Source of the DNA: a virus | IMG/VR virus record: IMGVR_UViG_3300047276_000532 | Span: 1 to 32,293 of that record | Reading direction: 5' to 3' (one strand) | Length of the DNA: 32,293 nucleotides | Part shown: piece after piece, positions 1 to 32,293 of the stretch | Layout of the letters: each line of letters opens with the position of its first letter | Numbering within the stretch: position 1 is the stretch's first letter | The notes under the pieces: generated by a model | The model's input: only the letters and a program-made list of their open reading frames with translations | Told to the model about the DNA's origin: nothing | The model's database searches: none | Program-made: the position numbers and the translations under genes

Positions 1-61
1 ACAATGGCTGTGCGCCTGCTTTGTAAGCAGGGGGCTGCAGGTTCAAGTCCTGTCAGGTGCT
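1..61 (+). tRNA. tRNA-Thr(UGU), 3' part (cut by the contig end)
   Basis: This is the 3' portion of the tRNA that is complete at 32156-32227; the first 11 bases lie before the contig start. It contains most of the D arm, the anticodon arm with loop TTTGTAA, the T arm with TTCAAGT, and the acceptor strand CAGGTGC. It is the same gene as the right-hand copy, not a second tRNA. Confidence 0.9.
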
Positions 62-127
62 TACCTTTCCTACCCAAACCAATAAACCGCTATGACCACT
101 AAGAAAACTAAGACCCAGAATGAAGAC
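1..127. repeat. Terminal direct repeat, left copy (circular contig overlap)
   Basis: These 127 bases are identical to the last 127 bases of the window. The repeat breaks the tRNA-Thr gene and includes the first codons of the ERF gene. This looks like the k-mer overlap of a circular assembly rather than a biological terminal repeat, because both a tRNA and a gene run straight across it. The genome is therefore circular, or circularly permuted, as assembled, with 32,166 unique bases. Confidence 0.95.
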
Positions 128-826
128 GCGCAGACTGAAGCCAGCCTGCTCCCTATGCCCCCCGCCCCTGACGCTGATCGTCTGACCGCGCACCAAGCGC
201 TAATTCTGGCAGTCAATGGCTGTCACAATGTCAGCGCCCAAAAGGTCAATCCCCACTTCCGCAGCAAATACTTTGGGCTGGCTGAGCTGCTGGACATTGT
301 GAAGCCAACCTTTGCCAAGTATGGTTTGGCTATTGTGCAAATCCCCAGCACTGAGGATGGGCGCATTAGCATCAGGGTTCAGATTTACCACACTAGCGGT
401 CACTGCTTCCACTTTGAAAGCGTTGGTATCAAGTCTGAAGGTCTTAACCTTCCGGCACTAGGCTCAGCTATGAGCTACCTGAAGCGCTACCAGCTGGCTA
501 CCCTGTGTGGTGTGGCTGCGGACTTGGAGGATGATGACGGCAGCAGCGTCAGCAAGCAGCAGCAGTCCTATGCCAGCAGCGTAGCTAAGCAGCAGACCGC
601 CCCGGCAAAGCCTGCCGCAAAACCTGATGCGCCTTGGTTCGATTGGCTTACCACTGAAGCTGAGCAGCAGGCTGCCCAAGGCATCCTGATCCGCAAGGGC
701 TGGCTTTCCCCTGACGCGCACCTGTCTGACCTTGCTGACCAATATGTGAAGCAGCTGCAGCAGCCTTCTATGCGTCAGGCTTTCGCTAAGGCTGTTGAAA
801 CCGAGCTGTCCCAGACCAATGGCTAA
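92..826 (+). CDS. erf: ERF-family single-strand annealing protein
   Basis: The 244-residue product is a probable ERF recombinase, which anneals complementary single strands during phage recombination and genome circularisation. The ERF core spans about residues 30-150: NPHFRSKYFGLAELL near residue 53, then GSAMSYLKRYQLATLCGV at 124-141 followed by an acidic LEDDDG, the usual family signature. After residue 150 comes a Gln/Ala/Pro-rich linker and a short C-terminal domain (about 181-244), as is usual for ERF proteins. The ATG lies 30 bp after the tRNA and has no Shine-Dalgarno motif (context CGCT-ATG). Its stop overlaps the next start by 8 bases. The RecE-like nuclease at 2095 is its likely partner in a two-component recombination system. 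Confidence 0.9.
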   Translation: MTTKKTKTQNEDAQTEASLLPMPPAPDADRLTAHQALILAVNGCHNVSAQKVNPHFRSKYFGLAELLDIVKPTFAKYGLAIVQIPSTEDGRISIRVQIYHTSGHCFHFESVGIKSEGLNLPALGSAMSYLKRYQLATLCGVAADLEDDDGSSVSKQQQSYASSVAKQQTAPAKPAAKPDAPWFDWLTTEAEQQAAQGILIRKGWLSPDAHLSDLADQYVKQLQQPSMRQAFAKAVETELSQTNG

Positions 827-1028
827 GCACAACCCCAAGCTCAATCCCTGCCGCCCATACCTAACCCCTGACATTCAGCAGGGGCTTAGCTTGGAAACCA
901 AGCGATTGGTTGCAGGTCAGCTGATCAGCAGTGGCTGGCATAAGCGCAGGGTGCGTAAGACCCTTGAGCTATCCGGGCGACAGCTGCGCAAGGCTATCAA
1001 TAACCTTAAGCACCCTGCCAATGTCTGA
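819..1028 (+). CDS. Small basic protein, possible HTH
   Basis: The 69-residue product is not recognised. It is basic, and residues 30-64 (AGQLISSGWHKRRVRK... then LSGRQLRKAINNLK) could form two helices like a helix-turn-helix, so DNA binding is possible but unproven. The ATG at 819 was chosen over an upstream in-frame ATG at 795. It gives an 8-base overlap with the ERF stop (ATGGCTAA), an arrangement seen again at 28274, and the M-A-K start recurs in this genome. It is translationally coupled to its neighbours and probably belongs to the early recombination operon. Confidence 0.7.
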   Translation: MAKHNPKLNPCRPYLTPDIQQGLSLETKRLVAGQLISSGWHKRRVRKTLELSGRQLRKAINNLKHPANV

Positions 1029-1530
1029 ACCTGACCACCCGCATACCCCACAGTTTGTCAGCAAGGATACCTTTACTGTGCTGTGGGAAACCCTGAAGAC
1101 CAGCCAAGCTAGTGAGCAGCACCTGTATAAGCAGCTTGAGCAGTCCAAGTCCCAAGCTGATTGGCTAGCCTATGAAGCTGCGCGCCTTGGCAAGCTGGCT
1201 AAGGAATATAATGACCGGGCTGACGCGCTCAAGGCTGAGCTTGGCAGGGTCACTGAAGATAACCACAGCCTTAATGGTCACCTGAAGACCATACTAGATG
1301 AGCTGACTGCAGTGCGCCTTGATCTCAAGTGGTATGTCAGCCAGCAGGCTGTAGCGCGTAGCGTAAAGGATGACCACCTGACCGCCTTGGTAGATGCTGG
1401 CAAGGCGCTGCGTGACTGCCTAGCTCAGTTTAAGATTACCAGCTTTACTGATGGTGTCAGGAATGAAAGACCTGCCTACCCTGAGCTTGTGGAAGCTTGG
1501 GACAAAGCTTTTAAGATTGATGTAGTATGA
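1021..1530 (+). CDS. Coiled-coil protein of unknown function
   Basis: The 169-residue product has no recognised domain. The middle (about residues 20-110) is rich in Leu, Glu, Lys, Ala and Gln with heptad-like spacing (for example SEQHLYKQLEQSKSQADWLA and DELTAVRLDLKWYVSQQ), which suggests a coiled coil and oligomerisation. The ATG at 1021 overlaps the previous stop (ATGTCTGA). A longer reading from 931 exists, but it would run deep inside the preceding gene. The 3' end overlaps the next gene by ATGA. The location within the recombination/replication block is the only clue to its role. Confidence 0.75.
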   Translation: MSEPDHPHTPQFVSKDTFTVLWETLKTSQASEQHLYKQLEQSKSQADWLAYEAARLGKLAKEYNDRADALKAELGRVTEDNHSLNGHLKTILDELTAVRLDLKWYVSQQAVARSVKDDHLTALVDAGKALRDCLAQFKITSFTDGVRNERPAYPELVEAWDKAFKIDVV

Positions 1531-1856
1531 AAACCCAACCTGCCCTGCCCCCTGAAGTGATCGCTGAGCGCGCTGCCGCGCTTGGTCTGTCTGAAGCTCA
1601 GGTTAAGTCCCTGCTCAGCTGCGGTCATAACACCCCTAACGAAAGGGCTGCGCGCCTTGACCAGCGCAACCACCATATTGTCTGGGTGGATGGTAAGCCC
1701 AAGCTGCGCGTCAGGATTGCCCACCGGGTTAAGCTGTTCAGCTTGCCTGAAGACCTTGATGCTGCGCGCGCTGAGCGTGACCGACTGCTGATCCAGCTTG
1801 GCTATAAGGGTCAGGACTTCAGGCGCGAGCTGCGCCAGAAAGGGGTGAGCCTGTGA
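1527..1856 (+). CDS. Hypothetical protein with AP2-like beta-sheet/helix segment
   Basis: The 109-residue product is of unknown function. Residues 1-40 look helical (AERAAALGLSEAQVKSLL). Residues 50-92 have three short strands (HHIVWVDG, KLRVRIAH, VKLFSLP) followed by a helix (EDLDAARAERDRLLIQLG). That order and spacing resemble AP2/ERF-type three-strand-plus-helix DNA-binding domains, but this rests on pattern alone. The C-terminus is basic. It overlaps its upstream neighbour by ATGA and its downstream neighbour by GTGA, so it is part of a tightly coupled run. Confidence 0.7.
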   Translation: MKTQPALPPEVIAERAAALGLSEAQVKSLLSCGHNTPNERAARLDQRNHHIVWVDGKPKLRVRIAHRVKLFSLPEDLDAARAERDRLLIQLGYKGQDFRRELRQKGVSL

Positions 1857-2095
1857 GCAACCACACTGAATACACCCCCTGCTCAGGTCAGGATGCTAAC
1901 GGCACTACCAAGCACTTTGTGACCATCAAGCGCGGCAACGCCAATACGCTATTCCTTTCTTTCAATGGTCAGCTGCTGCGCTTTGATACAGCCACTGACT
2001 GCCTGACTTTCTGCTGTATGCTAAACAGTGGCTTCATCACGCAGACTTTCGCGCCTGACAAACTTTCCCAGAAACCCAAACCCAAGAAAAAATAA
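1853..2095 (+). CDS. Small hypothetical protein (GTG start)
   Basis: The 80-residue product is not recognised. It starts at GTG, in a GTGA overlap with the previous stop; no nearby ATG would keep the open frame. The sequence alternates short hydrophobic strands (HFVTIKRGNANTLFLSFN, QLLRFDTATDCLTFCCML) and ends with a basic tail (KPKPKKK), suggesting a small beta-rich soluble protein. The stop TAA shares its last base with the next ATG, so translation is coupled to the nuclease gene that follows. Confidence 0.65.
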   Translation: MSNHTEYTPCSGQDANGTTKHFVTIKRGNANTLFLSFNGQLLRFDTATDCLTFCCMLNSGFITQTFAPDKLSQKPKPKKK

Positions 2096-2982
2096 TGATC
2101 ACCAAGCAAATGATTGAAGCCCTGCCTACATCCAGCTGGACAAGGGCTGACTATGACGCGCACCAAGCGCTTAACCAGACGGCAGGCAAGCTGCTGCTGG
2201 TCAGCCCCGGTCACTACCACCATTACACCAGCAACCCGCAGAAGGAAACGGAAGCCCTGCGCGTTGGCATCCTGACGCATATGTGCGTCCTTGAGCCTGA
2301 GCTGTTTGCTACCAATGTTATCTGCGCCCCTGAAGACGCGCCTAAGAAGCCTACCCAGAAGCAGATCAATGCTAAGAAGCCCAAGCCTGAGACGCTGGAA
2401 GCTATTGCTTGGTGGCAAAACTTTGATGAGTCCAGCAAGGGTAAGATTGTGGCTGACCGGGATGAGTATGCCACTGCCCTTGCCTGCGGCACTGCCTTGC
2501 GCGCTGAGCTGGCGCACTATGCGGTCAGGGCTGCAGCTACTGAGCTTAGCCTGATCTGTGAATACTCAGGCGTTAGCCTTAAGGGTCAGCTGGATATGGT
2601 CACTGAGGATGGTTATATTGAAGACCTGAAGACCTTTGGTGAGCATATCAATAACCCGCGCAAGGTTATGGCTGCGGTCTATAAGCGTGGTTATCATATC
2701 CAAGCTGCGTGGTATTGCCTGCTATTCAAGCAGGTGTTTGGCTTCCGTCCTGCCGGGTTTCGTATGCGCTGCGTAGAGAAGGCTGCGCCTAATGCTACCC
2801 AGACCTTTGAGCTGAGCGCTGAGCTGATCGCTGAAGGTGGTGTGCTGGTGCAGCAAATCCTTGAGACTTACAAAGCCTGTAAGTCCTTTGATAGCTACCC
2901 TATGTATCCCAAACAGGTCATCACCCTTAAGCCTTTTGAAAACCAGAAGCCCGGTGAGCTGGATGAAATCACCTTTGCCTAA
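2095..2982 (+). CDS. RecE-like PD-(D/E)XK exonuclease
   Basis: The 295-residue product is a probable double-strand DNA exonuclease of the PD-(D/E)XK superfamily, close to the phage RecE-like/DUF3799 group. It would resect DNA ends to give single strands for the ERF protein. Visible landmarks are an N-terminal SPGHYHHY near residue 37, GILTHMCVLEPE (58-69, with His62), the metal-binding Asp in LKGQLDM (Asp167), the D-x-K in EDLKT (Asp177, Lys179), and the QxxxY helix HIQAAWYCLL (Gln203, Tyr207). All expected active-site positions are present. The length is normal for single-domain phage members and far shorter than E. coli RecE. The ATG overlaps the previous stop by one base. Confidence 0.88.
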   Translation: MITKQMIEALPTSSWTRADYDAHQALNQTAGKLLLVSPGHYHHYTSNPQKETEALRVGILTHMCVLEPELFATNVICAPEDAPKKPTQKQINAKKPKPETLEAIAWWQNFDESSKGKIVADRDEYATALACGTALRAELAHYAVRAAATELSLICEYSGVSLKGQLDMVTEDGYIEDLKTFGEHINNPRKVMAAVYKRGYHIQAAWYCLLFKQVFGFRPAGFRMRCVEKAAPNATQTFELSAELIAEGGVLVQQILETYKACKSFDSYPMYPKQVITLKPFENQKPGELDEITFA

Positions 2983-2986
2983 GACT

Positions 2987-3223
2987 ATGCGCCCAATCTT
3001 TATTGAGCTTACGCTGCTCAGTGGAATGAAGACTTGGCTGCAGGTTAGCCAAGTGGTCAGCATCACGCGGATTGGTAAAGCTACCTATGTGCGTTGTGTG
3101 GATGACTTCCCTGACCCTGATGCTTCTAACACCATCAGGGCTGTGCAGGAAGACCCTGAATATATCTTTAACGCTCTTAGCGCGCTTACCCATAGCGCCC
3201 CTAACTCTCCTACCAATAACTAA
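2987..3223 (+). CDS. Small hypothetical protein, FlbD-like pattern
   Basis: The 78-residue product starts with MRPIFIELTLLSGMKTWLQV and continues through VSITRIG and a late EDPEYIFNAL helix. The order (strand, short turn, strand containing V-I, then a C-terminal helix) resembles small FlbD-like proteins common in phages, whose role is unknown. The ATG at 2987 was chosen because the longer open frame from 2837 would lie inside the nuclease gene. The gene begins 4 bases after the nuclease stop and ends 3 bases before the next start. Confidence 0.65.
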   Translation: MRPIFIELTLLSGMKTWLQVSQVVSITRIGKATYVRCVDDFPDPDASNTIRAVQEDPEYIFNALSALTHSAPNSPTNN

Positions 3224-3226
3224 GCT

Positions 3227-3655
3227 ATGAATGACAATGCCAATAAGCCCAAGCTGGTGACCATCAGCCAGCCCGGTGAATACACAGTGCGCGCCTGCAA
3301 GGTGCGTCCTGAAGACTGCAGCAAGACCCAGAAGGGTGACCCTAAGATCAAGGTGCTGATGGTCACTGAAGACAGCCAGAAGATTAATGACACCTTTTTT
3401 GGCAGCACTGAAGGTGCGCTGAAGCGAGCTGCTGCCTTTGTCTGCACTGCCACAGGTAAGAAGATGGGACTGCCGCCCAAGGATGAGCAGGGTCTGTTTG
3501 ACTATCTTAACAAGGCAGCTGGCTGCTGGCTTAAGGTGACTGTGGTGCAGGAAGATGTGACCTTTGCTGATGGTATGACCCGGCGCATTAGCAAGGTGAC
3601 CAAGTTTGCCCCGGCAGTCCGTATTGCACCCGCGCAGGAAGCCCCACCCTTCTAA
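3227..3655 (+). CDS. Putative ssDNA-binding protein (DUF669-like)
   Basis: The 142-residue product begins with SQPGEYTVRACKVRPEDC at residues 14-31 and continues with strand-rich segments (KIKVLMVTEDSQKINDTFF, WLKVTVVQEDV). This fits an OB-like fold of the phage DUF669 type that often replaces SSB. It ends in EAPPF, echoing the short C-terminal tip that SSB proteins use to recruit partners, although it is far less acidic than the E. coli tip. Its place between the recombination nuclease and the helicase supports a single-strand-binding role. This is inference from layout and pattern rather than from a firm motif. Confidence 0.65.
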   Translation: MNDNANKPKLVTISQPGEYTVRACKVRPEDCSKTQKGDPKIKVLMVTEDSQKINDTFFGSTEGALKRAAAFVCTATGKKMGLPPKDEQGLFDYLNKAAGCWLKVTVVQEDVTFADGMTRRISKVTKFAPAVRIAPAQEAPPF

Positions 3656-3873
3656 TGGCTAAGCGCCTGATGCTGCCAAGGGGCAGGGCGCGGATCGTTC
3701 CGCACCAAGCCTATGACGCTGCCCTGATTGTTAAGAAGGGTGTGCTAGCCTATGACTACGGCAAGCTTGTCAGCATCACTAGGCGCGTGATGAAGCTTAA
3801 CCCAGCTGACGCATCAGATTGGGTGAGCTATAATTTTTGCAATAACCCACACCTGAAAATCCACCCATACTGA
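3655..3873 (+). CDS. Small basic hypothetical protein
   Basis: The 72-residue product is basic at its N-terminus (MAKRLMLPRGRARIVPH) and has no recognised domain. The start overlaps the preceding stop by one base (TAATG) and uses the M-A-K opening seen in several genes here. It lies between the SSB-like gene and the helicase, so a replication-accessory role is possible but unsupported. The following 50 bases to the helicase start contain no clear promoter or hairpin. Confidence 0.6.
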   Translation: MAKRLMLPRGRARIVPHQAYDAALIVKKGVLAYDYGKLVSITRRVMKLNPADASDWVSYNFCNNPHLKIHPY

Positions 3874-3923
3874 TAAACCATTGACCAAGGACTGACTAAC
3901 CCACAGCCCTTATCACCCCTTCT

Positions 3924-5249
3924 ATGACCAACCTACCTAGCCCCGGTCACAACCTACCCTGTGACTTGGATGCTGAACGCACTGTGCTTGCCTCTATCCT
4001 TGTGGATAGCGCGCAAGACAAGCCAACGCTCACCAGCTGCCTCAAGGCTGACCTTCAGCCTTCTGACTTCTATGAGCCTAAGCACCAGCTGATCTACCTA
4101 GCCTGCCAGAAGGCAGCTGAGGAAGGCGCTATGCCTGATGAGCTGGCTGTAAGCGCCAACCTGCGCGCTAACCTTCAGCTGGATATGGCTGGGGGCGTCC
4201 CCTACCTGAATGAGCTGACCGCAAAGCTGTTCGCCCCTTCACCTAATGTAGCTAAGGCAGTCACGCTGATTAAGGATAAGCTGAACCTGCGCAGGCTTAT
4301 CTACGCATCTAGGGAGCTGCAGACAAAGGCGCAGTCAGGCATCTTCAGTCCTGCTGAGCTGGCGGCAGGCTTCCAAGCTAGCACCAGACTCATCCTTGAG
4401 TCCGGCAAGCGCTCAGAAACCACCCAGCGTATGGAGCTGGATGAGCTTTGCAGCTTTGACCGATTTAATGACCCCAATACCTTGGTGGGGAAGCGCTGGC
4501 TGTGCAAAGGTGGTAGCCTGCTATTCTCAGGGCAGGCTGGCGCTGGAAAATCCACCCTGCTGACTCAGCTGTGCATCAGCTGGGCGCTTGGCAGGGACTT
4601 GTGGGGTATGAAGCCTGTGCGCCCCCTGCGTATGCTGATCCTGCAATCTGAGAATGACGGAGGCGATTTGGGCGAGCAGCTGCAGGACTGCCTCAAGGCT
4701 ATGCAGCTTACCCAAGCTGAGAATGAGCAGCTGCGTGAGCGCGTATTTATCTACCGGGAAGCTGTGAAGACAGGGGAAGCATTTGGGACGCTGCTGGAAG
4801 ACCTGATTACTACCCACCAGATTGACTGCGCTGTGGTTGATCCGTTGCTTGGCTTCAGTGGCGGGGACATATCAAAGCAGGACTTCTGCAGCCATTTCCT
4901 GCGCCATATCCTGCAGCCTATCCTGATGCGCACTGGGTGCTGCCTCATAGCTGGTCACCACCAGAATAAGCCCCCGCGTAAGAAGGAAGACCAAAGCAGT
5001 ATGCTATCTACATATGACTTCACCGGCTCAAGTGAGCTGGCTAATTGGTTCAGAAGCACAGCAATCCTGCGCAGGGAAGACCCTGAGCTTCCCCACTTCG
5101 TCTTTAAGCTGGGCAAGCGCGGCAGCAGGGCAGGGATGAGGGACAAGCAGGGTAATTTCACTGAGTCCCTACGGATCAGGCACAGCAAAATCAGGGGTGA
5201 AATCAAATGGGAGATAAACGACCTGCCGCCCCCTTCTGAGGAAGTCTGA
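3924..5249 (+). CDS. Replicative helicase, DnaB N-terminal domain plus RepA-like ATPase
   Basis: The 441-residue product is a probable hexameric replicative helicase or loader. Residues 11-130 match the DnaB N-terminal domain (DLDAERTVLASILVD, then DFYEPKHQLIYLACQ). Residues 185-420 form a RecA-like ATPase of the RepA/AAA_25 type: Walker A GQAGAGKST at 203-211, the QSENDGGDL segment near 241, Walker B DCAVVDPLLGF at 301-311, and the AGHHQNKPP motif at 343-351. The protein is as long as DnaB, but its motor resembles the plasmid RepA type rather than DnaB proper. No polymerase or primase gene was found, so host replication proteins would finish the fork. No Shine-Dalgarno precedes the ATG (TTCT-ATG). 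Confidence 0.88.
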   Translation: MTNLPSPGHNLPCDLDAERTVLASILVDSAQDKPTLTSCLKADLQPSDFYEPKHQLIYLACQKAAEEGAMPDELAVSANLRANLQLDMAGGVPYLNELTAKLFAPSPNVAKAVTLIKDKLNLRRLIYASRELQTKAQSGIFSPAELAAGFQASTRLILESGKRSETTQRMELDELCSFDRFNDPNTLVGKRWLCKGGSLLFSGQAGAGKSTLLTQLCISWALGRDLWGMKPVRPLRMLILQSENDGGDLGEQLQDCLKAMQLTQAENEQLRERVFIYREAVKTGEAFGTLLEDLITTHQIDCAVVDPLLGFSGGDISKQDFCSHFLRHILQPILMRTGCCLIAGHHQNKPPRKKEDQSSMLSTYDFTGSSELANWFRSTAILRREDPELPHFVFKLGKRGSRAGMRDKQGNFTESLRIRHSKIRGEIKWEINDLPPPSEEV

Positions 5250-5252
5250 AAG

Positions 5253-5933
5253 ATGAACCATATAACAGTCAGATCAATCAGCCCAGAAGACGCGCACCCT
5301 TGGCTGCTTAATAAGCATTATGCCCATAGGCTTTGCCCCATATCATATGCTTTTGGCGCTTTCAGTGGTAATGACATAATTGGGGTGGTCACTTACGGCA
5401 CTCCAGTATCATCAACCCTTAGGGATGGTGTATGCGGAAAGGAACACGCTAGCTGCGTATTGGAGCTGAACAGGCTATGTTGTGAGAGTATGAAAAACCT
5501 AGCTTCTACCTTGGTTGGCAGATCTTTAGCGCTACTTCCCAAGCCAACAGTGGTAGTTTCCTACGCAGACACTGGGCAGGGTCATATAGGCTTCGTGTAT
5601 CAAGCCACTAACTTTATTTACACTGGGCTTTCAGCTAAGTTTAAAGACCCAATGGTAAGGGGTATGGAACATAAGCACCATACCACCATAGGTGATGAAG
5701 GCAGGGGGCATCCTTCTAGGGTGGATTTCCTGCGTGAGAAGTATGGGGCTGAGAATGTCTATTTTTTGGAAAGGGATAGGAAGCATAGGTATATCTATAT
5801 CTGCGGATCTAAGACCCAAAAGAAGCTGCTGCTAAAAGCTCTTACTTACCCAATCGAGCCTTACCCAAAGGGTGAGAGCAAGAGGTATGATGCTAGCGCC
5901 CAGATACAGGGGCAGACCTATTTCAACCTATGA
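5253..5933 (+). CDS. Mom-like DNA adenine hypermodification protein
   Basis: The 226-residue product resembles phage Mu Mom, a GNAT-fold enzyme that converts adenine in DNA to a carbamoylmethyl derivative and so blocks many restriction enzymes. Family landmarks are NKHYAHRLCPISYAFGAF (20-37), VLELNRLCCES (69-79), VVSYADTGQGHIGFVYQATN (101-120) and DFLREKYG (158-165). From memory, the Mu residues His48/Tyr49, Asp139 and Tyr149 matter for function. Here His22/Tyr23, Asp106 and Tyr116 fit, with the same 10-residue Asp-Tyr spacing. The gene starts 4 bases after the helicase stop. No Com-like translational activator was found. The region looks more AT-rich, with more AGG and ATA codons than its neighbours, which suggests recent acquisition. 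Confidence 0.82.
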   Translation: MNHITVRSISPEDAHPWLLNKHYAHRLCPISYAFGAFSGNDIIGVVTYGTPVSSTLRDGVCGKEHASCVLELNRLCCESMKNLASTLVGRSLALLPKPTVVVSYADTGQGHIGFVYQATNFIYTGLSAKFKDPMVRGMEHKHHTTIGDEGRGHPSRVDFLREKYGAENVYFLERDRKHRYIYICGSKTQKKLLLKALTYPIEPYPKGESKRYDASAQIQGQTYFNL

Positions 5934-5956
5934 CCCTTTGGAGCTGGCACACACCT

Positions 5957-6030
5957 AATACCCTAAAGGGTATTATAGGGGGCTATACCCCCTGCTTTAA
6001 CGCTGACGCTAGCAGGGGGCTTCACCCCCT
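5957..6030 (+). promoter_or_regulatory. Competing hairpins, attenuator-like
   Basis: Three hairpins follow one another. AATACCC/GGGTATT is at 5957-5963/5968-5974 with loop TAAA. AGGGGG/CCCCCT is at 5977-5982/5988-5993 with loop CTATA. A second AGGGGG/CCCCCT is at 6014-6019/6025-6030 with loop CTTCA. The inner arms can instead pair with each other as CCCCCTGCT/AGCAGGGGG (5988-5996/6011-6019, 9 bp). Hairpins 2 and 3 are therefore exclusive with the long one, the arrangement of an attenuator or a termination/antitermination switch. No T-tract follows, so simple intrinsic termination is unlikely. The element fills the 129-base gap between the Mom-like gene and the next gene. Confidence 0.6.
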
Positions 6031-6062
6031 ATCCCATCCCCAATCCCCTTGCGCGTGATCCA

Positions 6063-6395
6063 ATGGCTAAGAAGACTAGAAGACATTGGCAGAAGCTGCA
6101 GCACTGGGCTAAGCAGTGGAAGATCAACAGACCAGCTATGGAAGCCAACCTAAGCACCCTGATTGCCTCTAGGAAGGCTTTGAAGGCTCAGAAGGTGTCA
6201 AGGGTAGGGCAGATAGTCCAAAGCCTGCCTCAAGCCTTCCCAGCTAGCTCAAGCAAGCAGCTGATGGGTGAAGCCCTGAAGACTGCTGGGGCTGAGCCTA
6301 CCCCTGCCAGACTCAAACGCCTTAGGGTGTATGCAGTCAGGTATGGCTTCCTAAGGTATGATAACCTGACAAAGCTATGGCACAAAGTCCCTTGA
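6063..6395 (+). CDS. Basic hypothetical protein
   Basis: The 110-residue product is Lys/Arg-rich at its N-terminus (MAKKTRRHWQKLQHWAKQWK) with no recognised domain. The second half (LMGEALKTAGAEPTPARLKR, then LRVYAVRYGFLRYDN) could be a small winged-helix-like unit, but this is only a guess from helix and strand alternation. The ATG sits in the recurring CCAATGGCTAAG context. It is the first gene after the competing hairpins at 5957-6030 and is the most direct candidate for regulation by them. Confidence 0.6.
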   Translation: MAKKTRRHWQKLQHWAKQWKINRPAMEANLSTLIASRKALKAQKVSRVGQIVQSLPQAFPASSSKQLMGEALKTAGAEPTPARLKRLRVYAVRYGFLRYDNLTKLWHKVP

Positions 6396-6426
6396 GTTTG
6401 CCAGATTGTGTATAAGTCTGGGGTAA

Positions 6427-7155
6427 GTGGCAGCTGATCCAACCAGACGCAGGACTAAGGAACACCTACAGCAGCTGCGTGATGCTGAGGGAAGACCTGA
6501 GGAAGCTGAGTTTGATAGCTGGTTTGATAGTCTGCCAAAGGCTGAGCAGGCTAAGCTGCGCGCACTAGACCCACCTATTATCCCTTACAGGGAAATGCCA
6601 CTGCCTAGGTATAGCTTCCCTGTGTATGATCAGGATGCTAAGTTTGCTACGGCAGACCCAAGACGAGCTGATGAGCAGCCTACTTCTTTTGATGATACTT
6701 GGGTGACCAAGGAAAGGGTGCAGGAGATTATTGCTGATGTGCTGGCTATGCTTGGCGCTTCACCAGACAAGGCAGTGCAGCATCATTTTGATTTGGTGCG
6801 CATTATCCTACAGACACCAGACGCACCTACACAGGTTGATTTAGCCAAGCGTATGGGACTGACCAAGCAGGCTATCAGTTTCCGCGCTAAGAAGCTTATA
6901 CACAACGCCAGCAGCATAGCTCCGGGCTTGCTTGATCGTATGAAGCTGCCTGATCAAGCTGGCGCTGAGCTTCAAACAAATCCAAAAATTATAAACGCGC
7001 AGCTACAGGGGTCGCTAAGAAATCTATTACCCCCACCCCGCGCAGCGCGTGGGGCATCCACCACCGCCAAAAAACACGCGTTTCCAAAAGTGGGCGGTCA
7101 GGAAAGCCACCAGCTGCCGGGTCAGCGCGCAGCTAAGACCAAGGCAAGCAAATGA
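6427..7155 (+). CDS. HTH protein, sigma region 4-like, upstream of terS
   Basis: The 242-residue product has a clear helix-turn-helix at residues 135-158 (QVDLAKRMGLTKQAISFRAK), preceded by a helix ending LVRIILQTPDAP, similar to sigma region 4 or other transcription-factor HTHs. The N-terminal 100 residues are charged and unrecognised. After about residue 180 the protein becomes low-complexity and basic, and the DNA changes to an AT-rich stretch followed by a GC hairpin, so the coding tail may double as a DNA site. The start is GTG at 6427, directly after an in-frame TAA at 6424-6426; no suitable ATG lies nearby. The stop overlaps the terS start by ATGA. It could be a late-gene regulator or a packaging cofactor. 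Confidence 0.7.
   Translation: MAADPTRRRTKEHLQQLRDAEGRPEEAEFDSWFDSLPKAEQAKLRALDPPIIPYREMPLPRYSFPVYDQDAKFATADPRRADEQPTSFDDTWVTKERVQEIIADVLAMLGASPDKAVQHHFDLVRIILQTPDAPTQVDLAKRMGLTKQAISFRAKKLIHNASSIAPGLLDRMKLPDQAGAELQTNPKIINAQLQGSLRNLLPPPRAARGASTTAKKHAFPKVGGQESHQLPGQRAAKTKASK
7036..7054 (+). other. GC hairpin upstream of terS, possible packaging-site element
   Basis: The 8-bp stem CCCCGCGC/GCGTGGGG (7036-7043/7047-7054, one G-T pair) closes on an AGC triloop. It lies about 100 bases before the small terminase start and about 40 bases after an AT-rich run (about 6975-6995). Phage cos or pac sites are often found just upstream of terS, so this is a candidate, but no known cos sequence is recognised here. 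It also falls inside the low-complexity tail of the preceding gene. Confidence 0.3.
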
Positions 7156-7736
7156 CACAGGCAGCTTTAGCAAAAGCCTTGGGCAAGTCAGTGGGCTATG
7201 TCTCTAAGCTTTGCCAGCAAGGTATGCCTAAGGAGCTTGAAGCTGCAAGGGCTTGGCTTGATCTACGCAAGGCTGGCAGGACGCGCAAGCTAGCTCCCTC
7301 AAAGCCTATGACAGCTGAGGCAGGCGCAGCTCCTGAGCTTAGCGGCAGCACGATTGGTAGCCTTACTGCCGGGACAATCAGCACTGCCTTAGCTCAGCAT
7401 AAGGTGCTGGTTGATAGGGCGCGTGAAGTCTATGCAGCCAGCATTGAAGCTAACGATCCTGCACAGACCAAGCTGGCGCAGGCATACAGGCAAAGCTTCC
7501 TGCTGCTGCTTGAGATTGAAGCTGAGGAAAAGAAGCGCGCCTTGGAAGCGCGTGAATACATCAGGCTTAGTGAAGCCTTGGAGATTATCACCCGGTGGAC
7601 TTCCAAGGTTGTGAGCAGGCTGGATAAGCTTCCCTTGGACTGCGCGGAAAGCTGCAACCCTGACCGCCCTGAGCTAGCTATTAAGATACTTGAGCGCTGG
7701 TCTAGAAGCGCGCGTGAAGACCTAGCAACCACTTGA
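7152..7736 (+). CDS. terS: Terminase small subunit, Nu1-like
   Basis: The 194-residue product is a probable DNA-recognition subunit of the packaging motor. Residues 1-40 form a Nu1-type winged HTH (LAKALGKSVGYVSKLCQQGM, then the typical EAARAWLDLRK). A linker of about 30 residues follows, then a helical domain (about 72-194) with EYIRLSEALEIITRW and SRLDKLPLDCAE, the pattern seen in Nu1-like and DUF1441-like proteins just before the large subunit. Unlike lambda, the large subunit gene is not adjacent: a methyltransferase, a phosphoesterase and another HTH gene separate them by 2.4 kb. It overlaps the upstream HTH gene by ATGA. Confidence 0.8.
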   Translation: MTQAALAKALGKSVGYVSKLCQQGMPKELEAARAWLDLRKAGRTRKLAPSKPMTAEAGAAPELSGSTIGSLTAGTISTALAQHKVLVDRAREVYAASIEANDPAQTKLAQAYRQSFLLLLEIEAEEKKRALEAREYIRLSEALEIITRWTSKVVSRLDKLPLDCAESCNPDRPELAIKILERWSRSAREDLATT

Positions 7737-7740
7737 GCAA

Positions 7741-8883
7741 ATGAGTAATTACAAATTATTACACGGCAGCAATCTGGAGGTTTTGCCAACCTTACCTGAT
7801 AACTATGTTGATGCTATTGTGACTGATCCACCATATGAGCTTGGCTTTATGGGTAAGGCTTGGGATAGCACAGGTATTGCATACAGCGTAAAGCTTTGGT
7901 CTGAATGTCTTAGGGTGCTAAAGCCCGGTGGACACCTGCTGGCTTTCAGTGGCTCAAGGACTTACCATAGAATGACCTGCGCCATTGAAGATGCAGGCTT
8001 TGAAATTAGGGATCAGATTATGTGGGTATATGGTTCAGGATTTCCCAAGTCACACAATGTAAGCAAAGCGCTGGACAAGGCTGCTGGGGTAGAACCACAA
8101 GTTTTAACCAGAAACCCAAACTCAAGAGAAAACTCTAAGAAAGAAAACAACCTGTATGATGCTGGGACTGTAGGTAAGACCGCTATGATTACAGCACCTA
8201 GCTCAGATGCTGCAAAACAGTGGGATGGCTGGGGAACAGCTTTGAAGCCAGCGCACGAGCCTATCTGCCTAGCTCGAAAACCACTTGAAGGCACTGTTGC
8301 AAGTAATGTCACCAAGTGGGGTGTGGGAGGCATTAACATCAACGCTTGCAGGGTAGGGAATGAAGGAGGATGTGCAGGTGCAGGTGCAGGTGCAAGGGTT
8401 TTTGGGAACGGACTAAATGGAACATTTGCAAAGCCTGTGCCGGGACTTGGACGCTTCCCTGCCAACCTGATGCACGATGGAAGCCAGCAAGTGCTTGATC
8501 TGTTCCCATCAAATGCTGGCTCAGCAGCGCGCTTCTTTTATTGCCCTAAGGCAAGCAAGGCTGACAGGGATAATGGGTGTGGTGGTTTTGATCTTAAAAG
8601 GGATAGTGATAGAAAGAAGACTGATGGTGTAGGTGGTGACAATCCAAGGAATAGGACAAACAAGCTTAGGTCTAATTTTCACCCCACAGTTAAGCCCACT
8701 GAATTGATGCGCTATTTGTGCAGGCTTATCACACCACCTAAAGGACTTATCCTAGACCCCTTCAATGGGTCAGGCTCTACAGGCAAAGCTGCGCTGCTGG
8801 AGGGCTTTAGCTACTTGGGTATAGAGTTAAATCTGGACTACATTAAAATTAGTGAAGCCAGATTAAATGACCTGAATACCTGA
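7741..8883 (+). CDS. DNA methyltransferase, beta class (N6-adenine or N4-cytosine)
   Basis: The 380-residue product is a SAM-dependent amino-methyltransferase. The catalytic motif IV DPPY is at residues 29-32 and precedes the SAM-binding motif I DPFNGSGSTG at 339-348, with HPTVKP at 314-319; this order defines the beta class. LKPGGHLLAFSG (about 60-71) and FFYCPKASKADRD also match the N4/N6 methylase family. The long middle part is presumably the target-recognition domain and includes a Gly/Ala stretch from a GCAGGT repeat near 8375. No restriction enzyme lies beside it, so it is an orphan enzyme, probably protective. The DNA is more AT-rich than its neighbours. The gene starts 4 bases after terS. 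Confidence 0.9.
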   Translation: MSNYKLLHGSNLEVLPTLPDNYVDAIVTDPPYELGFMGKAWDSTGIAYSVKLWSECLRVLKPGGHLLAFSGSRTYHRMTCAIEDAGFEIRDQIMWVYGSGFPKSHNVSKALDKAAGVEPQVLTRNPNSRENSKKENNLYDAGTVGKTAMITAPSSDAAKQWDGWGTALKPAHEPICLARKPLEGTVASNVTKWGVGGININACRVGNEGGCAGAGAGARVFGNGLNGTFAKPVPGLGRFPANLMHDGSQQVLDLFPSNAGSAARFFYCPKASKADRDNGCGGFDLKRDSDRKKTDGVGGDNPRNRTNKLRSNFHPTVKPTELMRYLCRLITPPKGLILDPFNGSGSTGKAALLEGFSYLGIELNLDYIKISEARLNDLNT

Positions 8884-8888
8884 ACCTT

Positions 8889-9659
8889 ATGAGCAAACCA
8901 ATACGCATAGTGGCGGCAGGGGATAGTCACGGAGATCAGTATGACCCTGAGGCAGTGGCAGCGCTGCTGGAATACTGTGACCTATTCAAGCCTGACCTGA
9001 AGATACATTTAGGGGATGCCTTTGACCTGCGCGGACTGCGCGCCGGGGCTAAGGATGTTGAAGCTAGGGAAAGCCTTAAGGAAGATGTGCGCTGCGGAAT
9101 TGCCCTGCTGAAAGCTTACAGACCTCAGGTATATCTGCTAGGTAATCACGAAAGAAGGCTTTGGGATGCCACTGACAATATAGGCAGTGGTGATCTGTCT
9201 GACTATTACCAAGGCGTTAAGGATGGTATTATGCGTGAAGCCCGGAAAGCAGGCGTTAGGAAAGTGCTGCCATATCACGCTGACCTTGGTGTGTATGAAG
9301 TGGGAAAGGTTGCGTTTGCTCACGGCTACGCTCACGGCAAGGACGCAGTGATGCATCAAGGCGCGCACTATGCTGAGCGCGGGGGCGGGTTTGTCTGCGG
9401 TCATATCCACAGGCTTGAGATGGTTGCGCTGCAGAAGTGGCAAGGGGGCGCAGCCTTCAGCGCTGGTTGCCTGTGCCGCAAGGATATGGCTTATAGCAGC
9501 CATAGGCTAGGCAGCTCACGCTGGGGGTCAGGCTTTGTGGCTGGTCTTATTGATGGTGATAACTTCAAGCTTTGGATGGTTCACAAGCTAGGTAAGTCCG
9601 GCAAGTGGGTTGCTCAGACTGACTTCAAGCTGCTTAAAGCAAACCAATGGGAAGCCTGA
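8889..9659 (+). CDS. Calcineurin-like metallophosphoesterase
   Basis: The 256-residue product has all the metallophosphoesterase motifs: GDSHGD (Asp12, His14), HLGDAFD (Asp43), LLGNHERR (Asn86, His87), FAHGYAHG (His145) and CGHIHR (His172, His174). These bind two metal ions and hydrolyse phosphoesters; the substrate cannot be read from sequence. Phages often carry such enzymes near the terminase, where DNA-end processing or degradation of nucleotide signals has been suggested. The start context is CCTT-ATG without a Shine-Dalgarno. Its 3' end overlaps the next gene by 13 bases. Confidence 0.88.
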   Translation: MSKPIRIVAAGDSHGDQYDPEAVAALLEYCDLFKPDLKIHLGDAFDLRGLRAGAKDVEARESLKEDVRCGIALLKAYRPQVYLLGNHERRLWDATDNIGSGDLSDYYQGVKDGIMREARKAGVRKVLPYHADLGVYEVGKVAFAHGYAHGKDAVMHQGAHYAERGGGFVCGHIHRLEMVALQKWQGGAAFSAGCLCRKDMAYSSHRLGSSRWGSGFVAGLIDGDNFKLWMVHKLGKSGKWVAQTDFKLLKANQWEA

Positions 9660-10144
9660 ACCAATCGCTAGATTTGCTGATGTGCGCCCTGCGCGGTCAG
9701 GACGGCAAGCCTAAGGGCTGGCTTGATGTTCACCAGCTGCGGGTGCTATGGAAGATGCAGACGCTGAGCGCCGCCAGCAACAGGGCTAAGCTTGTCTGGC
9801 AGCGTGGCTTCCTTGAGCGCAAGTCCTATCACTTCATCAGTGAAGCTGGGACGCATAGCTTAGCCTTTGCATACAGACCGCTTAAGCCCCTGAAGACTAT
9901 GCAGCAAGTGGATGAAGCTTGCGCTAATGAGGGAGCTGAGAAGCCACTTGCAGGTTGGATCTGCTGCGCTGAGTTTGCCGCAAAATATGGTGTCAGTGTG
10001 CAGGCAGTGCATCAGATGACCAGCAGGCATAAGCTGAAGGTGCGTAGGTTCAGGGTTAAGCGCGGGTTCAATGGGCTTAGGAATGTCATACACTATAGGG
10101 AAGCTGAGCTGATCTCCCTGCATAAACTTAAGAAGCTCAAATGA
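9647..10144 (+). CDS. Putative double-HTH DNA-binding protein before terL
   Basis: The 165-residue product is not recognised as a whole. Residues 25-75 (GWLDVHQLRVLWKMQTL, then a strand-like LERKSYHFISEAG) look like a winged helix. Residues 104-155 (WICCAEFAAKYGVSVQAVHQ, then a basic stretch and VIHYREAELI) look like a MerR- or excisionase-type HTH. It lies directly before the large terminase and overlaps it by ATGA. It might assist packaging or regulate late genes; with the protein at 6427 and terS it makes three HTH proteins within 4 kb. Confidence 0.65.
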   Translation: MGSLNQSLDLLMCALRGQDGKPKGWLDVHQLRVLWKMQTLSAASNRAKLVWQRGFLERKSYHFISEAGTHSLAFAYRPLKPLKTMQQVDEACANEGAEKPLAGWICCAEFAAKYGVSVQAVHQMTSRHKLKVRRFRVKRGFNGLRNVIHYREAELISLHKLKKLK

Positions 10145-11961
10145 CAGATCAGGAGCAGCAGATTATTGAAGCAGCTAGGGCTATCATAAGACCCAGCTAC
10201 TCAGGTGACATTGTGGATTGGTGTGAACAGAATGTGACTGAAGTGCCTGACAGCCCTATTAGGGGCAGGCTCAATCTGTCGCGCACGCCTTGGGTGTCGG
10301 AAGCCCTTAGGACGGCAGCTGATCCAGAAACAAAGGTGCTTTCAATCATAGCTTGCACACAGTCTGGCAAGTCCCTGTTTGCTCGCCTGTTCACCTGCTG
10401 GGCAATCGTGAACAGCCCTGCGCATATGATGCTGCTGCAGGCTAACGACCCAGAGGCTAAGGACTGGTTTCTCCGGTATGTGCGTCCTTTGTTCAAAATG
10501 TGTCCACCTGTTCAGGCGCTTTTGTCTGATGATGATAATGACAAAAGCACCACAGCTGACTTTAAGAATAATGTGACCTTGTATTGCAGGGGAGCTTGGA
10601 ATGAAAACAACCTGCAGCGCCTGACGCTAAGGCGCGTGATAATGGATGAAACTTGGCTGTATCCCAAGGGGCATATGGCTGAAGCTATGGCGCGCACCCA
10701 GACCTTTAGCTGGATGGGTCAGGTGATCGCTATGAGTCAGGGCGGGTATGAAGGTGATGAGACTACCACCCTGTTCAATGGCACTGACAAGCGTAGCTGG
10801 CACTTTGCCTGTGTGAAATGTGGGGCAGTGCAGCCTTGGCTTTGGGATTATGTCAGGCTGCCAGAGACTGCTAAACTTAATGGTGTCTGGGATCTGAAAC
10901 AGGTGGAAGCAGGCACAACCTATGAGTGCGCCCACTGCCAGCATAGAATGACTGACACACCCGGAAGCAGGGCTGAAGCTAACAGGGTTGATAGGGGAGC
11001 AGGGTTCAGGGCTACTGCACAAAGCACCAGCGTTGGCAGTGTTGGTCTGCATTGGAATTGCCTATGCAATAGCAGCTGGGGAAAGGAAGCTGTGCGTATG
11101 CTGCGCGCTAAGGAAGCCTATACCCTGTATGATGATAGTGAACCACGCCGGCTGTGGAAAATGAAGCGCTTGGCTCAGGCGTGGTCTGAAGATGGTGGTG
11201 AGATTGCCAGCCAAGCTGAAGCTGGTGACTATGCCCTTGGTGACCCTTGGGACAAGGAAGCTTGGGTGACCCCTGACGCTAGGGTGCTGGACTTTGCTGC
11301 TGACCTGCCTGCAGGGAGTATCCCCTTCAGGACGCTGGCGGCAGATATGCAGCGCGGTCATATGTGGGCTGAGGTAAGGAGCTGGTCAAAGTCTGGGCAC
11401 AGCAGGCTGCGCTGGTGGGGCAAGCTGGATACTTGGCAGCAGCTTGATGATCTGGCTGCTGAACACAAAGTGAACAAAGCCTTTTGTGGGGTGGACTGTG
11501 GTGACCAGACGCAGGAAGTATATGCCCAGACTGCGCTGCGCGGGTGGAAGGCGCTAAGGGGTAGCGGTCAGACTGACTTCACTGTGCAGGACGCAGGTGG
11601 TAAGACCACAAAGCGCTTCTATTCAGACAAGCAATTTGTCTTCATCCCCGGTCAAAGGAACAGGGCTGAAATGATTGTGTGGAGTAATTTGCAGGCTAAG
11701 GATATGCTGGCTGGTCTGCAGAAGCGCCGGCTGCATACATACGGCAGGAATGTCCCTGACGATTATACCCAGCAGCTTACAAGTGAGATCCGGGTAAAAG
11801 ATGCGCGATCAGGCAAAGCGCACTGGATATTGCCAAGCAGTAAGACCTGCGGCAATCACGCTTGGGACTGCGCGCTGATGGGTCTGATACTAGCTGTGCG
11901 CTGGGGCATCATAGGCAGGGAAGCTACTGAAACTGCAGTGCCTACGCAGCCAGCTGAATGA
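10141..11961 (+). CDS. terL: Terminase large subunit, GpA-like
   Basis: The 606-residue product is the ATP-driven DNA-packaging motor and nuclease. The N-terminal ATPase has Walker A ACTQSGKS (71-78) and Walker B RRVIMDE (164-170, Asp169/Glu170). A zinc-ribbon insert follows, with Cys224/Cys227 and Cys263/Cys266, typical of the lambda GpA family. The C-terminal RNase H-like nuclease has candidate acidic residues Asp402 (LAADMQRG), Asp452 (CGVDCGDQ) and the Asp in HAWDCALMG near the end. The length is normal for GpA-like proteins. It is coupled to the preceding HTH gene and is followed by a structured spacer. Confidence 0.93.
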   Translation: MTDQEQQIIEAARAIIRPSYSGDIVDWCEQNVTEVPDSPIRGRLNLSRTPWVSEALRTAADPETKVLSIIACTQSGKSLFARLFTCWAIVNSPAHMMLLQANDPEAKDWFLRYVRPLFKMCPPVQALLSDDDNDKSTTADFKNNVTLYCRGAWNENNLQRLTLRRVIMDETWLYPKGHMAEAMARTQTFSWMGQVIAMSQGGYEGDETTTLFNGTDKRSWHFACVKCGAVQPWLWDYVRLPETAKLNGVWDLKQVEAGTTYECAHCQHRMTDTPGSRAEANRVDRGAGFRATAQSTSVGSVGLHWNCLCNSSWGKEAVRMLRAKEAYTLYDDSEPRRLWKMKRLAQAWSEDGGEIASQAEAGDYALGDPWDKEAWVTPDARVLDFAADLPAGSIPFRTLAADMQRGHMWAEVRSWSKSGHSRLRWWGKLDTWQQLDDLAAEHKVNKAFCGVDCGDQTQEVYAQTALRGWKALRGSGQTDFTVQDAGGKTTKRFYSDKQFVFIPGQRNRAEMIVWSNLQAKDMLAGLQKRRLHTYGRNVPDDYTQQLTSEIRVKDARSGKAHWILPSSKTCGNHAWDCALMGLILAVRWGIIGREATETAVPTQPAE

Positions 11962-11996
11962 TTGACCAACCCAGATTAGCCCTAACCATTGGGCAA

Positions 11997-12060
11997 GGTT
12001 GCGCCTTCAGTGATGTAAGCTGTATGGGTCACAGCTTGGGTATGGCTGGCAGGCGCAACC
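11997..12060 (+). other. Nested inverted repeat between terL and the connector gene
   Basis: A perfect 10-bp inverted repeat GGTTGCGCCT/AGGCGCAACC (11997-12006/12051-12060) encloses a second perfect hairpin AAGCTGT/ACAGCTT (12017-12023/12031-12037, loop ATGGGTC). It sits in the 124-base gap between terL and the next ATG, which is large for this genome. As RNA it would form a long stem with an internal hairpin, so a cis-regulatory or processing structure is likely. As DNA it could be a protein-binding site. No T-tract follows, so it is not an intrinsic terminator. Confidence 0.6.
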
Positions 12061-12085
12061 CCCTTTGACTTATTCTGCATCACAA

Positions 12086-12340
12086 ATGGCTAAAGGCACT
12101 TACATTGGCTTTCCCAAGCAGGACTTGCTGGACATTTACAACGCTGCCCTTGCGCAGATCAAGTCTGGCACTGTGGTCACAAGCTATTCAGACAGTGGCA
12201 CTTCTGTTGGCAAGGCGCTGGTTGGTGATGCAAATGAACGCGCTGCGGAAGCCTACTTTGCCCTGTCTCAGCTAGAGCCTGAGAATTACCCTGAGCGCAT
12301 CACAGTCATTAGGACTGATTGGAAGGGTCTGAGAGACTAA
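12086..12340 (+). CDS. Small head protein in the gpW (head-tail connector) position
   Basis: The 84-residue product begins MAKGTYIGFPKQDLLDIYNA and continues with a helix/strand pattern to YPERITVIRTDW. Its place between terL and the portal is that of lambda gpW, and the size is similar, but the sequence itself is not clearly gpW, so the role is inferred from position. The ATG at 12086 was preferred to an upstream in-frame TTG at 12065, because it matches the recurring AATGGCTAA start context and avoids starting next to the nested inverted repeat. The portal gene begins 6 bases later. Confidence 0.65.
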   Translation: MAKGTYIGFPKQDLLDIYNAALAQIKSGTVVTSYSDSGTSVGKALVGDANERAAEAYFALSQLEPENYPERITVIRTDWKGLRD

Positions 12341-12346
12341 GCTTTT

Positions 12347-13864
12347 ATGTCCAAAGCACAGCCCCACAAACGCACCAAGTCTGGCAGCATCAGTAAGAAG
12401 ACACTGAAGCAAGCTGGAGCTACACAGTTTAATAGCGTCAGCTGGTCTAACAATCGTGCCCAGATCTATGGCACTGCCGTAGATTTTAGCGTGGACTACA
12501 CACCTGCTGACCGGGTGGAAATGATGAAGCGCCTGCGCTATGGTGAACGAAACTGCGGTCTGGTGCGTCAGATCCTTGGGGACTATGTGACTTATGTGGT
12601 GGGTAGTGATGGTATCACGCACCAAAGCCACTGCTCAGATACTGCCAAGGCTACTGCCTATGATGAATACTTTACGGATTGGTGCAGGAGCTGTGACCTG
12701 ACTGGGCGCTGGAGCTGGGCAGAAGTGCAACGGATCACAGTCCGGGGCGCGCTGCGTGATGGTGATAGCTTTGCCCTTAAGGTGTTTGACGCTGAAGGGC
12801 GCGCGCGCTTGCAGCTTGTTGAAAGTCACCGGGTGTCCAACCCTGAAGGTGTTGAAGCGCCTAAGGGTATGCTGGATGGTGTGCAGTTTGACAAGGTGGG
12901 GCGCATTGTGGGTTATTCAGTTATCCTTGGTGACAAGTCTGCCAAGCTGATCCCAGCGCAGTCTGTCTGCCATATTGCTGAGCAGGACTATAGCAGCGGC
13001 AGCAGGGGACTCCCCTTGCTTCAGCATAGCTGGTCGGACATCCAGACGGAAGACGAGCTGCTTAAATTGGAAGCTCTTGCAGTCCGGAATGACTCAGACT
13101 TTACTAGGGTGCTGGTGAAAAATGGCGGCTATGTTCCTAACAATCTAGCTGCTGAATTGTCTGGCACTTCCTCTAGCGGAAGCGCGCTTGCCAGCCAAAT
13201 GGGTGGTAAGCTTGCCGTCCTTGAACCCGGCGAAGATCTTAAAAGCATCCAGTCTAACCGGCCCAGCCCAGTGTTTGTCGGATTTTTGGAAGCGATCCAG
13301 CGCGACATAGCGCGCGGCACAGGTCTGCCGTATGAGTTTAGCGGCAACCCCACACAGGCTGGGGGCGGGGCGCTGCGCCTGATTGCTGCAAAGGCAGACA
13401 GGTCTTTTGCGCGCTGGCAGACCATCACGATTGAGCGCCTATGCACCCCAGCTTGGGGTTTCGTTATTGGCACTGCTATTGCCAATGGTGAGCTGCCTGA
13501 CGCGCCTGATTGGAATAAGGTCAGCTGGACTACACCCAAGCGCCTGACCATTGATGCTGGCAGAGACGCTGCGCAGGATCGCGCTGACTTAGAGCTAGGT
13601 TTGCTGAGTATGTCAGAAATCTACCAACAGCGCGGACTTGACCTTCGCACTGAAGTTCAGAAGCGCGCTAAAGACTTTAAGTATATTATGGACACTGCGG
13701 AAAAGGAAGGCGTTCCGCTTTGGATGCTATACAAACCGGGCTTTAATTGGCTGCAAAATGGTCAGGGAAAACCCACTGCTACTGAAGTGCAGCTTGCTGG
13801 TGGTGACCCAATGGCTGACCCAATGGCTACGCCTTCTGCGACTGAGCCTGATCCTAACGCTTAA
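12347..13864 (+). CDS. Portal protein, lambda family
   Basis: The 505-residue product forms the dodecameric ring at the capsid vertex through which DNA passes. It matches the lambda-type portal family: an N-terminal YGERNCGLVRQILGDYV (about 65-81), the core GTGLPYEFSGNP with GGGALRLIAAKADRSFARWQ around 325-355 (the hallmark of this family), and PKRLTIDAGRDAAQDRADLE in the C-terminal third. The length is normal. The C-terminus ends in a Pro/Met/Ala-rich tail. It starts 6 bases after the connector candidate and precedes the protease gene, the usual lambda-like order. Confidence 0.9.
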   Translation: MSKAQPHKRTKSGSISKKTLKQAGATQFNSVSWSNNRAQIYGTAVDFSVDYTPADRVEMMKRLRYGERNCGLVRQILGDYVTYVVGSDGITHQSHCSDTAKATAYDEYFTDWCRSCDLTGRWSWAEVQRITVRGALRDGDSFALKVFDAEGRARLQLVESHRVSNPEGVEAPKGMLDGVQFDKVGRIVGYSVILGDKSAKLIPAQSVCHIAEQDYSSGSRGLPLLQHSWSDIQTEDELLKLEALAVRNDSDFTRVLVKNGGYVPNNLAAELSGTSSSGSALASQMGGKLAVLEPGEDLKSIQSNRPSPVFVGFLEAIQRDIARGTGLPYEFSGNPTQAGGGALRLIAAKADRSFARWQTITIERLCTPAWGFVIGTAIANGELPDAPDWNKVSWTTPKRLTIDAGRDAAQDRADLELGLLSMSEIYQQRGLDLRTEVQKRAKDFKYIMDTAEKEGVPLWMLYKPGFNWLQNGQGKPTATEVQLAGGDPMADPMATPSATEPDPNA

Positions 13865-13875
13865 CTTTAAAACCT

Positions 13876-15051
13876 ATGCGCACACTTAATAAAGCTATCA
13901 GTGCTGGTAAGCCCTTCCTTGTGGATTACCAGATTGCTGAGCAATACCTGCAGCTTAAGAAGTCTGCTGGGATCACTGACCTTATCACCCAGCTGTTTGG
14001 TGAAAGCCCTAAGCCCTACACAGTGGGCAGCACCTATGTCATCCCTGTTATGGGTATGATTTCCAAGGGACTCAGCCCCATTGAAGCCATTGGCGCTACT
14101 GATGTTGAAAAGCTGGATGACCAGATTGATGAAGCGCTGGCTGCTAATCCTAAGCGCATCCTTTTCCATATCAATTCTGACGGCGGCACTATTGATGGTG
14201 TGGAGGAAATTGCTGACAAAATCCGCGCGCTGCCTGTTGAAACTATTGCCTACACTTCTGGGTCTATGAACAGCGCTGCCTTCTGGATCGGAAGTGCAGC
14301 TGACCGGGTGCTTGCATCAGCCAGCAGTAGCGTAGGGGCTGTGGGTGTGTATAGCGTCAGCACTGACTTGTCTGAACAGGCTAAGGCTATGGGCATTAAG
14401 GTTAAGGTCTTCCGAAACACCAGCAGCCCTTACAAGGGTATGGGTGTTGCAGGGACTTCCCTGACAAGTGAGCAGGAAGCCCTGACCCAAGCTGAAGTAG
14501 ATAAGGCTGGTGAAACCTTTAAGCAGGCTGTGCTGATGAAACGCAAGCTGGCTAAGCCTGAAGATATGCAGGGGCAGGCTATGTCTGGCAGGGATGCTGC
14601 CGCGCGCAACCTCATCACAGGGCTGTCCCCTACCCTTAAGACGCTGCTCACCCAGCTGGAAGGCAGTGACACTGCCAAGCCTGCCACAGCTCAGATTGCC
14701 AAGCTTAACAAGGGCAAGCAGGCTGCTACCTCTTTCAAGCTCAAGGCTCAGGCTGATGAAGCCCCTGTTATGGATCAGGAAGCAACTGACGCTGCTGATG
14801 GTCTTAACTCCCGGCAGCGCTACCTTGTGGATGAGCTTGAAGGTATCACTGAAACCTTTGGCGCGTTTGACCAGACCAGCCTTGCTGATGGTTCACACTA
14901 TGTGGCTGCTTCCCCATTTGGTGAGCAGGGCATTAAGTGCGCTAACTGCGTTTTCTATAAAGGTGGCAGGGGTTGTGAGATTGTTTCTGGGGACATTGAC
15001 CCTGAAGCTGTCTGCAAGTTTTGGGTCATTCCTGCCAAGCTCATCAAGTAA
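13876..15051 (+). CDS. S49-family capsid maturation protease with C-terminal Cys4 domain
   Basis: The 391-residue product has an SppA/S49 serine peptidase domain (about 45-260) that processes capsid or scaffold proteins during head maturation. Landmarks are HINSDGGTIDGVEEIADKI (98-116), the nucleophile region SGSMNSAAFWIGSAAD (Ser133), SSVGAVGVYS (151-160) and SSPYKGMG with Lys187 as the likely general base. After an Ala/Gln/Lys-rich linker the last 37 residues hold four cysteines (355, 358, 367, 380) with CVFYKGG and ending VCKFWVIP, a small metal- or Fe-S-binding-like domain also seen in other phage head proteins. The fusion is notable. The start is CCT-ATG, 11 bases after the portal stop. 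Confidence 0.88.
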   Translation: MRTLNKAISAGKPFLVDYQIAEQYLQLKKSAGITDLITQLFGESPKPYTVGSTYVIPVMGMISKGLSPIEAIGATDVEKLDDQIDEALAANPKRILFHINSDGGTIDGVEEIADKIRALPVETIAYTSGSMNSAAFWIGSAADRVLASASSSVGAVGVYSVSTDLSEQAKAMGIKVKVFRNTSSPYKGMGVAGTSLTSEQEALTQAEVDKAGETFKQAVLMKRKLAKPEDMQGQAMSGRDAAARNLITGLSPTLKTLLTQLEGSDTAKPATAQIAKLNKGKQAATSFKLKAQADEAPVMDQEATDAADGLNSRQRYLVDELEGITETFGAFDQTSLADGSHYVAASPFGEQGIKCANCVFYKGGRGCEIVSGDIDPEAVCKFWVIPAKLIK

Positions 15052-15078
15052 GCTTTTGACTCCATACGCATAAGCAGA

Positions 15079-15540
15079 ATGGAAACCAAAACCCTTACGA
15101 TTGAAGACCAGCTTGCTTCCTCCAAGGCTATCCTTGGTGCTGTTCAGGCTGAGAAGGCTGAGCTGCAGGTTGCCTTTGAAGCGCTTGCTGCTGAGAAGCT
15201 GGCTGCCGTTGCTGAGATCTCCAAGGCTGCTGAAGCCAATAAGCTCACAGTGGAAGCCCTTGAGCAGAAGCTTGCTGGGTTTGAAGCTGAGAAGGCTGAG
15301 CTGCAGAAGCAGCTTGCTGAAGCCCTTGCCAATCAGGTCAGCGCTTCCAAGGAAGCTGCTAAGATTGCTTCTAGCGTTGGTATCTCCCCTGTTGCCGTCA
15401 GCCCTGCTGATGACCTCAGCGCTACTCAGGTTAAGCCTGACGCTGAGCAGATCCGTAAGACCTTCCTTGGTATGAAGCCCGGCGCTGAGCGTCAGGCTTA
15501 CTTCCGTCAGCACCTTGCCGTCCTGACTGCCACTAAATAA
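15079..15540 (+). CDS. Capsid scaffold protein candidate
   Basis: The 153-residue product is an Ala/Glu/Lys/Leu-rich coiled coil over about residues 5-95 (repeated AEKAELQ and AAEKLAAV motifs), followed by a short flexible part and a C-terminal segment (FLGMKPGAERQAYFRQH). This layout, a helical rod with a small C-terminal capsid-binding piece, and the position between protease and capsid gene fit a scaffolding protein that the protease removes. In lambda the scaffold is translated from inside the protease gene; here it is a separate gene. Confidence 0.75.
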   Translation: METKTLTIEDQLASSKAILGAVQAEKAELQVAFEALAAEKLAAVAEISKAAEANKLTVEALEQKLAGFEAEKAELQKQLAEALANQVSASKEAAKIASSVGISPVAVSPADDLSATQVKPDAEQIRKTFLGMKPGAERQAYFRQHLAVLTATK

Positions 15541-15572
15541 TTTTTTCCTCTAATCCCTAATATATAAATCCT

Positions 15573-16442
15573 ATGTCGATCGCTGCTGCTCCCGCCGTCC
15601 TCGCTGAACAAGTCCTTGCCGGACTTAAAGGTAAGCTTGGTGTCCTTTCCGCTTTCTCCACTAACCTTACGCCTACTGCTGTGGGTCGCACTATGCAGGT
15701 CAGCCTGATCGGTGGCGGCAGCGCTAAGGTGTTTGATAAGTCTGCTGGTGGTTATCACGAGGCTGAGGAAGCTTCGATTACTTCCCAGACAGTCACAATG
15801 GTTCACCTTCATTCCACCAAGGACTTCACCCCTGATGACCTTGCTGAATATGGTGAAGCCTTTATGATCAACGCTTTCGTCCCGCAGGCTGTTAATGAGC
15901 TGGTTGCTGAGTGCCACAAGCGCATTGGCAATCTTTTCACTGTCGCTAACTACAGCGCTGGTGAAGTCATCACTGCCGCTAACTTCAATTATGGTCAGGT
16001 GGTTGATCTCAATACTGACCTTTCGATTGCCAAGGCTGGTGACACCCGCGCGCTGCTCCTTAACAGCACCTACGCTGGTGCGCTCCGCAAGGACGCTACG
16101 CTAGTTGCTCCCTTCAATGGTGCTGGTCAGTCTTCCCTGATCCAGACAGGCGCTATTGGCACTGTCTCTAACTTCAATGTGTTTGAGTTCACAGACCTTC
16201 CGACTAACTCGGAAGGCTTGGCTGGTGTGGCTCTGGCGCAGGATGCGGTCTGCGTGGCGCTCGCGCTGCCTAACGCTTCTATGTTCCCCGGTGAAGTTTC
16301 CTCTGCCACTGATGCTTCTGGTCTGGCTGTTCAGGTGCTGAAGTCTCAGGGCACTGACGGCATTGTGCGCCTGACCGCCACGATCCGCGCCGGCTTCGGT
16401 AAGGGTCGCGCCTCCAGCGCTAAGCGTATCTGCAGCGCCTGA
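15573..16442 (+). CDS. Major capsid protein
   Basis: The 289-residue product is assigned from its position after scaffold and portal, its size, and its composition (Ala, Thr, Val, Asn rich, strand-dominated). Segments such as SFNQ-like VAECHKRIGNLFTVANYSAG and DTRALLLNSTYAGALRKDAT are compatible with an HK97-type shell protein of the short class. Its codons favour C- or T-ending forms such as CGC, AAC and TCC more than neighbouring genes, as expected for a highly expressed protein. The start sits after an AT-rich leader (15541-15572, with CCT-ATG) and no Shine-Dalgarno. An intrinsic terminator follows 21 bases after the stop. Confidence 0.88.
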   Translation: MSIAAAPAVLAEQVLAGLKGKLGVLSAFSTNLTPTAVGRTMQVSLIGGGSAKVFDKSAGGYHEAEEASITSQTVTMVHLHSTKDFTPDDLAEYGEAFMINAFVPQAVNELVAECHKRIGNLFTVANYSAGEVITAANFNYGQVVDLNTDLSIAKAGDTRALLLNSTYAGALRKDATLVAPFNGAGQSSLIQTGAIGTVSNFNVFEFTDLPTNSEGLAGVALAQDAVCVALALPNASMFPGEVSSATDASGLAVQVLKSQGTDGIVRLTATIRAGFGKGRASSAKRICSA

Positions 16443-16463
16443 GCTTAGCGCTCAGCTGCTATC

Positions 16464-16495
16464 AAGCTCACCTTGGAAACAGGGTGGGCTTTTTT
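16464..16495 (+). terminator. Intrinsic terminator after the capsid gene
   Basis: The stem AAGCTCACC/GGTGGGCTT (16464-16472/16483-16491, one G-T pair) closes on a 10-base loop and runs into six Ts (16490-16495). This is a textbook rho-independent terminator. It ends the head-gene transcript and would lower expression of the tail genes unless there is read-through or antitermination. Confidence 0.9.
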
Positions 16496-16528
16496 GTGTC
16501 TGCGCGCGTGTGATGAAAATCTGATTAC

Positions 16529-16556
16529 TTGACAAAATGATTTAATCTGCTATAGT
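16529..16556 (+). promoter_or_regulatory. Sigma-70-type promoter
   Basis: TTGACA (16529-16534, exact -35 consensus) and TATAGT (16551-16556, 5 of 6 matches to TATAAT) are separated by 16 bases in an AT-rich stretch. Initiation is expected near 16562-16565. This is the only near-consensus promoter noticed in the genome, and it lies directly after the capsid terminator and before the gene at 16670. Confidence 0.82.
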
Positions 16557-16560
16557 GGTA

Positions 16561-16648
16561 ATACAGTCAGGCGTGATGCCATACACTGTATGATCCTTGA
16601 AAGTCCTGCTGCTGGTAAATCTTTCCAGCTGGGTGAAAGCTCAGCTGG
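16561..16648 (+). promoter_or_regulatory. Structured 5' leader of the 16670 gene
   Basis: The predicted start region opens with a perfect 7-bp inverted repeat ATACAGT/ACTGTAT (16561-16567/16585-16591) holding an inner GGC/GCC. A second stem CCAGCTG/CAGCTGG follows (16625-16631/16642-16648, loop GGTGAAAGCT), with direct repeats of CAGCTGGG at 16626 and 16642. An A-rich unstructured stretch then leads to the ATG at 16670. The first repeat could be an operator at the transcription start or a 5' protective hairpin; the whole leader of about 105 bases could be a control element. No known riboswitch is recognised. Confidence 0.6.
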
Positions 16649-16669
16649 GATCACAAACAAAATACCATA

Positions 16670-17014
16670 ATGACCAAACGCAAAACCAGCACCAAGCCTG
16701 ATAAGGCGCAACCAGCCAACGCACAGTGTCCTGCGCAAGCAGTGGCACACACCGGGGGCATTAATTGGGGGCGCGCTTATTATGATACTGAGCTTAAAGC
16801 TCAGCAGGTAGGCAAGTGGATCAGTGAAGGCAGCTCCTATAAGTGGAGTCACGCGCGCTGGTCTGTCAGCCAAGTCACTGTTGATGGTGTCTCCCTATGG
16901 GAGCTTGACCACCACAGGGACAATACCCGCAGCCCCAGCTGGGCTGAACAGATCAAAGGCAGCTTCCCTAGCCCCACTGAGTATGTGGCTAGGCTGAAGT
17001 CCAAGCAGGACTAA
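16670..17014 (+). CDS. Unknown protein in a self-contained transcription unit (moron-like)
   Basis: The 114-residue product has no recognised domain. The N-terminal 25 residues are Lys/Pro/Ala-rich and probably disordered (MTKRKTSTKPDKAQPANAQC). Residues 30-110 look folded and are rich in Trp and aromatic residues (INWGRAYYDTELKAQQVG, YKWSHARWSVSQV, LWELDHHRD). No signal peptide or membrane segment is seen, so it is probably cytoplasmic. It has its own promoter at 16529, a structured leader and a strong terminator at 17020, and it separates the head from the tail genes. That arrangement is typical of morons, accessory genes expressed independently, often for host modification, superinfection exclusion or anti-defence. 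No function is assigned. Confidence 0.8.
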   Translation: MTKRKTSTKPDKAQPANAQCPAQAVAHTGGINWGRAYYDTELKAQQVGKWISEGSSYKWSHARWSVSQVTVDGVSLWELDHHRDNTRSPSWAEQIKGSFPSPTEYVARLKSKQD

Positions 17015-17019
17015 CACCC

Positions 17020-17051
17020 GCCCCCACCTAGCCAGCCTAGGTGGGGGCTTT
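17020..17051 (+). terminator. Strong intrinsic terminator after the moron-like gene
   Basis: A perfect 12-bp stem GCCCCCACCTAG/CTAGGTGGGGGC (17020-17031/17037-17048) with loop CCAGC is followed by TTT. The stem is very stable, although the T-tract is short. It begins 5 bases after the stop of the gene at 16670 and insulates that unit from the tail genes. Confidence 0.85.
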
Positions 17052-17154
17052 CTGTTGGCAGTGGTATCAGGGTAGCCCCCACCCCTAGCTAAGCCTGCCA
17101 CAGCCAAGCTAGACCCATAGGACAGCAAGCCTGCTTGTCAGCCCCGGCAATAGT

Positions 17155-17484
17155 ATGGACAGCAACCTTGCAGCTATGTGGCTAGCTGACGCGCAGGCTA
17201 TCTGCGCTGAGGCAGGGCAGACAGTCACGATCAATGGCACAAGCTATGCAGCTATGGCTAGTGACCCTACCCTTACCCCCAGCCTTGAGCAAGGGGGTCT
17301 GATGGATAAGATTACTACGCTAATCAAAGTGCCAGCTACGCCTGCTGCCCTAGCTGCCAAGTCCCATATGCAACCCGGCAAGCGCCTGACCTTTGATGCG
17401 CGCCCCTACCGGGTCACAGCTTTCACTTACAAACCCGGCAGCGCTTGGCTGCAAATGCAGTGTCAGGACGCTGACCAGCGCTAA
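17155..17484 (+). CDS. Probable head-tail completion (neck) protein
   Basis: The 109-residue product has a helical N-terminus (NLAAMWLADAQAICAEAG) and a strand-rich remainder (TVTINGTSYAAMA, KRLTFDARPYRVTAFTYK, AWLQMQCQD). Its size, fold pattern and position as the first tail-module gene fit a head-tail stopper or joining protein of the gpFII type. No promoter was seen in the 104 bases before it, although a strong terminator lies there, so its transcription must come by read-through or from an unrecognised promoter. It overlaps the next gene by one base. Confidence 0.6.
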   Translation: MDSNLAAMWLADAQAICAEAGQTVTINGTSYAAMASDPTLTPSLEQGGLMDKITTLIKVPATPAALAAKSHMQPGKRLTFDARPYRVTAFTYKPGSAWLQMQCQDADQR

Positions 17485-18428
17485 TGGCTGATATAGTCAT
17501 TAAGGTTAATAGGACGCTAGCTGAGACGCTGGTTAAATCCTTCAAGGACTTTGGTGCTTACACAGCTCAGCTAACTGAAGACTTGGTAAAGGAGGAAGGC
17601 GCGCTTACCTGCCGTGAAGCCATTAACTACAGCCCCCCGCTTGATGGTAAGGAAGGTGGCAAAGGTGATAAGAAGGTTGCCCAGCGCTGGGGTGATTGGG
17701 CAGTGGCTAATGACATTATGACTGTGGTGACTGAAGACAGCAAAAGCGCTGCAGCTGCAGTCAATGCGCGTCAGGGTGCGTTTGATAAGTTTATGAAATG
17801 GCGGCAAGGCAAGCCCCCAAAGTCTGAAGGTGTTATGATGCGCCTATGGAAAGACACCAACCCGCAGCGCGCGTTTGCTCGCGCCAAGGTGTTGCTGCGT
17901 AAGTTTAACGGATCGCGCAACCATCAGGTGCTTAATGAGTCCAGCCTAGAAGCGCGGCACAATAGGGCTAGAAAGCTTTTCCGGGGACGCATCAGGAAAA
18001 ATGGTGGGGCTAATTTTATGATGTCCCAAGGTTATGCCTTTGCCCCAGCTAAGGTCATAAGCGATTACATTAAGAAACGGCAGCAGCGCGTTGGCTGGAT
18101 GAAGGCTGGCTGGGTCACTGCTATCCACAAGCTAGGTAAGCCTAAAATCAATGGTATGGAAAAGGGCTTTGGTCTGCGCAAGCTGCCTACTTGGATCACG
18201 CGCCACAACGCAAACCACGGATCAGTAGGTCTGAACAAATACCAGACCAACAGTAATAACATCCTGCTCACAGTCAGGAATGACCTAGGCAACATTTTTG
18301 GTGTGGGGTATCTTGCCGGAACAAGGCAGTATGTAATGGGTGTGCGCGCTGGTAAGCTGCAGCGCAGACTCAATCACTTTATGCGCATAGCCATTGAAAA
18401 GGCTAACAGCGGTCAGAAACCCACCTAA
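17484..18428 (+). CDS. Minor tail/neck protein, gpZ- or gp10-like position
   Basis: The 314-residue product is basic (many Lys/Arg between residues 110 and 235, for example RKLFRGRIRKNGG). It begins with ADIVIKVNRTLAETLVKSFK, an opening resembling HK97 gp10/lambda gpZ-like proteins that cap or fill the neck. It is longer than HK97 gp10. The assignment relies on the N-terminal pattern and on its position between the neck candidate and the tail-terminator candidate. Confidence 0.6.
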   Translation: MADIVIKVNRTLAETLVKSFKDFGAYTAQLTEDLVKEEGALTCREAINYSPPLDGKEGGKGDKKVAQRWGDWAVANDIMTVVTEDSKSAAAAVNARQGAFDKFMKWRQGKPPKSEGVMMRLWKDTNPQRAFARAKVLLRKFNGSRNHQVLNESSLEARHNRARKLFRGRIRKNGGANFMMSQGYAFAPAKVISDYIKKRQQRVGWMKAGWVTAIHKLGKPKINGMEKGFGLRKLPTWITRHNANHGSVGLNKYQTNSNNILLTVRNDLGNIFGVGYLAGTRQYVMGVRAGKLQRRLNHFMRIAIEKANSGQKPT

Positions 18429-18433
18429 CCTTT

Positions 18434-18868
18434 ATGAGTATCAAAAGCCCCCTAAGCATTATTGAAGACGCGCTTGCCGCCAAGCTCACAGCTGAGACTT
18501 CCCTTGCTTCCTACCATATCACCAATGGTGAGACAGCTGAAGACCTGCAGCTGCCTAGCATTGTGGTAGCTTGTGAGTCAGCTAACTACCCCACCGGGTT
18601 TGCCCAAGGGCTTGGCAATTATAACTGCCAAGTCAGCGTTGGAGTCTTTACCCAGATTGATGACACCCCCCGCGCTACCCACAGGGCTGCTGTGCAGGAT
18701 GTGCTTGGCAGCTTGTCTGATCTGCCGGGGCTTAAGGCTGTCTTCACTTCTCAGGGTGATGCCAGCTGCTATGACATTACCCTTACCGGGATGCAGGAAG
18801 GGCGCGGGGAAAGGTGCTTTGACACCACCCTTAACTTTGAAGTGCTGATTGTCCTAAGCCCTGTTTGA
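18434..18868 (+). CDS. Tail terminator/completion protein candidate
   Basis: The 144-residue product has the pattern of gpU-like tail terminators: an N-terminal helix (PLSIIEDALAAKLTAE), then LPSIVVACESA and NYNCQVSVGVFTQ strands, a helix (HRAAVQDVLGSLSDL) and closing strands ending TTLNFEVLIVLSPV. Such proteins stop tail-tube growth and join it to the neck. The sequence is not a clear match to a named family. The start has CCTTT-ATG and no Shine-Dalgarno. Confidence 0.65.
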   Translation: MSIKSPLSIIEDALAAKLTAETSLASYHITNGETAEDLQLPSIVVACESANYPTGFAQGLGNYNCQVSVGVFTQIDDTPRATHRAAVQDVLGSLSDLPGLKAVFTSQGDASCYDITLTGMQEGRGERCFDTTLNFEVLIVLSPV

Positions 18869-18915
18869 CTTGGGGTGCATTGGTAAAGCTTCCTAACCCT
18901 TAACCCTATACCACA

Positions 18916-19260
18916 GTGGCAACCACGCAGAAGGGCACAGCCCATATTTTTGGCATCAACGGATCAGTGACCGGACTCACAGTGCAGTCCTATTCTGTTG
19001 GCAAGTCCTTTGCTAATGCTGATGAAGTGACCAACGCGCAGGGTGTGGTGATTGGTGTGCGCTATTCTGATGAGCGCACCACCCTTTCTGTTGAAGGGCT
19101 TGTGCCGTCCAGCTACACAGCCAGCGTTGGTGATAACCTCACCTTCACAGGTAATGGCATCAGCTTTTCCGGGCATATCACCCAGATTGAGGAACGCGGT
19201 GAAGCTAAGGGCTATATGCGTATTAGCATCACAGGCATTGATTATGAAGGTATTGCCTAA
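18916..19260 (+). CDS. Tail tube protein candidate (GTG start)
   Basis: The 114-residue product is almost entirely beta-strand in character (GTAHIFGINGSVTGLTVQS, TTLSVEGLVPSS, DNLTFTGNGISFSGHITQI, GYMRISITGIDYEGIA), as expected for a small tail-tube subunit. The position after the terminator candidate and before the tape measure supports this. The start is GTG at 18916, the only start codon near the beginning of the frame; 47 bases separate it from the previous gene. It is short for a siphovirus major tail protein, so a minor structural role is possible. Confidence 0.55.
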   Translation: MATTQKGTAHIFGINGSVTGLTVQSYSVGKSFANADEVTNAQGVVIGVRYSDERTTLSVEGLVPSSYTASVGDNLTFTGNGISFSGHITQIEERGEAKGYMRISITGIDYEGIA

Positions 19261-19308
19261 GCCCTGAGCTTAGTTTGATTTTCCCAGAAGCGCTGGCAGC
19301 CTAGTCAT

Positions 19309-19890
19309 ATGGCTGACCAGCGCTTTCTTTCTGCCTTCCTTACACCTGCCGTCACAGTGATCCTAGGCAAAAGGCTTAAGCCCTTCTGTCTCCGGCACAG
19401 GCTTTTCCTTGAAGGCATAGGCAGTCCTTTCCTTCAGGAGCAGACTGAGCTGACCGCAGCTGACCTGATTGTGGCGCTTAAGGTCTGCGCTGATGAGCCT
19501 ATTGACCAGCCTACCTTTAGTGACAAGTGGCTTAACCTTAGGCTCACACTGTCAAAGCCTTTGCTAGCTAGAGGGTGTGCAGCGCTCATCAAACATATAG
19601 ACCGGGTGGACTCTTACCCTAAGTTTTGGGAAAGAAAAGACAGGCGCGCAGGCTCAGCTAGCACAGTGCCTTGGGAGCTTTCCGTTGTCTGTAATCTGAT
19701 CCGTAATGGGGTAAGCTATCAGGACGCTTTCAATATGCCTGAGGCAAAGGCTTTCTGGCTGTCAGCTACATTCAGTATCCAGCAGGGAAGCAAGCTGGAG
19801 TTTATCAGCACTGATGATGAAGCCTTGATTGAACAGCTTAACCAGATTGACCAATCGGCAAAAGTAGAAGCCAACCCTAACCAACCCTGA
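19309..19890 (+). CDS. Tail assembly chaperone candidate (by position)
   Basis: The 193-residue product is mostly helical with no recognised domain (LKPFCLRHRLFLEGIG, LTAADLIVALKVCADEP, PWELSVVCNLIRNG). It lies directly before the tape-measure gene, the standard place of the gpG/gpT-type tail assembly chaperone. No slippery heptamer was seen near its end, and no second-frame extension is evident, so a G/GT-type frameshift is not supported. It starts in a TCAT-ATG context and ends 2 bases before the tape-measure start. Confidence 0.55.
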   Translation: MADQRFLSAFLTPAVTVILGKRLKPFCLRHRLFLEGIGSPFLQEQTELTAADLIVALKVCADEPIDQPTFSDKWLNLRLTLSKPLLARGCAALIKHIDRVDSYPKFWERKDRRAGSASTVPWELSVVCNLIRNGVSYQDAFNMPEAKAFWLSATFSIQQGSKLEFISTDDEALIEQLNQIDQSAKVEANPNQP

Positions 19891-19892
19891 TT

Positions 19893-21269
19893 ATGTCCCT
19901 AGGTCTAGAGTTTAACATCAGCGCGAAAGACCAAGCCAGCGCAGCTGTTGAAACAGTAAATAAAAAAATCAAGGACTTTGGTAAGGATGTGGCTAAGTCC
20001 TTTCTTTCCTTTGCTGCGCCTATGGCGCTTATGCAAACAGGCATTAGTTTTGTAGGTGATAAAATTGAGGAATATAAACAGAAGGTAAAGGAAGCTACTG
20101 AAAACGCAGCCAAGCTTAAGGATGAGGCAGCTGACATTGGTGTTAGCGTAGAAGTCTGGCAGCGCCTTAAGGGTGCAGCTGATGAGTCTGGAATTGCCGT
20201 AGCAAAAGTGGGTAAGCTTTACACTGAAGCTGTTAAGCTGATTGAGAATGGTAAAGATCCTCTTAGTGACTCAGCGCGTATCCTGCGTGACGCGCTTGGC
20301 TTTGCTTCAGAAGATGTGGCTAAGGGCAATATTGAAGCTATCCAAGTTATTGAGCGTATGGGCAAAGCTATTGCCGGGGCTTCTAGTGAGGCTGACGCTA
20401 TGAAGATCGCAACAGCCCTGCTGGGTGAGACTATGGCTAAGGAGCTACTTCCGGCGCTGCGTGAAGCTGCCAAGCTTAAGGAAGGCTATGTGAACACTGA
20501 AGGGCTGACTGAGGAAGAAGCCCAAGTGCTGCGTAATGCCAAGGCTGAGGAACGCAGAAAGAAGGCGCGTGAAGAATACCAGACAGCTGCAAAGGCTGCG
20601 TCAAAGCAGTTTCTTAAGTCTGATGCTACTGATGAGGAAGCTGCCAAGCTTGCTAGGGCTATGGGTTATGAAGGCCCGGAAAGACACGCAGCAGCTAAAG
20701 GCAGGGCTTATGCTGGGTCTGACAATCCTAAGGTAATGGCTGAGATCAATAAGCTGCTCAAGGAAAGGGCTGAGCGCGCAAAGGAAGCTGCCAAGTCTGA
20801 GACTGACGCAGCTGCTGCCGCAGTCCTAGCTTCTGCTGCTGCCAAGGATCAGGCTGACTATGAAGCCTTTATTGCAGACTTCCTTGCTGAGCAGGCTGCT
20901 GAGTCTGCAAAGGACAATGCCAAGGAACAGGCAGACGCTGACAAGGAAGCGCAAAAGAAGGCTGATGAGAAAGCTAAGAAGGATAAGAAAGACCTAGCTG
21001 ACGCGCTTGACGCTGAAGCAAAACTGCAGGCTGAAAACGCTGCAGGCACAGGCAAGCTGACAGTATCCAGCCTGCGTGATATTGGTGGCGGTCTGGCTGG
21101 TGAAGCGCTGACAAATGGCTTGGACATTCAGCAGAAGCAGCTTGATGTTTCACAGGCTATCCTGATTGAGCTGCAGAAACTCAATGTTAAGACACTGCCG
21201 GAAGACCCGCGCAGCATTGACTTCACTAAACCACTTACCCTTTCAGATGTCACAACCTTTAACGCCTAA
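19893..21269 (+). CDS. Tape measure protein
   Basis: The 458-residue product is largely helical and Ala/Lys/Glu-rich. It has an N-terminal FNISAKDQASAAVETVNKKI (6-25) typical of phage tape measures, a weakly hydrophobic stretch near residues 36-56, long coiled coils (about 55-75 and 185-370), and a final segment LTVSSLRDIGGGLAGEAL near residue 390. Tape measures fix tail length and may enter the host envelope during ejection. At the usual 1.5 angstroms per residue, 458 residues imply a tail of only about 70 nm. The stop shares its last base with the next start. Confidence 0.8.
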   Translation: MSLGLEFNISAKDQASAAVETVNKKIKDFGKDVAKSFLSFAAPMALMQTGISFVGDKIEEYKQKVKEATENAAKLKDEAADIGVSVEVWQRLKGAADESGIAVAKVGKLYTEAVKLIENGKDPLSDSARILRDALGFASEDVAKGNIEAIQVIERMGKAIAGASSEADAMKIATALLGETMAKELLPALREAAKLKEGYVNTEGLTEEEAQVLRNAKAEERRKKAREEYQTAAKAASKQFLKSDATDEEAAKLARAMGYEGPERHAAAKGRAYAGSDNPKVMAEINKLLKERAERAKEAAKSETDAAAAAVLASAAAKDQADYEAFIADFLAEQAAESAKDNAKEQADADKEAQKKADEKAKKDKKDLADALDAEAKLQAENAAGTGKLTVSSLRDIGGGLAGEALTNGLDIQQKQLDVSQAILIELQKLNVKTLPEDPRSIDFTKPLTLSDVTTFNA

Positions 21270-21982
21270 TGACTAAGCTAATTAAAAAAGGAAACTCTGG
21301 CAACTCACTTGAGCTTCAGCCTGATTGGACTATTGAAAGTGATGGCTTTGGGCTGCTCACTTCCAAGCTGACCTTTAAGTGTGATGCTGCCAGCGCTGCC
21401 GGGAAAGCTCCCAAGTCTGGTGACGCGCACCCGGAAGACGGCAGGCTTAAGTGCCACAAGTCCACCTATACCATTACAAAAGGCGGGTGGGCTACAGTAG
21501 TCTCAGACTATGTAGGCATTGAAACAGGGGAGCGCACAAAAATCCAGATCAAGGGTGATGTGGTCACAGGCACACAGCCTATCCAAGTGCATAAGGATTT
21601 CCTCACTGTGCTTAAACCATTGGGCTGGGATAGCGCTACGCAGTCCTTCCCTGAGACTAATGCCAAGGCAGTCCAAAACGCGCTAGTGGGGGTCAAGTCT
21701 TTCCTAGCTCCAGACAGTCAGGTTAATTGCATCTACTATGTGTCTAACAGGTCTGAGCTGCAGGCTGGTGTGGATATGGTCAGCAAGACTTTCCAGAAAA
21801 TGACCGGGCTTGAAGATGTGGTGCTGCCTACAGGCAACCTAGGGCTATCCAAGTTTCACGACAGATACGCGCTGCTTTCTGGTCTTAACTATGAGAAGTA
21901 TGCGCACCTATATAAAATCAGCTTCACGATCCGTATCAGCTCAGGTGGTTGGCATAACAAGGTCTATACCAAGCATAACTGA
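21269..21982 (+). CDS. Tail protein, distal-tail position
   Basis: The 237-residue product has mixed strands and loops (LELQPDWTIESDGFGLLTSK, YTITKGGWATVVSDYVG, RTKIQIKGDVVTG) and no firmly recognised domain. It lies immediately after the tape measure and overlaps it by one base, the position of distal tail or hub proteins in siphoviruses. A structural tail role is likely; the specific one is open. Confidence 0.6.
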   Translation: MTKLIKKGNSGNSLELQPDWTIESDGFGLLTSKLTFKCDAASAAGKAPKSGDAHPEDGRLKCHKSTYTITKGGWATVVSDYVGIETGERTKIQIKGDVVTGTQPIQVHKDFLTVLKPLGWDSATQSFPETNAKAVQNALVGVKSFLAPDSQVNCIYYVSNRSELQAGVDMVSKTFQKMTGLEDVVLPTGNLGLSKFHDRYALLSGLNYEKYAHLYKISFTIRISSGGWHNKVYTKHN

Positions 21983-21985
21983 CCT

Positions 21986-22489
21986 ATGATTAACCCCGGT
22001 GTAGGCTATACCTTCAGTAATGATAAGCGCGGCACAGCGCTCATTATTGATACCTTTGTGCCTGCTAAATATACGCACCCTTTCCGGGTGTATGAAGACA
22101 GCACAGCTGAAGGTCAGGCTATCCTTAAGGTCACACCCGGCACTTTAAATAACATCTTCCCTACCATCAACGGCACAGCTGTAGGAGAGACAGGCGCTCA
22201 CTTCAGCCTGCCTTCTTCTGACAGCATTATTTATCTGACCATCCCTGCTAGCCAAAGCTCAGGCGCAGCCTTCCCAGCTGGCACACCTACCATCACCCTT
22301 GCCGGGGGCAGCACGATCCCAAGCAAGACTGAAACCACTGCCTATGTGGGTATTGCCAAAATCAAGGCAACCCCTGTGGATGGTGGTCAGCCTGTGCTTG
22401 AGATTTCCCCGCTAGTCTCAGGCAGCTTATGGGGTGAGCGTTTTAAATGCGGCAGCAGCTCAGCTGAGTATTGGTTTAGTCAGATTTGA
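21986..22489 (+). CDS. Tail-associated hypothetical protein
   Basis: The 167-residue product is beta-rich (TALIIDTFVPAKYTHPFRVY, IIYLTIPASQSS, TPTITLAGGS, VGIAKIKATPV) with no recognised domain, and is probably a structural part of the tail tip. It starts 3 bases after the previous stop in a GACCT-ATG context and ends 1 base before the next start. The Gly/Ser/Thr content and lack of helices resemble small baseplate or fibre-base proteins. Confidence 0.55.
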   Translation: MINPGVGYTFSNDKRGTALIIDTFVPAKYTHPFRVYEDSTAEGQAILKVTPGTLNNIFPTINGTAVGETGAHFSLPSSDSIIYLTIPASQSSGAAFPAGTPTITLAGGSTIPSKTETTAYVGIAKIKATPVDGGQPVLEISPLVSGSLWGERFKCGSSSAEYWFSQI

Positions 22490-22490
22490 T

Positions 22491-24278
22491 ATGACTACGC
22501 GCATTAGCTTTGGCATACCCCATAGGGTTGGCGCTTGCGCCTGTGAGATCGGAAAGGGCAGGGAAGACCAAGGGGTTATTGAAATGAGCGAAACCCAGAC
22601 AAGCTGGGATAACTGCGTTGCCAATAAAACCCGGTCACCCGGCAACAGCATCTATGCTATCAGCTACACTGACAAGCTGGCTGGTGACGGAAAGAATGAT
22701 GATGCCAGCGCGCTTGCTGCCTCTATTGTCTGCTGGTCTGGCTATTCAGACCTAGGAGAGACTGACCCGCAGATTATCATAAAGTCTAGGGGTGATGTGG
22801 CAGCTGGTGTCAATGGGTCATTCCCTAGCATCAGGATCACGCTGCGCCCATTGAAGACTGTATTGGACTACAGCTATACAGGTAATGCCAATGCTTCCGG
22901 GGAAGGTGAGATTGGATTTGAAAGCCAAAACCCGCTGCAGGATGTGCTTAGCATCAAATACTTTAAGGGTGAGCAGGTAATACCCAATTACTATGCTGAT
23001 GGTGGGCAGGGACAGTATGATGCGATTAACGCAAACTATGAGCAGTTTAACGCTGTGCTGGTTGAAACAGGTAAGACAGTGACGCTTAACCAGACCCATT
23101 ATTTCAAAAGCGCTGACAGACCCGGCACTGAGCCTACCCCTTGGACACCTTTGGACGGCACTGAGATTGACCCTGTATTTAACCCAAGGCTTCCTTCAAT
23201 GGATGCCTTTGACTTCAAGCGTGATGAGTCCTTTGACTTCCGTTATAGGTTTCCTTCTGACTACTTCCAGAAGTATGGCGGTCTGATTTTGTCTGAAGGC
23301 AAGGCGCTGGCTTATCCTGCTTACATCAATCCGCAGACAGGTATAGAGGAGTTTCCTGCGATCACTAAGGGTGATTGGTCTTGGACACTGCACCAGCCTG
23401 ACCCTGCTAACCCTAACCCTATTAACCCTGAGTTTCAGCCTGATGAAGACCCATCATCCTATTGGTCACCTGAAGGCGTAGCGCCTGTAATAAAGGGCTG
23501 GTATTGGGATAGCCCTACACCCCCCACAGGCGTAGATGGTTATTATTCCATTGTTCAATCTACTGCCTTCAAGATGGTTAAGCGTATCAGGACGCGCTAC
23601 CCCTTTAGCTTCTATGCTAAGCAGGAAAGGTCTGAGTATGTCAGGGCTGTGGATCACACTGAAGGGCAGCAATACCTTACTGAGATTAGCCCCGGCTATC
23701 TAGCGCGCTACCCTATGACTTATTATGGTTATCTGCCGCAGACTCAAAACAGCTTCAAAGCTATTGCTTGGTGGCGCTTGGAGATTAACGGCAGCTTGTG
23801 CGATTGGAATAGCAAGACTGTGGTAAGCACTGACCCAGAAACAGGTCAGACAAACACAGTGGTCACAGGCATCACAATCAAAGGATATGTCAGGCTAAAT
23901 ATGAAAGCCCTTGAGCCTTCATCATCCAAGCAGGGTTATTACTCCAATATGTATCACGCGCAGACTTACTTTGATGATACAGTGGATTTAACAGGCGTGA
24001 CCCCTAGCTTTGTCTTTAGGTGTAAGAGGGAAGTAAGTGGGGTTAATGAGTATTACCAGCCTATCTATACAATCCCTGAGTATGATGCTGGCACGATCCC
24101 ATTTGAAGTGACGCTGGATAAGACCAACGCAAAAGGTGAGCCTGCCAAGTTTCTGGACTTTGCGATTACCTCAGGCGCTGAGCTTCCGGGGCAAGCTCCC
24201 GGTGAAGCTGGGTCAGTCCCTGAAAACAGCCTAGTCTTCATTAAGGACTTTGTGGTGACAGAAGTGATCCTGCCCTGA
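22491..24278 (+). CDS. Large tail-tip protein, unknown function
   Basis: The 595-residue product is rich in Tyr, Pro, Asp and Trp, with many long loops (for example TPWTPLDGTEIDPVFNPRLP and KGDWSWTLHQPDPANPNP). Its position between distal tail genes and the fibre suggests a baseplate hub or receptor-binding component. No hydrolase or peptidase motif was seen. The ATG at 22491 was chosen over the longer frame from 22434, since the latter would overlap the previous gene by 56 bases, unlike the short overlaps used elsewhere. Confidence 0.6.
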   Translation: MTTRISFGIPHRVGACACEIGKGREDQGVIEMSETQTSWDNCVANKTRSPGNSIYAISYTDKLAGDGKNDDASALAASIVCWSGYSDLGETDPQIIIKSRGDVAAGVNGSFPSIRITLRPLKTVLDYSYTGNANASGEGEIGFESQNPLQDVLSIKYFKGEQVIPNYYADGGQGQYDAINANYEQFNAVLVETGKTVTLNQTHYFKSADRPGTEPTPWTPLDGTEIDPVFNPRLPSMDAFDFKRDESFDFRYRFPSDYFQKYGGLILSEGKALAYPAYINPQTGIEEFPAITKGDWSWTLHQPDPANPNPINPEFQPDEDPSSYWSPEGVAPVIKGWYWDSPTPPTGVDGYYSIVQSTAFKMVKRIRTRYPFSFYAKQERSEYVRAVDHTEGQQYLTEISPGYLARYPMTYYGYLPQTQNSFKAIAWWRLEINGSLCDWNSKTVVSTDPETGQTNTVVTGITIKGYVRLNMKALEPSSSKQGYYSNMYHAQTYFDDTVDLTGVTPSFVFRCKREVSGVNEYYQPIYTIPEYDAGTIPFEVTLDKTNAKGEPAKFLDFAITSGAELPGQAPGEAGSVPENSLVFIKDFVVTEVILP

Positions 24279-24321
24279 CCTTTTGACCTTCCAGCAACAT
24301 TGAAACCTAAGCCCTGCCAAT

Positions 24322-26637
24322 ATGCCCTTACCTTCTGCCATTAAGCTGTTTATTGACCCCCGCGCTGGTAGCGCCTTTGGCAATTTTTCTGGGACTTCCT
24401 CCCTTACCAACCCAGTCTTCACCCTTGGTGATACAGCTACAGTGGAGCTTTACCTTGTGGAAAGCACAGGGCTTAGCTCATACCCCCGGCAGGAAGTAGG
24501 CTTCCCTACCAGCCCCGGTATCAGGGTTGCCATTGGTGACATTGACCAATCCCCTGTAGCTGGCACTTGGACGCTGAGCTATGGCGGCAATACAACCACA
24601 GCCCTTGCCTTCAATGCTACGCCTGCCGTAGTCCAGACCGCGCTTAACCTGCTTGCCAGCATCACAGCTGCAGGGGGTGTCACAGTCAGCAAGATTGGGG
24701 ATAATTATAACATCCTTTTCAACAGCGTTGGCGCGCGCACTGAGCTGACCACTGATGGGTCTGCGCTCATTCCCCTCAGCGCTGCCACTGTTGCTACCCT
24801 TCAGGCAGGTAGCTCCACCAAGCCTGCTATCTTCCTTTGCCACTTGCAGCGCACAGTGGCTGGACTTGCTACCAGCTTCAGCCCCACTGACGCTAGTGCG
24901 ATCAGCGTAGAAAGCCTTACAGCTTGGGATAACACTAAGGCTACCTACCGGGTCAGCATCAGCCCAGACCCAAAGGGTGGTAGCTTCAGCCTTTCCTTTG
25001 ATGCCCTTACAGGGACTGATGTAAGCACTGCCGCTATCAGCGTTGGAGCTTCCGCGCTTGATGTGCAAAACGCGCTGAGTTTTGGCGCGCTAGCTGACGG
25101 CAAGGTTAGCGTCACGCAGGTTGGAGCTTACGCCTATGACATTACTGTTGGAGTCCAGCCCGGAACAAACGGACTGACCGCTGATGGTGCTGGTCTGCTG
25201 TCCTTTGCTGGCTATAAGGGTGAGCTTAGCCTTAATACAGTGGAAGCTGTCAGCCTTCTGGATGGTGCTGACTTTGTGACCACCACCCTAGAAGTGGAGA
25301 TCACTAGCGACAGCAAGCGCCTGACTGTCCTGCAGCTTCCCTGCACCCTGAAAAATGCAGTGATTGATGAAGGTGCGCTGCAGCCCCTTGTCCTTGATAC
25401 TTACCTTAGCCAGACTGTTGCTGATGGTCGCTATTTCAAGCTGAGTCAAAACCTTGCTGACGGCACTGCTTCCACTATGCGCGCTAACCTTGGTGTCTAT
25501 AGCACCGGGGAAGTGGATACTGCCCTTGCGCTCAAGGCTGATGATGGTGACTTGCTTGGTAAGGCTGACCTTTCCGGCGCTGCCTTCACAGGTGACCTGA
25601 CTATTGCTGGACGCGCTGCCATTGGTGGTGGGCTTGCCTTGAATACGGCACACAAGCTGGCTATCTATAATGGCAACATTGTCTTTAGCGCAGGCTATGG
25701 CTTGGCTTTTGGTGACGGCACAGTGCAGACCACAGCTTTCACAGGATCGTCTGCTGCCAGCTGGGGAACAATAACCGGGACGCTGGCAAATCAGTCAGAC
25801 CTTTCCAGCGCCTTGGCAGGCAAAGCTGCTACTGTGCATACCCATACCATTGGTGATGTGACCGGGCTTCAGACAGCGCTGGATGGTAAAGCTGCTACAT
25901 CCCATACACAGGCTATCAGCACAATTACCGGGTTGCAGACTGCGTTGGATGGTAAAGCTGCCACAGTGCATACTCACACTATTGGTGATGTGACCGGGTT
26001 ACAGACCGCGCTTGATGGTAAAGCTAACCTTTCAGGTGCTACCTTTACAGGCAAAGCTAACTTCACAAGCGTAGCTGGTGCTGCCGGACTTAATGTGGGC
26101 ATTGGAGGCACAAGCACTTCTGCCACTACAGCTGGTGATATGTGGATTGCTACAGGTGGTGCTTCCCTCAATTTCCGTGATGGCACAGGCGCTTGGCGCG
26201 TCCTTGCTGCCACAAGCAATACTAACACTTTCAGTGCTGCGCAGATCATTGACACAACGGCAACCACGGCTGCGTTGCGCGTGACGCAGAAAGGCACAGG
26301 TAATGTTGTGGAGTTTGAAGACAGCACCAACCCTGATGCTTCTGCCTTTGTCATTAATCAAAATGGGGCTGTTGGTATTGGTGTTAATCCTAACACCTAT
26401 AAGCTGCAGGTAGCTGGCAGCACTTATTCTAACAGCATTGAAACACCTAGCATTAATGCTACTTCAATCATTACCAGCAACATTCAGCTTAACGCTGGTG
26501 GTCAGCTTACATCCATTGGCACAGGGTCTAACCCTGTTGGTGGAAACTTCAGCGCTAGCGATTACCCGCTTGAAATGATTATTACGCTAGCCCCCGGAAG
26601 TGTGTATGCTGTCCCCTGCCGCCAAATCACTAACTGA
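24322..26637 (+). CDS. Tail fibre with duplicated beta modules and tandem repeats
   Basis: The 771-residue product is the likely receptor-binding fibre. Residues 81-152 and 220-295 are diverged copies of one module (GTWTLSYGG... then VVQTALNLL... VTVSKIGDNYNILF; and GSFSLSFDA... DVQNALSFG... VSVTQVGAYAYDITV), a repeat type known from other surface proteins. Residues 501-566 contain three 22-residue repeats of the form KAATVHTHTIGDVTGLQTALDG, common in trimeric fibre shafts. The C-terminal part (about 567-771) is Ser/Thr/Asn-rich and probably forms the receptor-binding tip. No S74 self-cleaving chaperone is present. Confidence 0.82.
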   Translation: MPLPSAIKLFIDPRAGSAFGNFSGTSSLTNPVFTLGDTATVELYLVESTGLSSYPRQEVGFPTSPGIRVAIGDIDQSPVAGTWTLSYGGNTTTALAFNATPAVVQTALNLLASITAAGGVTVSKIGDNYNILFNSVGARTELTTDGSALIPLSAATVATLQAGSSTKPAIFLCHLQRTVAGLATSFSPTDASAISVESLTAWDNTKATYRVSISPDPKGGSFSLSFDALTGTDVSTAAISVGASALDVQNALSFGALADGKVSVTQVGAYAYDITVGVQPGTNGLTADGAGLLSFAGYKGELSLNTVEAVSLLDGADFVTTTLEVEITSDSKRLTVLQLPCTLKNAVIDEGALQPLVLDTYLSQTVADGRYFKLSQNLADGTASTMRANLGVYSTGEVDTALALKADDGDLLGKADLSGAAFTGDLTIAGRAAIGGGLALNTAHKLAIYNGNIVFSAGYGLAFGDGTVQTTAFTGSSAASWGTITGTLANQSDLSSALAGKAATVHTHTIGDVTGLQTALDGKAATSHTQAISTITGLQTALDGKAATVHTHTIGDVTGLQTALDGKANLSGATFTGKANFTSVAGAAGLNVGIGGTSTSATTAGDMWIATGGASLNFRDGTGAWRVLAATSNTNTFSAAQIIDTTATTAALRVTQKGTGNVVEFEDSTNPDASAFVINQNGAVGIGVNPNTYKLQVAGSTYSNSIETPSINATSIITSNIQLNAGGQLTSIGTGSNPVGGNFSASDYPLEMIITLAPGSVYAVPCRQITN
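25822..26019 (+). repeat. Three in-frame 66-bp tandem repeats in the fibre gene
   Basis: Units lie at 25822-25887, 25888-25953 and 25954-26019. Each encodes 22 residues ending TGLQTALDG. Units 1 and 3 encode the same peptide with silent DNA differences; unit 2 is diverged (SHTQAISTI in place of VHTHTIGDV). Being multiples of three, copy-number changes would alter fibre length without frameshift. Confidence 0.85.
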
Positions 26638-26640
26638 TCT

Positions 26641-26769
26641 ATGTGCTACCTGTTCACCTTCCTTGCTGGCTTCCTGACCGGGTTGCTGGTGTTCGCCAAT
26701 AACCCTGCCAAGCTTCAGGCTATCACAGCCAAGGCTAAGGAGCTGGTTGCAAAGCTGCGCGCCAAGTAA
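26641..26769 (+). CDS. 42-residue single-span membrane protein
   Basis: This short frame encodes a peptide with one hydrophobic span at residues 3-19 (YLFTFLAGFLTGLLVFA) and a Lys/Ala-rich tail (residues 22-42). It begins 3 bases after the fibre stop, in an ATCT-ATG context like many starts here, and ends 3 bases before the lipoprotein gene. It heads a run of membrane proteins, so a role in lysis, as pinholin, antiholin or lysis accessory, is plausible but unproven. Confidence 0.6.
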   Translation: MCYLFTFLAGFLTGLLVFANNPAKLQAITAKAKELVAKLRAK

Positions 26770-26772
26770 GTT

Positions 26773-27561
26773 ATGCGCCTGCTTTGGCTGCTCATAACAG
26801 TAGCCTTGGTAGGCTGCGTAGGGACTAAGAAGGCTGAAGCCCCAGCCCCTGTGCCTGTGCCTGTGGAAGATGCCACAGCAAACTTTGGCAATAAGCAGGA
26901 CAAGGCTGACCAAAGGGTTGCTGCCAGCATCCAAGGGGCGCGTGAAGCCAATGCTGATGGTAAGCCTGCTGCCGTAGAAGCTGAGCTAGCAGTAGCTGCC
27001 AGCTATCTTCCCATTGTCCTGCCGGGTGACCTTGCCTTTGTGCGGCAGCGTATCCAGCAGAATGACCCCAAGGCATATGCTGAAGCTAAAGCCTATGGTG
27101 CTAAGCTGAAGGCTGACCTTGATGACCTATGGGCTAAGATGGAAGCGCAGCAGAAGAAGTCCGCAGCTGAGATCACTGAGCTGAAGCGCCAGCTATCAGA
27201 CCGGGACAAGGCTATTGAGCAGGCGCGCAAGGATAAGATTGCCCAGCAGCTCAGCACCTTAGGCGCTGGACTGATTGCCCTTGGTGTTGGTCTGCTTGCC
27301 TTTGGCAGCTTCATAGGTGTCAGCAAGCTCAGTGCCGGGTTGGTCATCCTTGGTGGGGTCATCACCAGCAGCCTGACTTGGGTAATGGATAGCCCTGCTT
27401 TCAGCTGGCTTATCATAGGGGTCTGCGCGCTGGTAGGACTTGCCGCCCTGCAGGGTCTGATTGCTGGCAGCATCAAGCTTTGGCGCTATTTGTTCCCAGC
27501 TGCAAAGGTGGAAGCCCCTGAAGCCAAGCCTGCTGAACCTGACAACCACCTGACAAAATGA
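26773..27561 (+). CDS. Lipoprotein with coiled coil and C-terminal membrane spans (spanin-like)
   Basis: The 262-residue product has a lipoprotein signal (MRLLWLLITVALVGC, lipobox LVGC with Cys15), a Pro/Ala-rich stretch, a charged helical/coiled-coil part (about 106-158), and then three hydrophobic segments (about 161-181, 185-204, 210-231). An N-terminal outer-membrane lipid anchor joined by a coil to inner-membrane spans is the logic of a unimolecular spanin, which fuses the two membranes at the end of lysis. Known u-spanins have a single C-terminal span, so three is unusual. It overlaps the holin gene by ATGA. Confidence 0.7.
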   Translation: MRLLWLLITVALVGCVGTKKAEAPAPVPVPVEDATANFGNKQDKADQRVAASIQGAREANADGKPAAVEAELAVAASYLPIVLPGDLAFVRQRIQQNDPKAYAEAKAYGAKLKADLDDLWAKMEAQQKKSAAEITELKRQLSDRDKAIEQARKDKIAQQLSTLGAGLIALGVGLLAFGSFIGVSKLSAGLVILGGVITSSLTWVMDSPAFSWLIIGVCALVGLAALQGLIAGSIKLWRYLFPAAKVEAPEAKPAEPDNHLTK

Positions 27562-27959
27562 GCGCTGCCTCACCCACAGGCTTTGAGTCCGTCACAGGGG
27601 ATGACTCCATTAAACAGGGCATTATAGCTGCCGCGCTGGGCGGGTCTGCGTTGGTTGCCAGACAGCTTATGGCTGAGGAAAAGGCTAGCTGGGGATACCT
27701 GCTCAGATCAGCTGCCGCAGCTATGGTCACTGCCTACTTTGTAAATCAGCTGGCTAAGGGGTATGTGGAGCAGGAAAACCTGCGCGTCTGTATCTGTGGT
27801 GTGGCTGGATTTGCCGCGCCTGAAATCCAGCAGTATGGTCTTCAATTCCTCAAGGCTAAGATGCAAGCCAAGGTGCAGGCAGCTCAGGCTGAGCATAAGC
27901 CTGTGAAGACCCGGAAGACCCAAGCTAAGAAAGGAAAGGCAAATGCCAAAGGACGCTGA
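27558..27959 (+). CDS. Holin
   Basis: The 133-residue product has three hydrophobic segments (about 20-36, 49-66, 74-90), including WGYLLRSAAAAMVTAYFVNQ and VCICGVAGFAAPEI. The latter glycine/alanine span with a closing PEI is typical of class III-type phage holins. It ends in a long Lys/Ala-rich cytoplasmic tail (about 99-133). It would form the membrane lesions that trigger lysis. It overlaps the next gene by 17 bases and the spanin-like gene by 4. Confidence 0.75.
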   Translation: MSAASPTGFESVTGDDSIKQGIIAAALGGSALVARQLMAEEKASWGYLLRSAAAAMVTAYFVNQLAKGYVEQENLRVCICGVAGFAAPEIQQYGLQFLKAKMQAKVQAAQAEHKPVKTRKTQAKKGKANAKGR

Positions 27960-28281
27960 CAGCTTGCGCTTCAATCCGCACAACCTGCTTATTGCAGTGG
28001 TGGGCTGCATCCTGATCTCAGGACTGTGCGCGGTCACCCTGTATCTTACGGCAGACTTCATCCTTACCAGCATCCACAAGTCAGACTTTATGGTGCTGCT
28101 TATCACGCCAGACCAGCCCGGTGGGTTTGCTTCTGATGACAAGCAGCTGCAGCATAACCTAAGCAGCGCTACCCAAGCGCTGATAACCTGCCGGGACATT
28201 AGCCTAGCATTAGCCTTTGGCTGTGTGCTGATTGGGGGCGCGCTTGCTTACCGGGCGCTTAAGCCTGCCGCCAATGGCTAA
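27943..28281 (+). CDS. Two-span membrane protein of the lysis region
   Basis: The 112-residue product has hydrophobic segments at about residues 14-40 and 87-104, separated by a polar loop of about 45 residues (SFMVLL-like, then PDQPGGFASDDKQLQ). No family is recognised. Its place directly after the holin suggests an antiholin or another lysis regulator. Its stop is overlapped by the next start in the ATGGCTAA arrangement. Confidence 0.6.
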   Translation: MPKDADSLRFNPHNLLIAVVGCILISGLCAVTLYLTADFILTSIHKSDFMVLLITPDQPGGFASDDKQLQHNLSSATQALITCRDISLALAFGCVLIGGALAYRALKPAANG

Positions 28282-28540
28282 GACTAAGAAGAAGCTGAAG
28301 ATAGTGGAAGCTGACCTGACAGCAGAAGACTGCTGGGGTGAAGCTGAGCCTTTGGGCGGCAACAGGTATGAGATCAGGATTGACCCAGAGCATAAGACTG
28401 AGCGCAGCAGGGCAAACACCTTGGTTCACGAAGCCCTGCACTGCGGGGATATGAGTCTGCCAGAAGGCAAGGTGCGTCACTTGACCGCTGTGGTGGTGGA
28501 AGCCCTGTGGCGGGAAGGCTATAGGCGCGTTAGGATGTAG
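28274..28540 (+). CDS. Small HExxH (zincin-like) protein
   Basis: The 88-residue product contains HEALH at residues 52-56 within a hydrophobic helix (ANTLVHEALHCGD), followed by a second helix (VRHLTAVVVEALWREG). This is the core of small phage zincin-like proteins, in the broad manner of ImmA/IrrE or SprT. A third metal ligand is not obvious. The substrate is unknown. The ATG at 28274 was chosen for the 8-base ATGGCTAA overlap with the previous stop and the M-A-K opening; an in-frame ATG at 28232 would extend it into the previous gene. Confidence 0.65.
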   Translation: MAKTKKKLKIVEADLTAEDCWGEAEPLGGNRYEIRIDPEHKTERSRANTLVHEALHCGDMSLPEGKVRHLTAVVVEALWREGYRRVRM

Positions 28541-28580
28541 GCTGGACAGCCCCAGCTGGCAGGATTGGCTAGGAAGCCCT

Positions 28581-28769
28581 ATGCCCCCTAGACCTAGGCA
28601 GACAGCCAAGCTACCCCCTAAACCCCCCGCCAAGGGCAAGCCAAGGGGGTCTAAGACCCTAATGGCTAGGAAGGCTAAGCTGGCTTGGTTTAAGGCTAGG
28701 AAGGCTGAGCGCGCCCGGTGGAAACTTGAGCGCTGGGGCAACCCCAAAGGACTTAGGCAAAGGGCTTGA
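28581..28769 (+). CDS. Small, strongly basic protein
   Basis: The 62-residue product is made largely of Lys, Arg, Pro and Ala (PPKPPAKGKPRGSK, then KAERARWKLERWGNPK) and is probably nucleic-acid binding. It starts in a CCCT-ATG context shared with many confident genes here, which supports it being real. No family is recognised. The bases before it (28541-28580) hold no clear signal. Confidence 0.5.
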   Translation: MPPRPRQTAKLPPKPPAKGKPRGSKTLMARKAKLAWFKARKAERARWKLERWGNPKGLRQRA

Positions 28770-28802
28770 CGGCAGGGGCTTTATGGGTAGGTTAGGTGAC
28801 CT

Positions 28803-28967
28803 ATGACAACCCGAAACTATTACAGCCCTGACCGCGCTAAGCGCGCTTGGTATGATCGCAGCACCCGCAGCTGGATACTGCAGCACCTAGACGCTGAAGG
28901 CAACCAGCTGGGAAGCGCTGAATACTGCGCGCATAAGCAGTCCGCTATGGCTTGGCTTAACTCCTAA
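28803..28967 (+). CDS. 54-residue hypothetical protein
   Basis: This short frame starts at a GACCT-ATG and encodes MTTRNYYSPDRAKRAWYDR and so on, ending SAMAWLNS. It is polar, with spaced Trp and Tyr residues and no membrane segment. The start context matches that of many genes here, and the frame fills what would otherwise be a 200-base gap. The function is unknown. Confidence 0.5.
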   Translation: MTTRNYYSPDRAKRAWYDRSTRSWILQHLDAEGNQLGSAEYCAHKQSAMAWLNS

Positions 28968-28981
28968 TCAGATCACCACCT

Positions 28982-29566
28982 ATGAACCCTGAAGAAGTCA
29001 CCGGGATTTGCAGCTGCTGCGGTCAGGCGCTTAAGTATTCACACCTTTACGCAGGCAAGGTCTGGGGCGGTCAGTGCCTAGCTACCCACCTTGGCTGCAG
29101 CGTAGATGCCCTGCGCTTCAAGGGCAGGGAGCTGGATACTGAGCGTATGGCTGCTGAGCAGCGCACCTATGAGCAGCGCAGGGAAGCCCACCTTGAGCGC
29201 CAGCGCTTCATCAAGGAAGTAGCTGAGCCTAGGCTTGCCGCGCTTGCTGCCTGCCCCTTGGTGATCGCGCTGGTGCAGTCTTTCAACCCCAAGCACTGCT
29301 TTGGCTACCCCCAAAGCGCTGCCACCTTCCGGGCTGACATTCTCTGGAAGCTGTTTGAAAGGGGCAGCTTGTCTGAGAAGCAGGTTGCTGCCGTAGCAAA
29401 GTCCCTGCGCTACACCCTGACTGACGCTGACGCTATCCTGACTGAGCGCGTTAAGACTGACGGCGCTGACAGCTCAATGGCTGTCCAGCAGTTGATCATC
29501 AAGCACAACCCTGCCGCTAGTCGCTACTTCTGGAATGACCTGCACCCTTCCTTCTACACCCGCTAA
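28982..29566 (+). CDS. Hypothetical protein with N-terminal Cys cluster
   Basis: The 194-residue product starts with a likely zinc-binding segment (GICSCCGQ at residues 8-15, then WGGQCL with Cys32). A charged helix (about 55-80, rich in Glu and Arg) and a mostly helical remainder follow (FRADILWKLFERGSLSEKQ, AAVAKSLRYTLTDADAIL). It is perhaps a DNA- or RNA-associated protein, but no family is recognised. The start has the CACCT-ATG context. Confidence 0.65.
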   Translation: MNPEEVTGICSCCGQALKYSHLYAGKVWGGQCLATHLGCSVDALRFKGRELDTERMAAEQRTYEQRREAHLERQRFIKEVAEPRLAALAACPLVIALVQSFNPKHCFGYPQSAATFRADILWKLFERGSLSEKQVAAVAKSLRYTLTDADAILTERVKTDGADSSMAVQQLIIKHNPAASRYFWNDLHPSFYTR

Positions 29567-29575
29567 TCCTAACCT

Positions 29576-29749
29576 ATGACCACCCGCCCTATGAAAACCC
29601 ACAAGTCCAATACCACCCAGCCTGCTAAGACCAGCCTAGCTGAAGCCCAAGCTAACTACTTCAAGGGTATGACGCTGCTGGCTATTGGCTTCACCCTGAT
29701 CCTGCTGCTTGCCCTTGCCTGCAACAGCGTCACCACCCGCAAGCGCTGA
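29576..29749 (+). CDS. 57-residue single-span membrane protein
   Basis: The N-terminal 30 residues are polar and basic, then a hydrophobic span follows at about residues 32-49 (MTLLAIGFTLILLLALAC) and a short basic tail (VTTRKR). The positive charges flank the span, and the topology is unclear. It starts in an AACCT-ATG context and stops 4 bases before the ligase gene. It might be a lysis or membrane accessory protein; no family is recognised. Confidence 0.55.
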   Translation: MTTRPMKTHKSNTTQPAKTSLAEAQANYFKGMTLLAIGFTLILLLALACNSVTTRKR

Positions 29750-29753
29750 ACCT

Positions 29754-30629
29754 ATGACCGCCCCTAAAGCTATGCTTGCCGCGCAGCTCAGCTGCCTCAG
29801 CAACCTGCCTGACCGGGTTTGGGCTATTGAGCCTAAGCTGGATGGTATCAGGGTAATCATCACTGCTGACCCTGACGCGCAGCTGGTGACCTACCACACC
29901 CGGAACGGAAACCCTCTGACCAGCCTTGAAGCCCTGACCCCTGACATACTCAAGCTGGCTAAGGCAATCGGGTCTAAGGTGGTAATGGATGGGGAAGCCA
30001 CAGCTGGCACTGACTTCTTTAATGGGGTAGGCAAGCTGCGTCAGAAGTATGAGGCAGCTGAGCTAGCTTGCATCACCCTGTTTGATCTGATTGCCGTAGC
30101 TGGATGGGGTGACAGTGATGGTGTCCCCTACTGCCTGCGCAGGGACTGCCTTGAGACTATGTTTGAAAACGCAGGGATGAAAGGCTGCGCGCAGGACAGT
30201 GTGCGTATGACCCCTGTGATTGATACTCTGACCACTTCTGACCTGCAGCTTATGGTTGATAACCTGCTGGAAGACGCGCTAGCGCAGGGCTTTGAAGGGC
30301 TGATGCTGAAGGATGTTGATGCTGCCTATACTCAGGGCAAACGCACTAAGGCTTGGATCAAGGTGAAGCCTAGCCAGACCTATGACTGCAGGGTGGTTGG
30401 CTTCATCCCCGGCACAGGCAGGCTGGACGGCACACTTGGCAGCTTGCTTGTGAGCTATAACGGCAAGCCTGTGCGCGTTGGCTCAGGTCTGTCAGACCAG
30501 CTGCGTCAGGAAATCTATGACCATCAGGCTAAATACATTGGCGCGCTGGCTGAAGTCAGCTGCCTCAGCCTGACCCCTTCCGGGTCACTGCGTCACCCAA
30601 GCTTGGTCTGCATACGCTGGGACAAATAA
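29754..30629 (+). CDS. ATP-dependent DNA ligase
   Basis: The 291-residue product seals DNA nicks using ATP. The nucleotidyltransferase motifs are visible: motif I EPKLDGIR with Lys28 as the adenylated residue, motif III VVMDGEA (77-82, Glu81), motif IV FEGLMLK (180-186) and motif V WIKVKP (201-206). An OB-fold domain follows (about 208-291, with GTLGSLLVSYNGK). This is the compact two-domain form usual in phages. The ATG at 29754 was chosen over 29709, which would lie inside the preceding gene; it gives an AACCT-ATG context. Confidence 0.92.
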   Translation: MTAPKAMLAAQLSCLSNLPDRVWAIEPKLDGIRVIITADPDAQLVTYHTRNGNPLTSLEALTPDILKLAKAIGSKVVMDGEATAGTDFFNGVGKLRQKYEAAELACITLFDLIAVAGWGDSDGVPYCLRRDCLETMFENAGMKGCAQDSVRMTPVIDTLTTSDLQLMVDNLLEDALAQGFEGLMLKDVDAAYTQGKRTKAWIKVKPSQTYDCRVVGFIPGTGRLDGTLGSLLVSYNGKPVRVGSGLSDQLRQEIYDHQAKYIGALAEVSCLSLTPSGSLRHPSLVCIRWDK

Positions 30630-30638
30630 GGCTAGCCT

Positions 30639-30962
30639 ATGCCAACCCCTGACCTATTCACAATCTACCCACAAGCTATGTCTAAAGACCAAGTAAATTG
30701 GCAGGTTCACTGTATGCTGCAGGAGCTGCAATTTTTGAATGATAGGCTGATTGATGGTGACCACACTGAGCGCAGCGCGCTTAAGGTAGCTAAGGGCTGG
30801 GCTGCTGATCTGGCGGACAGACTCCGGCAGATTGAGAATGTAAGCCAAGCTTGGTCTGATGTGCATATTGCCTATGGGGGCTTTATCTGCCTCAGCTGGA
30901 ATGTGACCCTGTATAATGGTGAAACCATCAAGGGGGCGCTGACCCCTGTGCGCAAAAAATGA
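30639..30962 (+). CDS. Hypothetical protein between ligase and lysozyme
   Basis: The 107-residue product has helices in the first two thirds (DQVNWQVHCMLQELQFLND, GWAADLADRLRQIEN) and strands at the end (GGFICLSWNVTLYNGETI). No domain is recognised and there is no signal peptide. It begins 9 bases after the ligase stop, in an AGCCT-ATG context, and its stop overlaps the lysozyme start by ATGA. Confidence 0.6.
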   Translation: MPTPDLFTIYPQAMSKDQVNWQVHCMLQELQFLNDRLIDGDHTERSALKVAKGWAADLADRLRQIENVSQAWSDVHIAYGGFICLSWNVTLYNGETIKGALTPVRKK

Positions 30963-31393
30963 TGCGCCTGCTTTCCCTGATCCTATGCAGCTCAGCCCTA
31001 GCTGCTGACCCGGCAGTGACCACCAAGCTGGTCAGGGGCATCATAGCTATTGAGTCTAGCGGCAAGGCTAGGGTGACCGGGGACAATGGAGCAGCTAGGG
31101 GGCTTGCCCAATTCCACCTAGCTAGCTGGCTGGACACAAGCGTTTGGCGCGCAGCTAGGGGTCTGCCTACCTACCCCTATAGCGCAGCTTATGACCCAGC
31201 CTGCAGCCAAGCCTACCTGCATAGCTGGCTGGAGCTTAACGCAGCTAGGTTCAGGAAGGCTACCGGGCGCGCACCCACCCCAGCTGATCTGTATGCCATA
31301 CACAATCTGGGTTTCAAGGGATACGCTCAAAGGTCATTTGACTTTGCCAGATGCCCTAGCATCACCAAGCGCAAGGCAGCACACCTAAGATAA
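30959..31393 (+). CDS. Exported endolysin, SLT-like muramidase/transglycosylase
   Basis: The 144-residue product has an N-terminal signal peptide (MMRLLSLILCSSALA, likely cut before ADP) and a lysozyme-like fold: AIESSG with the candidate catalytic Glu32, GAARGLAQF (45-52), and IHNLGFKGYA near residue 114. It would cleave peptidoglycan. Export through Sec means it need not pass the holin lesion, so the holin may act by depolarising the membrane. It lies 3 kb from the holin, outside the main lysis cluster. Confidence 0.82.
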   Translation: MMRLLSLILCSSALAADPAVTTKLVRGIIAIESSGKARVTGDNGAARGLAQFHLASWLDTSVWRAARGLPTYPYSAAYDPACSQAYLHSWLELNAARFRKATGRAPTPADLYAIHNLGFKGYAQRSFDFARCPSITKRKAAHLR

Positions 31394-31410
31394 CTTTAAG
31401 ACCAACGCAC

Positions 31411-31905
31411 TTGAGCAACAGCCCTACACCAAACGCGCGCTATACCTTTGCAGCCATTGACCCCGGAATGTCAGGGGGTGTTGCCGTAGTGCGTATGTAT
31501 GCTAACAGACCTGAAGTGGTCTTAAGCAAAATGCCTGAAGACTTGGCTGAGCTAAGTGAGCTGCTGCCGTTTGGCTGTGATGTGGTGATTGAGAAAGTCC
31601 CACCCTTTGTGGGCAGGCTTATCCCTTCCAGCGCTGCCTTCAAGCTGGGCAAGTCTGCCGGGTGGGTGGAAGGCTTCTGCGCAGGACGGCAGCACCCGGT
31701 GATCCTTGTGACTCCCCAGAAGTGGCAAGCCCCCTTGGGCATCCCCAAGGGCAATAGGACACAAGCCCAATGGAAAGCTGCCCTGAAAGCAGAAGCTAGC
31801 AGGCGCTACCCATCAGTCCAAGGGCTGACCCTAGCAACGGCAGACGCGCTGCTTATTGCTGATTGGAGAATGTCTGAAGTCACACCACTGCTTAAACACT
31901 TTTAA
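31411..31905 (+). CDS. RuvC-like Holliday junction resolvase (TTG start)
   Basis: The 164-residue product has an RNase H-like fold with acidic residues placed as in RuvC: FAAIDPGMSGGVAVV (Asp17), VVIEKV (Glu61) and ATADALLIADW (Asp145, Asp151). The middle FKLGKSAGWVEGF and VTPQKWQAPLGIPKG are typical of phage RuvC-like nucleases. It would cut branched DNA before packaging. The start is TTG at 31411: the first in-frame ATG is codon 20, after the catalytic Asp17, so a non-ATG start is needed. Confidence 0.82.
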   Translation: MSNSPTPNARYTFAAIDPGMSGGVAVVRMYANRPEVVLSKMPEDLAELSELLPFGCDVVIEKVPPFVGRLIPSSAAFKLGKSAGWVEGFCAGRQHPVILVTPQKWQAPLGIPKGNRTQAQWKAALKAEASRRYPSVQGLTLATADALLIADWRMSEVTPLLKHF

Positions 31906-31908
31906 CCT

Positions 31909-32148
31909 ATGACTGATAAGAAAACCCCCAAGTCCCCTGCCGCCAGCTATACGCAGGTAGGCAGCACCAGCTACATCCTGCTTTCTGACGGCAGCTTTGC
32001 GCGCAAGCTCAAGCCTGTGGTGGTCAATGGTGTCAGCTATTATAACCTGAGCAAAGGCAAGGGTGTGCTTATGCGCATCACTGCTGACCGGGTTGCTGAA
32101 TACATCAGCGCCATTGAAAACCCGCAGCCTGACAAGCCTGTTGCCTGA
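31909..32148 (+). CDS. Small hypothetical protein before the tRNA
   Basis: The 79-residue product is polar with strands (SYILLSDGSFARKLKPVVV, GVSYYNLSK) and a final helix (TADRVAEYISAIENP). It looks like a small beta-sheet protein of unknown role. The start is in an AACCT-ATG context, 3 bases after the resolvase stop. The tRNA gene begins only 7 bases after its stop, so both are probably on one transcript. Confidence 0.6.
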   Translation: MTDKKTPKSPAASYTQVGSTSYILLSDGSFARKLKPVVVNGVSYYNLSKGKGVLMRITADRVAEYISAIENPQPDKPVA

Positions 32149-32155
32149 TCCTTCT

Positions 32156-32227
32156 GCACCTGTAGCACAATGGCTGTGCGCCTGCTTTGTAAGCAGGGGG
32201 CTGCAGGTTCAAGTCCTGTCAGGTGCT
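32156..32227 (+). tRNA. tRNA-Thr(UGU)
   Basis: The 72-nt cloverleaf is complete. The acceptor stem GCACCTG/CAGGTGC has 7 perfect pairs, the D stem GCAC/GTGC has loop AATGGCT, the anticodon stem CCTGC/GCAGG has loop TTTGTAA and anticodon TGT, the variable loop is GGGCT, and the T stem GCAGG/CCTGT has loop TTCAAGT. The first pairs G1-C72 and C2-G71 fit threonine identity rules known in E. coli. The discriminator is T, which is unusual, and CCA is not encoded. It would read ACA codons. Confidence 0.93.
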
Positions 32228-32293
32228 TACCTTTCCTACCCAAACCAATAAACCGCTATGACCACTAAGAAAACTAAGACCCAGAATGAAGAC
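32167..32293. repeat. Terminal direct repeat, right copy (circular contig overlap)
   Basis: This is identical to bases 1-127. It continues the tRNA into the start of the ERF gene, confirming that 32166 joins to 1. When counting genes or bases, one copy should be dropped. Confidence 0.95.

Follow-up and report, generated by a model that had tools for sequence, protein, structure and literature searches.

Why should a phage carry, directly after its capsid gene, a small open reading frame with a promoter, a leader and terminators of its own, among genes that otherwise belong to the structural operon? The locus lies in the middle of the window, the whole 32,293-nt stretch of viral DNA that was analysed, and a preliminary description made from the sequence had taken it for a moron, i.e. 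an accessory one-gene unit. The promoter, the leader hairpins, the frame of 114 codons and both terminators were each located where that description had placed them, and a further element was found between the hairpins. The features are:

16464–16491, plus strand: intrinsic terminator after the capsid gene, the upstream insulator; a 12-bp stem followed by TTTTTTGTG.
16508–17061, plus strand: the whole unit, present or absent as a block; from alignment of the window with the empty relatives L009 and L013.
16529–16556, plus strand: sigma70-type promoter, TTGACA-16-TATAGT; a match to the consensus, kept in other unit-bearing contigs.
16563–16589, plus strand: leader hairpin 1; inverted repeat and predicted fold.
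16591–16603, plus strand: boxA-like element, TGATCCTTGAAAG; from a matrix of 35 Verrucomicrobiota rRNA boxA sites.
16623–16650, plus strand: leader hairpin 2, with a GAAA loop; pairs kept in the window clade.
16670–17014, plus strand: cargo gene A, 114 amino acids; purifying selection against the L002 homologue, and a 35% identical homologue in L038.
16681–17006, plus strand: segment replaced by an unrelated reading frame in L011; the window and L011 align up to 16680 and again from 17007.
17020–17048, plus strand: terminator ending the unit; a perfect 12-bp stem.
32156–32227: tRNA-Thr (TGT), the phage's own.

The first 127 bases of the window are identical to the last 127 (1–127 and 32167–32293), which makes the window the complete, circular genome of a phage, ~32.17 kb long. 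All its main genes lie on one strand. They comprise an Erf-like annealing protein, exonuclease VIII, a DnaB-like helicase and a ligase, and the terminases, an S49 protease, the capsid and the tail genes, together with the tRNA-Thr. The genome also encodes both a Mom-like DNA modification protein (5253–5933) and a DNA methyltransferase (7741–8883), which suggests modified DNA that protects against restriction. Two tRNA hits at the ends of the contig might be read as the mark of a prophage; this reading was given up, since the genome is circular and its ends are one repeat of 127 bp, the left hit being the same tRNA-Thr gene cut by the contig end. No integrase was found among the open reading frames scanned (small ones were covered in part), and from this and the complete circular genome the phage is probably virulent. 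The sole relative of its capsid in the phage collection is that of P8625, a virulent phage of Verrucomicrobia, and a 61% identical capsid is present in one Verrucomicrobiota metagenome-assembled genome (MAG); these two matches point to a Verrucomicrobiota host. A Shine-Dalgarno motif accompanies almost none of the 28 gene starts examined in the window, and the phage must use other signals to initiate translation. Its absence before the cargo gene was considered as a special trait of the unit and dismissed, almost no gene of the phage having one.

The −35 element of the promoter (16529–16534) is separated by a 16-nt spacer from the −10 element (16551–16556), which is preceded by TG. It is the only site in the window with at least 11 of 12 consensus matches, where Markov-1 simulations lead one to expect 0.23. 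Other unit-bearing contigs have TTGACA or TTGAAA with TATGAT, TAGTAT or TATAGT. A terminator scan of the whole window gave no more sites than shuffled sequences; the two that flank the unit stand out through the length of their stems and their conservation in relatives. The one after the capsid gene is found in unit-bearing and empty relatives of the window clade alike. The downstream terminator has a weak T-tract (TTTCTGTT) and is identical to that of L002 at 43 of 43 bases, with 25–44% of the fourfold sites nearby differing. The unit thus appears to have both a promoter and a terminator of its own. Cargo A and its L002 relative (89% identical) differ at 25.5% of fourfold sites and at 7% of first and second codon positions, and because the fourfold sites differ more, the reading frame is, on this codon comparison, real and under purifying selection.

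Is the gene then a regular part of the head operon? Relatives were taken as IMG/VR contigs from searches with the capsid and head genes in which the interval between capsid and head genes was readable. The unit is present in 15 of these (including the window), and absent from 12 viral contigs and one MAG contig. The window aligns with L009 as far as 16507 and again from 17062, and likewise with L013, so that 554 bp are present or absent as one block. One of the empty close relatives has a capsid protein practically identical to that of the window. The empty state requires at least five changes on the starred branches of the capsid tree. In L011 the promoter, leader and first codons align with those of the window and the coding part alone has been exchanged; replacement of the same kind is seen in L010, L044 and L046. 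The comparison with related phages proposed at the outset therefore found a unit that comes and goes at exact boundaries, and the gene is not a fixed part of the structural operon. That this is an interchangeable cassette is, from these alignments, close to shown.

A normal structural or assembly gene, in the position of lambda FI, has some points to recommend it. The gene that follows has a weak match to the lambda gpFII family (PF05354, E 0.015), and P8625 also has a small reading frame here, between its coat gene and the next. The latter (L133, 3595–3945) encodes gp12, 82 amino acids with an RGRKP motif near the C-terminus, which is unrelated to any of the cargos; it lies between two terminator-like hairpins, where a promoter would not fit. 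Such a role is nevertheless most improbable, for close relatives that share the head genes either lack the gene or have another in its place, and the unit has its own promoter; nor did the 114-residue protein match any virion family. The moron reading is supported as regards an accessory cassette; a lysogeny gene is less likely, as the phage looks virulent.

Two further observations concern blocks in this region. In a second clade (L024–L030, L031–L039) the unit stands between two terminators that resemble each other as direct repeats. Empty relatives retain only one, with a loop like that of the downstream copy. Loss through recombination between the terminators is plausible there because of these two features. 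Within the window, 14703–15044 codes for an extension at the C-terminus of the S49-type prohead protease. It contains a cysteine-rich motif (CANCVFYKGGRGCEIV...CKFW), and L009 and L013 lack the extension as a block.

The cargos are of four types: A (114 amino acids in the window), B (78), C (122) and D (68). L038 has a type A cargo of 80 amino acids, 35% identical to that of the window. No sequence relation was found among A, C and B/D, so at least three unrelated families stand behind the leader; D is perhaps distantly related to B, and their union as one family is suggestive only. For cargo A, searches of Pfam, PHROGs, NCBIfam, PADLOC and the PDB sequences gave no significant match. Its fold was modelled with moderate confidence as a beta-alpha-beta-beta core, and Foldseek with this model of modest confidence gave no match at E ≤ 0.001; remote-homology and structure searches have left this gene, at first described as an unknown one, without a family or fold match. 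The model of cargo C (pLDDT 45) was too poor for use. Cargos A and C have no further copies in IMG/VR beyond the unit loci, A, C and D no matches in the phage collection, and there is no known defence protein among the cargos. Most likely the cargo would be a dispensable protein directed at the host or at competitors.

What is held constant is the leader. It is identical at 90 of 106 positions, against 56–74% at fourfold sites of the neighbouring genes and the cargo, and it folds better than dinucleotide shuffles (z about −2.6). Its two 7-bp inverted repeats, ATACAGT/ACTGTAT (16561/16585) and CCAGCTG/CAGCTGG (16625/16642), form the hairpins. Given the predicted start site, hairpin 1 would lie at the very 5′ end of the transcript; the second clade has a different hairpin in its place, AGTTAAG-GCAA-CTTAACT. 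All pairs of hairpin 2 are kept in the window clade, two being changed on both sides and two on one, and the GAAA loop becomes GCAA in relatives. The support from this covariation is modest, being reached by 47 of 500 shuffles with few sequences, and the second clade shows none. The two clades share one plan: the 5′ hairpin 1, the element TGATC(C/T)TTGA, a GC-rich hairpin (usually with a GNRA loop), a CA-rich stretch and the AUG. The sequences of the hairpins differ between the clades and the element is conserved.

No Rfam covariance model, riboswitch families included, matched the leader. A three-way junction with a GAAAG/CUUUC stem is not claimed; it is predicted in part of the window clade only, without covariation. 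A short leader pattern, TGATCCTTGAAAGTCCTG, was discarded, three of its four matches being chance ones in coding DNA of unrelated contigs. A strict leader pattern matches this locus alone in IMG/VR. A leader-pattern search of 388 Verrucomicrobiota genomes gave no match.

From its match to the 16S leaders of Verrucomicrobiota we infer that the TGATC element is a boxA. Here the preliminary description, sound on the hairpins, had missed the element that sits between them. The boxA sequences collected from Verrucomicrobiota 16S leaders (TGATCTTTGAAAA, TGATCTTTGATAA, GGATCTTTGACAA, TGTTCTTTGAAAG and similar) lie about 100–210 nt upstream of 16S, and a hairpin often directly precedes them (mean z −1.47 over the 40 nt upstream). 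With the matrix of 35 such sites no other of the 64,560 positions in the window genome scores as high as the leader element, which takes first place in seven other loci too; the sites were chosen with the boxA consensus, so the matrix carries some prior choice. In a set of eight whole records, each of the four that bear the unit has the motif a single time, and the four empty ones do not have it. The second clade has TGATCTTTGA(C/A)A, an exact match to Verrucomicrobiota rRNA boxA. The element of the window clade departs from it at one core base (TCC for TCT); a TGATCCTTGA variant in the rRNA boxA of the host, if present, would explain this. As in an rRNA leader, the host-type boxA is near the predicted transcript start, with a hairpin upstream. 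NusB is found above the family cut-off in 37 of 39 Verrucomicrobiota genomes.

The same swappable cassette might have a leader that is simply a conserved stability or translation element, the TGATC sequence being no boxA. The core mismatch in the window clade would fit this, as would L038, the single member of a third lineage, where the element is degenerate (score 0.9); stable hairpins at the 5′ end would by themselves protect an mRNA. Against it are the exact rRNA boxA of the second clade, the first rank across the genome and the retention of the element while the hairpin sequences diverged between clades, and we regard this explanation as rather unlikely.

The favoured reading, to which we give a probability of about 0.6, is that these probably virulent phages of Verrucomicrobiota have an insulated cassette for interchangeable accessory genes and express it like an rRNA operon, from a sigma70 promoter through a NusB/S10 antitermination leader. 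In Escherichia coli, a boxA near the start of the rRNA transcript recruits NusB-S10 and the antitermination complex (PMC10250234). From the anatomy, the block-wise presence and absence, the exchange of reading frames and the conservation and uniqueness of the boxA, all visible in the sequences, the following course of transcription, its timing, Nus recruitment and recombination may be proposed. Transcription by the sigma70 polymerase of the host would start at ~16563, independent of the structural genes. As it emerges, the leader would present hairpin 1, boxA and hairpin 2 in the manner of the rRNA leaders of the presumed hosts, and NusB-S10 and partner Nus factors of the host would load on the boxA. 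The polymerase would thus be Rho-resistant over the ~107 nt of untranslated leader and the gene, giving strong expression, and the intrinsic terminators at both ends would separate transcription of the unit from that of the structural genes. The reading frame may be swapped between phages by homologous recombination in the conserved promoter–leader–start region and the conserved terminator, and the whole unit gained or lost as a block. The stronger statement, that virulent Verrucomicrobiota phages took a host rRNA-type antitermination leader as the standard expression part for unrelated effectors exchanged by recombination, has about an even chance. The rRNA-type reading is weakened by the core deviation, by the degenerate boxA of L038, by the weak T-tract downstream and by the 3′ part of the window boxA, which pairs with CUUUC in the predicted fold.

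A boxA may also repress. It is known outside rRNA, including in the repression of suhB (PMC5725501), and Nus factors on the leader might hold cargo translation down, the cargo being made when Nus is short. Repression has been documented for suhB at spacings of as much as 100 nt from boxA to start, as well as in lambda N autoregulation (PMC5725501). In both suhB and the phage unit the boxA is in the 5′ UTR of a protein gene; that of suhB adjoins the Shine-Dalgarno sequence, whereas here it is ~65 nt upstream of a start that has none. This distance, the strong promoter and the lack of an obvious reason why unrelated cargos should share one leader make repression improbable.

The order of promoter, boxA, hairpin, small gene with a basic N-terminus and terminator is also that of pL-nutL-N-tL1 in lambda, where the small gene, ended by a terminator, has a boxA and then a GNRA-type hairpin in its leader. 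The cargo would then bind the boxB-like hairpin 2 and, with boxA, antiterminate into the tail genes. A lambda N/nut system pairs a conserved antiterminator with a nut site of its own, and does so in at least two operons; here unrelated cargos follow near-identical leaders, the single boxA of the genome does not head an early operon and no second one was found in it, and the unit is missing altogether from close relatives. The swapped cargos and the single boxA disfavour this module, which is hardly credible.

The cassette read as an rRNA-type unit can be set beside other known systems. Like phage morons and prophage accessory loci (PMC7067206), it is a single small gene inserted between structural genes, with a promoter and terminators of its own, and its presence is patchy; it differs in that the phage appears virulent, the expression parts are kept while the gene is exchanged, and the leader is structured and has a boxA. 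With the boxB-boxA-boxC leader of rRNA (PMC10250234) it shares a promoter, a hairpin, the boxA of the host phylum and further structure near the transcript start, but the gene that it precedes is a short phage one that codes for a protein and has an intrinsic terminator to itself, and there is no rRNA. P2/P4 antiviral hotspots (PMC9122126) likewise have variable cargo at a fixed phage position; here single small genes share promoter, leader and terminator, and known defence proteins are lacking.

No report of such a cassette, or of boxA in morons, was found in the open-access literature. Promoter, boxA leader and terminator form a conserved sequence handle by which accessory genes can be recognised in phages of a phylum that has been little studied, and undescribed cargo could therefore be collected by its leader instead of by homology. 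If the boxA works as we infer, phages would here have based an accessory cassette on the antitermination system of rRNA, and Nus regulation would reach beyond rRNA, Nus genes and lambda-type nut sites.

Elsewhere in the genome, the second-best promoter-like site (3806–3834, CTGACG-17-TATAAT, 10 of 12 matches) lies before the helicase gene at 3924, and is possibly an early promoter.
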